Shown in pieces: positions 1-64,000 of a DNA stretch of 64,000 nt (within the stretch, counting starts at the first letter, position 1; each line of letters opens with the position of its first letter). The translations under genes were made by a program, and so were the position numbers. Origin of the DNA: Myxococcales bacterium (GTDB lineage: Bacteria; Myxococcota_A; Bradymonadia; UBA7976; UBA1532); the NCBI GenBank assembly GCA_002731825.1, contig PCCS01000012.1:62001-126000 (forward strand), given 5' to 3'. The notes under the pieces are model-generated. The model was not told the DNA's origin, did no database searches, and worked only from the letters and a program-made list of their open reading frames with translations.

Positions 1-1246
1 CGATGACATCGCATTCGACAAGGGTTTGCTGTCCTAACTCGGTGTCTCTGTAACTCAATGACATTTGTAATGGGCCCGGTCCATCAGGCAGCTCTGTCCA
101 GCGAATCGGCAGTGGTTGACTGGTATCGACCTCTCGCGTATTCGGATTGGGGCTGACGATTTGGAACGGTGGTCGTTCGCGTAAATCGGTGCCGCCCGCC
201 TTTCGGGTTTCAATGCGTTGTCCAGCTGACAAGAGCACTGCATGAGGGCCAAAGGTGAGACGTCGGTTCATCTGTCTGAGTAAGTAAACCCAGAGTGAGC
301 TGCCCTCCAAACCTTGACCGGACACACCTTGAGGTAAGGTCAGTTCTCCATCATCAACAACAGCTGCATCCAAAACGAGGTGTTCGATCGCTTGATAGAA
401 GGCAACGCGTCGGAACACGACCTTGCTCCCACCTACATAGAGTCGAAGACGACTGTCAGATGTGTCTCTGCGCTGCCAGCGAATGGTGGGTGGCTCCATC
501 TCCGTGTTGGTCATAAAATCAGCGATTGCATCCAAGCTCTCATCGGACTCAAGTTGGATTGCATGGGGCATTGTGACCTCGTCTTCGAAGGCGGGGATTC
601 GCTGACCCCCGGTGGCATTTACCTGTATGTCTGAGTCAGCCTCAAACTCAATCGTTACGGCCATCTCATCATCTGGTGCATAAAAGACGCGCTCCGAATT
701 TGGGTCAAAGTTGGGTCTTAAGACGAGGGTCTGGTCTTGATTTATCACCGAGATAACCCCCAGGTTTTCGTCTGCTGACTCAGTCAATGTAAGTCGGGTC
801 AAACGACACGTGCCATTGGGTACTTCGACAAAGCTCACACCAACGATCCGGGCAGCAAGGCCAACGAGTCGGCCTGTGTTAAGGTTTTTATCAGCCGTCT
901 GCGTCAGATTGATGGACCAAAGTTGACAGCCCCCTGGAGGCAGACCACCGCAGCCCCCGCACGCGTTGGTCGCGCCCTCGTCAACGAAACCGTCGCTGTC
1001 ATCATCCAAACCGTCACACAGATTTTCGGCGCTGACCGTTCGTCCCTGATCTGGTCCGCCCGAGTCAAGACCGGCATCGATTACGTCCGCATCCAGCAGG
1101 ACGCGACCGTCTACATTCGTATCGTATCGAGCCGCATCCAGACGCGCTTGCCCCCCATCTACAGTCCCAGGCTCGCGGTCACGAACAGTCCCATCACAGC
1201 CATTGGTCAAAAACCATAGGCCGACAAACCAGGCCAGTCTATTCAT
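1..1246 (-). CDS. Putative secreted lipoprotein with MopE-like putative metal-binding motif (C-terminus runs off the left edge)
   Basis: Manual minus-strand translation from ATG at 1246 stays open to position 1: MNRLAWFVGLWFLTNGCDGT... (lipobox-like) ...LCDGLDDDSDGFVDEGATNACGGCGG. Missing from the ORF track because no stop lies in the window. Confidence 0.8.
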   Translation of the reverse strand, partial: MNRLAWFVGLWFLTNGCDGTVRDREPGTVDGGQARLDAARYDTNVDGRVLLDADVIDAGLDSGGPDQGRTVSAENLCDGLDDDSDGFVDEGATNACGGCGGLPPGGCQLWSINLTQTADKNLNTGRLVGLAARIVGVSFVEVPNGTCRLTRLTLTESADENLGVISVINQDQTLVLRPNFDPNSERVFYAPDDEMAVTIEFEADSDIQVNATGGQRIPAFEDEVTMPHAIQLESDESLDAIADFMTNTEMEPPTIRWQRRDTSDSRLRLYVGGSKVVFRRVAFYQAIEHLVLDAAVVDDGELTLPQGVSGQGLEGSSLWVYLLRQMNRRLTFGPHAVLLSAGQRIETRKAGGTDLRERPPFQIVSPNPNTREVDTSQPLPIRWTELPDGPGPLQMSLSYRDTELGQQTLVECDVI

Positions 1247-1429
1247 TGATTACCCCTACAGTCTGCAAACGACGGTGCTGATTTTAGCGATGACTCAACA
1301 GCGTCGATACGCACAGATACATCGACGCTTCATAGTCTCTTCTATGTGATTTGCGGTGTCGATATCAAATTAACTGAGGCATTGCACACCCATCAGCGAG
1401 TTCCGGACTTGGCTCGACTGGGTGGGGGT

Positions 1430-1819
1430 CTATTTTCTGCGCTTACGGCGGTGTGCTTCTGGCAGTCTCGATAAATTATGGAGGTCTTTAAGCCCGGCCA
1501 CGAAACCGTCCAAGTAATCTTGTGAAATACCGGCCCCCAAGTCGAGAGCTCGCCCTGCCAATGCCGCTGCATTATAGGGCCCGATGGTGAGGTCTTCATC
1601 GGCATCACGTCCATCGGTAATCTCAAAGATGTCGTCTACTGACCGGTCAGCGGTCAGAGTTGTCAAATCTCGCAGTCGGGGTAACTCGCGGCGGCGGAAC
1701 TGATTTTGTGTATCAGCTACATCCGTGGTCTCAATGACATCTATTGTTTGTGCGGTGATGGTCTTGCCCACTTTATCCCCTGTGTAGGTGTAAGTGCGAT
1801 TTTGCGCCTCATTATCCAC
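1430..1819 (-). CDS. Hypothetical protein (129 aa)
   Basis: Open frame with basic C-terminal tail (EAHRRKRRK); lies between flanking minus-strand genes; no family recognised. Confidence 0.55.
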   Translation of the reverse strand: MDNEAQNRTYTYTGDKVGKTITAQTIDVIETTDVADTQNQFRRRELPRLRDLTTLTADRSVDDIFEITDGRDADEDLTIGPYNAAALAGRALDLGAGISQDYLDGFVAGLKDLHNLSRLPEAHRRKRRK

Positions 1820-1966
1820 ACTTTTATTGACTTGTACATCCCTCTTTTAATAAATCTTTAGAGAATCGAAAGGTTGGATCTCAAGCATTTAAAATTATTG
1901 TCTTTTTTATTTTATTCTCGTTCTGTTTTGGCCCGTCTTTACACACTCATTGTTGTCAACGAGGGC

Positions 1967-3643
1967 TCAACTGATCAAGTGAAGGTATTCTGGGGGTAGA
2001 CGACGTTCCACATGAGTTTCAATGGTCTCTGCGACTCTCAACAGTCTACTTTCGGTCCATGGGGCACCCATGAGCTGCAAGCCGACCGGCAGGCCCTGGT
2101 TATCGTAACCGACCGGGAGTGTAATACTGGGTAGGCCAGTTAAGTTCGCGATGGGCGAAAACCGCATGATCTTATCGAGAAGTCCCAGGTCAGAATCGCC
2201 GGTCTGCAGGGCATCAGAGCGCAGACGGGGCGCTGTGCAACCTGTCGTGGGCATGGCGATGACATCGACTGTCTCAAATAACTGTGTGATGTCTTGGTAT
2301 AGACCCACACGGAGGCGTTGTGCCTTGATGTAGTCGCTATTCTTAATCCTCTGGGCGATGGCGAGATTGAGTCTCACATCGAAGCCGAATTGCCGCTTAT
2401 GTTTGGTCAAGTACGGCCCCATAGACGTGAGCATTTCGCTGACGATGGTCACCATATGGGCCGTTCTCATCACATCCAGATTTGAAATTGAGATTTCGTA
2501 TCGTCGAGCGCCGAGCTGTTGGGCTTGATCTAGGGCCATTTGACAGAGGTTGACCACGTCTGGGTCAGCATCGGCAAAAAAGGGTTCGTAAACCCCGATT
2601 TTTAATCCGTCAAGACGGTCTGAGCCAGCGAAGTGATGATCCACATCTGGCTGAAATACGGTGTTCGCATCGTCTGGATCAGGGCCACTCATCACTGAGT
2701 AGGCTGCAGCCACATCCGATACCGTCTGACCGAGGGGGCCTACATGAGCGACCGACCAGCACAATGGGGCGGCTCCCATTTCACTGATTCGGCCAAACGT
2801 TGGCTTGAGGCCGACGACACCACACAGTGCTGCTGGGATACGAATCGACCCGCCGCCATCCGCACCCACAGCGATTGGACATAGACCTGCTGCAACGGCT
2901 GCACCGCTACCGCTGGATGAACCGCCAGTCATTCGTTGACGGTCATGTGGGTTTCTGGCCGTGCCGTGGTGAGCATTAATGCCGGTGACCCCAATCCCGA
3001 TTTCATGCATATTGAGTTTGCCGATGAGCAGAGCGCCAGCCGCTCGCAGCCGCGCGACCGCGGTGGCATCTTTTATGGATCGGTTTTCGCCCAAAAAACG
3101 GGTTCCGACCCGCGTCCGATACCCCGCTTGGTCCAATTCATCTTTGACCCCTATGGGAACACCATCGAGTGGACCAATTGATCTGCTTTCCCGGTATCGT
3201 TGAGTCGACAAGCGCGCCTGCTCATAGAGGTCGTCTTGATGAAGCGCGATGATGGCATTGAGCGGCGTTTCCGAGTCACAGTCTTGATACGCATTGACGA
3301 TTCGCTCCGCCACATCGAGTGGCGATGCTTTGCCGTCCAGGTAGGCGCGTCTTAAGTCAGTTGAGCGGATCCCTAACGAGGTCTTTACAAGCGGGTCTAG
3401 TGAGTTTGGAGGCACCAGCTTTGAGCTTGATGAATCAGGGGTATGGTTGAATATCGGGTGGACAGTGGGAAGCGGGTGGGCACACTCGATGCGTCGAAGC
3501 CTTTGGATGCCAATGTCATTCAGAAAGCGATTGGCTATCCAATCACCAGGCCAACGCGTTTCAACGAGAGCCGTGGCCACTTTGAGCAGCCGGCCAGCTG
3601 TTCTTGGAGCGGCCAGCGCGTCGAGTTGATAATCATCGCTCAT
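1967..3643 (-). CDS. Amidase (amidase signature family)
   Basis: Amidase signature GGSSSGSGAAVAAGLCPIAVGADGGGSIRIPAALCGVVGLKPTFGRIS plus upstream GVPIGVKDELD (Lys of the Ser-Ser-Lys triad). Confidence 0.9.
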   Translation of the reverse strand: MSDDYQLDALAAPRTAGRLLKVATALVETRWPGDWIANRFLNDIGIQRLRRIECAHPLPTVHPIFNHTPDSSSSKLVPPNSLDPLVKTSLGIRSTDLRRAYLDGKASPLDVAERIVNAYQDCDSETPLNAIIALHQDDLYEQARLSTQRYRESRSIGPLDGVPIGVKDELDQAGYRTRVGTRFLGENRSIKDATAVARLRAAGALLIGKLNMHEIGIGVTGINAHHGTARNPHDRQRMTGGSSSGSGAAVAAGLCPIAVGADGGGSIRIPAALCGVVGLKPTFGRISEMGAAPLCWSVAHVGPLGQTVSDVAAAYSVMSGPDPDDANTVFQPDVDHHFAGSDRLDGLKIGVYEPFFADADPDVVNLCQMALDQAQQLGARRYEISISNLDVMRTAHMVTIVSEMLTSMGPYLTKHKRQFGFDVRLNLAIAQRIKNSDYIKAQRLRVGLYQDITQLFETVDVIAMPTTGCTAPRLRSDALQTGDSDLGLLDKIMRFSPIANLTGLPSITLPVGYDNQGLPVGLQLMGAPWTESRLLRVAETIETHVERRLPPEYLHLIS

Positions 3644-3888
3644 TTTTTGAAGGCTCGGAGCAGAGCCGAACCCAGACGGAGCTGGTCTCGCTTAGCGACC
3701 TTTACGACTCGGATACCGTATGGAATTGAAATCAGGAGTGGGCTGAGCATACAGACCACTCTGACGACAACAGGGGTCGACTCATCCATCAGTGGTCGGA
3801 TGAAGGACAAGGCGAACATCACCAGCGTACAGGCGCCGGTGAATGCAACACCAAAATACACCAGTTGAAGAGCTGTCGAAAATTTCAT
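3640..3888 (-). CDS. Small membrane protein, about 2 TM segments
   Basis: MKFSTALQLVYFGVAFTGACTLVMFALSFI... with a second hydrophobic segment; Met at 3888 preferred because it avoids overlap with icmF; overlaps the amidase start by 4 nt. Confidence 0.55.
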   Translation of the reverse strand: MKFSTALQLVYFGVAFTGACTLVMFALSFIRPLMDESTPVVVRVVCMLSPLLISIPYGIRVVKVAKRDQLRLGSALLRAFKK

Positions 3889-3893
3889 TGGCG

Positions 3894-6800
3894 TCACATG
3901 TTTCGCCGATATTGACCGCCGACGGCGAATAAGCAATCGCTGATTTGACCCAGAGAACACCACTTCACTGTCTCCATCAAAGCGGCGAATACATTCTCGC
4001 CAGAGAGCGCGGCGTGTCGTAACTGCTCCAACGCTTGGGCGTTTTTCTTGGGATACCGAGTACGAAAGCCATCGACACCTCCGATCTGTGATTCTTTTTC
4101 CGTTTCAGTTGCCCGAATCAGATCCACTTCGATGACACCCTCACTCGCCGTATCAGGCAGGAAGGTGTTGACTCCGATGATGGGAAGTTGACCCGAGTGT
4201 TTTTGCTGCTCGTAGGTCATTGATTCTTCCTGAATCTTACTGCGCTGGTACATCATTTCCATGGCCCCGAGGACACCACCGCGTTCGGTGATTCGATCAA
4301 ATTCTGCTAAGACGGCGTCTTCGACTAAATGGGTCAATTGGTCCAGGAAATAGGCCCCTTGAAACGGGTTTTCATTTTTCATCAATCCCAGTTCTCGATT
4401 GATGATCAATTGAATCGCCACGGCGCGCCGCACCGATGCCTCAGTGGGTGTTGTGATCGCCTCGTCGTACGCGTTGGTGTGGAGACTGTTGCAGTTGTCT
4501 GCAATGGCGTAGAGCGCCTGTAGGGTTGTCCTGATATCATTAAAATCGATTTCTTGAGCGTGTAAAGAGCGCCCAGATGTCTGAATGTGGTACTTCAGTT
4601 TCTGGCTTCTCTCACCCGCCGTGTAGAGATCTCGCAGCGCAATTGCCCAGATGCGTCTGGCAACCCGGCCAATGACCGCATATTCCGGGTCGATGCCATT
4701 GGAGAAAAAGAATGACAGGTTGCGAGCAAAGTCATCGACGTTCATGCCTCTCGATTTGTAGTACTCGACGAACGTGAGCCCATTGGCGAGTGTAAAGGCA
4801 AGCTGCGTGATGGGATTAGCACCGGCTTCTGCGATGTGATAGCCGCTGATTGATACGCTGTAAAAATTTCGGATTTTATTGTCGATGAAATAGGCCTGAA
4901 TATCACCCATCATTTTGAGGGCAAAATCCGTGGAGAAAATGCATGTATTCTGCGCCTGGTCTTCTTTGAGTATGTCAGCCTGCACTGTGCCGCGAACCGA
5001 CGCCAATGTGGCAGCACTGACCTCCGCATATTCGGCGCTATCCACTAATTGACACCCTGAAACACCCAATAAGCCAAGGCCTGTTCCATCGTGGGTTGGT
5101 GGCAGGTCCATGCGATAACTGGGCTGGTCCGGAGCCAAAGCCAAAATGGTCTCTTGCGCCGCTGCCCAACGACCGGTTTCTTTGAGTCGTTTCTCGATGG
5201 CTTGATCAATGGCTGTATTTAAGAACATGGCCAGCAGCATCGGCGCAGGTCCGTTGATGGTCATGGAGACGCTTGTACTCGGCGCTGTCAAATCGAATCC
5301 GGAATACAATCGTTTGGCGTCGTCCAAACTGGCAACACTGACACCGGAGTTACCCACCTTGCCGTAAATGTCTGGCCGTTTTGCTGGATCGCGGCCGTAG
5401 AGCGTGACCGAATCAAATGCGGTCGATAAGCGTGCGGCCGGCTGTCCTTTCGAGAGGTAATGAAATCGATGATTTGTGCGTTCAGGGTGTCCTTCGCCAG
5501 CAAACATTCTCGTCGGGTCCTCACCCGTGCGTTTAAAGGGGAAAACACCCGCGGTGAAGGGAAATTCACCCGGTACATTTTCCAAGCGGCGCCACTTTAA
5601 AATTTCACCCCAGTCATGGGACGAGGGAAGAGCCACCTTAGGAATGGGGTTTCCAGACAAACTCTCCGAGTAGTTGTCGACATTTATGTTTCGGCCGCGA
5701 ATCTCATAGCTCATAACGGGTGCTGTGTAGAGTGCACGGGTCTGGTTCATGGTCCGAATACCCTCGCGATCTACATCGGTTAAATCCGACAAGGCCATGT
5801 TGTAGAGCTCAGCGAGTCTCTGGGCGACGGGATCGTCTGTTTGGTCGTCGACAGCCGTCGCCCACTGGTCCATGTTGACACCCAGCGCGCACAGGCTCCT
5901 GTAGAGACCATCGGCTTTCGCTGCGACCTCCACCTTCTTGGTCGTTGCTCGCTTGTACCCGCGAATTTCCTCAGCCACCTCCGACAGGTAGCGGATTCGA
6001 TCGGGTGGGACGACCGTGGCCAACAACGGTGCGCGCGATGGTTGTTTAGATGACGACCAGTCGCCTGAACATCGCTCATTGAGACGCCCATTGAGCGCGG
6101 TGAACAAATGGTCGACCCCTGCATCCCCGAATCGGCTGGCCATACACAGATGGACAGGCATCGACTGAGGTGATGCATCGAATGCAGTTCGGTTCCGTTG
6201 GACCTGTTTCCTCACATAGCGGAGTGCATCATCCGCACCCCGCTTGTCCGCTTTATTAATGGCGATGACATCGGCAAAATCCAACATGTCAATTTTCTCA
6301 AGCTGGCTTGGTGCGCCATATTCTGGTGTCATGACGTAGAGCGACAGGTCAGATAGGTCGATGACCTCTGATCCGCTTTGACCAATGCCAGCCGTCTCTA
6401 AGATCACCAGGTCATATACGCTTGACTTGAGTGCGGCCAAGACATCTCGAACGGCCTCTGGAACGGATACATTTGCTTGACGTGTCGCCATGGAGCGCAT
6501 GTAGACCCGCGAATCCGTTGTGCTGTTCATTCGAATTCGGTCACCCAACAACGCCCCGCCCGATCGTCTTCGGCTGGGATCGACTGATAGGACCGCAAAC
6601 CGCTTGTCAGGATAGGCATCGAGAAAGCGCCTAATCAGCTCGTCAGTCAGGGACGATTTACCTGCGCCACCAACGCCTGTGATGCCCAGGACGGGGGTGG
6701 TGTTCTCTGGGTCAAACTGCGCCTTTAACGCCGTCAGCTGTGCGGCGTTGCCGGCCGCATGGGCATTTTCGATAAGCGTAATGGTTCGAGCAACTGCGCT

Positions 6801-7292
6801 CGGCTTACCGCTTTCAAAGCCATTGGGTAGAGCATCGTCCGTTTTTGTGAGCGGTCGGTTCGCACGCTCGATCATATCGTCGATCATGCCCTCAAGGCCA
6901 AGGCGTCGGCCATCTTCGACCGAGTAGAGTCGTGCGACGCCACGGGCGTGGAGTAATTCGATTTCCTTATCGGTTATGGTGCCGCCGCCGCCGCCAAAAA
7001 TACCAATTTGGTCCCGTCCAGCAGCCTTGAGTTGTTCCACCATGTAGGTGAAATATTCGACATGACCGCCTTGGTACGACGAGACGGCTATTCCATGGGC
7101 ATCTTCTTGGACTGCGGCGTCGACAACATCCTGGACCGCACGGTCATGTCCCAGGTGAATCACCTCAGCCCCACGAGCCTGCAGTACACGGCGCATGATA
7201 TTGATGGCTGCGTCATGTCCATCGAATAAGCTCGCAGCGGTCACAAACCGAACGGGTAGCCCTTGTTTTTCTTGCAGCGATTTTTTCATCAA
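3894..7292 (-). CDS. icmF: Fused isobutyryl-CoA mutase / GTPase (IcmF)
   Basis: 1132 aa: N-terminal B12-binding domain ([30 protein letters not shown]), MeaI-type G domain ([21 protein letters not shown]), C-terminal acyl-CoA mutase domain. Confidence 0.92.
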
Positions 7293-7582
7293 TTACCCCC
7301 CGCGTCGTCATGCCATACAGGTCAGCATATCCCCTCCCGTGACCTTAGAACTCCTGACCGAAAGTTCCAAGATCCAAATCATCACCGCGCCGATCTATCA
7401 CGACATAACTAAATTTTTGTCTAGATTTTCTGTCTTTCACCGTCACCGTTGCCCCAAAATATTTTTTCGAGGGCTGACTTTTTTTTTGCCCCTTTGCTTT
7501 TCTAAATTCCGGATTTGGCTCTTATATTGAGCACGATAGCCTCATTCTTCGAGGAATTATGATGAGCCGATCGGTTAAAGTA

Positions 7583-7610
7583 TTGGACTTACCTGGCACC
7601 GAATGATATT
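7583..7610 (+). promoter_or_regulatory. Candidate sigma70-type promoter upstream of the act operon
   Basis: TTGGAC-16 nt-GATATT; weak consensus match. Confidence 0.3.
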
Positions 7611-7661
7611 CCGCGCCTAGATGCTGGCAGCTTCAGAAAAGTTGCAGTAGGACGGATCGTA

Positions 7662-7680
7662 CGACCTGCCGGGGAGGTCG
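7662..7680 (+). promoter_or_regulatory. Leader hairpin with T-rich tail (attenuator/terminator-like)
   Basis: CGACCT-GCCGGGG-AGGTCG followed by TTTAATTTG. Confidence 0.45.
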
Positions 7681-7698
7681 TTTAATTTGTGAAAATCA

Positions 7699-7721
7699 GC
7701 CCACCCCTTCGGATGGTGGGC
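7699..7721 (+). promoter_or_regulatory. Second leader hairpin upstream of actA
   Basis: Perfect 7-bp stem GCCCACC...GGTGGGC. Confidence 0.4.
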
Positions 7722-7750
7722 CCCTGGATGCTTGAGAGGTTGCCTAACAT

Positions 7751-8422
7751 ATGAGCAACGAAAAGCACGGGTCCGATCGGGACGACGAGCTCTTAAAGTT
7801 TCCGTCGTGGCACAATATCATTCCGCCAATTTTCTTTTTGGTGGTTGGTCCTGTGGTCACGCTTCTTGCGATTGGCGGCGTCTGGTATTACTTCTCGCCG
7901 AAGTTTACAGACGTAGGGTATATGCCGGAACAGCCGGTACACTACAGCCATAAGCTTCACGCGGGTGAGTTGAAAATCGACTGCCGGTATTGCCATACAG
8001 CCGTGGAGAAAACCCCATGGGCTGGTGTGCCACCCACGCAGACGTGCATGAACTGCCACAACGCGGTGAAAACCAAGTCGCCCAAACTCGAAATGGTCCG
8101 ACAGAGTTGGAAGACAGGCGAGTCGATCCCGTGGGTGAGAGTCCATAAGATCGCAGACTACGCGTATTTCGACCACTCCGCCCACGTTCAAGTAGGGGTC
8201 GGGTGTGAGTCGTGCCATGGCCGAATTGATCAAATGGTCGAAGTGTGGCAGTCACAGCCACTCAGTATGGGTTGGTGTCTCGAGTGCCATAATGCACCCG
8301 AGCAACACCTGCGGCCCAAAGACAAGGTCACTGTGATGGGATACACACCCAGCCCAGGCGATAAAGAACGGATTGCGACAGAGGTCAATCCACCAATCCA
8401 CTGCTCGGGGTGTCATCGATGA
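7751..8422 (+). CDS. actA: Alternative complex III subunit ActA, pentaheme cytochrome c
   Basis: Five CxxCH motifs (CRYCH, CMNCH, CESCH, CLECH, CSGCH) with N-terminal TM; first gene of an actABCDEF-ordered operon. Confidence 0.92.
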   Translation: MSNEKHGSDRDDELLKFPSWHNIIPPIFFLVVGPVVTLLAIGGVWYYFSPKFTDVGYMPEQPVHYSHKLHAGELKIDCRYCHTAVEKTPWAGVPPTQTCMNCHNAVKTKSPKLEMVRQSWKTGESIPWVRVHKIADYAYFDHSAHVQVGVGCESCHGRIDQMVEVWQSQPLSMGWCLECHNAPEQHLRPKDKVTVMGYTPSPGDKERIATEVNPPIHCSGCHR

Positions 8423-11400
8423 GTACCAACAACGACCCACGAAAGTTTTGGCAGCATTTAAATGAAGTGCGCGGTTCCGAAGACGCGTCTTCATTGGACG
8501 ATGAATTTGGGACGGAGCTCGAGGCAAGAGACCACACCGGTCAAACTCGACGTCATTTTATGGGCATCATGGGTGCGTCTGCCGCCATGGCCAGTATGGC
8601 TGGCTGTATTCGACGACCCGTCGAAAACATCATGCCCTACAGCAAAATGCCGGAAGACATCTTGCCCGGCGTACCCAATAAGTACGCCACGGTGACCCAC
8701 ATCGCTGGGGATGTCATGGGCATGATCATCGAAGCCAATGACGGTCGGCCTACTAAGATCGAAGGGAATCTTGAGCACCCTGCCAGCCGGGGCGGCACAT
8801 CGGGACTCCATCAGACCATGGTCCTGGACCTTTATGACCCCAAACGGGCGACTGTGCCGAAGAAAGGTAAACTTCCCCAGACTTGGGAAGCGACAGCTGC
8901 GTTTATCAAATCACATTTCCAAAAGCGGTCCGGGCGAGGACTGCGGTTTTTGTCCGGCGCCAACCCGTCATGGACGTTTCAATCACTGGCCGAGCGGGCT
9001 ATCGATGAGCGATATCGGGGCTCTAAGTGGTACACATATGAAGCCATCAGCGGCGATAATGAGCGCGAAGGCCTGAAAGCGGCTTTCGGTGTTCCACGTA
9101 CGGCCGTCTACAATCTAAGCATGGCTCGAGCTATCCTCGCTCTGGACAGCGATTTTATGGGCACTGAGGCGCGCAACGTCGCAATGACCGCTGATTGGGC
9201 CAGTCTCCGAGACCCTGATAAATACCGCGGCCAAATGAGCCGATTATATGCAGTCGAGCCCATTATGAGTTTGACGGGCTCCAACGCAGATCATCGCCTG
9301 CGTTTGAAGCACAGCGAGATCGAGGGCTTTGCATTTCAAATCGCCCTCGAGCTGCGAAAAGATGGCAAGCCCATCCCGTCAGACATTCTGAAAGCCGCGC
9401 CCGCGCGAACGAAGACCCTCGGAGAGGATGCGAAAGCGTTTGCAGCGGTGGTCGCGAAGGACCTGGTTGCAAATGAGCCTCGAGTTGGTCAAGCAACACA
9501 TGGCGTCGTTGTGGTTGGCCCAAGGCAGCCGGCGCTTGTTCACAATGTGGTCGCAGCCATCAATGTGGCTCTTGATGCCATCGCCGGTCCGGTCAATTAC
9601 TATGACGATATCGTCCGAGGGCCGCGGAAGGCTAACGATGAAGGCGATTACAAGAATTTAGCCGCGCTGACTCAAGAATTGAATGCCGGTCAGGTCGATA
9701 CTCTAGTGATTTTCGGGTCTAATCCGGTCTATACAGCCCCCGGTGACTTAAAGTTCGCCGATGCGCTGAAAAAAGCCAAAACCATTATCGTCTTGGCCGA
9801 TTATGAAGACGAGACCAGCGCCTACGCGCACTGGACGATCCCGCGGGCCCACTTTCTAGAAGCGTGGGGTGATGCGGTCGACCAAGTCGGCTTTGGGGCC
9901 ATACAGCAGCCGGTCATCGAGCCGCTGCATGGTGCGTGGAGTGACATAGAATTTTTGGCTCGATTGCTGACAGATGAGCCAAAAGTCGATGGGTATAGCC
10001 AGGTACGGAAACTATGGCGTGCACAATTGAGCCAAACAAAGCCGATTCAGGATGCGGACTTTGAGCGCATTTGGCGAAAATGGCTTCACGATGGCAAGAT
10101 GGAAAAACCATTGGTCGGCGGGATGACGACCACCCAGCAGGTTCATAAGGGCGCCAAGGGGCTTTTATCGAATCCGCCTGTGGACACAAAAGCGTCCAGC
10201 AAAAACCTCGAAGTGATTTTTACCACAAGCTACAACACCCACGATGGCCGTTTTGCCAACAATTCCTATCAGCAGGAAGCGCCAGACCCCATCACGAAGA
10301 TCGTTTGGGATAATGCGGCGTTAGTTAGTCCGACGACGGCGCGCACATTGAATATTCCACCATCGAGCTTTATCGGTAAGACCGAGACCACTAAAATTAC
10401 CCTCGAGGTGAACGGTCAAAGCGTCGACATGCCAGCTTGGATTGTTCCAGGCATGGCCGATGATACGGTTGCCGTTGCAGTCGGATATGGGCGGGACTTC
10501 AATGGGTATCTGCCCTATCACGACAACGGTGTCGTTGGGTTCGATGTCAACCCACTGAGAACGATGGCATCGCCATTTGTGGCTGCGGGCGGCACCATCG
10601 CTAAGAAAGGCGAGATGTATCCCATCGCATGCCTGCAGCGGTTTGGGAGCCAGACACCTGGATTTGGATACAACCAACGCCCCCTCGTCAGAGAAGCGAC
10701 TTTAGATCAGTATGCGAAGGATCCGACGTTCGCTCGTGACGGCGACATCATTCACTGCTTCACAGGCATGACCGACCCACCCGACGAATGTAAAGACGGA
10801 CAGGGCGGGAGCATTCGGGGCGGTGTATTCGAGAAAAAGACCGTGGCCGGCAAGGAAGCTGATTACATTGTCACCTATCCAGGTGGTGGTGAAAAAGGTC
10901 AATTTAAACAACTGTACGATGGACCCACGCAAGGTGCGACGTACCTTGGTCCAGATGACTATGCAAAGGCCGTCAAAGAAGATCCTTCGAAGAAAGACAT
11001 TAAGTACTCTCCACATCAGTGGGGGATGGTTATCGATTTGAACAAGTGTACGGGTTGTAATGCCTGTCTCATCGCGTGTGATATCGAGAACAACGTTCCT
11101 GTGGTCGGTAAAGAAGAGGCCCGCTACGGCCGAGAAATGCATTGGATGCGAATGGACCGGTACTTCGTTGGTGATGAGGATAACCCAGATGTTGTCCACC
11201 AACCTTTGGGCTGCCAGATGTGCGAGACGGCGCCATGCGAAAACGTATGCCCTGTCCAAGCGACAAGTCACAGTCCCGAGGGCCTGAATGAGATGACCTA
11301 TAACCGGTGCATCGGAACGCGCTACTGTGCGAACAATTGCCCATTTAAGGTGCGTCGCTTCAACTTCTACAACTATGCAAGCTCGTCAACGCAGTGGAAG

Positions 11401-11811
11401 GGTCTCAAGGTCCGCGATGACAAGATCGTCGACCCGGACAATGACAATGAATTGCCACACATGTGGAAGAACCCTGATGTCTCGGTACGGTTCCGTGGCG
11501 TTATGGAAAAGTGCACATACTGCGTACAGCGCATCAATCGGGCTAAAAGAGCGGCCAAACTGGCCGGCCGGCACACCCAGAAGGGTAAGCAAGCGATACG
11601 GAATGTCGCAGTTGCATGTCAGCAAGTATGTGCCTCGAATTGCATCAGCTTTGGTGACTTGAATGACAAGGCCGAGACGCCATTCAGAGTAGCCCGAAAT
11701 TCGGTGAGAAATTATCAACTATTGACGGAATTAAACCTCCGTCCTCGGACAACCTACCTGGGCAAGGTTCGTAATGTGAACCCAGCACTCGGTGCGAAGA
11801 AGGGCGGATAG
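8419..11811 (+). CDS. actB: Alternative complex III subunit ActB (fused molybdopterin-oxidoreductase-like and Fe-S domains, Tat signal)
   Basis: Tat-like [20 protein letters not shown]; ferredoxin-type [35 protein letters not shown]; start ATG overlaps the actA stop (ATGA). Confidence 0.93.
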
Positions 11812-11819
11812 ATAGAGTT

Positions 11820-13223
11820 ATGGCAGCGCAAAGTAAGAACGCAGCATCTGTTTTTCCACCTCCGCTCGTAGCTGGAAATCATACCTTTACTTCAGTCACT
11901 GAAACCGTGTGTGGAGTCGTCGAGAAGAAGCCCAATGTCAATTGGCTGCTGGCGCTGATGCTCTCGGCTTCGATCATGGCCGTTTTGGGCGGCAGTGTGG
12001 CCTATCTGTTCTGGGAAGGGACGGGCATTTGGGGGCTGAATAACCCGGTTGGATGGGGTTGGGCGATCGTCAACTTCGTATTCTGGGTTGGTATCGGTCA
12101 TGCTGGTACACTCATTTCAGCAATCCTCTTCTTGTTCCGGCAGAAGTGGCGTACGGCCATCAACCGGTTCGCTGAGGCGATGACGATTTTCGCGGTTATC
12201 TGCGCATTGGTCTTCCCTGGCATTCACGTTGGTCGTGTGTGGGCAGCCTACTGGATGCTCCCGCTACCCAATCAGATGGGCATGTGGCCAAATTTCCGAA
12301 GTCCACTCCTCTGGGATGTTTTCGCGGTCTCCACCTATTTTACAGTCTCCCTTATCTTTTGGTACGTGGGTCTGATTCCTGACTTAGCGACTCTGCGAGA
12401 TCGAGCTAAAGGCAAAATCGGCTACTGGGCTTACGGCCTCTTCGCTGTGGGGTGGCGCGGCGCGGCCAGTCATTGGAACAATTACGAGCGCGCCTATCTT
12501 CTGTTTGCAGGCTTGGCGACTCCGCTGGTTTTGTCCGTACATACAATCGTTTCTTTTGACTTTGCTGTGTCCATCATTCCTGGTTGGCATACCACAATCT
12601 TCCCGCCGTATTTTGTGGCTGGTGCGATTTTCTCCGGCTTCGCCATGGTCTGCACCCTCGCTGTACCCTGTCGAAAACTGTTTGGCCTCGAAGATTTTAT
12701 GACGGTGCGTCATATCGAGAACATGAACAAAGTCATTTTGTTGACGGGTACGCTGGTTGGTTATGCCTACTCCACCGAGTTTTTCATCGCGTGGTACAGC
12801 GGCAGCGTCTACGAAGGGTTTGCCTTCGTAAACCGTGCATTCGGACCCTTCGCTTGGGCCTACTGGATCATGATCAGCTGCAACGTCATCACTCCACAGT
12901 TCTTCTGGTCTAAGAAAATTAGAACGAGCATGGCATGGACGTTCGTCATGTCGATCTTCGTCAACATTGGTATGTGGTTCGAACGCTTTGTCATCGTCGC
13001 GACCTTGCATCGCGATTATACACCGAGTGCGTGGGGCTACTACACGCCCACGATTTTTGACATATCGACCTTTATTGGCTCCTTCGGCTTGTTCTTCTTC
13101 CTGTTTATCTTGTTCCTCAAGTTCCTGCCTGCCATCGCGATTGCGGAAATCAAGGCGGTGATGCCTCAAGCTGATCCCCATTGGGAAGGCTATCACAAGC
13201 ATGAGGAGTCGACCCATGGCTAA
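11820..13223 (+). CDS. actC: Alternative complex III subunit ActC (NrfD/PsrC-like membrane protein)
   Basis: 467-aa polytopic membrane protein in actC position; [34 protein letters not shown]. Confidence 0.93.
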
Positions 13224-13752
13224 GTCAAAGATTTGGGGCGCAGTCGCCCAGTTTGAAAACCCGGCAGAGTTAGTCCATGGCGTGGAAGCCATCCGCGGTG
13301 CGGGTTACACCAACATCGAAGCCTATTCCCCTTTTCCGATTCACGGGATGGAGAAAGTCTTGGGCTTGAGTGGGTCCAAGGTTCCCTGGATTACCCTTTT
13401 TGGCGGCCTTTGCGGCTTTTCATTGGGCACCTGGTTGCAGTGGTGGACAGGCGCTGTCGACTATCCTGTGGTCATCGGTGGCAAACCGCTTTTCGCCATC
13501 GAATCCTCTGTTCCAATCATGTTTGAGCTGACGGTTCTCTTGTCCGCGTTCGGTACGCTCGCGGGCATGATGATTCTAAATGGCTTACCGCGTCCGCATC
13601 ACCCCCTCGATGGCTATGCGCCATTTCGGCGGGTTACAGATGATAAATTCTTTATCAGTATCGAGTCGGATGATCCGAAGTTTGACGCCCTGGCTGCACA
13701 GGCCGCGCTGGAACAAGCGGGCGGAACAAACGTCGCTTTGGTGGAGGCATAA
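13216..13752 (+). CDS. actD: Alternative complex III subunit ActD (DUF3341)
   Basis: [51 protein letters not shown] is DUF3341-like; actD position. Confidence 0.92.
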
Positions 13753-13755
13753 ACG

Positions 13756-14691
13756 GTGTTTACGAGACCAGGACTTTCCTTTTTAGGCTCATTGGGCTTA
13801 CTGACATTGGCCGTCGTTCTTTCGGGCTGTCGGGGCAATACGTCCCGTGAGCCACCCGTCCACTTGAATCCAAACATGGACATCCAAGATAAATATAAGC
13901 CCTATCGCAAAAGCACGTTCTTCACAGACGGCCGCTCCATGCGTAAGCCCCCAACGGGCACTGTAGCTCGGGGCCAGCTGCGGGCTAACACCAGCTTGCA
14001 TTGCGGAAAAGAGAATTCCAACGACTGTGCCAGCAAAGATAACGTCACATATATTGAAAAGCTGCCCATACCATTGACTCTGGAGACCATGAAGAGGGGC
14101 CGAGACCGGTACAATATTTACTGCGCACCATGCCATGCTAAAGACGGTTTTGGCGGGGGTAAGGTTGCACTCCGATCGATGGATCTCGAGGGGGTACAGG
14201 CGATTAAGCCACCGACTTTTCATTCAACCCGCTTGGGTAAAATGCCAGTCGGTGAGATTTACCATACCATTGCCTACGGCTCGAAAAGTGGTGCCATGTA
14301 CGGATACCGGCATCAGATCACCGACGTGAATGATCGCTGGGCCATCGTCGCATACATTAGAGCGCTTCAGCGCAGTCAGGATGCCAGCGCGTCCATGTAC
14401 GTAAAACCAAAGCCGGCTCCTCCTGTTGAGCCAGTGCCGACCGGGACTGATGGTGTTGCAATACCAGCTGGTGACGGAGCCATGAACGGTGCAGAAGGAG
14501 GTACCCCCGAGGGGCAAACAGCACCGGCCAAGCCAGCTGCACCGACACCGGCTAATGCCGCGCCAGCCGCTCAGCCAGTTGCAGCGCCAGCCGTTAAGCC
14601 AGTTGCAGCGCCAGCGCCAGCCGCAAAGCCAGTTGCAGCGCCAGCGCCAGCCGCTAAGCCAGCTGCACCGGCCAAAATTGAGACGAAGTAG
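13756..14691 (+). CDS. actE: Alternative complex III subunit ActE, monoheme cytochrome c lipoprotein with Pro/Ala-rich tail
   Basis: Lipobox VVLSGC; CAPCH heme motif; C-terminal APAAKPVAAP repeats. Confidence 0.9.
   Translation: MFTRPGLSFLGSLGLLTLAVVLSGCRGNTSREPPVHLNPNMDIQDKYKPYRKSTFFTDGRSMRKPPTGTVARGQLRANTSLHCGKENSNDCASKDNVTYIEKLPIPLTLETMKRGRDRYNIYCAPCHAKDGFGGGKVALRSMDLEGVQAIKPPTFHSTRLGKMPVGEIYHTIAYGSKSGAMYGYRHQITDVNDRWAIVAYIRALQRSQDASASMYVKPKPAPPVEPVPTGTDGVAIPAGDGAMNGAEGGTPEGQTAPAKPAAPTPANAAPAAQPVAAPAVKPVAAPAPAAKPVAAPAPAAKPAAPAKIETK
14572..14670 (+). repeat. 30-bp tandem repeats encoding the Pro/Ala/Lys-rich ActE tail
   Basis: AAGCCAGTTGCAGCGCCAGCGCCAGCCGC(A/T) twice in tandem (14596-14655) with degenerate flanking copies. 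Confidence 0.8.
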
Positions 14692-14700
14692 GGGACCACG

Positions 14701-15903
14701 ATGGGACACGGCAATCAATTCGTAGATCAACCAAACATGGATCCAAAGCTGGTCAGCAAAGGATTCAAGTTCGGCGTGGCGCTCGCAGTCATTGGACTAG
14801 GGGCTGCGTTTGCAGGCCTTGCCACTGAGTCTAAAGAGCAGTTTTTCTATTCCTGGCTTGTGGCCGGCATGACGTTTACGACAATCAGCTTGGGCTGTTT
14901 ATTCATCGTGCTCATCCACCACATCACGGGTGCGATGTGGAGCACGGCCGTGCGTCGACTCGCTGAAAATATTGCTGCAGCTTTGCCGTACATGGCGTTG
15001 CTCATGCTGCCCGTCCTTTTTATCGGCATGCATGACTTATATCACTGGACGCATGGTGATGCGGTTGCGAAGGACGCCATCTTGCAATCTAAGTCGGGCT
15101 ATCTCAACACCGTCTTCTTCAGTGTCCGGACGGTTCTCTATTTTGCCCTCTGGATCGTGATTGCGCGGTTCTACCGAAAGTACAGCGTCAAGCAAGATGC
15201 GACGGGCGATGTCGCCTATACGTTCAAAATGCGTTGGTGGGCCCCTTTGAGTATCCTCGCCTATGCTTTGTCGGTGAGCTACGCGGGTTTCGATTGGATC
15301 ATGAGTCTTGACCCTCATTGGTTCAGCACGATGTTCGGTGTCATCATTTTTGCTGGCGGTATGGTGTCGGGTTTTGCGACCCTCGGCCTTTATGGCTTAT
15401 GGCTGACCAAGAATGGCACTTTGAAGAATACGATAAATGAATGGCACTTCCATGACTGTGCAAAGCTTATGTGGGGTTTTGTCATCTTTTGGACATACAC
15501 CAGCTTCAGTCAGTATTTCTTGATTTGGTACGGCAATATCGCAGAAGAAACAGCGTGGTACTACGTGCGAATGCACCATGGTTGGGAGCGCATCGGCATT
15601 CTGGTCATTTTAGGCCATTTCGCACTGCCCTTCTGGGTTCTTCTCAGCCGACACATGAAACGAAGTCGATATGCATTCGCTCTCGTTGCCGCATGGATGA
15701 TCTTTATGCATTACGTCGATCTGTACTACATGGCCATGCCTAATTTACATCATGGGTTCCATCCGTCTTGGATGGACTTGGCCTGTTTCGTTGGAATTGG
15801 TGGTGTTTTCTTGGCGGCCGTTATGCGCGTGTCGGGTAAAGACGCCATTGTCGCCCATCGCGATCCGCAGCTCCATGCATCGTTGAACTACGACAATTTC
15901 TAG
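14701..15903 (+). CDS. actF: Alternative complex III subunit ActF (membrane protein)
   Basis: 400-aa polytopic protein in actF position; FYSWLVAGMTFTTISLGCLFIVLIHHITGAMWSTAVRRLAE. Confidence 0.92.
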   Translation: MGHGNQFVDQPNMDPKLVSKGFKFGVALAVIGLGAAFAGLATESKEQFFYSWLVAGMTFTTISLGCLFIVLIHHITGAMWSTAVRRLAENIAAALPYMALLMLPVLFIGMHDLYHWTHGDAVAKDAILQSKSGYLNTVFFSVRTVLYFALWIVIARFYRKYSVKQDATGDVAYTFKMRWWAPLSILAYALSVSYAGFDWIMSLDPHWFSTMFGVIIFAGGMVSGFATLGLYGLWLTKNGTLKNTINEWHFHDCAKLMWGFVIFWTYTSFSQYFLIWYGNIAEETAWYYVRMHHGWERIGILVILGHFALPFWVLLSRHMKRSRYAFALVAAWMIFMHYVDLYYMAMPNLHHGFHPSWMDLACFVGIGGVFLAAVMRVSGKDAIVAHRDPQLHASLNYDNF

Positions 15904-15918
15904 TCTGACGTAGCTGCC

Positions 15919-16770
15919 TTGTTTATCGACCGCAACCGATTCCAACGCGTTCAGCTGCAGGCCATCGCTGCGGTCGTAGTCTTACTGGGCCTGATGTACG
16001 GCACCCCCGCACTTGCAGAGTCTACCGTCGCAGGTCCGACTCCGATTCCTGCCGACATACAGATCACCGAAAAACTCGGAACATCGGTGCCTAAAGATTT
16101 AAAGTTCACGCGGGAAGACGGTACTAAAACGACGCTCAAGGCCTATCTAGATAAGGGCCAACCCATTGTGTTGGTCCCCGTTTACTATTCATGCCCGCTG
16201 CTGTGTAACATTACGCTGAACCGCTTAATTGACACGCTCAAAGAACTCGATTGGGTCCCGGGCAACGGATACCAGGTGGTCACCTTCAGTATCGATCCCA
16301 GGGAAGATCATACCCTCGCAAAAGTGAAGAAGGCAGCGTACATGGAGACGCTCAATCGGCCCGGTTCTGAATTTGGTTGGCACTTTTTAACTGCAGAGCG
16401 GGCAACCATTAAGGCTGTCACAGACGCCATTGGATTTGGGTATCGATACGATGAGGGTAAAATGGAATACCTACACCGCGCCGGTCTCATCGTCGTCAAC
16501 ACCGACGGTGTTGTGTCTCGTTACTTTCATGGTGCCTATACCCCGCCAGTGCAACTCACCCTGGGCCTAATCAAGGCCGCTGACGGGCGTTTGGGCAGTT
16601 TTAAGGAAAAGGTATGGGCCAGCATCTTTGAGTACGAGAAAAGCCAGAAAAAGTACATTCTGGACGAAGACATCGTTTTGGTCGCGCTTGGTCTCATGGT
16701 CACGACCTTGATCGTACTTACATTTGTGGCATTTCGGAGGCCCCGCAGACGGGCTGAGTCCGGGACTTAA
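15919..16770 (+). CDS. SCO1/SenC family copper chaperone-like protein
   Basis: YYSCPLLCNITLNRL (CxxxC copper motif) in a thioredoxin-like context; N-terminal signal/TM; TTG start; directly follows actF. Confidence 0.85.
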   Translation: MFIDRNRFQRVQLQAIAAVVVLLGLMYGTPALAESTVAGPTPIPADIQITEKLGTSVPKDLKFTREDGTKTTLKAYLDKGQPIVLVPVYYSCPLLCNITLNRLIDTLKELDWVPGNGYQVVTFSIDPREDHTLAKVKKAAYMETLNRPGSEFGWHFLTAERATIKAVTDAIGFGYRYDEGKMEYLHRAGLIVVNTDGVVSRYFHGAYTPPVQLTLGLIKAADGRLGSFKEKVWASIFEYEKSQKKYILDEDIVLVALGLMVTTLIVLTFVAFRRPRRRAESGT

Positions 16771-16822
16771 TGGGTTTACGGATCACACAATAAGTGAATT
16801 CCGCTGACCTTTGGGTAGGCGC

Positions 16823-17557
16823 ATGATCGATGACGACATAGACTTAATTTTCGATGAGCCGGTCTCTGCTCTATCAGGCTCAGTTCTCATCAGACGTCAT
16901 TCACCGATCATTTTCATGTATCCAAGCCTCATGGTCGCATTTCTTTTGGGCTTTTTTTCTGTTCTCGGTGAGCGAAGCCCTGAGCAACCTGGCTATTTAG
17001 GCATACTCTTTCTGACTTTTACTTTCGTGAATTTGTCTGTGCTATCCATCCGATACACGCGAGCGGCGGCGTGGGGTTTATTGGGACTTGGCTTATTTCT
17101 ATGGCTGCTCTGCGTGACTGTTTTCGATCAGGGAGCCTTGGCTGTTTTGCACGGGGCCGCGTCTCCTGTCTTCATGTCTCCCGGATTCTATGGGATCTGG
17201 ATCTCTTGTCTTGGTGGCTTGATCTTTGCGGACTATTGGCAATCCAAGATGGAAACATGGCGCATCGTCGGAACAGAATTGGTCTGCTATCGTGCTATCG
17301 GGCTCGACGAGCGCCACCCGGTCTCCGGTATCCGGATTCATGTTGAGACAGACGATGTAGCTAAATACGCTCTTTTGGGCTCAGGTGATTTGTATTTCTT
17401 AAATCAGTCGGGCCGACCCCTCGTGAGCCTGAAACACGTTGTTCGGATCCGTTCGAAAGAAATACGGCTGCAGCAGGATTTAGCGCGCGCACAAGAACTC
17501 TGGTCATCCATGCAACAGGGCATCCATGATCGAATCGAACGCGAGAAAAGTGCCTGA
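16823..17557 (+). CDS. Hypothetical membrane protein (several N-terminal TM, soluble C-terminal domain)
   Basis: Hydrophobic N-terminal half followed by soluble LVCYRAIGLDERHPVSGIRIHVETDD...; ATG 16823 preferred over upstream TTG. Confidence 0.6.
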   Translation: MIDDDIDLIFDEPVSALSGSVLIRRHSPIIFMYPSLMVAFLLGFFSVLGERSPEQPGYLGILFLTFTFVNLSVLSIRYTRAAAWGLLGLGLFLWLLCVTVFDQGALAVLHGAASPVFMSPGFYGIWISCLGGLIFADYWQSKMETWRIVGTELVCYRAIGLDERHPVSGIRIHVETDDVAKYALLGSGDLYFLNQSGRPLVSLKHVVRIRSKEIRLQQDLARAQELWSSMQQGIHDRIEREKSA

Positions 17558-17574
17558 GCGTCCGAATTCATAGC

Positions 17575-18405
17575 CTAATCGTCGATGAGGAACTGCTCCA
17601 TCTTTGGAGCGGGTACCTGCTTTTGTGTCTTATTTAGTTTAATGCCTTGCGTATTTGGGCCAGCAGTCTTGCCCGTACCTTTGCCAGTTGGCGCAGGTGT
17701 CTTTCCCTTTGCCTTGACCGAGGTTTTCTTCTCTTCTACTTGACGAAATCGACGGGTTTTCGGGTTAAAAATAAACGACAGTGTCTGACCTCCACCTTGG
17801 AGCAGCAGATACCGAGACTGGTCCATTTGGCTCAGCGACCACCGAGGAATGAGTTCAAGTCCTTCCGCGGTCTTCATACGAAGGGGTCTATCAAACATAA
17901 TTCGGCCACTGGTTCCAGACCCGTCGATAATGCGTAAGCTTTGGTAATCAAGAGTATCGCCTTGTACCCGTGCTCGTTCTTGGACAACAAAGTCAGGAAT
18001 TGTGTCTCCATTCACGTCACGAGCTGCGAGTTTAATCGAGACAGGCCCAGGTGCGGCGCGACCCCGTGCAATTTTGATAAATCTGGGGTTACCTTTTTCA
18101 GTCAGTAGCATCAGCGCCAACCTATGGTCGGCTAAAGACAATACGCTTGTGTCATCGGATACCTCTTCGGGAAGCTCTTCTGCTAAGCGTGTGTAGACGA
18201 GCGCACACCCGTGTTTAAATTGGGCTTTGATGCCGGTTGTCGCACGGGCGGCTATTCGACCAAATTCTGGCCCAATTGTTTGTTTCAAGTGCTGTTCACC
18301 CATTTTGCATGGGTCTGGTCCTTGCGCCTTCGGTTTACCTGCACCGCACGCAAATAATAACAGGCTCAGAGGCAACATGCCCAATCGTATCCATCTCTGT
18401 CTCAT
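17575..18405 (-). CDS. Putative lipoprotein
   Basis: MRQRWIRLGMLPLSLLLFACGAG lipobox; FG-GAP-like DVNGDTIPDFVVQE. Confidence 0.7.
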   Translation of the reverse strand: MRQRWIRLGMLPLSLLLFACGAGKPKAQGPDPCKMGEQHLKQTIGPEFGRIAARATTGIKAQFKHGCALVYTRLAEELPEEVSDDTSVLSLADHRLALMLLTEKGNPRFIKIARGRAAPGPVSIKLAARDVNGDTIPDFVVQERARVQGDTLDYQSLRIIDGSGTSGRIMFDRPLRMKTAEGLELIPRWSLSQMDQSRYLLLQGGGQTLSFIFNPKTRRFRQVEEKKTSVKAKGKTPAPTGKGTGKTAGPNTQGIKLNKTQKQVPAPKMEQFLIDD

Positions 18406-18637
18406 GATTTGATCCTAGGTCGGCTCCAGTACTCACACGGTCATTTTGGCGCCTAGAGCATCTACTTGTCCAGTGTCCTTATACACTTTGACGCGTCAGC
18501 CCACTTTCTTGCTCTAAGGCACGTCATGGCTCAATGGCCCAGCGGAGGTTGCTTGCACATCGCGCGCCGTTCCGGTAAGTCCTTTGCAGCGGAATATTCG
18601 TTTTACATGAGCTTGCTGTGCATTGAGGAGGATGAAG

Positions 18638-20755
18638 ATGGTTGCGTCTGTCATCAGTGATACACCTGTTACGCTGAGCGAGGAGCAACTCGTCGCTGCG
18701 TATCGAAACATCTATCTGTCCCGACGCCTTGACGACAAGGAAATAGCCCTCAAGCGGCAGAATCGAATCTATTTTCAAATCAGTGGTGCTGGCCACGAAG
18801 CCATCTTGACAGCCGCTGGTCTGGCGCTAAAACCATCGCACGATTATGTGATTTCGTACTACCGCGATCGCGCGCTCATGCTGCAATTGGGTATGACGGC
18901 AGAAGAAAACCTTCTCGCCGCCGTCGGTGCGAAAACAGATGTGACCAGCAAGGGGCGGCAAATGCCTTGCCACTGGGGCCACAAGAAGCTCAATGTCATT
19001 TCGAAGTCCAGCTGTACAGGCACTCAATTTCTTCAGGGCGTAGGGGCAGCCGAGGCCAGTTGGTATCGAGAACGAGTCGCCGAGGTCCAAGAGTCGGTGG
19101 TCGGACATGGAGACGAGGTTGTTCTCATTACAACGGGGGACGGGACCACCAGCCAAGGTGAATTTTTCGAAGCCTTAAATACGGCCAGCAATAAAAAGCT
19201 GCCCACGATTTTTCTAGTCGAAGACAATGGCTATGCCATCAGCACGCCTGTAGAAGTGCAGACAGCCGGTGGATCCATCAGTGAACTGGTCAAGAACTAT
19301 CCAGATTTATTAATTCTCGAGGTCGATGGATGTGATTTCGTCGCGAGCTATCAAGCGATGGCCCAAGCGGTTGCCTATTGTCGGGCGCGCCGAGGCCCAG
19401 CCCTAGTGCATGCGAAGGTGGTCCGACCCTACAGTCATTCAATGAGCGATGACGAAAAGATGTATCGTCCAGCATCGGAGCGAGACGCTGATTCAAAGCG
19501 AGATCCCATTACCGTCCATGGGCAAATGCTATTGGATTCGAACATCTTGGATGAAAGGCAGCTCGAAAAAATCCGCAACGACGTGGACGCAGAGATTGAG
19601 CTTGCAACAGACCGTGCGCTGAAAGCGCCTATGCCTTTGCCAGACGAGGTATACGATTACATCTACTCCGGTACAGTTGATCCAACGTCGAGTTCCTTCG
19701 ATAACGAATCGAGCATTGAAGATACAACTGGCCAAAAGACGATGGTTGATCTTCTCAATGCATGTTTGATCGATGAAATGAAACGCGATCCGCGCATCCT
19801 TGTCTTCGGTGAAGACGTTGCCGACGCAAGTCGGGAACAGGTCCTCGATGAATGCAAGGGCAAAGGTGGGGTTTTCAAGGTCACAGCAGGTCTTCAAAAA
19901 GCCCATGGTTCAAATCGAGTTTTCAATTCACCACTGGCAGAGGCCAATATTGTTGGCCGCGCTGTTGGCCTTGCAGAGCGTGGTCTAAAGCCTGTCGTCG
20001 AAATTCAGTTTCTGGATTATATTTGGCCAGCTTTTCAGCAGATCCGTAATGAGTTGGCGACCGCGCGGTGGCGCAGTGGCAACGATTGGCCTGCGCCTGT
20101 CGTCATTCGGGCTCCAAGCGGTGGATATTTGAAGGGCGGTGCGCCGTACCATAGTCAAAGCGCCGAGACTTTATTTACTCACATTCCGGGCTTACGGGTT
20201 GTGATGCCCTCGACAGCACTCGATGCCAACGGGCTTTTAAGAACAGCGATTCGCTGTGATGACCCTGTCATCTTTCTAGAGCCAAAGCATCTCTATCGGC
20301 AAACCTACAACAAGGGACCCTATCCTGGCGACAACTTCATGATTCCCTTTGGCAAGGGAAAGAAAGTGATGAAGGGTAATGAGCTTACGTTAATCACGTA
20401 CGGCGCTCTTGTTCACCGCTCGACCCAGGCCATTCGTGCGCTCCGCAAACGGCGCGACTGTCAATTAGACCTCATCGATTTAAGGACGCTGTCCCCTTAT
20501 GATTGGGATATGATCTCTGAATCCGTTAAGCGGACGGGCCGTGCTCTCATCGTCCATGAGGAGACCAAGGCTTGGGGTTATGGTGCTGAGATCGCCAGTC
20601 GTATTGGCGAAGAGCTTTTCGAGTGGTTAGACGCCCCCGTTAAGCGAGTCGCAGCGCTGGACTCCTTCGTTGCCTACCATCCCACCCTCGAAGACACAAT
20701 CCTGCCACAAGTTGCAGACATTGAGTCGGCTGTCGACCGCCTTCTTGATTATTGA
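18638..20755 (+). CDS. 2-oxoacid (branched-chain type) dehydrogenase E1, fused alpha and beta subunits
   Basis: TPP motif [31 protein letters not shown] in the alpha half; beta half [13 protein letters not shown]...[36 protein letters not shown] before ATG 18638. Confidence 0.88.
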
Positions 20756-20799
20756 TTCGATGGACTAAATGGCCGCTACCGATGGCCCCACAGCCTAGG

Positions 20800-23502
20800 T
20801 TACCATCGCCTAAACGAGACTTTAACCGAGGTGCCAGACGCCTCGAAGTACGCTTTGTCGAGTAGCTCAGGCGGGACAGCTTTGTTCAATCGGACTCTTA
20901 GGATAGCTGCTGGAATCACTTCAGATGATGGGTGTAGCAGTGTTCGTTTTATCAGCGAGTCTTTTAGCTCGACCCAGCGTCGCTCCACCTGCGCACCCCG
21001 AAGCCGAATCATGATGACATTGGGCCCGTCAAGATTGACCTCTACATCGCCTTCCTGAACGGCACGACCCAGTTCGAAATTAAACGAGAGCTTATCTGAT
21101 CTGGCAAGTGCGATTGTCTCGACTGCGTAGGGGGCCTTGGTCTTTGGACCCATTCGCAAGACAATCAAACCATCACCCACGGCATTTTTACGTCGGTCTT
21201 TATCGCCGTAGCCTAAGCCCACATGGACAATTTTATTCGGCTCAACCCCGCTTGCGATCAGTGCATCCCGAACGGCAAGCCCTCTCTCGCCAGAGATCCG
21301 TACGTTCTGCTTAGGCGTTGTCATGACAAAGGAGTATGCTTCGACACTGAGGACTTGATTCGGACCGATTTTATCGATGTTTCCTGCAATCTCCTTGAGC
21401 AGCGTTTTGCTGGCTGATGTGAGTCGTGGGGAGGCGGGCACAAAGCGGATCTGCCCTTTATATTCTACCCGTCCATCGTCGCCAACGGGTGTTGGTTTAC
21501 TTTTCGGTGGCTCTACAGGCTCAGGTTCGGGCCTCTCTTGAGGCGGCTCAGTGGATTTGTCGCTAACAGACTGACACCCTGTTTGAGCTGATGGGCCGGC
21601 CTCACCATTGGGGCATTTATCTTCATTGTCTGGAACACCGTCCTCGTCGTTATCCGTATCTGGGCACCCGTCTTCGTCCTCAAATCCGTCCGAGTCTTCC
21701 GGATCGTTCATACAGCCATCGTCCTTATCAGGTACGCCATCCCCGTCTAAATCCGATGCTATTTCAGTCTTTTCTGGCAGCACGTCTTCCTGGCTTCCTG
21801 ATGTGCTGGCGGTTTTTAGACCTGGCATTATCGTGTCCGAGACATCGGCTTTAGGCGCCATGTCTGTCTGCGTTTCGGTGTTTTTAGTCTCGGCTGTTGT
21901 TGCTGTCTCTCGAGTCTCTTTGCTATCAGCGTCTGAGTTGTCCACGGACACAGGCTTGGGGATTGTCTCTTCGACACCTTCAGGTTGTTGACTCTCCTGG
22001 ACAGAGTTTGGTTTATCGACGGTGACTTGCTCTATTTCCTCTGCTTTGTTTGTGGCTGGGCCTTTGGGCTGGGCGTTGTCTTCTGGCGCTGTCTCAGGCG
22101 CCCTATCGCCGTCGGACTGCGTCGGCGCCTCAGATTTTTTGGCCGATGCTATTTTTGGGTCGGGCTGTGCGGCTTGCGCGGGCCATGCCTCGAGTGCGGT
22201 CGCAACTTGTTTTTCGTCTTTTTCGGGCTCATCACCCTCGTTTGACGGGGTTCCATGAGTCATGGTTTGGGTCGCTGTCGCCGCCGTCGGCTCTGGAGAC
22301 GACTTGGTTTGAGTCCCTCCATCCTCTGAGTTCGGTGCTTCGCAGGCGTCTGGCTGGATGGCCGGATTAAGGTCACTTGGTTTGTCGGTCTGACTTGGTG
22401 TCTCTTCGGTGTCTTCAGACGGTGGTGAAATGGCTTGCTTGGTCTCGCCGTCTAGAGGCCCATTCACTGTGCTTGGTGTTACGCCTGTTTGGTTTGACCG
22501 GGTCGCTGGGACTGTGTTTTCGTCCTCATCCTGATTTGGACCAGGGTCCAGCTGAGCTGTCACCGCATTGTCAGAGGAGATCGTTTGTGGCGTATCTGAC
22601 TCTGTCGCCGGCTCTTGGATTGGGGCGTCGGATTTTGTCCAATGGTCATAAGACATGCTGAACAGAAGGCGATGGTTCGGAACTGCCCGATCAGGGTTCA
22701 GACCAAACCCCGACCCGATTGTAAAGTGGGCACCAAAGGCCTCGAAGCGAAGACCCAACAAGGCTTCGACGGGAAAACTCGCGTCATCGACTAAGCTTGG
22801 CTGTAGGGGCATTGAGCCAAAGACCTCCGCGACCATGGCTAACCCGGGCCAGTCTAAATCGATGATCGCACCGCCGCTGTAGACAGCTTCGTGACCAATT
22901 TCGAGATTTTCAAAGGCCTGAGTCTCGGTGCGGAAACGCGCAGAAATATTTGCTATTAAGTGAATGTCTCTTAACCGTAAATCACCCACTATACCGGGAC
23001 TCATGGTGGCCCCACGACTTCCATAAAGTTGATCGTCTGAGCCTGTCGGTGCGGTCGCGTTTAGTAAAAGAGCCAAGCCGAAACCGCGTCGACCCGCACC
23101 GATGAGGTTCACCTTCGTCGACAGTCTCAGGTCACCGACGGCGATGCCTTCCTTATCGGACTCGTTGAGCATTTGACCACGGACATCACCCATCGGCATT
23201 GTCAGCCCGATCTCAAATCCATCCATCACACCCCAGACGACGCCCAAGTCTAGACCCGTCTGTCGATCGACATAAACTCCGTTAACATTTGCATTGGGAT
23301 CTCGTGAGACAACCGGTTGATCACCAAAACTCAATGTCAGAGATGGGACAAGATGACCCGCATCGAGTGTTTTTGAACTCGATGAGACAACAATCCCATT
23401 CTGCCCTGGTTTGGGCTCAAAATTCTGCAGGTTTTGAGCCTGTACCATAAGCGGTAGCATGAGCCAGATGCTATGAAAGGCGCGAGCAAGTATTTTGCTC
23501 AT
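20800..23502 (-). CDS. OmpA-family outer-membrane protein with thrombospondin type 3 repeats and long disordered linker
   Basis: Signal peptide MSKILARAFHSIWLMLPLMVQAQ; beta-barrel-like N-terminus; acidic Pro/Thr/Glu-rich linker; DLDGDGVPDKDDGCMNDPEDSDGFEDEDGCPDTDNDEDGVPDNEDKCPNG; OmpA-like LSVEAYSFVMTTPKQNVRISGERGLAVRDALIASGV. Confidence 0.8.
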   Translation of the reverse strand: MSKILARAFHSIWLMLPLMVQAQNLQNFEPKPGQNGIVVSSSSKTLDAGHLVPSLTLSFGDQPVVSRDPNANVNGVYVDRQTGLDLGVVWGVMDGFEIGLTMPMGDVRGQMLNESDKEGIAVGDLRLSTKVNLIGAGRRGFGLALLLNATAPTGSDDQLYGSRGATMSPGIVGDLRLRDIHLIANISARFRTETQAFENLEIGHEAVYSGGAIIDLDWPGLAMVAEVFGSMPLQPSLVDDASFPVEALLGLRFEAFGAHFTIGSGFGLNPDRAVPNHRLLFSMSYDHWTKSDAPIQEPATESDTPQTISSDNAVTAQLDPGPNQDEDENTVPATRSNQTGVTPSTVNGPLDGETKQAISPPSEDTEETPSQTDKPSDLNPAIQPDACEAPNSEDGGTQTKSSPEPTAATATQTMTHGTPSNEGDEPEKDEKQVATALEAWPAQAAQPDPKIASAKKSEAPTQSDGDRAPETAPEDNAQPKGPATNKAEEIEQVTVDKPNSVQESQQPEGVEETIPKPVSVDNSDADSKETRETATTAETKNTETQTDMAPKADVSDTIMPGLKTASTSGSQEDVLPEKTEIASDLDGDGVPDKDDGCMNDPEDSDGFEDEDGCPDTDNDEDGVPDNEDKCPNGEAGPSAQTGCQSVSDKSTEPPQERPEPEPVEPPKSKPTPVGDDGRVEYKGQIRFVPASPRLTSASKTLLKEIAGNIDKIGPNQVLSVEAYSFVMTTPKQNVRISGERGLAVRDALIASGVEPNKIVHVGLGYGDKDRRKNAVGDGLIVLRMGPKTKAPYAVETIALARSDKLSFNFELGRAVQEGDVEVNLDGPNVIMIRLRGAQVERRWVELKDSLIKRTLLHPSSEVIPAAILRVRLNKAVPPELLDKAYFEASGTSVKVSFRRW

Positions 23503-23793
23503 CGGGTTATGAGTACGCACACCCTTACTCCAGAACGACAAAAGTACACTATAAAAGGTCCGACTGATTTCACTTTTCGTCAAGAAAATGGTTAATGTAA
23601 GTGCTTGTAAATAATTAACTTTTGTCGTTATGGTGCCAGTTTTAAACCGAGTCTAAAATACAGTCGATTGTAAAACCAGGATCAAGGCCAATCGTCTACG
23701 GCCAGTTCTTGGTCCTAAGATCTGGTTTTCAGAGCAGATTTTCCTCGCATCATATTTCCAGTCACTGTACGACACCTCAGAGAGATTCTGTTG

Positions 23794-24567
23794 ATGGGAC
23801 GACCTTTGCTTTCTGAAATTCCCAAGATTTATCGCAACAGCCTTAAGCCCGCTGACTCGATGTTCAACATTTACTTAGCAAGACCCCTTGCAGCTGTCCT
23901 TGTCGCCGCTTTGGCGAAGACCAGGGTCACGCCCAATCAGGTGACGATTATTTCAATTGTTCCTATGCTCTTGGCCGTCGCCGCGTTTATTGCACTGCCT
24001 GGTCATTTGGGTCTTTGGCTTGGGGTGTTAGGTGTAGAGCTCGCCTATATTCTAGACTGTGCCGATGGACAGCTTGCTCGTGTTACAGGGCGGTCATCGC
24101 CCGTCGGCGGCGAACTTGATTTCTTGATCGATGAAATCAAGGCGTTTTTGCTCATCGCTGCGTTGACGGTTCGATGGGCACTTGAAGCTGAGTCTGGCTC
24201 TGTATATCCGTATTGGGTGGGCATCTCGACTTTGGCCTTATTGGGCATGGCTCTGTCCTTGACTAAATTCGTTCGAACGGACGTCTACGCAGATGCGACG
24301 GGCCAAGAGCGAAAACGCCACGGCCAATCGGTGGCTGAGGCTCACAATAGAAAAACCCCACTCTGGCCCGTCCTGATGCTCGCCCGCTTGATTTCTCAGT
24401 ACCCGGTTTGTTTACCGATTTTTGCGTTATTCAATCGAATGGATCTATTCGTATGGGCCTATGGAGTGGTACACATGCTGTATGCTGGGCAGACAACGCT
24501 CGGCATATGTTTTCGTTTAGGACGATTTGACAGGGTAGAACGCCATCCTGACGGGGGTAGCGAATGA
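23794..24567 (+). CDS. CDP-alcohol phosphatidyltransferase family protein
   Basis: CDP-OH-P motif DCADGQLARVTGRSSPVGGELDFLIDE (DxxDGxxARx8GxxxDxxxD). Confidence 0.88.
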   Translation: MGRPLLSEIPKIYRNSLKPADSMFNIYLARPLAAVLVAALAKTRVTPNQVTIISIVPMLLAVAAFIALPGHLGLWLGVLGVELAYILDCADGQLARVTGRSSPVGGELDFLIDEIKAFLLIAALTVRWALEAESGSVYPYWVGISTLALLGMALSLTKFVRTDVYADATGQERKRHGQSVAEAHNRKTPLWPVLMLARLISQYPVCLPIFALFNRMDLFVWAYGVVHMLYAGQTTLGICFRLGRFDRVERHPDGGSE

Positions 24568-25313
24568 AGGCAATCATCATTGCGGCGGGTATGGGTACTC
24601 GTTTAAGACCACATACTGCGGACCGACCAAAATGCATGGTCGAAGTCCATGGTAAACCGATTTTACATCATCAAATCGATGCATTGCGCGCCAATGGAGT
24701 TGATGAGATTGTTGTGATCGGCGGGTATAAACGCAGCTGTATTCAAGCACCAGATATTCGGATTGTTGCGAACCCTGAATATCAAACCAACAACATCCTT
24801 ATGAGCTTGTTTTGCGCTGGACCCGAATTGGTTGGAGACGTGGTCGTCAGTTATGGCGATATCGTTTATGGCCCTGGCGTCGTCCAGGCTTTAATGAATA
24901 GTTTTTTCCCCAATGCTCTCGTTGTAGATTTCGGTTGGGAAAAAATCTATGAGGGCCGCACAGACCACCCCATAGAACAAGCCGAGTTATGTGAGATTCG
25001 TGAAAATGGACACATCGTCCGTGTCGGTAAAGAAGTGGGCGGTGAGCGCGCATGTGGTGAGTTTATCGGCTTAGCAAAATTCGATGGGGCCATGATCGCC
25101 CGCCTTTGGGCTCGGTATCGCGATGTCCTGGCGCGCGGTGATTCCAAACCTTATGTTAATGCACCCACATTGCGAAAAGCTTATTTGACCGACCTCGTCA
25201 ATGATGCGATCGCCAATCAGGAGCATTTTGGTGTTGTTCCAATCGACGGAGATTGGCGAGAAATAGACACGGTCCAAGACTACGACAGGGTTCAAGCCTC
25301 AGAGACTTGGTAA
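24564..25313 (+). CDS. Nucleotidyltransferase, LicC/PntC-like CTP:phospho-alcohol cytidylyltransferase
   Basis: MKAIIIAAGMGTRLRPHTADRPKCMVEVHGKPILHHQIDAL; NPEYQTNNILMSLFCA resembles the LicC signature; overlaps upstream stop by 4 nt. Confidence 0.8.
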   Translation: MKAIIIAAGMGTRLRPHTADRPKCMVEVHGKPILHHQIDALRANGVDEIVVIGGYKRSCIQAPDIRIVANPEYQTNNILMSLFCAGPELVGDVVVSYGDIVYGPGVVQALMNSFFPNALVVDFGWEKIYEGRTDHPIEQAELCEIRENGHIVRVGKEVGGERACGEFIGLAKFDGAMIARLWARYRDVLARGDSKPYVNAPTLRKAYLTDLVNDAIANQEHFGVVPIDGDWREIDTVQDYDRVQASETW

Positions 25314-25340
25314 CACTATCCTCAGAGACTTGGTCACACT
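25297..25340 (+). repeat. Two 21-bp direct repeats (20/21 identical)
   Basis: CCTCAGAGACTTGGTAACACT at 25297-25317 and CCTCAGAGACTTGGTCACACT at 25320-25340. Confidence 0.95.
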
Positions 25341-25373
25341 GTGTCCGTAGCAATGACAATGATGGAGAAAAGT

Positions 25374-26933
25374 ATGCAACGTTTGAGTAGCTGGATCGCG
25401 GGTGAGTGGCGAGACGGTGCGGGCGACGGAAGCCGTCTGTATAATCCCACCTCCGAAGAAGTTGTTGCGCTGGCGTCGACAGAGGGGTTGAATCTCGGTC
25501 AGGCATTCGATTACGCAAGAGATCTTGGTGGTCAAGCCCTTCGCAAGATGACCTTTGCCGAACGAGGGGCACTTTTGAAAGCCATGGCGAAGGCCATTCA
25601 TGCTGAACGAGAGGCCTTGATCGACATCGGCCGAATTAATGCTGGAAACACCCGAGGTGATGCAAAGTTCGACATCGATGGCGCCTCCGGGACCCTCATG
25701 TATTACGCAAAGTTAGGCGCCGCGCTCGGTGAACGCCGCACTTTGATCGATGGCGACCCGATTCAAATCGGGGGGGCACGTCTCCAGGGTCAACACATTC
25801 TCAGTTCTAAACCTGGTGTGGCCGTGCACATCAACGCGTTTAATTTTCCGGCATGGGGGCTAGCTGAAAAAGCGGCTTGCGCGATTTTGGCTGGGATGCC
25901 AGTCATTTCGAAGCCCGCTACATCAACCGCGTACATGACTTGGGCCATGGTCCGGGCGCTTTCGGCTGTGGATAGTCTCCCAGACGGTGTACTGAGCCTC
26001 GTTTGTGGCAGTGCCTATGACCTTCTCGATCACATTGAGTGGCCCGATGTCGTCGCGTTTACGGGTGGTGCTGAGACGGCCGATCGAATTCGCCGACATC
26101 CCCGCGTTCTACAAACAGCGGCCGCTCTTAACATCGAGGCAGACAGTTTGAATTCGACCGTCTTATCACCCGGTGCGAAGGACTTGACTTACGATGCCTT
26201 CATTCGCGATGTCGCCCTTGAAATGACGCAGAAGGCCGGTCAGAAATGCACGGCGACAAGACGTATCTTGGTTCCATCGGACAAAGTGGATGAATTCGTC
26301 GAAGACATTGCTGAGCGACTTGATCGAATCACCGTAGGCGATCCCGGTGCCGATGGTGTCCACATGGGCCCCTTGGCGACAGCGACTCAATTGAAGAGCG
26401 CTCAATCTGGTATCCATGAATTGATGCAAGATGCAGATCTGGTCTATGGCAGTCTGGACAGAGGTGCCATCAAGGGAGTTGCCGACGAGTGCGGGTATTT
26501 TCTGTCACCCTTGGTGCTTCAGGCACGCGATTCCGCCAGTGCAAAGAGCATTCATGAACTGGAAGTCTTTGGACCCGTATCAACGATCTTACCCTACGAT
26601 GGCTCGGTTGAGATGGCCTGCGAATTGATTCAAAAAGGTCAAGGAGGTCTGGTCGCCTCGGTCTATGCCGACGAAAGAGATTTTCTCGCCCAATCAATCG
26701 ATGGTCTTGCTCCTTGGAGTGGGCGAGTGGTCCTCACTGATGCAAAGATAGCCGAGCAGGCTTACGCACCTGGAATGGCGTTACCCCATCTCCTTCATGG
26801 CGGTCCTGGCCGTGCTGGTGGTGGTGAAGAACTTGGCGGGACTCGTGGCATGCGCTTTTACCAGCAGCGAACAGCGATTCAAGGCAATGGACCCTTGATC
26901 AATAAGTTCCTACAAGCGACTGACGCAGACTAG
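25374..26933 (+). CDS. Aldehyde dehydrogenase, BoxD/PaaZ-N type (3,4-dehydroadipyl-CoA semialdehyde dehydrogenase-like)
   Basis: ALDH fold with KAGQKCTATRRILVP catalytic Cys and NAFNFPAWGLAEKAACAILAGMPVISKPATSTAYMTWAMV; no C-terminal hydratase domain; RBS GGAGA before ATG 25374. Confidence 0.78.
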   Translation: MQRLSSWIAGEWRDGAGDGSRLYNPTSEEVVALASTEGLNLGQAFDYARDLGGQALRKMTFAERGALLKAMAKAIHAEREALIDIGRINAGNTRGDAKFDIDGASGTLMYYAKLGAALGERRTLIDGDPIQIGGARLQGQHILSSKPGVAVHINAFNFPAWGLAEKAACAILAGMPVISKPATSTAYMTWAMVRALSAVDSLPDGVLSLVCGSAYDLLDHIEWPDVVAFTGGAETADRIRRHPRVLQTAAALNIEADSLNSTVLSPGAKDLTYDAFIRDVALEMTQKAGQKCTATRRILVPSDKVDEFVEDIAERLDRITVGDPGADGVHMGPLATATQLKSAQSGIHELMQDADLVYGSLDRGAIKGVADECGYFLSPLVLQARDSASAKSIHELEVFGPVSTILPYDGSVEMACELIQKGQGGLVASVYADERDFLAQSIDGLAPWSGRVVLTDAKIAEQAYAPGMALPHLLHGGPGRAGGGEELGGTRGMRFYQQRTAIQGNGPLINKFLQATDAD

Positions 26934-26935
26934 CC

Positions 26936-27943
26936 ATGGAGCAGGTAGCCGTGCCCTATCGGGGCGAAAATAATCCAGTCAGCGTTGCACCGATGATGAA
27001 GCGCACGGATCGACATTTTCGCTACCTCATGCGGCAAATCTCTAAACGCGCTCTCCTGTATACGGAAATGGTCACCACCGGAGCGATCTTACACGGTGAC
27101 CGAGCTCGCCACCTCAGATACTCCGAGGTGGAACACCCGATTGCTCTGCAGTTAGGGGGTGACGATCCAAGCGCTCTGCGTACCTGTGCAATGATCGCTG
27201 CAGATTGCGGTTATGATGAGGTTAACATAAACGTTGGGTGTCCCAGTGACCGGGTTCAGAAAGGTCGGTTTGGTGCGTGCTTAATGGCTGAGCCAGAACG
27301 GGTTGCGGACGCCGTGGCTGAAATGCGAGCCGCTGTCTCGATTCCGGTCACCGTAAAACACAGAATTGGCATCGATGATTTGGACCGCTACGAAGACATG
27401 CTCCGATTTGTCGACGTGGTCTCAAAATCAAGGGCAGACCGATTCTCGGTCCATGCACGTAAGGCTTGGCTTCAAGGCCTTAGCCCCAAAGAGAATCGGA
27501 CGATTCCGCCATTGAGATACGACGATGTCTACCGGTTAAAAATAGAGCGGGATGCTCTTCGAATCGAGATCAATGGCGGCGTCACAAACATCTCCGAAAT
27601 GCGTCATCACTTAAGCCATGTCGACGCCGTCATGATCGGTCGCGCCGCCTATGAAAACCCAATGTTTTTCTCCGAAGTAGACCATGTTTTCTACGACGAA
27701 CAGGCAGAGGCTGAACCCACTGTTTTTGAGGTTGTTCGTGCGATGCGGCCTTACATTTCGGATTGGCTTGCTAGTGGAGGCCGACTCAATTCCGTCACCC
27801 GGCATATGCTCATGTTGTTCTACGGTCGACCGGGGGGGCGTCGATGGCGACGTATTCTCGGTGACGCGATTAAGCCCGGCGCTGATATCACCATTCTCGA
27901 TGACGCGCTGGCGGCGGTTACCTCGAACGGCGAGCGTCCATAG
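26936..27943 (+). CDS. dusA: tRNA-dihydrouridine(20/20a) synthase DusA
   Basis: VSVAPMMKRTDRHFRYLMRQISKRALLYTEMV; catalytic VNINVGCPSDRVQKGRFGACLM; SVHARKAWLQGLSPKENRTIPPLRY. Confidence 0.93.
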   Translation: MEQVAVPYRGENNPVSVAPMMKRTDRHFRYLMRQISKRALLYTEMVTTGAILHGDRARHLRYSEVEHPIALQLGGDDPSALRTCAMIAADCGYDEVNINVGCPSDRVQKGRFGACLMAEPERVADAVAEMRAAVSIPVTVKHRIGIDDLDRYEDMLRFVDVVSKSRADRFSVHARKAWLQGLSPKENRTIPPLRYDDVYRLKIERDALRIEINGGVTNISEMRHHLSHVDAVMIGRAAYENPMFFSEVDHVFYDEQAEAEPTVFEVVRAMRPYISDWLASGGRLNSVTRHMLMLFYGRPGGRRWRRILGDAIKPGADITILDDALAAVTSNGERP

Positions 27944-28214
27944 CGGCCAGCTGTTCCGGCGATGCCGGGGTTTGGTGCTCCGATTTCCATTGGCTGTACG
28001 GCATCCCGTATATGAGCTCCCGCGCGTCTTCATAGTCCAATTCGACGCCTCGATCAGACGCCTCGGCCACGTACCATTTTGACAGACAATTCCTACAGAA
28101 GTCGGCTAGAATCATCAGATCGATGTTTTGTACATCTGTATTCTGTTGCAAATGGTCCCTCAGACGACGAAACACGGCCGCCTCGATACCTTCGGTTGTT
28201 CTTTCCGTTGACAT
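27918..28214 (-). CDS. DUF1244 family protein
   Basis: VFRRLRDHLQQNTDVQNIDLMILADFCRNCLSKWY...YGMPYSQWK matches my recollection of DUF1244. Confidence 0.8.
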   Translation of the reverse strand: MSTERTTEGIEAAVFRRLRDHLQQNTDVQNIDLMILADFCRNCLSKWYVAEASDRGVELDYEDARELIYGMPYSQWKSEHQTPASPEQLAAMDARRSR

Positions 28215-28224
28215 GATTTACTCC

Positions 28225-29124
28225 TCAGGTCGGAAACAGGGATTCGATAGATAGGTATTTGTCACCCCGATCGCACACGATAAAAACAATCTCGCTTTGT
28301 GCCGGGGCGGTCTGTGCCACTTGAAGTGCAGCTAAGCAGGCCCCACCGGATGACAAGCCAACAAAGAGACCTTCCTCGATGGCCATACGACGGGTCATCT
28401 CTTCCGCCTTTTCTCGTGAGACATCGATGATTTCATCGACTCGTTCCGGTTCATAAATTTTGGGTAAATATTCGGTTGGCCAGCGTCTGATGCCGGGTAT
28501 TTTAGACCCGTCTTCTGGCTGGACTCCGACGATCTTGATCTGGTCGTTTTTCTCTTTTAAAAAACGCGAGGTACCCATGATTGTGCCCGTTGTGCCCATC
28601 GAACTGACGAAATGAGTCACCTTCTCTCCAGTATTCTCCCAGACTTCGGGCCCGGTGGTCTCATAGTGCATTTGTGGATTGGCTGGATTTGCAAATTGAT
28701 TCAGCTGAAAATGGGTGCCGGCGTCGTGCATCTCTTGTGCACGATCGCGGGCTGCTACAATGCCGTCCTCGACAAGGATGACCTCGGCTCCATAGGCCTT
28801 CATGATCGCCCGACGCTCGGGCGTCGCTGATTCAGGCAAGAGTAATGTAATCGGCTTTTTTTTAAGAGTGGCGATCATCGCCAGAGCAATGCCCGTATTA
28901 CCACTGGTCGCTTCGACGAGTCGGCGGCCACCATCCAGGTGTCCGGCTTGCTCCGCCGCTGTAATCATAGCAAGAGCGGCCCTGTCTTTTACAGATCCAC
29001 CCAGATTAGTCCCCTCTAGCTTGGCCCAAACCCGAATATCCGTCCGATGGACTAATTTTTGGAGCTGCCGCATGGGCGTGTTTGCGACCAAACCATCGAA
29101 TTCAGAATATAAGCGATTCACCAT
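28225..29124 (-). CDS. cysM: Cysteine synthase B (PLP-dependent)
   Basis: LEGTNLGGSVKDRAALAMI (PLP Lys), VEATSGNTGIALAMIA, GTTGTIMGTSRFLKEKN, IRRWPTEYLPKIYEPERVDEIIDV. Confidence 0.9.
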   Translation of the reverse strand: MVNRLYSEFDGLVANTPMRQLQKLVHRTDIRVWAKLEGTNLGGSVKDRAALAMITAAEQAGHLDGGRRLVEATSGNTGIALAMIATLKKKPITLLLPESATPERRAIMKAYGAEVILVEDGIVAARDRAQEMHDAGTHFQLNQFANPANPQMHYETTGPEVWENTGEKVTHFVSSMGTTGTIMGTSRFLKEKNDQIKIVGVQPEDGSKIPGIRRWPTEYLPKIYEPERVDEIIDVSREKAEEMTRRMAIEEGLFVGLSSGGACLAALQVAQTAPAQSEIVFIVCDRGDKYLSIESLFPT

Positions 29125-29345
29125 GACTCCAGCACATTCATAACAGCTATGGCATGCCATGCTTCATTGTATCGGGTCAATGATCAAGCGTCATGGCCGT
29201 CCGCTTCCGATGGTGACATCTGCCCTTCAAAACCATCCATTCAGTTCATCAGATCTCGGTTTGGTTGCAAAGAGACCCTCTACTTGAACCCGCCCAAAAC
29301 CCGTGCTAGCCACTCCAGTGGATTCGGTCAAAAGGAGTGGGTCAG

Positions 29346-29921
29346 ATGAAAGGTCGCAAACCAGTTACATCGACAGAGCGAATACAACTGGCTAAAAACA
29401 CCCGCGTAATCGTGGTCGCGGACACCCACTCAAAGCCCCATCCAAACACCATTGAAATCATTAAAGAAAAACAACCGGACCTCATTCTTCATGCAGGTGA
29501 CATCGGTACCCTGTCCGTGCTCGATCCGTTGAAAAAGATTGCCCCATTGATTGCTGTTCGTGGAAACATCGACTCCGTCAAGTGTGATTTACCCGATGTC
29601 GTCACAATTTTTTTCGAGTCAGCAGGCGTGGTCCGCTCATGCTGGTTGCTGACACATATTGCTGTTCGTGGACCTAAATTAAAGAGCCCAATCCATAGCT
29701 TGGCGTCTGCGATGCAGGCTCAACTTGTTGTTTGCGGGCACAGTCATGTACCCCTGTTGACTCACGATCGGGGTATTGCGGTTTTTAACCCAGGCAGTTG
29801 TGGACCGCGGCGCTTCGTACTGCCCATACTCATTGGACAAATTGATATTGACCAGGCGGGTCTCCACTTTCAGCATATCGCATGCTCGACGGGTGAAACC
29901 TGGAGACCGGACGTAGGTTAA
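29346..29921 (+). CDS. YfcE-type metallophosphoesterase
   Basis: VVADTHSKPHP, HAGDIG, VRGNIDS, CGHSHVP metal-binding motifs. Confidence 0.85.
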   Translation: MKGRKPVTSTERIQLAKNTRVIVVADTHSKPHPNTIEIIKEKQPDLILHAGDIGTLSVLDPLKKIAPLIAVRGNIDSVKCDLPDVVTIFFESAGVVRSCWLLTHIAVRGPKLKSPIHSLASAMQAQLVVCGHSHVPLLTHDRGIAVFNPGSCGPRRFVLPILIGQIDIDQAGLHFQHIACSTGETWRPDVG

Positions 29922-29939
29922 TTGGGGTGGAAGGGGGAT

Positions 29940-29979
29940 GTGAACCCGGCCGCACGAGGGGAAAAGCGGCCGGATTCAC
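29940..29979. other. Strong inverted repeat after the phosphoesterase gene (possible terminator or RNA stem)
   Basis: GTGAA-C-CCGGCCGC-(12 nt)-GCGGCCGG-A-TTCAC: 13 paired positions with one mismatch. Confidence 0.7.
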
Positions 29980-30035
29980 TGGAAAACTGACTGAGTGGTC
30001 ATGCAAAAGCATTATCCACAAGACAGTTAGATTCC

Positions 30036-30098
30036 TGAGACGCCTTGGTTCGGGGGGAATCGCTTGATCTTCGGGGAGATAAAGTCCTCGGCGTCTCA
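30036..30098. other. 9-bp perfect inverted repeat enclosing about 45 nt
   Basis: TGAGACGCC (30036-30044) / GGCGTCTCA (30090-30098). Confidence 0.6.
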
Positions 30099-30174
30099 TC
30101 TGTGTCAACAGCGCTGAGACGAGAACTCATTCCAGCCTCGTTCATTTTGTTGGATTTTTATTTATGTATCCATA

Positions 30175-30186
30175 ACAGGCGCCTGT
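30175..30186. promoter_or_regulatory. 12-bp perfect palindrome, possible operator
   Basis: ACAGGCGCCTGT in AT-rich context upstream of the TerB-like gene. Confidence 0.4.
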
Positions 30187-30460
30187 CTAACGGCGCTTTT
30201 GAGCTGCTTAAATGTACTATTTCTAGACCAGTAAACCCCTTGGATCCTCCTCGTTCAGAGATGGACAAATCAGTGAAGTCGGTCAACCTAAGTACCGGTT
30301 CGATACCCCCTCTTTCCATGACATCGAGTCTCGCCAAAAATCCTGTTTATTACCGCTTTAAAAGAAAAGTTCATAAAGCCAGCAACTTTCGCTAACGGAC
30401 CCCTCGATCCAGCGCCGTATTTGATCTAGAGTGCAAACACTTAATCGGGGAGGACGGCCG

Positions 30461-30922
30461 ATGAGCAGTTGGGCGACTATGGTCACGCGCGCGAATACGA
30501 GAGCCAATCTTCGCGATTTAACCACCAATCAGGTGCACGCTGTGGTCGATATGCTCTGTTTGGTGATTTATGCCGACAATCGAATGTCAGCCCTTGAGCA
30601 GATTGAGTTCGAAGATACACTCTTGGAATTAGATTGGACACAATCCAAAGAACAGATCGTTCGAGCAAGAATTAATACGGCGTCATCGCCGGCACGCTAT
30701 GCTAACTCGCGAGAAGCGCGTCTCGAACTTGTGTCGAAGGCCGTCAAGCTGCTCGGTCAAACTGTCGATGACCAAAATGAGGGCATATTTGGATTAATTG
30801 CGAGTATGGCCTTCTCGGATTTAGTCCTGCATCGACGAGAAAAAGAACTTCTCAACTATATCGCCGATGCACTCAACATTGCATCGGAACGGGCGGTTGC
30901 GATTCAATCGCAATTCGCTTGA
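30461..30922 (+). CDS. TerB-like protein
   Basis: VVDMLCLVIYADNRMSALEQIEFEDTLLELDW...RREKELLNYIADALNI; strong RBS GGGGAGGA upstream. Confidence 0.65.
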   Translation: MSSWATMVTRANTRANLRDLTTNQVHAVVDMLCLVIYADNRMSALEQIEFEDTLLELDWTQSKEQIVRARINTASSPARYANSREARLELVSKAVKLLGQTVDDQNEGIFGLIASMAFSDLVLHRREKELLNYIADALNIASERAVAIQSQFA

Positions 30923-30962
30923 TAAGGCTGTAGAAAGCCTACCTCTGAGAGCCTAGAACATC

Positions 30963-31622
30963 TCAGATTAAAGTTAGAATATCCGTCATTGAGTTCATCA
31001 GATACGTTGGTTCACATAGAGTGAGTTCAGCGACATCAAATGGGCCCCATAGCGCAGCTGCGGTCAGGCAGCCTGCTCGTTTCCCACTCAAGATGTCATG
31101 GGGTGAATCCCCAATGAACAAGCAGGCATCAGGACTCGCATCCATGAGGCTGACGGCCTTGAGTACCGGTTCAGGGTGCGGCTTCGGATGTTCAACATCA
31201 TCGAATCCAATGACGAATTCAAAAGCATCTTCTAAGCCGCAGATTCTCAGCCCTCGTCGGGCCGTACTTTGAGGTTTACTGGTGACAATCCCCAGTCGAA
31301 TCTGTCGAGCTTGCAAGGTGCTGATTATATCGGCGACTCCATCAAACGCGCGTATGGACGCATCATGATTTGATAGATTGTGGTTATGATATACGGCTCT
31401 CGATGTCATCACTTCAGCCTGTGTGAGCGGACGACCAAGGTGTTTTGCACCATGGATTTTCAGCTGTTCGATAAGTGGTGTGCCAATGCCTGAAACCAAT
31501 GTTTTATCGTCAGGTGAATATCCAAACTCTTGCTCAAGGGCATGTCTCATGGATTCGACGATCAATGGAATTGAGTCGAGTAAGGTTCCATCTAGGTCGA
31601 AAAAGATGTTTTTAATGGACAT
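30963..31622 (-). CDS. HAD-family hydrolase, phosphoglycolate phosphatase-like
   Basis: FFDLDGTLLDSIPLIVESM; LGIVTSKP; FIGDSPHDILSGKRAG. Confidence 0.88.
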   Translation of the reverse strand: MSIKNIFFDLDGTLLDSIPLIVESMRHALEQEFGYSPDDKTLVSGIGTPLIEQLKIHGAKHLGRPLTQAEVMTSRAVYHNHNLSNHDASIRAFDGVADIISTLQARQIRLGIVTSKPQSTARRGLRICGLEDAFEFVIGFDDVEHPKPHPEPVLKAVSLMDASPDACLFIGDSPHDILSGKRAGCLTAAALWGPFDVAELTLCEPTYLMNSMTDILTLI

Positions 31623-31623
31623 A

Positions 31624-33108
31624 TTACTGCTCCAAATAGCGTCGTTTTATATGACGCTTGAATACAGATGGATCCAATGGTCGACCTGTCGCCGACACCA
31701 TCAAGTCATTGGGTGACAACAGAGAGCCTTTCTGATGAACGCTCTCTCTGACCCAAGTGACCAGCCCACTAAAATTACCTTGACCAATTTCATCAGGAAT
31801 TGAGGGTATGTCCGTGACCGCCTGCTCGAAGAGCTGGGCCGCATTCAAGGCGCCTAATGTGTATGTTGGAAAGTAACCAACGGAACCCATATGCCAGTGG
31901 ATGTCCTGCATGCATCCATTGGTGTCGGTCTCGGGTACAATGCCCACCAGCTCACGCATTCCGTCATTCCAGGCTGACGGCAGGTCCGCCAATGCCAGAT
32001 CACCGCTGAGTAAAGCTTTTTCCAATCGATAGCGTAGAATGACATGAAGTGGGTAGGTTGCCTCGTCGGCATCCACTCGGATGAGCCCACGCCGAACTTC
32101 AAGATAACTCCGCAGCATCTCGCCCGTTGACCAGCCTGGGCCAGTTGCGCCAAATGCAGCCCTCAATCTAGGGGCCAGATAAGAGACGAACTCTGGGCTT
32201 CTGCACGCTTGCATTTCCATAAGTAAGGATTGGCTCTCATGGATGCCCATACTTCGGGCTCGGCCAACAGGTTGGCCCCGAAAACTGTTGGGGAGCCCTC
32301 GTTCGTAGAGCGCGTGACCTGTTTCATGGATCACGCCCATTATACTTTGCATGAAGTCGTCCGCTGTGTAGCGGGTTGTAATCCGAACATCGTCAGGACT
32401 TCCTCCGCAAAAAGGGTGCGCACTGACGTCTAACCGGCCGTGATCGAAATTAAATCCCAGTGCATCCATCAGATCTCGGCCGAGTTGTTTTTGGATCTCA
32501 ATGTCGAAGGGGCCGCTTGGTTTAACGATGGGGCCCATGCGCTCTTGGTGTTCGATGATCTCTCCGACAAGGTTCGGCAGGAATGATTCCAGTTCTGCAA
32601 AAACCGTATCTAATTGCGCGCTGCTATATCCCGGTTCATACAAGTCTAAAAGGGCATCGTACTGAGTCAGACCTGACCGATCTGACAGAACATGGGCCTG
32701 TTCACGAACCAATTCAAAAACGCGCTCAAGGTAGGGGCAGAGGCTTTGGAAATCATTGGCTGGACGCGCTTTCAGCCATGCAATTTCGCAGGCAGATATT
32801 GCATCACTCATGGCTGCTACGAGGTCGGTGGGCAGTGCGTTGGCCTGGTTGTATTCTCGTTCGATTTCTCTGAGGTTGGCCTTATCCCAATCGCCCAGTG
32901 ATTCGCCCTTTGCAGCGTCGATCCAATCCTCAATGTCTGGCTTCGTCTTAAGACCATGGCAGATGGACTTGAGGGTGGTTGCCTCGGCGGAGCGGGCTTG
33001 AGCGGACCCTTTTGGCATCATCGTCGCCATGTCCCAATGGAGTAGACCGAGAACATTATCCAGATGAGATATCGTCCGATAATGAGATGTTAACTGTTGG
33101 TAGGACAC
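31624..33108 (-). CDS. M32 family carboxypeptidase (carboxypeptidase Taq)
   Basis: HETGHALYERGL (HExxH), GIHESQSLLME, DVSAHPFCGGSPDDVRITTRY. Confidence 0.92.
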   Translation of the reverse strand: MSYQQLTSHYRTISHLDNVLGLLHWDMATMMPKGSAQARSAEATTLKSICHGLKTKPDIEDWIDAAKGESLGDWDKANLREIEREYNQANALPTDLVAAMSDAISACEIAWLKARPANDFQSLCPYLERVFELVREQAHVLSDRSGLTQYDALLDLYEPGYSSAQLDTVFAELESFLPNLVGEIIEHQERMGPIVKPSGPFDIEIQKQLGRDLMDALGFNFDHGRLDVSAHPFCGGSPDDVRITTRYTADDFMQSIMGVIHETGHALYERGLPNSFRGQPVGRARSMGIHESQSLLMEMQACRSPEFVSYLAPRLRAAFGATGPGWSTGEMLRSYLEVRRGLIRVDADEATYPLHVILRYRLEKALLSGDLALADLPSAWNDGMRELVGIVPETDTNGCMQDIHWHMGSVGYFPTYTLGALNAAQLFEQAVTDIPSIPDEIGQGNFSGLVTWVRESVHQKGSLLSPNDLMVSATGRPLDPSVFKRHIKRRYLEQ

Positions 33109-33134
33109 AGTATTTTCTCCTTTATATGAGTGCT

Positions 33135-36100
33135 TTAGTCGGTGTAGCCAGGTGCATATAAGCGTGTCATCAAGCTTGGCTTTCGTACGCCTTGCATCTT
33201 AAATTGGTCAATCCCTGCATCGAGCCATTGGCGGCCTTCATCACCGCCCAAGAGTGAGCCATAGCGAATTTTTGCAGCAGCAAGATAACCCCCGAGGTCA
33301 GCGGTAGCCAGTGCGTCGATCGCGTTGGCGTAGCCGATCTTTGCCGCGTCTTCGTGCCCTAGATACTCGTTTAGACACGCTTGGAAAAGACAGCTCTGTG
33401 CCCGGACCCACTGGGCTGGGTTTTCCTTTAATCGTTCAAGATCACGCTCGATTCGTTCACTCAATTCTGGAACCCGTTTACTTGTTGTGAGGGCGGCGAG
33501 TGACGCGCGGACTCTTAGGCTGAGCAGGTCACTTTTGACAAAGTGAATTTGATCGATCATCGCACGCCGAAGCGGAACCCACGCATCTGCGACATGTTCT
33601 AAAGCCAGTTCGAAATCACCCTTGTAGAGACAGAGATGGACCTGCGTCATCAAGCCAAAATATTGTTGGATTTGGTAATCATCATGACTCCATCTCTGAA
33701 TGGCGTCAGACCGATTTCGTTCAGCTGTATCGGGATCATCACCGCAGAGCCAGGCTAAACTGGGATAGCCTGTGCGCATACTGGTCGCAAAGAATTCGTT
33801 TCCTCGGTCTTTTGCCCATTCAAGTAATTCGGGTACTCGACTGACGATGGGCTTGAAATCTCCCCGCATCGCCATCGCCGAGAAGAGCATCACATGTGTG
33901 GTTGACCGCTCCCAGGCCGCATCTTGGCAGCTTTCACGAAATACGTCGGCTGCATACTCCAACGCTTCTTGGGCTTCAGCCCAGCGCCCTGTAAGCAGAA
34001 GACCGACGCCGCGACCGTAGTGGGCGAGACCCAGCGCATGAGGTTTATCAACAGTTTCAGCAAGGGTCATAGCTCGATTCGCGACATCGAGTGCAGCATC
34101 GATCTCATTGGGGCCGCTGGCTCCGGTGTACATGCTTTGTAGGCCAAGGGATCGCGCTAGTCGGTATGGGTCCCCGAATTCGAGCGCTTTAAGCAGCCCT
34201 CTCGCTTGGAAGTCTGCCGCTCGAACGTAGTCGATCATGCCCAAGCTGACAGCTGCCGTCCAGCAGGCGTCGATATATTGGGCCTCAACGGTCTCCTCCG
34301 GTATATCCAGCCTCATGTGGGTCGAATACCCCCGTTCCTCGATGGCTTTTCGAGTTTTGCCGAGGCTCGGCAATGCCTCTTGAGACGAGAGTGGAAAAGG
34401 AATGTTCAGCTCGCCCAGGATGTCTCCTAAGAGGTCTAACCCTTGCTCGAGGCTTCCAGATAAAATCAGATTTATGCAGGCTTTCATTCGCAGCTCATTA
34501 CGGAGCGAATCGTCCGCTTTAGTAGCGGCTTCTACGAAGATCTTTGCCGATTGATGTGTTCGTCCACTATTGGAGAGTGCTTGACCCAGGGCCATGAGCA
34601 GCTCGATTTCTTCCTCGACAGCGTCATCCGACGCGGGGATTGTGACACTCTGGCGATGAATGCTGAGCGCTTGATCATAGAGTGTCGCCGCATGTTCAAA
34701 GGCCAGTTTGTTATCCGCCATTCGTGCCGACTCGGCTGTGTATTGTCTGGCCTTATCGAAGTCTCCCGCGTGTACGAAATGGTCTACTAATGCGGCAGGC
34801 TCGCGCTCACTGCCCCGCTCTAAACACAGGGCGATATCAAGATTGATCTGAGTCGCTCGTTCTTTTGATATCCCGTCGAGTACGGGCGCGCGCAATCGGT
34901 CGTGATAGACCTCGAGAAAAACTTGATTGTCGCTGGTTTTAGTTCGAAGCAAGTGAGATGCGCGAAGCTCGCTGATGCAACGCTCACTTTCAGCGCCAAG
35001 GCCAGCGATCTCAATTGCATGGCTGCGTAGCAACGGTTTTGCGGCGACGGCGACGACGTGTAATAGGCGGCGAGAATTGACATCGATGGAGGTGATTCGA
35101 CTTCCGACTAAAGCGTCCAGAGTCATCGCGCCGGTCTTCAGACCACCGCTTTTCCGTCGATCTTCGTTAAATTCCGTGATGTGCCGAGTGAGTGATTCCA
35201 CAAAAAATGGGTTGCCGTGGGATTCGCGTACAATTTGTTCGAGATGATGTTGTCCTAAATTAATCTCTCTCAGCAAGTATCGGGTCAGGTTCATTGCCTG
35301 CGTATCGTCTAGGGGGCCAACTTCGATCTCACGGCCATCGAAGCCGTCCGCCTGACGCGCAAGCATCAAACGGAGGAACCGAACGAAATTACTGCCTCGA
35401 ATGGACTCCGTATGGAAACTGCACAAAACGAGCATGTTTGGCGCGTCTGGGAGGTCCAATAGTTCCCGCAGTAGAGCGACACTGTCATCATCTCCCCAGT
35501 GGACATCATCGATATGCAGAGCCAGAGACCAGCGATTTGCCAGTCGTGAAAATAGATCCCGTGCAGCTTGGAAGGCGACTTGACGTGTTTCAGTCAGCTC
35601 GATGATCAACGTGTCTGACCGCACAGATTTTGCGATTGAGGGGACATTCAATAAAACCGGAAAAAGATGCGTCAGGGCACCGATTCCAGGTGGCGTAAGC
35701 TCTTTGACAATGCTTGATGACAGACAGTTCAATTGTCTAGTCAAGTCATCGAACACACGATCGAAAGCCTTATAGGGCACGGCTTCGCGTTCGTAGCATC
35801 GACCCTCCAAGATCATCACATCTTCACGGCTTTTGAGCGGTTCAAGAAAATACTTAATTAAGGCACTTTTGCCCATACCAGACCGTCCGTGGACGCTACA
35901 AACGACAGATTTATCTTTTTTAATTTCACTGAAAGCTGAGACCAAAGCACCTAGATGTGATTCCCGCCCAATGAGCCTCGGCATGGCGGTCAGCGATGTC
36001 GAGGAGGTTGTCATGATGGTGCTTTCCTCGAGTTCAATGCCGAGGATGTTAAGTACGTCGGACTCGGTGGCGCGCTCAGCTGGGTCACGTTTCAATAGGG

Positions 36101-36845
36101 ATTTACAGAGCGCATCTAGATCCGCAGGCACTCGGCGATTGAGCTTACTTGGTGGTGGACCATCATTTTGTTTTTTCATGACGGCGACTTGCAGAGGTTT
36201 ACCTTGGAAAGGCAGCTCGCCTGTCAAGGCCTGGAATAGGACGACACCGAAACTATACCAATCGCTGGCGGACAGCGGGTCACTTCCATCACTCTGTTCG
36301 GGCGCCATATACTCGAGGGTCCCGCTAAAGCCTCTGATGTCTCGCACATCGATCTGGTCCAACTTAGTTGCTAGTCCAAAATCGAGGATGACCACACGCC
36401 CATCTCGTTCGACCAACATATTCGATGGTTTGATGTCCCGATGCAAATGACCGGATGCGTGCAAAGCAACCAACCCTTCGGCCAGTTGTTCAAATGCATT
36501 TCGCAATCGGAGTAAATCCAGTTCGAATTCTCCGCTGACCAGCGAGAAAGGCCTCACCCATTCCAAAAAGTCGACACCATCGACATATTCCATGGTGAAA
36601 AACCATGTTTTCGCTTCGTGGTGCAAGCCGTGCAAATCAACCAAGTTGAGGTGGCTCAATTCCGCAAGGCCTCTAAATTCGTTCTTTAATCTGAGGATTC
36701 CATAGGGGCTTTCCTGGTGTAAGGTCTTCAACGCAACATCGATACCCCTGAGTGTGTCATGGGCCAGATAAACGATCCCAGTACCCCCATGTCCAAGGCG
36801 TCTTAGTATTTTGAATCGTTCGGTCCCCTGAAAAGTATCGCCCAC
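33135..36845 (-). CDS. Serine/threonine protein kinase with AAA ATPase and TPR-like regions (PknK-like)
   Basis: Kinase GHGGTGIVYLAHD, LHRDIKPSNML, DFGLATK; ATPase Walker A GRSGMGKSALIKYF; long helical C-terminus. Confidence 0.88.
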   Translation of the reverse strand: MGDTFQGTERFKILRRLGHGGTGIVYLAHDTLRGIDVALKTLHQESPYGILRLKNEFRGLAELSHLNLVDLHGLHHEAKTWFFTMEYVDGVDFLEWVRPFSLVSGEFELDLLRLRNAFEQLAEGLVALHASGHLHRDIKPSNMLVERDGRVVILDFGLATKLDQIDVRDIRGFSGTLEYMAPEQSDGSDPLSASDWYSFGVVLFQALTGELPFQGKPLQVAVMKKQNDGPPPSKLNRRVPADLDALCKSLLKRDPAERATESDVLNILGIELEESTIMTTSSTSLTAMPRLIGRESHLGALVSAFSEIKKDKSVVCSVHGRSGMGKSALIKYFLEPLKSREDVMILEGRCYEREAVPYKAFDRVFDDLTRQLNCLSSSIVKELTPPGIGALTHLFPVLLNVPSIAKSVRSDTLIIELTETRQVAFQAARDLFSRLANRWSLALHIDDVHWGDDDSVALLRELLDLPDAPNMLVLCSFHTESIRGSNFVRFLRLMLARQADGFDGREIEVGPLDDTQAMNLTRYLLREINLGQHHLEQIVRESHGNPFFVESLTRHITEFNEDRRKSGGLKTGAMTLDALVGSRITSIDVNSRRLLHVVAVAAKPLLRSHAIEIAGLGAESERCISELRASHLLRTKTSDNQVFLEVYHDRLRAPVLDGISKERATQINLDIALCLERGSEREPAALVDHFVHAGDFDKARQYTAESARMADNKLAFEHAATLYDQALSIHRQSVTIPASDDAVEEEIELLMALGQALSNSGRTHQSAKIFVEAATKADDSLRNELRMKACINLILSGSLEQGLDLLGDILGELNIPFPLSSQEALPSLGKTRKAIEERGYSTHMRLDIPEETVEAQYIDACWTAAVSLGMIDYVRAADFQARGLLKALEFGDPYRLARSLGLQSMYTGASGPNEIDAALDVANRAMTLAETVDKPHALGLAHYGRGVGLLLTGRWAEAQEALEYAADVFRESCQDAAWERSTTHVMLFSAMAMRGDFKPIVSRVPELLEWAKDRGNEFFATSMRTGYPSLAWLCGDDPDTAERNRSDAIQRWSHDDYQIQQYFGLMTQVHLCLYKGDFELALEHVADAWVPLRRAMIDQIHFVKSDLLSLRVRASLAALTTSKRVPELSERIERDLERLKENPAQWVRAQSCLFQACLNEYLGHEDAAKIGYANAIDALATADLGGYLAAAKIRYGSLLGGDEGRQWLDAGIDQFKMQGVRKPSLMTRLYAPGYTD

Positions 36846-36967
36846 GGTTGTGAATTGCCCCCAGCTCAGCCGTAAACCTTATGTTGCTGTCCCTAAGTCT
36901 CCACGAATCGATGATGATTCATGAGCCGTAAACCAAGCCAGCTCGTTGAGGGGCTTAGTGCCGTAGC

Positions 36968-37186
36968 CTATCGTGCTCGATAGGTAATACGACCTCGGGT
37001 TAAGTCGTAAGGTGAGAGCTCGACTGTCACTTGGTCCCCGGGCAGAATACGAATGAAGAACTTCCTCATTTTCCCTGAGACATGGGCCAACACTTTGTGG
37101 CCGTTCTCTAATTCCACGCGAAACATCGCGTTGGGAAGTGGCTCTATCACGGTGCCTTCGACTACAATTCCCTCTTCTTTCGCCAC
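36968..37186 (-). CDS. infA: Translation initiation factor IF-1
   Basis: [70 protein letters not shown]. Confidence 0.97.
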
Positions 37187-37247
37187 AGTGGCTCCTTCAA
37201 AACATCGTTTTCGGATAGGTTTATTTAACCAGGCTTAAGGTGAGCGC

Positions 37248-37275
37248 AGTGTAACGATGATGACGGTTTTCGCAA
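37248..37275 (-). promoter_or_regulatory. Candidate sigma70-type promoter for infA
   Basis: Minus strand TTGCGA-16 nt-TACACT about 60 nt upstream of the infA start. Confidence 0.45.
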
Positions 37276-37366
37276 GGCTTTCTGGTCAGATGCGTCCAAT
37301 CTTTCGTCGTTTGCTCGTAAACGGCCACTCATTAAGGTCCACTATCCACCCCGATGGGGTAAAAAA

Positions 37367-37717
37367 TTAGTCGTCCCAGCTGCGCTCAATGTTTCGTGCG
37401 TTCTTTTTTCTAAAGGCTGCTTCTAGATCGATATCTAAACGGTTGGCAATTGCTAAAAGGTAATTAAAAACATCGACAATCTCTTCTGCAACATCGGCTT
37501 TCGGATCATCAGATTTCGCTTTCTCATAGTATCGATTGTAGGTCCGAATCGCTTTAAACAGCTCTCCGACTTCTTCACCCATGAGAAAGCAATTGTGGAC
37601 TAAGTCGACATCAAGCCAGCCGTGATACGATTCTAAGCCTTGAATGTACGTCTGGTAGTCTTTTAGAACGGGAGACGCGGGGAGTTGCGGTGGAGACGGC
37701 TTTTCTTCAGACGCCAT
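37367..37717 (-). CDS. MazG-like nucleotide pyrophosphohydrolase
   Basis: MGEEVGELFKAIR ... DVAEEIVDVFNYLLAIANRL (EExxE and ExxD metal motifs). Confidence 0.85.
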   Translation of the reverse strand: MASEEKPSPPQLPASPVLKDYQTYIQGLESYHGWLDVDLVHNCFLMGEEVGELFKAIRTYNRYYEKAKSDDPKADVAEEIVDVFNYLLAIANRLDIDLEAAFRKKNARNIERSWDD

Positions 37718-38870
37718 AGGTCACCTCCGAAGTGTCTATTTTGGTTTCTATACCAAGTGCATCGATGACCACAGAATTGACAGCAGTGGCGGCACTACCA
37801 GCCCCGAAAGCATCGATGGGTGGCTCGGTGCCAGGGTACGCTCTCGCTGCGGCCTGCTGGATTGCTTGGGGGTCGGAACCGACAAGACAGTTCCAGCTAT
37901 CGGTGAGCGTCTCAGGCCATTCTGTGGTATCTCGCATTGTTGTACACAGTCGGCGATGGAATAATGCCTCCTTTTGAAGCCCGCCAGAATCGGTGAGCAC
38001 ATGAACTGATGATGCGACCAACGCAGCGAAATCGATATAGCCCAGCGGTTCGATCACATGTAATTGGCCCTTCGGTTCAATATTGGATTCGACCATGGCT
38101 TTTTTTGTTCGCGGATGAAGCGGGAGAAAAACGGGCCAGTCCAATTGACCAAGAGTTTCGATCAGGCTCGCCAGGCGTTTCGGGTCATCTGTATTCGATG
38201 CTCGATGAAGTGTAGCAACACCGTATTGCCCGGTTTTAAGAATGTCCAGTTGCCCTCGTGAAAAATAGTCGGGCTTATCTGCCGCGGAGTCCGTTAAGTA
38301 TCGGGCTAATGGGCTCACCCAAGACCTGTTCAGTGCTCTCAAAGACGCGTCAAACATCACATCGCCGGTAAAATAGGCCCGATCGCCAAGCCCCTCTTGG
38401 TCAAGCTGCTTCATTGCTTTTTGTGTGGGGCAGAGGAGATGGCTTGACAGATGGTCGACTGCGATTCGGTTGATCTCCTCGGGCATTTGTCTATCGAAAG
38501 AGCGTAAGCCAGATTCGACATGAACGATTTTCCAACCGAGCTTTGCGGCCACAAGGGCGCCGGCCAACGTTGAGTTTGTATCACCATAAACGACGGCGAC
38601 CCCAGTGGGTCGTTCTTGCAAAAGTGGTTCCAAGCCCGTCAGCATGGCGGCCGTCTGACTCCCATGAGTGCCGCCACCTGCATTCAGATTATGGTGGGGT
38701 TTTGGAATCGCAAGCTCGTCAAAAAACACCGACGACATTGATGTGTCGTAATGTTGGCCGGTATGAATGATCACTGGTTCTATGTGATGACGCCACGCAT
38801 CAAGAACGACAGCCATCTTAACGAATTGTGGTCGTGCGCCGACAATGTGAACTAGGCTGGATGTGGTCAT
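37707..38870 (-). CDS. wecB: UDP-N-acetylglucosamine 2-epimerase (non-hydrolysing)
   Basis: HIVGARPQFVKMAVVLDAW, HTGQHYDTSMSSVFF, VYGDTNSTLAGALVAAKL, HVESGLRSFDRQMPEEINR. Confidence 0.92.
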   Translation of the reverse strand: MTTSSLVHIVGARPQFVKMAVVLDAWRHHIEPVIIHTGQHYDTSMSSVFFDELAIPKPHHNLNAGGGTHGSQTAAMLTGLEPLLQERPTGVAVVYGDTNSTLAGALVAAKLGWKIVHVESGLRSFDRQMPEEINRIAVDHLSSHLLCPTQKAMKQLDQEGLGDRAYFTGDVMFDASLRALNRSWVSPLARYLTDSAADKPDYFSRGQLDILKTGQYGVATLHRASNTDDPKRLASLIETLGQLDWPVFLPLHPRTKKAMVESNIEPKGQLHVIEPLGYIDFAALVASSVHVLTDSGGLQKEALFHRRLCTTMRDTTEWPETLTDSWNCLVGSDPQAIQQAAARAYPGTEPPIDAFGAGSAATAVNSVVIDALGIETKIDTSEVTYGV

Positions 38871-39086
38871 GCGTGGTCGACTTCCTTTCAAACCAAAGTG
38901 GACGTCCTGAGTCAGGTCTCCCTCACTCTGATAGCCCAATATCACTTTTTTTAGCTCATGTCCTTGTGTCGTTATCGACTATCTCAATCAAGGCCGATTG
39001 CAAATAGACAGACAACCGTCGGAAAAATGGTGACCGATCGATCCGCTTAGCTTAGGATATCGACAAAATTTCTGGAGGACTTGATT

Positions 39087-40031
39087 ATGTGGATGCGGAC
39101 ACTGGTATTGAGCTTTTTTGTGATGGGCTATTTCAGCGCGTGCGGCGGCAGTGACTCAGGAACCAGCGGTGCTGGTGGCGCGGGCGCCGAAGGCGGTACA
39201 GGTGGCGCGGGCGCCGAAGGCGGTGCTGGCGGCGCGGGTGCCGAAGGCGGTGCTGGTGGCGCGGGTGCCGAAGGCGGTACAGGTGGCGCGGGCGCCGAAG
39301 GCGGTGCTGGCGGCGCGGGTGCCGAAGGCGGTACAGGTGGCGCGGGTGCCGAAGGCGGTACAGGCGGCGCGGGTGCTGTGGGCGGTACAGGCGGTGCGGG
39401 TGCCGTGGGCGGTACAGGCGGTGCGGGTGCTGTGGGCGGTACAGGCGGTGCGGGCGCCGAAGGCGGTGCTGGCGGCGCGGGTGCCGAAGGCGGTGCTGGC
39501 GGCGCGGGTGCCGAAGGCGGTGCTGGTGGCGCGGGTGCCGAAGGCGGTGCTGGCGGCGCGGGTGCCGAAGGCGGTGCTGGCGGCGCGGGCGGTGCTGGCG
39601 GTGGCATGGAACCCTGCTTTGGTGAGGGCCAATTCGGTCGTAATGGACCCGACGCACTCCCGTGTTGCGATGGACTCGTTGAAGTTCAAGAATCGTATCC
39701 CAATCCAGACGGTGAGTGTGTGCCAGAAGCCAATGCATACACATGCTTACAATGTGGTGACGGTATTTGTGGTGATTTTGAAAACCATTGCAACTGCCCC
39801 AATGATTGCATGGAAATGGCCAATGAATGCGTCGCCGAAGGTCAAGCTGTGATGAATATTGACCAGCAATGCTGCCCTGGGCTGTTTCCTGTCGAATGTG
39901 TCATTCTCGGAGCAGACAACATGTGTTTCCCTTGTGCAGAACTGACACAGTACTGCTTAAATTGCGGTGATGGTGTTTGCGCTGAAGGCGAAAATCTCTG
40001 CAATTGTCCATTGGATTGTGAAGATATCTAA
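39087..40031 (+). CDS. Secreted lipoprotein with 9-aa Gly-rich repeats and Cys-rich CGDGxC...ENxCNCPxDC modules
   Basis: Lipobox-like GYFSAC; 15 copies of GGAGA(E/V)GG(T/A); two related Cys-rich modules. Confidence 0.85.
   Translation: MWMRTLVLSFFVMGYFSACGGSDSGTSGAGGAGAEGGTGGAGAEGGAGGAGAEGGAGGAGAEGGTGGAGAEGGAGGAGAEGGTGGAGAEGGTGGAGAVGGTGGAGAVGGTGGAGAVGGTGGAGAEGGAGGAGAEGGAGGAGAEGGAGGAGAEGGAGGAGAEGGAGGAGGAGGGMEPCFGEGQFGRNGPDALPCCDGLVEVQESYPNPDGECVPEANAYTCLQCGDGICGDFENHCNCPNDCMEMANECVAEGQAVMNIDQQCCPGLFPVECVILGADNMCFPCAELTQYCLNCGDGVCAEGENLCNCPLDCEDI
39174..39605 (+). repeat. 27-bp coding tandem repeat, 15 full units plus a degenerate unit (9-aa GGAGAEGGT/A)
   Basis: Counted in the translated ORF: residues 32-166 are 15 units of GGAGA[E/V]GG[T/A], then GGAGGAGGG. 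Confidence 0.95.
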
Positions 40032-40068
40032 ATGCTGACTCTCGCCTGGCGCTTTTGATCCGGTCAGA

Positions 40069-41301
40069 CTAACGCCCGGTGACTTCATCCAATAACGCAG
40101 CCGTTCGCTCAGCCATCATATCAGCTGAGTAGCGGCGCAGTGCGTCTTTTTTTGGCGTGAACGGTACCGTGTCTGAAGCGATTTGAAACAAGGCGTCGCG
40201 CAGTGTATCCGAATCCGATGACCAGCGTCCGACGCCGCAGCTTTTGATCAATGTAGCGGCATCGGAGCCAGGAGGCCCATATCCGATAATGGGTCGGTCC
40301 ATTTCAAGATAGTCAAAGATTTTAGCGCTTAACGCCGTCTTATGTTCGTTGCCAATGATGAGTAAAAGTGCTGCAGATCCAGCCATAATCGGTGCCAATT
40401 CATTGGCCGGGATCCGTTGGCCATGAGACACCCGATCTGGCATGGGATGACGGTCTAGAAAGCGTCTCGCTGCCGGATCAAGCTCACCGAATATCTTGAG
40501 TTGAAGGGGCGGCAGCTCCGCGTTGCACGTATGGAGAGTTTCGAGAATGGGTTTCATGCTCCTCGATCCGTAGCACGCACCCGCATAAACAAGGGTTGGT
40601 ATGGCATGGGTGGTTGGTTTATCGAAGACAACATCGGTTGGGTCGAAACCATTTGGTATGACAACCCAATTGGCAGACGGACCCGGTGAGAAGGCGGCAA
40701 CATTGCGGGCGAGCATGTTGGTGTTGACATAAGAGACCGCGTCCGCCGAATCCAATAACTTCGCCTCTAATTTACGAATGGCCCGGCGAGAGGGACCGAT
40801 TGGAATTCGTTTCCGTTTCAAGTCGACAGTCCACGGGTCTCTATAGTCAAGAATCAGGGGTACGTTCAATTGCTTTGCGATGGCAGTACCTACGCAGAAC
40901 ATGCCAAAAGGACCCCCTGTTACCCATACACATTGAATGTTTTCAAGTCCTCGAGCCGCTCGCTTAGCGGCGCGAGTCCAAGCGGGATATTGATCGGGTT
41001 TAAGAAGCTCAGATATCACACGATTGATGGGCTTAGCGACCAGCTTTGGTAATCGACGTAGACCCTGCGCGAGTTTGGTACTCGGTATCAATGCTGAGAC
41101 TCGATGGACCTCGATGTCCGGAACCGAGAGCGATGGATCTAAATTTGGAGCTTTTCGAAAGACCGAATCGGGTTCGGGTGTCATGACGATCGGTTGCCAT
41201 CCTAGGTCTGGAAGGCGCCTTGCGAGACGCAGCGGACGGCGAACACCAACACGCGCCACCGGTGGCCATGCAGCCGTCAGCATCAAAACCTGTTTCGTCA
41301 T
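40069..41301 (-). CDS. Glycosyltransferase (GT4-like)
   Basis: MTKQVLMLTAAWPPVARVGVRRPLRLARRLPDLGWQPIVMTP; PLILDYRDPWT; VVIPNGFDPTD; AKIFDYLEMDRPIIGYGPPGSDA. Confidence 0.85.
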   Translation of the reverse strand: MTKQVLMLTAAWPPVARVGVRRPLRLARRLPDLGWQPIVMTPEPDSVFRKAPNLDPSLSVPDIEVHRVSALIPSTKLAQGLRRLPKLVAKPINRVISELLKPDQYPAWTRAAKRAARGLENIQCVWVTGGPFGMFCVGTAIAKQLNVPLILDYRDPWTVDLKRKRIPIGPSRRAIRKLEAKLLDSADAVSYVNTNMLARNVAAFSPGPSANWVVIPNGFDPTDVVFDKPTTHAIPTLVYAGACYGSRSMKPILETLHTCNAELPPLQLKIFGELDPAARRFLDRHPMPDRVSHGQRIPANELAPIMAGSAALLLIIGNEHKTALSAKIFDYLEMDRPIIGYGPPGSDAATLIKSCGVGRWSSDSDTLRDALFQIASDTVPFTPKKDALRRYSADMMAERTAALLDEVTGR

Positions 41302-41669
41302 GGCTGACTTCGACGTATTTCTAGATGGGATTGGCATTCTAAACAGACGGTACATTCAGGCTGCGCCTGCAACCGACGCCAGCCAATGACCTCCTCGCAT
41401 CGAAGGCAGAGTCCATATTCTCCTGCGTCTATGGCGCTGAGGGCCGCACGAACTTTCTTTAATCTGAGATTTTGTCGACGACGATTTGCTTCAACCATCT
41501 TTTGTTGCTGGATGGCGTCAATACGAGATAGACGGCCCACAGATTGTTGATCAAGCACGACTGGCTGAGCGGCCTCTTTGGACTGTCTGAGGACCGTGTC
41601 TAGCTCAATTTCAAGCCGACGTAGAGCATCAGTTTGTTCTTGAATTTGGGTGGCGGTCAATTCGCTCAT
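41298..41669 (-). CDS. TraR/DksA-family zinc-finger protein
   Basis: CLRCEEVIGWRRLQAQPECTVCLEC C4 zinc finger; coiled-coil N-terminus. Confidence 0.88.
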   Translation of the reverse strand: MSELTATQIQEQTDALRRLEIELDTVLRQSKEAAQPVVLDQQSVGRLSRIDAIQQQKMVEANRRRQNLRLKKVRAALSAIDAGEYGLCLRCEEVIGWRRLQAQPECTVCLECQSHLEIRRSQP

Positions 41670-41708
41670 CGTCGGGCAGGAACCTTCAACAACGTCAATT
41701 AGCCTCTA

Positions 41709-43694
41709 TTAGTACATCAATAGCGACGAGATTTCTTTATCCACTTTTTGGATGGGTAGAAATTGAGCTTCTAAGCCCTGAGCAAATGGGACGGGGGTAT
41801 CGAGGCTACCGAGACGGCGGACCGGGGCATCGAGCCATTCGAAGCACGCGTCTGAAATCTGCGCTGCGATCTCGCCTCCGAATCCACCTGATACTTGCGC
41901 TTCATGTAGAACCAACACGCGACCCGTTTTCTTGACGGATTGGAATACTAAGTCGTCGTCCCACGGCTTTATCGTTCGCAAATCGATCACTTCGATCTCA
42001 GCGCCTTTTTGGGCGAACCGTTCTGCTGCAGCCATCGCCCAGTGAACAGCCCAGCCATAGGCGACCACCGTCAAGTCGGACCCGGAACGCACGATGCAGC
42101 CTCGACCGATGTCTAATTCATATGGGTCTTCTGGGACAGGTTCAGTATTCGAACGATACAGCTTCTTATGTTCGAGAAATAGGACAGGGTTAGGATCGCT
42201 GAAGGCGGCGAGCAATAAGCCTTTTGCATCGTATGCATTGGCCGGTGCGACAATTTTTAATCCTGGGGTTGAGACAAACCAGGATTCAACGCATTGCGAA
42301 TGAAATGGACCTGCGCCTACACCGCCACCGAATGGGGCTCGAATCACAACCGGAACCGAGGCCCCCCAGCGATAATGAGTTGGAGCAAGGTTGTGGACGA
42401 TTTGATTAAACGCGCATGAGATGAAGTCAGCAAATTGGATCTCAACCATGGGTTTTGCACCGGTCAGAGCAAGACCAAGAGCGCAGCCAACAGCCCCTGA
42501 TTCTATGATAGGGGTATTGCGGACCCTCTTGGGGCCAAAGCGTTTAACCAGACCCTCTGTTGCTTTAAATACGCCCCCATACTCGGCAATGTCTTGCCCC
42601 ATGAGAATCGTCGAATTGTCCCGTTCCATTTGAGTGATGAGGGCATCCCGTATGGCATCGACATAACGGGTTTGGGGACCGGACTTTTTGGGTGCTGATT
42701 TTGGATGTGGTGCGCTCCGATAGACGTCCGCCAGTTCATGTTCCGGAGAGGATTGCGCCGCTGGCGCCGCTAACTGCTTTCTGATTTCTAAGTCAACCAG
42801 ATCTTCGAGTCGCTCTCGTATCAAATTTTGTGTTGATGCCAACACTGTCCCTCGGTCGATCAGTGTCTTTTCTAAGCGAGTAATCGGGTCTTTTTCCGCC
42901 CATCGGCTCATCAGTTCATCGGGTACATAGGCTGTTCCAGAGGCCTCTTCATGGCCCCGCATTCGAAATGTCATGCATTCGATTAATGTAGGGCCTTCAC
43001 CTTTTCGCGCTCGCAGAGCCGCTGACGACACGGCCTCGATGACATCATATATGCAATTTCCATCGACCATGACGCCCGGCATGCCATAGCCAGTGGCTCG
43101 GTGATGCAATTCTGAACATGCATATTGCTCCTTGGTGGGCGTGGATAATGCGTATTGATTGTTTTCCACCATGAAGATGACCGGAAGGGTCCACGTTGCG
43201 GCTAGATTCATCGCTTCATGAACATCGCCTTCGCTGCTCGTGCCATCACCTAAGAACACAAGCGCGATTTTTTTGCTTTCATCCATTTGCGATGCCAAAG
43301 CAAGACCGCATGCCACAGGGCACATGGCGCCTAGATGACTGATCATACCGACGATAGAATGAGACAAAAGGCCGAAATGGAAACTTCGATCTCGGCCGCC
43401 CGTGAAACCACCTTGCCGACCAAGCAGCTGCTGGAAAAGTTGGTCTAGCGCCACATTCCGGGTGGTAAATACACCTAGATTACGATGAAGCGGCAGCACA
43501 AAATCGTCATCGTTAAGCGCCCATGTTGCGCCCACCGCAACCGCCTCTTGTCCAATCCCCGAGAACCACTTGGATAAGCGGCCCTGGCGCAGGAGGATCA
43601 ACATGCGTTCTTCGATCACGCGGGGGAGGAGCAGCGCGCGGTACAGCTCAAGGTCGGCGTTGCGCATCCCATCTGCATCGTTTTTCATCGTCAT
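41709..43694 (-). CDS. 2-oxoacid dehydrogenase E1, fused alpha and beta subunits (second copy)
   Basis: GDGTSSEGDVHEAMNLAATWTLPVIFMVENNQYALSTP; MGQDIAEYGGVFKATEGLVKRFG; PIIESGAVGCALGLALTGAKPMVEIQFADF. Confidence 0.9.
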   Translation of the reverse strand: MTMKNDADGMRNADLELYRALLLPRVIEERMLILLRQGRLSKWFSGIGQEAVAVGATWALNDDDFVLPLHRNLGVFTTRNVALDQLFQQLLGRQGGFTGGRDRSFHFGLLSHSIVGMISHLGAMCPVACGLALASQMDESKKIALVFLGDGTSSEGDVHEAMNLAATWTLPVIFMVENNQYALSTPTKEQYACSELHHRATGYGMPGVMVDGNCIYDVIEAVSSAALRARKGEGPTLIECMTFRMRGHEEASGTAYVPDELMSRWAEKDPITRLEKTLIDRGTVLASTQNLIRERLEDLVDLEIRKQLAAPAAQSSPEHELADVYRSAPHPKSAPKKSGPQTRYVDAIRDALITQMERDNSTILMGQDIAEYGGVFKATEGLVKRFGPKRVRNTPIIESGAVGCALGLALTGAKPMVEIQFADFISCAFNQIVHNLAPTHYRWGASVPVVIRAPFGGGVGAGPFHSQCVESWFVSTPGLKIVAPANAYDAKGLLLAAFSDPNPVLFLEHKKLYRSNTEPVPEDPYELDIGRGCIVRSGSDLTVVAYGWAVHWAMAAAERFAQKGAEIEVIDLRTIKPWDDDLVFQSVKKTGRVLVLHEAQVSGGFGGEIAAQISDACFEWLDAPVRRLGSLDTPVPFAQGLEAQFLPIQKVDKEISSLLMY

Positions 43695-44731
43695 TGGCCC
43701 TCCGGTTCCATGACGACAAAATTAAGTTTTAGGCCCCCATTGCTGATTGGAACCACTCGGCTTGGCGGCCGCTTAAGCGCACTGAGCGCCCTTGGGGATG
43801 AGACAATAATACCCGCCGACCAGGTCTTAAATTCCGTTGAGAGTAAGAGCCCCAATTGGTCGTACGCTCGCGGGTTTTTAGCCCGCCTGCCATAGGGTGG
43901 GTTACAGATGAGTAACCCGGCGTCTACAGGGGCTTTGAGTCGGCTTGTATCCAGAGTTTCTAGACTTGGGTTTACGCCCGCACGCTCCGTATTGCGCTGG
44001 GCGATATCGATGGTGTCCTGGTTTCTATCACGGCCTAAAATGAGGGTTGGCACCGCCTTCAAAACCCGAGGTTGGTCCTGTTTTTTACACCATTTTTCAC
44101 ACTCGAATTGACGCCCCATCCCGGGCGGGATGTCGGCTGCTCTGAGTGCGGCTTCAATTGGGAAAGTACCGCTTCCACACATCGGGTCGACAAGAGCTAT
44201 ACCGGGTGTCCAGCCTGCGACCCTCAAGAGCAGTGAAGCCAGTGTCTCCCGCAGAGGCGCCGGGCCTGTCTCAAGTCTCCATCCCCGCCGATGTAAGCGT
44301 TCTCCGGAGGTATCTATGCTGACGGTACAGCGATCTCGATGGATTCGAACGTACAACTCAGTCGAGCCCTGATTGACCCATCGATTCACTCGGTCTTTGA
44401 CGGCATCCGAGTGATACAGTCTACTTTTGCTGCAGCTGACGTGCGCGGTCAGGCCACCAAAATCATCGAGTTCGAGTTTTTTAAACCCTCGTTCTAACGC
44501 CTGAAAAGTAGGGGCTGGGAAACGCCCAACACGTTGTAAAATTCGAGTTGGACACCGCAGAGTCAGATTGGCGCTTATTGGGTGGCCAACGAAGGATACA
44601 CCGCCGACTTCGATTTGAACCCGCTTGAATCCATTCCCTTTAATTTCGTCCGCAGTCCATGTTTCTAAACCGGGTGGGCAAACAGCGAACAACTCGGTGC
44701 GTTGATAGGTCAACTGTAGGCCCCCGTTCAT
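43691..44731 (-). CDS. THUMP-domain RNA methyltransferase (RlmL-N/COG0116-like)
   Basis: VDPMCGSGTFPIEAALRAADIPPGMGRQFECEKW; LICNPPYGRR. Confidence 0.85.
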   Translation of the reverse strand: MNGGLQLTYQRTELFAVCPPGLETWTADEIKGNGFKRVQIEVGGVSFVGHPISANLTLRCPTRILQRVGRFPAPTFQALERGFKKLELDDFGGLTAHVSCSKSRLYHSDAVKDRVNRWVNQGSTELYVRIHRDRCTVSIDTSGERLHRRGWRLETGPAPLRETLASLLLRVAGWTPGIALVDPMCGSGTFPIEAALRAADIPPGMGRQFECEKWCKKQDQPRVLKAVPTLILGRDRNQDTIDIAQRNTERAGVNPSLETLDTSRLKAPVDAGLLICNPPYGRRAKNPRAYDQLGLLLSTEFKTWSAGIIVSSPRALSALKRPPSRVVPISNGGLKLNFVVMEPEGQ

Positions 44732-45021
44732 TTACACCGTTGCCGCGTGGTCTCGACTACAAACGCGGCTCGGGTTGGAATAGAATAAGCATCATCGCAA
44801 TTACTGTATGCCGACTCTCATTCCAGGCCAAGGAACGATTACCATGTGGGCGCATTGGCGCAGCGGAAATGTTGGTCAACTTGGGTGCGTTTGGGTTCGG
44901 TTCAGTTCCCAAACCGCTAAACAACCAGTTTGCTGTAGACATTGTCGAATGTAAGAATTATCTTACCTTGGATTACCTTACCTTTCATTATCGCTCATTC
45001 TAATGCGTCAGGAAGCCCAGA

Positions 45022-45741
45022 ATGGAGACAACACTTATCGAACTGATGACCGTCAGCACACCAGCGGATGACGTCTCAATCTCAAACCTTCTCTTAAAAG
45101 CCTCGCCAGTTGTCAAAGGTGTGCTGGTGATCTTGGTCGCGATGTCACTTATCGTTTGGTACATCATAATCTACAAATGGCTCTATTTGAGACGGGCTAG
45201 AAAAGAGTCTGAACGGTTTATGAAAACCTTCTGGGACTCAAAGCGTCTCGACGAGATCTACCGAACCAGTGACGACCTAAAGTACAGCCCAACCAGTCAA
45301 GTCTTTCGTGCGGGTTATGTCGAACTCACCAAGTTAAAAAGTGGGAAATCTGGCGATACCATGCACGAACAAATGGGTGACCTGGAAAATATTGAACGCG
45401 CCTTGCGCAGGGCCATCAATGCGGAGTCCATCCATTTAGAGAAATTGACGTCTTTCTTGGCTACAACCGCGAGTGCGGCCCCGTTTATCGGCCTGTTCGG
45501 AACGGTTTGGGGCATTATGGTGTCCTTTCTGAACATCTACAAGAAGGGGGATGCGTCTCTGCTGACTGTCGCGCCTGGTATTGCGGAGGCATTGGTCGCC
45601 ACAGCCATTGGCCTTGTGGCTGCCATTCCGTCGGTGATCGCCTACAACTGGTTGGTTGGACGAATCAGGACTTTGCAGGCCGAGATGGAAAACTTTGGGA
45701 ATGATTTTCTCAATATCGTTCGGCGACACTTCTTCAACTGA
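45022..45741 (+). CDS. tolQ: TolQ (MotA/TolQ/ExbB proton channel)
   Basis: FLATTASAAPFIGLFGTVWGIMVSFLNIYKKGDASLLTVAPGIAEALVATAIGLVAAIPSVIAYN; followed by tolR-A-B-pal. Confidence 0.93.
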   Translation: METTLIELMTVSTPADDVSISNLLLKASPVVKGVLVILVAMSLIVWYIIIYKWLYLRRARKESERFMKTFWDSKRLDEIYRTSDDLKYSPTSQVFRAGYVELTKLKSGKSGDTMHEQMGDLENIERALRRAINAESIHLEKLTSFLATTASAAPFIGLFGTVWGIMVSFLNIYKKGDASLLTVAPGIAEALVATAIGLVAAIPSVIAYNWLVGRIRTLQAEMENFGNDFLNIVRRHFFN

Positions 45742-45766
45742 ATGATTCGATTGGAGTAGATGAACC

Positions 45767-46249
45767 GTGGGTATGCAGACCGGAAATCAGCGAGCCGCAA
45801 TGAGTGAGATCAACGTAACGCCTCTTGTAGACGTCATGTTGGTTCTCCTCATTGTGTTCATGGTCACGACGCCTATCATGGTCGAGGAAATGACCAAAAA
45901 AGAAGTGGAAATAAACCTTCCAGCAACCCGAGCACCAGCGCCAATGAAGCCGTCGGATACGTTGGTCGTTGTCAGACGAGATCAGACAATCTCATTGTCC
46001 ATGGGTCAAGGCGAGACGGAGTTGGCCAATTGTGGGTCCGATGCCGAGGCTCAGTATGTCAACTGTCTACAGCAACTTGAGACAGCGGTCGCCAACAACC
46101 AGCCATTGCAAGATTCCGATCGAATCCTCGTCTATGCCGAGGATGGTTTGGGATATACGTTTGCCGTTAAAATTTTTGCGAGCATCAAGCGGTCCGGAAA
46201 AAAGAAACTGTTTTTGATCACAAATCCCGAAGCGGTCTCAAACAAATGA
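45767..46249 (+). CDS. tolR: TolR (ExbD/TolR family)
   Basis: MSEINVTPLVDVMLVLLIVFMVTTPIM; GTG start or ATG 45773. Confidence 0.92.
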   Translation: MGMQTGNQRAAMSEINVTPLVDVMLVLLIVFMVTTPIMVEEMTKKEVEINLPATRAPAPMKPSDTLVVVRRDQTISLSMGQGETELANCGSDAEAQYVNCLQQLETAVANNQPLQDSDRILVYAEDGLGYTFAVKIFASIKRSGKKKLFLITNPEAVSNK

Positions 46250-47067
46250 ATCAGAGCCGGTCAGATCAAGGCGCCCGCGTCATTTCAATGGTTCTGGCCT
46301 GCGGCGTTAATGGGGTCATGTTTGCCTCTATCTTGTTGATGGGAATGGTTACCCCGCCGCCTGAGCCCCCCGAACTCGTGTCCATCGACTTCGTTGAACT
46401 CGCTCGAAAAAGCGATGTGCCTGTGAAACCTAAATTACTACCGAGAATTACTCAGCCGGCCCTGCCCTTGGAAGCGGCGGCTGAGGAGATCGGTCTTAAG
46501 CGTAAGAAACAAGAAGAGCTCGAAAAACAGAAAAAAGAACGCGAACAGAAGCTTGCTGAGAAGAAAAGAAAGCAGGAACGCGCGAAAAAGAAGTTAGAGG
46601 CAGTTAAGCGCAAAGAGGACCGCAAGCGCCGTCGGAAAGCCATGGCACTGGCTATGCAGAGAATTGAGGATGATCCCCGAGCAGACGATGAAGATGCGCC
46701 GGGATTTAAAGAGGGGAGTGCTTACGGCCGCTCTACAGACCCTAAAACCCTCAAGAATAAGCTCATGTACATGACTCGGATCTCTAGACTCTTGGAGAGC
46801 CAGTTCCAAGTCCCCAACAATATCCCCGAGGAATTCAGACGGAAAGCAAGCGCGAAAGTCGCGTTTAAGATCAGTAAGACGGGGAAAGTCAAAGGAAAGC
46901 CTCGAATCTTGAAAAGCAGCGGAAATCGTTTTTTTGACCAAGCCGCTTTGACAGCTGTTAGACGATTCGGACCCGGGACAAACCTAAAGCTGCCGCTTCC
47001 CAAAGATAAGAAACTCAAAAAGATCGTGCTGCGGTCCGGTATTCGGGCTCGAATGAAAGGTAAATGA
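46246..47067 (+). CDS. tolA: TolA/TonB family C-terminal domain protein
   Basis: N-terminal TM, charged Lys/Glu-rich helical linker, TonB-like C-terminus; between tolR and tolB. Confidence 0.85.
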   Translation: MNQSRSDQGARVISMVLACGVNGVMFASILLMGMVTPPPEPPELVSIDFVELARKSDVPVKPKLLPRITQPALPLEAAAEEIGLKRKKQEELEKQKKEREQKLAEKKRKQERAKKKLEAVKRKEDRKRRRKAMALAMQRIEDDPRADDEDAPGFKEGSAYGRSTDPKTLKNKLMYMTRISRLLESQFQVPNNIPEEFRRKASAKVAFKISKTGKVKGKPRILKSSGNRFFDQAALTAVRRFGPGTNLKLPLPKDKKLKKIVLRSGIRARMKGK

Positions 47068-48426
47068 ATGATGAGAGCTGATGGAAAATGGCTTTTTATA
47101 GTCGGACTAACCCTGACTCTTTTGGCCGCCCCTTTCGTACAGGCGCAGTCAGATGGGACAGCCTCTCCGGCTACATCGTCCGAAGGCCTGGACGTTGAAG
47201 TCGAACAGGGCGGCCTCGTGCTCATTCAAATGGCCATTCCACGAGCCATTAACTTGGACTCAAAATCGGACACCATCGGCTTGACTGAGGCGCTGTCAGG
47301 AACGGTTAAAAGAGACCTTACGATTTCATCGTTTTTCAACATTCTGAAACCAGCCCAGATCCTCGCGAAATCAGACCGTGAAGGCATGAAGCCTGTGTAT
47401 CGGGATTGGTTCAATAGCGGGGCCCAGGGGCTGATCAAAATTAGTTATAAGCAGGTGGGTAAGAAAGTGATTGCTGACTTTCGTTTATTCAGTGTCGAAG
47501 GCAGTGACCAGGTTGTTTTGCCTAAACCTTTTGATGGTCCCATTCGCATCGATGCATCGGTGAAAAAACTGCGAGCCATGGCCCATGAATTTGCGAACGA
47601 AGTCATTGGCTATTACACCAAGACGCGTGGATTTTTTGGAACCCAGATCGTTTTCGTCAAGGGGTCTCGTCGAACAAAAGAGATCTACATGATGAGCGCA
47701 GATGGCGTCGAAGAGACCGGCCTCACTGGGACACGAGGTATCAACATGCTGCCGAGTATGGGGGCGGGGCGTCTTTATTTCACAAGTTTTCGCCGCGGAG
47801 GGCCTCATGCGTTTCGTCTAGGCTCCGGCAGCACCCGCCCTTTTGCCGCTTATCCTGGTCTCAATACAGGCGCCGTTTTGAGTCCAGATGGCAGTTCGGT
47901 CGCGCTGACCTTAAGTCGTGATGGAAACCCTGAAATCTATTTACTTCACCCCGATACAGGGAAGATTAAGCGACGACTGACAAATTCAGAGGCCATCGAT
48001 ACGAGTCCGGCTTGGTCACCGGATGGGCAGCGAATCGCCTTTGTCAGCGATCGTCACGGCTCACCACAGATTTTCGTCATGAATGCGAATGGGGGCGGTG
48101 TGCAGCGGCTTACGTTTCAAGGCGATTACAATCAGACCCCAGATTGGAACCCTAAGTCTGGTTTAATTGCATTTACAGCCCGCGATGAACGGGCCATTTT
48201 CGATATTTTTACCGTTGATGTGGGCACCAAAGAGATTAAGAGGTTGACCCAAAATCAGGGTAATAATGAAGAGCCAACGTGGTCGCCAGACGGTCGTTTC
48301 ATTGCGTTTAGCAGCACCCGGTCTGGTACAGCTAAAATCTATCTCATGGATCAAACGGGTCGGTATCAGCACAAGTTGAGTACAGGAACGGGCGCGTACC
48401 TTACCCCTTTTTGGGTCCGGTACTGA
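47068..48426 (+). CDS. tolB: TolB beta-propeller protein
   Basis: Repeated SPDG/PDW blades: TSPAWSPDGQRIAFVSDRHGSPQIFVMNANGGGVQRLTFQGDYNQTPDWNP. Confidence 0.94.
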   Translation: MMRADGKWLFIVGLTLTLLAAPFVQAQSDGTASPATSSEGLDVEVEQGGLVLIQMAIPRAINLDSKSDTIGLTEALSGTVKRDLTISSFFNILKPAQILAKSDREGMKPVYRDWFNSGAQGLIKISYKQVGKKVIADFRLFSVEGSDQVVLPKPFDGPIRIDASVKKLRAMAHEFANEVIGYYTKTRGFFGTQIVFVKGSRRTKEIYMMSADGVEETGLTGTRGINMLPSMGAGRLYFTSFRRGGPHAFRLGSGSTRPFAAYPGLNTGAVLSPDGSSVALTLSRDGNPEIYLLHPDTGKIKRRLTNSEAIDTSPAWSPDGQRIAFVSDRHGSPQIFVMNANGGGVQRLTFQGDYNQTPDWNPKSGLIAFTARDERAIFDIFTVDVGTKEIKRLTQNQGNNEEPTWSPDGRFIAFSSTRSGTAKIYLMDQTGRYQHKLSTGTGAYLTPFWVRY

Positions 48427-48443
48427 GTTAAACAGGAGTCATT

Positions 48444-49154
48444 ATGTCGAACGCTCAATTTAGATGGATATTGATTTTCTCAACGCTGCTGTGCTTAGCC
48501 GCATGTGGTGGTCGACCTGTGGAAGCATTATCCGCTGCTGAGAAAGCCATGGCCGATGCTTCATTGGCTAAAACATGTGCGCCAGATGAATATCTTGCAG
48601 CCCAAAAACTTTTGGAAAAGGCCAAATCTCTCGCTGAAAAGGGTGAACATGCCCGTGCTAAAGCGACAGCGATCGCTGCTGAAAAGCTGGCTAAAAAGGC
48701 CATTGTTAAAGCGCAAGCGCGAAAAGATGAATGCTTAAACCCGCAGGCTCCAGATGCCATTGATGCCGCGGAGTTTGTCGATGAGTCAGGACCGGGCCAA
48801 GATGCTGTGGACGCGCTGTCAGAAGGGATGCAGATAATCTATTTCGACTACAACCAGCCTACCTTATCCGATGAAGCAAAGGCGACCCTCGATGCCAATG
48901 CAGACTGGCTGCTCGATAATGAATCCGTCACCGTTACTGTTGAGGGTCATTGCGACGAGCGGGGCAGCACCGAATATAATCTTGCGCTCGGTGAAAAACG
49001 AGCACAAGTCGCGCGTAAGTATCTGCTCCGAAAAGGGGTCGATAAAGCGCGCATTAGTTTGGTGAGTTATGGGGAAGAGCGCCCTGCTGATTACGGGGCC
49101 GGCGAGGCGGCTCATAAGCGCAATCGCAGAGCCGTATTCCGAGCGAATGAGTAG
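48444..49154 (+). CDS. pal: Peptidoglycan-associated lipoprotein Pal
   Basis: Lipobox LCLAAC; OmpA domain VEGHCDERGSTEYNLALGEKRAQVARKYLLRKGV. Confidence 0.93.
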   Translation: MSNAQFRWILIFSTLLCLAACGGRPVEALSAAEKAMADASLAKTCAPDEYLAAQKLLEKAKSLAEKGEHARAKATAIAAEKLAKKAIVKAQARKDECLNPQAPDAIDAAEFVDESGPGQDAVDALSEGMQIIYFDYNQPTLSDEAKATLDANADWLLDNESVTVTVEGHCDERGSTEYNLALGEKRAQVARKYLLRKGVDKARISLVSYGEERPADYGAGEAAHKRNRRAVFRANE

Positions 49155-49231
49155 ACCAATTGGACCAAGATATTTCCATCGAAAGCATTTCTTGCCTTGC
49201 CACCATTGAACGACCTCGATAAAGAACCCCT

Positions 49232-49987
49232 ATGAAAGCGATTAAATATCTTGTTCCAAACAGTTTCACCGCACTGTCCCTGGTCTTCGGCCTTGCCTCT
49301 ATTGCCGTCTCTACTCGAGGTGACTTTGAACTGGCATCATGGCTGATTCTGTGGGGCGTCCTATTAGACAAGCTTGACGGCGCATCGGCGCGCCTACTCA
49401 ACGCCTCGTCGGAGTTCGGGGTTCAATTCGACTCTTTCGCGGACTTCGTGGTCTTCGGAATTGCCCCAGCGGCACTGGTCTATAGTCGGCTGAGTCTACT
49501 TCCGGACTATTCGAGCGGGGCCGGTCATACGGCATTGATCATTGTGTCCGGCGGATATGTCTTAGCTACGGCAGGACGTTTAGCCCGTTTCAATATTGCC
49601 GAACCCGTTGGTGGAGACCAATACTTTTTCGGTATTCCAACGACAATGACAGGGGCAATTATCGCCTCTGCCTATCTGACCCTCGGCTTATTCGGACTTG
49701 AGGATCAGTTCATTTCATACGCCATAGTTGTGCTCTTTATTCTGGCGCTATCGATGGTGTCTAACATTCGCCTCCCTAAGCTGAAGGCGCGTAACAATGT
49801 GTTCGTTCAATGGTTTCAAATCATTAATATTGGCGCTGTGTATGCGACCACACCCTTCAAGCTGTGGCCTCACTATCTCTTGGGCCTTGCGCTCCTCTAC
49901 CTAGCCATCGGTATCGTCTGGGCATTGATGAACCCCATCGAACAAGATAGAGCGACCGCCTTAGAAAAAATGGTCGAAGAAGCCTAG
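49232..49987 (+). CDS. pssA: CDP-diacylglycerol--serine O-phosphatidyltransferase
   Basis: CDP-OH-P motif DKLDGASARLLNASSEFGVQFDSFADFV; KYLVPNSFTALSLVFGLASI. Confidence 0.9.
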   Translation: MKAIKYLVPNSFTALSLVFGLASIAVSTRGDFELASWLILWGVLLDKLDGASARLLNASSEFGVQFDSFADFVVFGIAPAALVYSRLSLLPDYSSGAGHTALIIVSGGYVLATAGRLARFNIAEPVGGDQYFFGIPTTMTGAIIASAYLTLGLFGLEDQFISYAIVVLFILALSMVSNIRLPKLKARNNVFVQWFQIINIGAVYATTPFKLWPHYLLGLALLYLAIGIVWALMNPIEQDRATALEKMVEEA

Positions 49988-50046
49988 ACGATCGGAAAGA
50001 AATGACTCAATTTCAAGGTCACTTTGATCAAAGTCGTGCAAACAGA

Positions 50047-50075
50047 TTGACAATTCGATGACTCGCCACTAATGT
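50047..50075 (+). promoter_or_regulatory. Candidate sigma70-type promoter for the yceD-rpmF-plsX operon
   Basis: TTGACA-17 nt-TAATGT, about 62 nt before the ATG. Confidence 0.65.
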
Positions 50076-50137
50076 GCCGCCTCCGCGAGGTCATGCCCTA
50101 GAGGTTTGTCCTAGTGACGATGTGAGTAGGCCGGCTT

Positions 50138-50692
50138 ATGAAAGCACTAGACCTAAAATTTAGGGTCGACGACCTCAATCCATCGCAAAAGGAATTCGCT
50201 GGTGAGCTGCCTCTTGCTCTTTTGCAGACGTGCCTCCCCGGCATGGTCGGTGACCTCGGTTATCGGCCACAAACCGCGGCGACCATTAGTGGGCAGGTTT
50301 ACTTGTCTGCTGGCGGCGAGGTTGTGGTGACCGGGGAAATGACGGTTACCGTCGACTTTGATTGCACTCGGTGCTTGGCGCCCAGAACAGTCTCGCTCAC
50401 ATCGAGCCACGAGCATGTTTTGGTCAAGAGGCGCAGAGAGCGAGAGGCTGATGCGGAACTGGTTGTGACCAGTGATGACGCGGAGGTCGACACGGAGACA
50501 TACCAGGGCGATGAGATTGACCTCACCGAGGTGTTTCGTCAGGACCTGGTTTTGGATTTGCCGATGAACCCCAGCTGTGAACTGGGCGGGACCGGTGATT
50601 GTGAGTTCGATGAGGATACCGAAAAGGCTCTTGAGAAGCCTATGGATCCCCGTTGGGCGCCCTTATTAGAGCTGAAGAAAAAAATGAATTGA
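50138..50692 (+). CDS. DUF177/YceD family protein
   Basis: TVDFDCTRCLAP, LVLDLPMNPSCELGGTGDC, DPRWAPLLELKKKMN; immediately upstream of rpmF-plsX. Confidence 0.9.
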   Translation: MKALDLKFRVDDLNPSQKEFAGELPLALLQTCLPGMVGDLGYRPQTAATISGQVYLSAGGEVVVTGEMTVTVDFDCTRCLAPRTVSLTSSHEHVLVKRRREREADAELVVTSDDAEVDTETYQGDEIDLTEVFRQDLVLDLPMNPSCELGGTGDCEFDEDTEKALEKPMDPRWAPLLELKKKMN

Positions 50693-50727
50693 CGGGGCAG
50701 TAACGCTCCATATTAAGAGAGGTAATC

Positions 50728-50916
50728 ATGGCGGTACCAAAGAGACGCAAATCTCGTTCGAAGCGCGATTCTCGACGTGCGAACCATAAAATCAGCGCAA
50801 ACGCGTACAACGTCTGTCCAGAATGTGGCTCACCTAAAGAGCCTCATCGCATCTGTCCCACATGTGGATGGTACAAGGACAGATTCGTGCTTGAGGTTGT
50901 TGAGGTCGAAGCCTAA
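50728..50916 (+). CDS. rpmF: 50S ribosomal protein L32
   Basis: MAVPKRRKSRSKRDSRRANHK...CPECGSPKEPHRICPTCGWY. Confidence 0.97.
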   Translation: MAVPKRRKSRSKRDSRRANHKISANAYNVCPECGSPKEPHRICPTCGWYKDRFVLEVVEVEA

Positions 50917-50946
50917 TACCGGCTTATCGAAACACCCGGACTCCCT

Positions 50947-52029
50947 ATGACGCAATCTCTGTCTCAGGAGAACCTGCCCATCGCAGTCGATGCAATGGGT
51001 GGCGACAAGGCACCTCTCGTTGTCATCGAAGGCGCTATAGCCGCGTGTCGAGCGGGCGCGGGACCCGTTGTCCTGGTCGGCGATGGCGCGCAGGTCGAGT
51101 CTGAACTCGAGCGCCTTGGCGGCGCAGACCTTCCAATCACTATCCAACACGCCAGTGAACAAATCGCCATGGGCGAAAGTCCGTCCCGTGCCGCTCGTCG
51201 CAAGCGCGACAGCTCGATGCACGGTTGTTTTCGTCTTGTCGAAAGCGGCGACGCATGCGCGACGGTCACGGCTGGTAATTCGGGGGCTTTTCTCGCTGTC
51301 GGCCTGCTTACGGTTCGGCGCTTGAAAAAATGTGAGCGCCCTTGCTTAGTCACCAGTCTACCCACTCAGCCCAACCCGACGGTCCTACTCGACATTGGCG
51401 CTAATGTTGATGTTCGCGCTACGCATCTCGCTCAGTTTGCTTTGATGGGTGCAGCGTACTCAGAGATTCAATTTGGGACGGATAAACCGAGCGTGGCCCT
51501 TCTATCGAATGGGACTGAGCCAACGAAAGGTACGGAGGCGTTGCGGGAGGCGCATCGCCTTTTGAACCAAACACCCATTAATTACATTGGGTTTGTGGAA
51601 GGCCGAGATTTATCAAATGGGTATGCCGATGTCGTCGTCACAGATGGGCTCACTGGTAATATTGTCCTCAAGCTATGCGAAGGCTTAGTGACAACCCTCT
51701 TTGGACGGGTGAAAGCTGCTATTCAGAGCCGGCCGCTGGCCATGGCCTTGGCGCCGGTCTTTCGGAAACCCCTGCACGCTTTGTACAATGAACTCGATTG
51801 GGAGAGTGTCGGCGCAGCGCCTATTCTTGGCTTGAATGCCGTCGCGCTGGTCGGCCATGGTCAGAGTTCGGCTAAAGCGATTTCAAATGCGATTATCAAC
51901 GCGCGCAGAGCATCAAGCCAAGGCCTGACAGCAGCCATCGCGGCCACTTTGGAGATGAATGCGCCGAGTGGTGAAATCAGCACCTCTGAACTCCCTATGT
52001 CGTCGACCGATGAACTGATCGGTGAATAA
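50947..52029 (+). CDS. plsX: Phosphate acyltransferase PlsX
   Basis: PIAVDAMGGDKAPLVVIEGA; TAGNSGAFLAVGLLTVRRL; FVEGRDLSNGYADVVVTDGLTGNIVLK. Confidence 0.95.
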   Translation: MTQSLSQENLPIAVDAMGGDKAPLVVIEGAIAACRAGAGPVVLVGDGAQVESELERLGGADLPITIQHASEQIAMGESPSRAARRKRDSSMHGCFRLVESGDACATVTAGNSGAFLAVGLLTVRRLKKCERPCLVTSLPTQPNPTVLLDIGANVDVRATHLAQFALMGAAYSEIQFGTDKPSVALLSNGTEPTKGTEALREAHRLLNQTPINYIGFVEGRDLSNGYADVVVTDGLTGNIVLKLCEGLVTTLFGRVKAAIQSRPLAMALAPVFRKPLHALYNELDWESVGAAPILGLNAVALVGHGQSSAKAISNAIINARRASSQGLTAAIAATLEMNAPSGEISTSELPMSSTDELIGE

Positions 52030-52191
52030 GCTCGACCTAAGAGTTTAGATTAATCGAAATCAGGACCTACATCGCTTGACATCGGGGATGTAAATTAGGT
52101 AGTCAAACGCCGTCTAGTTTGTTCTTGTATTCAGTTTGAGTCGTGTATGGATTGAATCCTAGAACGAGCATCAAAATTGGGAAGGTGATCT

Positions 52192-52437
52192 ATGGCGAGC
52201 ATCGAAGACCGCGTGCGAGCGATTATCGCTGAGCAACTCGATCAGGATGAATCAGAAATCGTACCTGAAGCAAACTTCATCGAGGACCTGGGAGCTGACT
52301 CTCTGGACCTTGTTGAACTCGTTATGCGGATGGAAGATGAGTTTGATGTAGAAATTCCTGACGATGAGGCAGAGAATATTCGATTAGTGCAGGATGCTAT
52401 AAACTATATCCAACAGCACTTAGCGAGCAGCGATTAA
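52192..52437 (+). CDS. acpP: Acyl carrier protein
   Basis: [34 protein letters not shown]. Confidence 0.96.
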
Positions 52438-52488
52438 GCCCTTCGGCTCTCCGGGAGCCGATTATGCAAAAGAGAGGGTGACGTGGCC

Positions 52489-53748
52489 ATGAACAACGAC
52501 CAGCGCAGGGTAGTGGTCACCGGGATCGGTCTAGTAACACCTCTTGGTAATGACACGTCAACGACGTGGCAGGGGATTCTTTCCGGCCGTTCGGGAATTG
52601 GTCAAATCACTCAATTCGATACGACGGAGCATCCTGTTACAATCGCCGGTGAGGTTCGCGACTTCGATATCAGTCGGTGGCTCGACCGAAAAAACCAGCG
52701 TAAGATGGATCGCTTTATCCATTTCTCTATTGGTGCGGCGATGATGGCTCTCGAAGATGCCGACCTGCCTGTGCCTGTTCCTGATCCTCACCGAACTGGG
52801 GTGCTCATCGGTGTTGGACTCGGTGGCTTAAAAACCATCGAAGACGCCATAGCGATTCTGAACACCAAAGGGCCTCGACGTCTTAGCCCATTTATGCTGC
52901 CACGACTGATTTCCAATCTTGCGCCAGGTCAAGTCTCGATTATGACCGGTGCCCAAGGGCCTAATTGGAGTCCGGTGAGTGCATGTGCCACGGGCGCACA
53001 TGGTCTGGGTGAGGCTGTTCGGATGATCCGTGATGGGATGGTTGATGTAGCTATTTCTGGTGGTGCTGAAGCCACTATTACCCCGCTTGGCGTTGCGGGT
53101 TTTGCGGCAATGAAAGCTCTGTCTAAGCGGAACCAAGAACCTCAGTTGGCCTCTCGACCCTTCGATGTATCGAGGGATGGCTTTGTGGCTGCTGAAGGCG
53201 CCGGAGTCATGGTTCTCGAATCTCTCGACAGTGCGCGTGCCCGAGGGGCTCGGATTTACGCCGAAATTTTAGGGTATGGGCAGTCATCGGATGCATTTCA
53301 CATGACGCTGCCACATCCCGAGGGGCGCGGCGCCGTGCGTTGTATGGAAAACGCTTTGGCCGACGCTGGACTGTCGGCCGGAGACATTCACTATGTGAAT
53401 GCTCATGGAACGTCAACGTCGGCTGGAGATATTGCTGAATCGACAGCTTTAGAACAGGTTTTTGGCGAGCATGCACATCGTCTTTTGGTGAGCAGCACGA
53501 AGTCGATGACCGGTCATATGCTCGGCGCAGCAGGGGCTGTTGAAGCGGCTTTCTGTGTCCTGAGCATTCGGGACCAAATCGCACCGCCAACCATCAATTT
53601 AGTGGAGCAAGATCCGAAGTGTCGTCTCGACTATGTCGCTCTTACACCGCGGCCAGCTCGTATTAAGAATGCGCTCTCCAATAGTTTTGGCTTTGGTGGG
53701 ACTAACGTATCCCTTATCTTTCAAGAATATCAGTCGGAGGCGACATGA
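52489..53748 (+). CDS. fabF: Beta-ketoacyl-ACP synthase II
   Basis: RRVVVTGIGLVTPLGND; VSACATGAHGLGEA; VNAHGTSTSAGD; STKSMTGHMLGAAGAVEA. Confidence 0.95.
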   Translation: MNNDQRRVVVTGIGLVTPLGNDTSTTWQGILSGRSGIGQITQFDTTEHPVTIAGEVRDFDISRWLDRKNQRKMDRFIHFSIGAAMMALEDADLPVPVPDPHRTGVLIGVGLGGLKTIEDAIAILNTKGPRRLSPFMLPRLISNLAPGQVSIMTGAQGPNWSPVSACATGAHGLGEAVRMIRDGMVDVAISGGAEATITPLGVAGFAAMKALSKRNQEPQLASRPFDVSRDGFVAAEGAGVMVLESLDSARARGARIYAEILGYGQSSDAFHMTLPHPEGRGAVRCMENALADAGLSAGDIHYVNAHGTSTSAGDIAESTALEQVFGEHAHRLLVSSTKSMTGHMLGAAGAVEAAFCVLSIRDQIAPPTINLVEQDPKCRLDYVALTPRPARIKNALSNSFGFGGTNVSLIFQEYQSEAT

Positions 53749-54191
53749 CAATTAGGCTCGCGATTGCCTCAGATCACGCAGGCTTTGGACTCAAACAAAA
53801 ATTGATCCAATTCCTCGAACAGCGAGACGATGTTGCTGTTGTCGATCTCGGCCCTCAATCAGACGCGCGTTGCGATTATCCGGATTATGCGGCCGCATGC
53901 GCCCGTGCCATCGAGGCGGGAGAGGCCGACCGAGGCGTTCTCGTTTGCGGAAGTGGCATTGGTGTCTCAATTGTTGCCAATCGATTCGGGGGGATTCGAG
54001 CCGCTTTGGTTCAAACGGCTCTGATGGCCCGTTTGTCTCGAGAACACAATAACGCCAATGTATTATGTCTGGGTAGTCGACTCGTCGGAGACCTGGTCGC
54101 AATGGATGCAGTCGACGCGTTTCTGACCACGCCATTTGCCGGTGGCCGGCACGCTGATCGACTGGCTAAGATTAACTCAGTGGAGCGATAG
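53745..54191 (+). CDS. rpiB: Ribose 5-phosphate isomerase B
   Basis: IASDHAGFGLKQKL; VCGSGIGVSIVANRFGGIRAAL; REHNNANVLCLGSR. Confidence 0.92.
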   Translation: MTIRLAIASDHAGFGLKQKLIQFLEQRDDVAVVDLGPQSDARCDYPDYAAACARAIEAGEADRGVLVCGSGIGVSIVANRFGGIRAALVQTALMARLSREHNNANVLCLGSRLVGDLVAMDAVDAFLTTPFAGGRHADRLAKINSVER

Positions 54192-54196
54192 CTAAA

Positions 54197-54682
54197 GTGT
54201 GTCCCTTCTGCCGTTCTGAAGATACTCGTGTCTTAGATTCTCGCTCTGTCCGGGACCAGCATGCGGTTCGTCGACGTCGCTGTTGCAATGCATGCGGTCG
54301 ACGTTTCACAACCTATGAGCGAGTCGAACGACTTCTGCCCGTGATTGTGAAACGGGATGGAGCTCGGGAAAACTTCGATCGTGAGAAGCTGATGCGCGGT
54401 CTCCAGATCGCATGTCGCAAGCGCCCCATCCGTTCCAACCAACTTGAATCTCTCATCAGTCAAGTCGAACGTCATTTTGCAGGCGCAGCTGAGCGTGAAG
54501 TTCCGTCGTCTGACATCGGCAAGTACGTGTTGGGCTGTCTCCGAACCGTTGACGAAGTGGCATACGTCCGATTCGCTTCTGTTTATCGAGAGTTTTCGGA
54601 TGTAAACCAATTTGTTCTTGAACTCGAGCATTTACAGGCCTCTGAAAACATGTCCGATTCCAATGTTCAGGAGACCGAATGA
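54197..54682 (+). CDS. nrdR: Transcriptional repressor NrdR
   Basis: GTG start; MCPFCRSEDTRVLDSR...RRRCCNACGRRFTTYERVE zinc ribbon and ATP-cone. Confidence 0.95.
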   Translation: MCPFCRSEDTRVLDSRSVRDQHAVRRRRCCNACGRRFTTYERVERLLPVIVKRDGARENFDREKLMRGLQIACRKRPIRSNQLESLISQVERHFAGAAEREVPSSDIGKYVLGCLRTVDEVAYVRFASVYREFSDVNQFVLELEHLQASENMSDSNVQETE

Positions 54683-55794
54683 CGCGTCAGTCCGATGAAC
54701 ATTTCATGGGTCGAGCAATCGAGCTGGCTAAGACCGCCAAACATAGGACAAGCCCGAACCCAACGGTCGGGTGTGTCATCGTCGCTAACGGCGTTGTAAT
54801 CGGGGAGGGCGTTACGCAGCCCCATGGACATGCACACGCTGAAATTATGGCACTACAAGAAGCCGGTCCGGCCGCGCGCGGGGCGCAGATGTATGTGACG
54901 ATGGAACCATGCTGCCATCAAGGGCGGACAGGACCATGCACAGAGGCTATCATCAAAGCCGGAATCGTGCATGTCTGCGTCGGTGTCATCGACCCTAATC
55001 CTCTTGTAGATGGCCAGGGGCTGGTGATTTTGGAAAACGCCGGTATCACCGTCCGCCGCGGCGTTTTACCCGTTGAATGTCAATGGCATCATGCGCCATT
55101 CGAAAAGTTTATTCGGAAACGGCACCCCTGGGTCATTCTGAAAGCGGCCACGACACTCGATGGACAAATTGCGACGCGGTCCGGCGACTCTAAATGGATT
55201 ACCAGCGAAGCTGCTCGAATGGATGCTCACAAATTAAGAGCCGAGGTCGATGGGGTTTTGGTTGGTGTTGAAACAGCTCGCCTCGACAATCCAAAATTAA
55301 CTGTGCGTTTGGCGCAGGGTGATGATCCTGTTCGGATTCTGATGGATTCGAATGCATCGATCTCACCTGATGCTCACTTGCTTGGGTCCGACGCCATGGT
55401 CTGCGTGGCTGATGATCTCTCGGATGAGGTGTTGGAGCCAATCGAGGCGACGGGGGCCGAACTGATTCGTTTGCCGAGGGCGGACAATGGTCGAATCCAA
55501 CTTGATTCAGCGCTAGATGCCTTGGCTGCTCGTGGGATTGTTAAGCTGCTGGTCGAAGGGGGCGGTCAGGTCCACAAGAGCTTCTTGGATGCTCGATATG
55601 CGGACGAGTTGTGTTTGTACGTCGCGCCGAAAATTTTGGGTCAAGGTCGGGCCGCTTTTCCTTTTGATGCGCCCGAGACAATCGCCGATGCGATTCAAAT
55701 CGAGATGATTTCGGTGGATCCCGTCGGTGATGATATTCGGTACAGGGGCGCGATTCGATATGTGGACGTCTCGTCTTCGACCGAGCCAACATAA
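54679..55794 (+). CDS. ribD: Bifunctional riboflavin deaminase/reductase RibD
   Basis: HAEIMALQEAG, TMEPCCHQGRTGPCTEAI; reductase VILKAATTLDGQIATRSGDSKWITSE. Confidence 0.94.
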   Translation: MTRQSDEHFMGRAIELAKTAKHRTSPNPTVGCVIVANGVVIGEGVTQPHGHAHAEIMALQEAGPAARGAQMYVTMEPCCHQGRTGPCTEAIIKAGIVHVCVGVIDPNPLVDGQGLVILENAGITVRRGVLPVECQWHHAPFEKFIRKRHPWVILKAATTLDGQIATRSGDSKWITSEAARMDAHKLRAEVDGVLVGVETARLDNPKLTVRLAQGDDPVRILMDSNASISPDAHLLGSDAMVCVADDLSDEVLEPIEATGAELIRLPRADNGRIQLDSALDALAARGIVKLLVEGGGQVHKSFLDARYADELCLYVAPKILGQGRAAFPFDAPETIADAIQIEMISVDPVGDDIRYRGAIRYVDVSSSTEPT

Positions 55795-55917
55795 ATTTGT
55801 TAATTGAAGTGTATTTCGGAGTCTGAGACCTCGATAATACTAGGCGAAACAATACGAGATAGGTTAGAAGCATAAGCTGAGTCGGTATTTCCAATTTATG
55901 AGCAGTAACCGACCGGT

Positions 55918-55935
55918 GCTTGGGTGAACCCAGGC
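55918..55935 (+). promoter_or_regulatory. Hairpin in the ribD-ribB(A) spacer
   Basis: GCTTGGG-TGAA-CCCAGGC; a second stem GTCGGT (55881-55886)/ACCGAC (55908-55913) lies just upstream. Confidence 0.45.
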
Positions 55936-55980
55936 TTGGAAAGATGTCCTCAAGCGGACTGATTTGGTGATGTAGAGACT

Positions 55981-57153
55981 ATGAGCGGTAACCAGCAAAC
56001 CATTGAACTCGTTGAAAAGGCCATTGACGATATTCGCAACGGTCGCCTTGTCATTCTGGTCGATGATGAAGACCGAGAGAATGAAGGTGATTTGGTCATG
56101 GCCGCAGAATTGGCGACGCCCGAGGCCATCAATTTTATGGCTGTTCATGGCCGCGGACTGATTTGTCTCTCGCTGACACCGCAACGCTGTGACCAGCTTG
56201 AGTTACCGATGATGGTCCGAGACAACAGCAGTGGTTTTGGAACCGCATTCACAGTCAGTATTGAGGCTGCAACGGGCGTGACGACGGGCATCAGTGCAGC
56301 CGATCGAGCGCGGACCATTCGAGTCGCTGTTGCCCCCAATGCAAGACCAACCGATTTATCTCGACCTGGCCACATTTTTCCACTTCGAGCTCGGGTCGGT
56401 GGCGTTCTAGTGCGAACAGGCCAAACGGAAGGGTCTGTTGATCTTGCACGGTTGGCAGGCCTCGAGCCGGCTGGTGTCATCTGTGAAATTATGAATCCCG
56501 ACGGAACGATGGCGCGTAGACCTCAACTGGAAGTGTTTGCCCAAGAGCATGGACTAACAATCGTCTCTGTTGCGGACTTAATCCAGTATCGCTTGCGTAA
56601 AGAACGTCTGGTTCAAGCCACTGCTGAGGTTGAGACTCAAGTAGGCGACATCGGTGTATTCAAGGTCATCACGTATGTCACTGTCGTCGACGAATTAGAG
56701 CATGTTGCCTTTGTCAAAGGGCAGCCAAACCCGGACCAAGCTGTGTTGGGACGGGTGCAGCAGGAAACTGTTTTATCCGATGTATTTCAATGTGGCCAAG
56801 GCAATAGTCATGAGCGATTGATGAAATCACTCAGACGCATTGAAGATGCGGGCTGCGGCGTTCTCGTCTATCTCCAAAAGCCCGCACCCCGAGTTGAGAA
56901 TGAAGTCCGAATGCTCGCCGGCGAATCGCCGCGACGTGCGGCCATCGAGAAGGGGGCCATTGGGCTGCCCCAAGACCTGAGAGAGTATGGTATTGGCGCG
57001 CAGATTTTATTGGACCAGGGTATTCGTAAACTCAAGCTGATTTCCAGCTCGCCGACCCGCATCAAGGGCATCCAGGGCTATGGCCTTGAAGTCGTGGAAC
57101 GGATCTCTTTAGACGAGCTGCCATCAGAATCTGAGCGTGAGGTGTTATCGTGA
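55981..57153 (+). CDS. ribB: 3,4-dihydroxy-2-butanone-4-phosphate synthase with degenerate GTP cyclohydrolase II-like C-terminal domain (RibBA/RibBX-like)
   Basis: [69 protein letters not shown]-terminal half aligns by eye to RibA but lacks CLTGD...RCDCG. Confidence 0.85.
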
Positions 57154-57638
57154 GTGGGTATAAAGTTGTTGACGGGCATATGGACGCGAGTGGCCACAAG
57201 TATGCTTTTGTTGTCGCTCGATTCAATCACTTCATTGTTGACCACCTCGTCAACGGGGCTGTCGATGCGTTGGTTAGACACGGATGCGCCGTCGGCGATA
57301 TTACGGTCTACAAGGTGCCCGGAGGCATAGAGATGCCCCTTGCAGCCCAGCGGATCGCTGACATGGGCCAAGTTGATGCCATCATTGCGTTGGGTGCTGT
57401 GATTCGGGGCTCGACGCCTCACTTCGACTATGTGGCGGGCGAAGCATCGACTGGTCTGGCGAAAATTGCTTTAGCGTCAAACATGCCCATCGCCAATGGC
57501 GTTCTGACCTGCGACACCATTGAACAAGCCATTGAACGCGCGGGTACAAAAGCGGGTAACAAAGGCGCGGAAGCAGCCCTTGCAGCCCTTGAAATGGTCA
57601 ATTTACTACGCGCCGTCCACGGTGAGTCAGAATCGTGA
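57150..57638 (+). CDS. ribH: 6,7-dimethyl-8-ribityllumazine synthase
   Basis: [61 protein letters not shown]. Confidence 0.95.
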
Positions 57639-58144
57639 TTTCTGGTCGTCGAACGGCTCGTGAAACAGCCCTCCTGGTTCTTTTTGCTGTCGATGTAGGT
57701 CAGACATCTGATTATCAAATGTCATTGGACCGCTTTATGGCAGTTTTTAAGGCTGATCGAGAGATTTTGACAGAGCTCTTAGGTCATTCAGATTATAATC
57801 CAGCTCCAGAGCAGCTATTACAACGAGCGATAAAGACTCTGGAGCCGGCCGGCAGTCATTGGCAATTTGTTGAAAGAATGGTCAAGGGCGTTGAAGCCCA
57901 TAGTAAAGCGATTGATGAATTAATCGAGCGATTCTCTTTGAACTGGAAAGTATCGCGAATGAGCAGGGTTGATCGTAATGTACTCAGACTGGCTGCTTAC
58001 GAATTGGCGTTTGAATCAGATGTCCCGAGTCGGGCAACGCTCAACGAGGCCATTGAGATTGCTAAGCGGTTTGGCTCGGAGGAGTCTGGTAAATTTGTGA
58101 ATGGCATTTTAGATAAAATCGCACAGGAATTTGGCCGAGTGTAA
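57635..58144 (+). CDS. nusB: Transcription antitermination factor NusB
   Basis: [73 protein letters not shown]. Confidence 0.93.
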
Positions 58145-58146
58145 TC

Positions 58147-58542
58147 ATGGGTAATTTGGCAACCGCGGCGGCAACATTAGATGGACTAAGGACGCGTCCG
58201 TGTGATCCTCTGATCCTCTGTGTCAACGTTGATGGCCGGCCCTTAAGAGGCATGACCGCGCAAGTCGATTGGCGTCTAGCCGGCATGCTATCTAAGATCG
58301 CTGCCAATGGGCTATCGGGGGACCTCCCGGTTTTAAGGCCGCCTCACAAGTTTCTGCCCTGCGGTCGGCTCATCCTTTTTCGGGCGGGTGCGTGTACACC
58401 TCGTGAGATGGCTAAGTTAGTCGGTGGATTAAACGGTCCACGACCGGGACTTTGCCCCCTGGATTTTGACTTTTCAGACGAAGAGGTCGAGCAGGCGTTT
58501 GGCGGTCAAGTGGTGATTTATCGAACCGAGACGGCGCGTTGA
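58147..58542 (+). CDS. Hypothetical protein; possible stand-alone M17 leucyl-aminopeptidase N-terminal-like domain
   Basis: 131 aa; DPLILCVNVDGRPLRGMTAQVDWRLAGMLSKIAANG loosely resembles Peptidase_M17_N; no catalytic domain. Confidence 0.5.
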   Translation: MGNLATAAATLDGLRTRPCDPLILCVNVDGRPLRGMTAQVDWRLAGMLSKIAANGLSGDLPVLRPPHKFLPCGRLILFRAGACTPREMAKLVGGLNGPRPGLCPLDFDFSDEEVEQAFGGQVVIYRTETAR

Positions 58543-58548
58543 TGTCCT

Positions 58549-59142
58549 ATGGCTCGTTTACGTAGAAGGCAGATTCGTGGTCCGCGTACGTTCCCTGGGA
58601 TTCGTCGAAAAGAGATCGTTGGGCTCGTCCTATTTCTGACCATCGTCAGTTTGTTGGCTTTCCAGCTTTTTATTGGCCAAGTCATGCGCGTTGCCAGTGA
58701 TACAATGTCACCCACTATCCAGGCAGAAGACGTCATATTGGTCTCGTACTCTGATGGTGACCCAGGTGACGTTGTCGTCGTCGATGACGGCCAATACCAG
58801 GTTCTTCGCCGACTCATCGGCGTGCCGGGAGATAATATTGAGCTGACGAACAAGGGGCCGCTTCGAAATGAAACGCGATTGGTCCCGGTTGGCCTTCAGG
58901 CTGAGTGGGTGACAACAACCGAGTTAGGTGACCGAGCGAAAGGTCTCCCGAATCGAAGCCGTCTTAACCTACGGCAAAACCGAATTGTGCAAGTGCCACC
59001 AGATTTCGTCTATGTCGGATGCGATCTCGCTCGCTTTTGCCGACGGTCGCCCATTAAAGGTCTCGTTCCTAAAGATCACCTGATGGGGCGTGTGATTAAT
59101 CAGTGGCCGGATCGTGCAGCCTTTATTTCGAAGACGCCTTAG
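58549..59142 (+). CDS. Signal peptidase I (S26)-like protein, likely catalytically atypical
   Basis: N-terminal TM; VASDTMSPTIQAEDVILVSYSDGDPGDVVVV and LRRLIGVPGDNIEL are SPase I boxes; the SxM catalytic Ser position is Thr, the Lys position is Arg. Confidence 0.8.
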   Translation: MARLRRRQIRGPRTFPGIRRKEIVGLVLFLTIVSLLAFQLFIGQVMRVASDTMSPTIQAEDVILVSYSDGDPGDVVVVDDGQYQVLRRLIGVPGDNIELTNKGPLRNETRLVPVGLQAEWVTTTELGDRAKGLPNRSRLNLRQNRIVQVPPDFVYVGCDLARFCRRSPIKGLVPKDHLMGRVINQWPDRAAFISKTP

Positions 59143-60043
59143 GTCTGACGATGTAGATCGTTAGGTAGGCGCGGGTGGCCGGCTGGATGAAGGTCCAGAG
59201 ACTTTCATGGCGCTTGAACGAGCTCAGCAGACATTGGGTGAAGGGGCGATTGACTAAACCATCGACAACAGCCTTGGGAGGGCGCACCTCACCGAGTACA
59301 CTGCTCTCCAGCTGAATACTTAATGCACCTTGAAGGGTCGATCCTCCATGTTGCATTTGAGTGGCGCATTCTTTTGCTATCGCCGTTGAAATGACTTGGA
59401 CCTTTTCGGCTTCCGCCTCACCTCGTTCAATTTTTAAGGTACTCGTCAAGCGTAAACCTGGGCGTCTATTGGCCCGACGTTTGTCTACATTGACGACGGC
59501 AATTTCAATCCCATGGCGCTCTAGTGCGATGCGCTTTGGGACCATGTCCTGACATGGGGCCGATGGTTGTCTGGCAGCAGACTTCGTTGGCGGATGTCCC
59601 GTTACAGACAATGTGAGTGTGTTTTTTCCATCCTCGAGACCAATGCCAAGTGCAGAGGGAGGCAGCGAGAAGTGTATATCTCGACTCGACCAATGAATTT
59701 GAACTTCATGACTGCGTTCGGCACTCGCAGCAAGCACCTTCGATGGACGGATGGCCAGTACGCCACGGCTTGCATCATAACCAGGGATCTCGAACTCATG
59801 GGCAGACAGTTGTGCGCTCATCGGCCCCTGTTTTGGGCATTTAGCGATACTGATGCCAGTCAGTGCATAGACGCAGAGAAACAGTGTGGATATACGCAAT
59901 GCTAACGTCCCGCGCTGGTCACAGCTTTGGTCAATTCGTTGTTCCAATCTAACCAACTGGATGCCCCGCATATTTCGAAAAAAAAAGATCCACTCAGGTA
60001 CGCGAGAAAAAACATCGGTTTGCTTTTGTGCCGGCTTGCACAT
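59123..60043 (-). CDS. Hypothetical protein with TM/signal segment; C-terminus weakly resembles AgmX/PglI C-terminal (TonB-like) domain
   Basis: LQGALSIQLESSVLGEVRPPKAVVDGLVNRPFTQCLLSSFKRHESLWTF; start uncertain (60043 or 59971). Confidence 0.55.
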   Translation of the reverse strand: MCKPAQKQTDVFSRVPEWIFFFRNMRGIQLVRLEQRIDQSCDQRGTLALRISTLFLCVYALTGISIAKCPKQGPMSAQLSAHEFEIPGYDASRGVLAIRPSKVLAASAERSHEVQIHWSSRDIHFSLPPSALGIGLEDGKNTLTLSVTGHPPTKSAARQPSAPCQDMVPKRIALERHGIEIAVVNVDKRRANRRPGLRLTSTLKIERGEAEAEKVQVISTAIAKECATQMQHGGSTLQGALSIQLESSVLGEVRPPKAVVDGLVNRPFTQCLLSSFKRHESLWTFIQPATRAYLTIYIVRPKASSK

Positions 60044-60051
60044 GTTCAGGC

Positions 60052-63000
60052 TTATGCACGTTGCATATCGAGTAGAAGGATGTGGCCGTCAAGCTCAACT
60101 TGTGTCTCTAGATCCGTCTCCTTGACCACATCGAAAGAGGTCGCCAGTACCTCCGCGGCTATAGAGTCTTTGTATTGCTCGAGAACAGCCGTGAGTAGAT
60201 CACTCGACGTGGATGCTCTCAGATGAATACGATCCGTTACGTCGAGTCCTTGGTCTTTTCTCAAACGCTGCAGCCGGCTGGTCATCTCTCTCGCATGCCC
60301 TTCAGCGATCAAGTCCTCATCGAGTATGTGGTCTATGGCAACCGTCAAGCTGCCCTCTACCTCAATGACGACATCGCCTCTGGCCGTGCGCGCGACAATG
60401 ACATCGTCTGCGGTAATGGCTTCGTCCGCGACGGTGATCTGACCCCCATTTTGAAGTTGAGCCCACTGTTCGGACGTGAAGCTCGAAATGGTTTGTGCCG
60501 CCTCTTTCATGCGTTTGCCAAGCCGTCGGCCAAGGGTTTTAAAATTAGCTTTGAAGCTTAAGGTCGCTAAATCAGAATCATTTTTTACAACCACAACGTC
60601 TTTTACGTTCAATTCCTCAGCGACCAGGTCTCGCTGGGATGCCACAGCCTCTCTTACAGTTGTATCGTGGTGCACCACAGTCACGCGTCGGAGTGGCTGC
60701 CTTGTTTTCAATCGATGTTTCTCACGCAGCGCCCGACCCATGCTGACCACTTTTCGGACCTGTTCGACTTCACGCTCGAGCGCGTCATTAATTTTTTGAG
60801 GTTCGACCTGAGGGTAGTCACAGAGATGCACGCTGTCTTGTGCGTTTGACGTTTTAGGCTCAACAACCAAGTTCTGGTAGAGGGATTCGCTGACGAATGG
60901 CAGGACGGGCGCCATGACTTTGGCGAATGTGACAAGTGCCTCGTAAAGGGTTGCGTAGGCAGATGCCTTGTCCACCTGTCCGCTTACATCATCTGCTGCG
61001 CGCCAAAACCGTCGGCGACTCCTCCGTATATACCAATTGGTTAAATCGTCTATGAAGCCTAAGATGGGTGGTACGACCTTATAGAGATAGTATCCTTCCA
61101 TTTGCTCGTTGACGTCTCGGACCAATGATTGCTGAACTGACAGAAGCCATCGATCAAGCTCTGGACGGTCGTCTATTTTTGGGGTCTCAACGCCAGGTAA
61201 TCCTGTTTCCGGATGCCAGCCGTCAATATTGGCGTACTGAACAAAGAACGACCACGCATTCCTCAGGGGAATCAGCACTGTCCTGACGACCTCTCGTACA
61301 CCGCTTTCACTGAACCTCAACGGCTCTGCACGAACGACTGGAGAATTAATTAAATAGGCGCGCAACGCGTCGGCCCCATACTGTTCAAAGACGGATTCCG
61401 GGTTTGGATAATTCTGCTTCGATTTACTCATTTTTGAGCCATCTTCAGCGAGAACCATGCCGTTGACGATGCAGTTGGTAAACGGAGGTCGATCGAATAA
61501 AGCCGTACTCAAAACCAGGAGTGTGTAAAACCAACCGCGGGTCTGATCCAGGCCTTCCGCGATGAATTCAGCCGGGAAATTGGCTTCGAATCGAGAGGTG
61601 TTTTCAAATGGATAGTGGTCCTGGGCATAGGGCATCGACCCAGATTCAAACCAACAATCGAAAACGTCGTCGATGCGCACCATCTGACCTTCACATTGAC
61701 GACACGCATATGTGAGTCCGTCGATCTTATGTGGATGAATATCATCGACTTTAGCGCCGGTCGCCTCTTCCAGTTCTTTGATACTGCCCAGGCAGTCCTC
61801 TTGGTCACAGTCCGTGCAACGCCAGACGGGTATTGGCGTACCCCAAAACCGATTTCTCGACACATTCCAATCACGCGCGTCGGCTAGCCAATTTCCAAAT
61901 CTCTTACTGCCGACGGCTCCTGGAACCCAATGAATGTCTTCATTATGTTTGACCATTCGGTCCCTAAGGGCTTGAACACGGACGAAACGTGCAGGCACAG
62001 CCTTGTAGATGAGCGGCGTACCACTTCGCCAACAGAAAGGATAGCTGTGTTGAATCGTGGCATGCTTAAACAGCCGTCCGCATTGCTTGATATCCTTGAT
62101 GATGGTCGGGTCAGCAGCTTTGACGTTCTGCCCCGCATAAGGTGGAACACTGTCAGCAAAGCAGCCTTCATTGTCGACGCTCTGAACAACATGGATGCCG
62201 GCGGACTTACATGCAGCAAAGTCGTCTTCACCAAAATCTGGTGCCATATGGACGAGACCCGTGCCGTTGTCCGTCGTTACATGACCCGATGCGATGACCT
62301 GAAATGAATTCGCATGGTCGGCAAAAAAATCGAAAATGGGCTGATATCGGGCCCCTACAAGCGCTGATCCCTTTAGAGATTCTACGATAGTTGCATCATC
62401 GCCTAACACACTCTTTAAGCGCTCTTTCGCAACGATGTAGATCGTCTCACTCGTCGATGTTTTAGCTTTCACATAATCGATGTCAGATCCGACGGCGATG
62501 GCCAAATTGGAGGGTAACGTCCATGGCGTTGTCGTCCAGATTAACAGAGACACACCGGGTTCGTTGACCATGGGCATTGCCACGGTAATCGCTGGATCTT
62601 GAACGTCGCGGTAATCGAGATTCGCTTCGAAGTTAGACAGCGCCGTCGACAATCGCCAACTGAAGGGCATCACTCTAAAATCTTCGTAGACAAGGCCTTT
62701 GTCCCAGAGACTTTTAAAGACCCACCAAACGCTCTCCATAAATGTTGCGTCCATGGTCTTATAATCGTTGTCAAAGTCGACCCAGCGACCCAAGCGACCC
62801 ACGACACGACGCCACTCTTCTGTATATTTGAGGACATTTGAACGACACGCTTCATTAAACCGGTCGACGCCAAATGCCCGAATACTGGTTGGGCCAGACA
62901 GGTTCAATTCTTTTTCCATGAGCATTTCGATCGGGAGTCCATGGGTATCCCAGCCAAAACGGCGTTCTATTTTGAAGCCTCGCATCGCCCAATATCTAGG

Positions 63001-63222
63001 CACGATATCTTTGATGGTGTTTGCAACCAAATGCCCGTAGTGCGGCAAGCCGGTCGCAAAAGGAGGACCGTCATAGAAGACATAGCGCTTATCGTCCGGT
63101 TTTTCATCGACGGACCTTTTGAAAATCTCTTTGTCATCCCAGATGGATTTAACCTTGAGTTCCTCTGCTGGGAAGCCAATTTGAGTATCTATGGGATGAA
63201 ATGCGCTCTTTTTACTCTGCAT
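60052..63222 (-). CDS. ileS: Isoleucyl-tRNA synthetase (IleRS2-like)
   Basis: FYDGPPFATGLPHYGHLVANTIKD (HYGH), GWDTHGLPIE, DGSKMSKSKQNYPNPESVFEQYGADALR. Confidence 0.95.
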   Translation of the reverse strand: MQSKKSAFHPIDTQIGFPAEELKVKSIWDDKEIFKRSVDEKPDDKRYVFYDGPPFATGLPHYGHLVANTIKDIVPRYWAMRGFKIERRFGWDTHGLPIEMLMEKELNLSGPTSIRAFGVDRFNEACRSNVLKYTEEWRRVVGRLGRWVDFDNDYKTMDATFMESVWWVFKSLWDKGLVYEDFRVMPFSWRLSTALSNFEANLDYRDVQDPAITVAMPMVNEPGVSLLIWTTTPWTLPSNLAIAVGSDIDYVKAKTSTSETIYIVAKERLKSVLGDDATIVESLKGSALVGARYQPIFDFFADHANSFQVIASGHVTTDNGTGLVHMAPDFGEDDFAACKSAGIHVVQSVDNEGCFADSVPPYAGQNVKAADPTIIKDIKQCGRLFKHATIQHSYPFCWRSGTPLIYKAVPARFVRVQALRDRMVKHNEDIHWVPGAVGSKRFGNWLADARDWNVSRNRFWGTPIPVWRCTDCDQEDCLGSIKELEEATGAKVDDIHPHKIDGLTYACRQCEGQMVRIDDVFDCWFESGSMPYAQDHYPFENTSRFEANFPAEFIAEGLDQTRGWFYTLLVLSTALFDRPPFTNCIVNGMVLAEDGSKMSKSKQNYPNPESVFEQYGADALRAYLINSPVVRAEPLRFSESGVREVVRTVLIPLRNAWSFFVQYANIDGWHPETGLPGVETPKIDDRPELDRWLLSVQQSLVRDVNEQMEGYYLYKVVPPILGFIDDLTNWYIRRSRRRFWRAADDVSGQVDKASAYATLYEALVTFAKVMAPVLPFVSESLYQNLVVEPKTSNAQDSVHLCDYPQVEPQKINDALEREVEQVRKVVSMGRALREKHRLKTRQPLRRVTVVHHDTTVREAVASQRDLVAEELNVKDVVVVKNDSDLATLSFKANFKTLGRRLGKRMKEAAQTISSFTSEQWAQLQNGGQITVADEAITADDVIVARTARGDVVIEVEGSLTVAIDHILDEDLIAEGHAREMTSRLQRLRKDQGLDVTDRIHLRASTSSDLLTAVLEQYKDSIAAEVLATSFDVVKETDLETQVELDGHILLLDMQRA

Positions 63223-63525
63223 AACGACCTCGAGAATTTAGAACTTTGTGCTACCCCAATTAGTGAATACACCGCAAGGGGTGTGGCGGATCGAGGCCGC
63301 ATTTTATTCCGCAGCCAGTCGATTATGGCCGACTCAGCATCCAACATGTTGATAATTTATTTATGATTTTCGGCGGTTCAAGAATCCTAGTTCGAGCACG
63401 ATGCGTCTAATAGAGGCAGAGAATTAGCGACAGAATTCGAATTAAACGTTAGTATTGAGTGGTGAGTGTATTCACCGTTGAGAGTCTGCGTGTTAGCGGC
63501 ACTATGCGGCTGGAAGAGGGATTGA

Positions 63526-64000
63526 ATGGACAAGGTCATAATGGGTGCATTTGCAGTTTTGCTAGCCCTCGTGGTTTGGGTCATTAGCCCGGCACCCAAA
63601 AATGAGGCTGTGAAGGCCTCCGTCATCGCGCAAGCGAACGCCATCAACAAAGGGATTGGTCAGCCGATCGGCGCCGAGGCAACAGCTTTGCTCGAACGAC
63701 GTCATGCTGAGTATCGCGTCGCCAATGCGGGCCAAAAGGCCACCACCTCTAAGAGCCTCAAGGCAGGGGATGCAAAACCCGTCGATCTCGGCAAACAGGC
63801 GAATTGTGAAGTCGACTCCGATGAGCCCCGGGATATCATGCCGCCGTCCTCTGACTATGATGAAGACCCCCGGAAGAATATCCCGGAGAATGAGCACGAT
63901 ATTCGCGCTTGGCCCGTGGTGACGACCGGCGACTTTGCCGTTAAAAATTACGTAGATGTCAAATCCATTCTGGCATCGCAGACACCATATGAGATCCCAC
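63526..64000 (+). CDS. Hypothetical membrane-anchored/secreted protein (C-terminus runs off the right edge)
   Basis: Manual translation from ATG 63526 (RBS GGAAGAGGG): MDKVIMGAFAVLLALVVWVISPAPKNEAVKASVIAQANAINKG... open to the window end; absent from the ORF track because no stop lies in the window. Confidence 0.7.
   Translation, partial: MDKVIMGAFAVLLALVVWVISPAPKNEAVKASVIAQANAINKGIGQPIGAEATALLERRHAEYRVANAGQKATTSKSLKAGDAKPVDLGKQANCEVDSDEPRDIMPPSSDYDEDPRKNIPENEHDIRAWPVVTTGDFAVKNYVDVKSILASQTPYEIP

What the first reader, a model, noticed from the sequence alone, without database searches (positions are those of the whole stretch)
58549..59142. Signal-peptidase-I-like protein with both catalytic residues swapped (Ser to Thr, Lys to Arg) and box E replaced
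Seen: overall SPase I layout (N-terminal TM, ...SDTM-SPT..., GD-PGD-VVV, xRR-LIG-VPGD, VP-x-FVYVG...GLVP...GRV). Canonical SPase I has S-x-S-M-x-P with the Ser before Met as nucleophile, and KRxxGxPGD with Lys as general base. Here the Met is preceded by Thr (ACA, 58702-58704) and the Lys position is Arg (CGC, 58807-58809). The box-E region, usually GDNRxNSxDSR, reads GCDLARFCRRSP with a Cys pair. Inference: a pseudo-peptidase or a protease with altered chemistry, perhaps a chaperone, binding partner or regulator of a true LepB.
Basis: partly seen in the sequence, partly recalled or inferred. Interest (0 to 1): 0.7.

Follow-up and report, generated by a model that had tools for sequence, protein, structure and literature searches.

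The report
Inactive signal-peptidase look-alike in Myxococcota
This gene encodes a membrane-anchored protein with the shape of the enzyme that cuts signal peptides off exported proteins, but every residue needed for cutting has been replaced in the same way across a whole bacterial family, so it most likely binds exported peptides or proteins without cutting them, like a known pilus-assembly helper in streptococci.

Summary
ORF 58549-59142 (+, 197 aa) is a real S26 (signal peptidase I) homologue, above the curated Pfam and NCBIfam cut-offs, with Thr52 at the Ser position, Arg87 at the Lys position and a Cys pair in box E. It is not a one-off: orthologs sit at the same place (ribH-nusB-orf131-S26, with a convergent envelope gene) across its uncultivated Myxococcota family. 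Against 38 canonical LepB sequences, all 15 members of the clade share one signature: Ser90 replaced by T, M, G, E, L or A; Lys145 to Arg 15/15; Gly272 to Cys 15/15; Ser278 to Cys 15/15. Gly272 and Ser278 pack against the catalytic lysine in E. coli SPase I. Because the nucleophile position is not conserved, a Thr/Arg protease is unlikely. Most likely it is a pseudo-peptidase that binds envelope peptides or proteins, as S. pyogenes SipA (its best structural match) is thought to do. Relatives also carry a canonical LepB beside lepA; its absence from this genome coincides with a missing lepA-lepB-pyr segment, so it is probably an assembly gap. New variant of a known kind: Gram-negative, with a Cys-pair signature I did not find described.

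The parts
58549..59142 (+). pseudo-signal-peptidase I (S26 homologue), 197 aa; N-terminal Arg-rich tail, one TM helix about residues 20-42, extracytoplasmic SPase-like domain with a small cap
58702..58704 (+). Thr52 (ACA) at the position of the catalytic Ser (E. coli Ser90); not conserved among orthologs
58807..58809 (+). Arg87 (CGC) at the position of the catalytic Lys (E. coli Lys145); Arg in 15/15 clade members
59020..59022 (+). Cys158 at the position of E. coli Gly272 (box E); Cys in 15/15
59038..59040 (+). Cys164 at the position of E. coli Ser278 (box E); Cys in 15/15
58147..58542 (+). orf131, upstream gene with tight spacing, conserved between nusB and the S26 gene in most same-family genomes; no known family
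57635..58144 (+). nusB-like gene, part of the conserved ribD-ribBA-ribH-nusB-orf131-S26 gene order (named from sequence by inspection, not by a profile search)
59123..60043 (-). orf306, convergent gene overlapping the 3' end; predicted envelope protein; 5 of 10 orthologs match the AgmX/PglI C-terminal domain model weakly

Best explanation
A catalytically dead paralog of type I signal peptidase (pseudo-SPase), fixed in one family of uncultivated Myxococcota. It is anchored in the inner membrane by one N-terminal helix (Arg-rich N-terminus inside, domain outside). It keeps the SPase beta-fold and probably the groove that binds the signal-peptide C-region, but it cannot cleave: the nucleophile is lost, Lys is Arg, and the two residues that hold the Lys (Gly272, Ser278) have become a Cys pair, which probably forms a disulfide closing the former Lys pocket. 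It most likely works as a non-cleaving receptor or assembly chaperone for exported proteins, as SipA is thought to do in streptococcal pilus assembly. Shown: homology, register, conserved replacement signature, gene order, predicted fold. Inferred: lack of activity, disulfide, peptide binding, chaperone role; the client is unknown (the neighbouring convergent envelope gene is only a candidate).
For: S26 membership above cut-offs. Replacement signature in 15/15 clade members against 0/38 canonical LepBs, most of them from relatives' genomes. Nucleophile position not conserved, so no Thr chemistry is being kept. The clade forms one group separate from canonical LepB (SH-aLRT 90). Intact ORFs and gene order kept in the family despite only 24-29% identity of the orthologs to the window protein, which points to selection on the gene. 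Predicted model (pLDDT 78) matches SipA 4n31 best, then SpsB and E. coli LepB; the ortholog model (pLDDT 85) matches E. coli LepB. Precedent: SipA keeps the peptide cleft, lacks the Ser/Lys, shows no peptidase activity and is needed for pilus polymerisation (PMC4049620). PMC4049620 also states that Gly272 is adjacent to Lys145 and that Ser278 is involved in its stabilisation.
Against: No experiment. Thr is the commonest residue at the nucleophile position (7/15), so residual activity in some members is not formally excluded. Disulfide, peptide binding and client are inferred. The cap region of the window model is of low confidence (residues 116-140). No canonical LepB was found in this assembly, so its partner enzyme is not directly seen here.
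Confidence: 0.75

Rival explanations
1. An active protease with altered chemistry: Thr (or a box-E Cys) as nucleophile with Arg replacing Lys.
For: Thr is present in 7 of 15; Arg and both Cys are invariant; Cys158 lies at the position next to the catalytic Lys.
Against: Nucleophile position is also M, L, A, G or E in orthologs. Arg is too basic to act as general base at physiological pH (general chemistry). No known S26 enzyme works this way, to my knowledge.
Confidence: 0.06
2. It modulates the true LepB of the same cell, by competing for pre-proteins or forming a heteromer.
For: 11 of 12 same-family relatives carry both a strong canonical LepB match and this paralog; shared fold.
Against: The two genes are never neighbours in the loci read (lepA-lepB-pyr against ribH-nusB); no sequence feature points to an interaction.
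Confidence: 0.13
3. The organism has lost canonical LepB and this protein is its only type I signal peptidase.
For: Sole PF10502 match in this genome; the same-genus genome G001 also lacks canonical lepB and lepA.
Against: The assembly is 81.6% complete and the lepA-lepB-pyrB-carA-F11 segment is missing. In G001 the contig breaks inside pyrC, just before where pyrB-lepB-lepA should follow. The G001 ortholog has Glu at the nucleophile position.
Confidence: 0.04
4. A decaying or misassembled gene: the substitutions are errors or drift.
For: P0001 and G001 sit on long branches and have lost the DNR of box E.
Against: Same key substitutions in 15 sequences from different genomes; intact frames; invariant M, P, RR, C and C.
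Confidence: 0.02

Closest known systems
Streptococcus pyogenes SipA (pilus assembly pseudo-signal-peptidase; PDB 4n31)
   Same: SPase I fold, single TM anchor, small cap, both catalytic residues replaced, nucleophile position not conserved among homologues; best structural match of the model
   Different: SipA has Asp48/Gly85 and Asn/Arg at the Gly272/Ser278 positions and lies in a sortase pilus cluster of Gram-positive bacteria; here Thr/Arg plus a fixed Cys pair, beside nusB, in Myxococcota
Staphylococcus aureus SpsA (inactive SPase paralog of SpsB)
   Same: Inactive paralog lacking two conserved catalytic residues, beside an active SPase in the same genome (PMC12445088)
   Different: Gram-positive; no Cys-pair signature reported in what I read; gene context not compared
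Canonical LepB / signal peptidase I (TIGR02227, PF10502)
   Same: Fold, order of the conserved boxes, match above the curated cut-offs
   Different: Ser nucleophile and Lys general base are both absent; Gly272 and Ser278 replaced by Cys

Membership tests
Peptidase S26 / SPase I family (homology) | Curated profile score and SPase I fold | tested here: met
   PF10502 49.7 bits over 22.9; TIGR02227 61.1 over 47; Foldseek matches to SipA, SpsB and LepB with probability 1.00
Active signal peptidase I (LepB function) | Catalytic Ser before Met (box B) | tested here: not met
   Thr52; T, M, G, E, L or A in the clade, Ser in 0/15; Ser in 38/38 canonical
Active signal peptidase I (LepB function) | Catalytic Lys (box D) | tested here: not met
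   Arg87; Arg in 15/15, Lys in 38/38 canonical
Active signal peptidase I (LepB function) | Box E Gly272, Ser278, Asp280, Arg282 | tested here: not met
   Cys, Cys, variable, mostly Glu in the clade
Active signal peptidase I (LepB function) | Cleaves signal peptides | not testable with these tools
   needs an assay
Pseudo-SPase of the SipA kind | SPase fold with both catalytic residues lost in a conserved gene | tested here: met
Pseudo-SPase of the SipA kind | Sortase/pilus gene cluster context | tested here: not met
   context is ribH-nusB-orf131 with convergent orf306
Pseudo-SPase of the SipA kind | Non-catalytic assembly role | not testable with these tools
   needs deletion in a cultivable relative

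The most novel reading that the evidence does not exclude
The fixed Cys pair, exactly where Gly272 and Ser278 flank the former catalytic Lys, is a redox switch or thiol active site that gives the SPase fold a new chemistry, for example redox-gated binding or thiol exchange with exported proteins.
Probability: 0.06. Interest if true: 0.75.

Novelty: new variant of a known kind. Interest (0 to 1): 0.42.

Why it matters
The pseudo-signal-peptidases I found described are in Gram-positive bacteria. A family-wide one in Myxococcota, with a single coherent four-site signature (nucleophile lost, Lys to Arg, Gly and Ser to Cys), suggests that the SPase fold has been reused without cleavage in a Gram-negative lineage. 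It gives annotation pipelines a simple test, since TIGR02227 calls this protein 'signal peptidase I'. If a client protein is found, it becomes a way to study how a cleavage enzyme turns into a binding protein.

Tried and rejected
A Ser/Lys dyad in another register: no Lys near the right column. Thr protease: position not conserved. Genuine lepB loss in the genus: weighed by gene order; an assembly gap fits better. G001:C30 as a canonical SPase: it looks like the small nickel-SOD maturation protease beside a nickel SOD, named by inspection. The search for related loci with the window protein alone found nothing and with the full alignment could not be run; the narrower alignment gave named Myxococcota MAGs. 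Identity of orf131: no Pfam, NCBIfam or convincing PDB match; a resemblance to the leucyl aminopeptidase N-domain came from memory only and was not supported. Literature on S90T/K145R mutants: none in the held library.

Full report
Observation. The ORF at 58549-59142 (+) encodes 197 aa. It scores above the curated cut-offs of Pfam PF10502 (49.7 against 22.9 bits) and NCBIfam TIGR02227 'signal peptidase I' (61.1 against 47). The stated residues and codons are correct: Thr52 (ACA), Arg87 (CGC), Cys158 and Cys164 (TGC). The N-terminus is Arg-rich, followed by one hydrophobic helix (strongest 19-residue window starts at residue 23-24; helix 20-42 in the model); by the positive-inside rule the domain faces outwards (inference).

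Gene family. In same-family genomes the gene lies at the same place: ribH, nusB, orf131, the S26 gene, and a convergent gene (orf306). Not every element is visible in every locus, in part because some contigs are short. In the window, nusB, orf131 and the S26 gene are tightly spaced, as in an operon. All 12 other same-family genomes, one of them of the same genus, have an ortholog-like match. Named records found with the family profile are uncultivated MAGs, several of them titled Myxococcota or Myxococcales.

Catalytic positions. I aligned 15 clade members (13 of the family, and two further Cys-pair proteins from another family of the class) with 38 canonical LepBs. Ser90: T7, M3, G2, E, L, A against S 38/38. 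Lys145: R 15/15 against K 38/38. Gly272: C 15/15 against G 38/38. Ser278: C 15/15 against S 38/38. Met91, Pro93 and Arg146 are kept in all. The canonical set was itself picked by holding the SM, KR and GDNR motifs, so its uniformity at those sites (all but Ser278, Asp280 and Arg282) is partly by construction; the invariance within the clade is not. Spacing of the two Cys is the same (C-x5-C) in all 15. The profile alignment to solved SPases gives the same register. In E. coli SPase I, Gly272 is adjacent to Lys145 and Ser278 is involved in its stabilisation (PMC4049620), so the four replaced positions form one cluster: the nucleophile, the base and the pocket of the base. That is loss of the catalytic apparatus as a unit. 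A disulfide between the Cys is likely in the periplasm but was not shown.

Tree and structure. The 15 proteins form one group (SH-aLRT 90, quick tree) apart from canonical LepB; the window protein and its same-genus relative are on long branches, so their exact place inside is unsure. The predicted model (mean pLDDT 78; residues 116-140 poor) has as best PDB match SipA of S. pyogenes, a known inactive homologue, then SpsB and E. coli LepB. A model of the UBA1238 ortholog (pLDDT 85) matches E. coli LepB best, with SipA next.

Is there a true LepB? This genome (81.6% complete) has no other PF10502 match. In same-family genomes canonical lepB follows lepA, commonly in the order lepA-lepB-pyrB-pyrC-carA-F11-trmL (genes named by inspection apart from lepA). 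In this assembly lepA, carA and F11 are not found and the pyrB query finds only a weak transcarbamylase paralog. In same-genus G001 the contig with trmL-F11-carA-pyrC breaks off inside pyrC, before pyrB-lepB-lepA. The simplest reading is an assembly gap. That both genus members lack the same segment is noted as unresolved; G001's ortholog has Glu at the nucleophile position, so it could hardly replace LepB.

Mechanism. Best supported: a non-cleaving SPase-fold protein that binds peptides or exported proteins, working like SipA, which keeps the peptide cleft, shows no peptidase activity and is essential for pilus polymerisation. Client unknown. The convergent gene orf306 encodes a predicted envelope protein whose orthologs in part match the AgmX/PglI C-terminal domain; it is a candidate partner only by position.

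Novelty. Pseudo-SPases are known (SipA; SpsA of S. aureus, PMC12445088). I found no description of a Myxococcota one or of the Cys-pair signature in the held library, which is limited to open-licence papers. I rate it a new variant of a known kind.

Noticed in passing
L017:1189-2178, L056:2635-3945, L104:518-1513 and 26 further loci: A second degenerate S26 paralog family (29 rows, SH-aLRT 99), with an extra N-terminal hydrophobic region in the members looked at, spread over the same class: catalytic Lys lost in 29/29, Ser kept in only 7/29.
   Followed up: partly
L101:3203-5861 (Bdellovibrionales MAG): Three S26 genes in tandem; the first two canonical, the third with Leu for the catalytic Ser and Arg for the Lys.
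   Followed up: no
window 58147-58542 (+): orf131, a conserved gene between nusB and the pseudo-SPase, with no match in Pfam or NCBIfam and no convincing PDB match by sequence.
   Followed up: partly
window 59123-60043 (-): Convergent orf306 overlaps the 3' end of the finding by 20 bases; 5 of 10 orthologs match NF033768 (AgmX/PglI C-terminal domain, best E 4.8e-5), the window copy itself does not.
   Followed up: partly
G000 and G001 (same genus): Both assemblies lack lepA, canonical lepB and a clear pyrB; the G001 contig breaks inside pyrC exactly on that side.
   Followed up: yes
L049:4426-5244 (G001): A small S26-type protease with Ser and Lys intact directly beside what looks like a nickel superoxide dismutase gene, as expected for the nickel-SOD maturation protease (named by inspection).
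   Followed up: no
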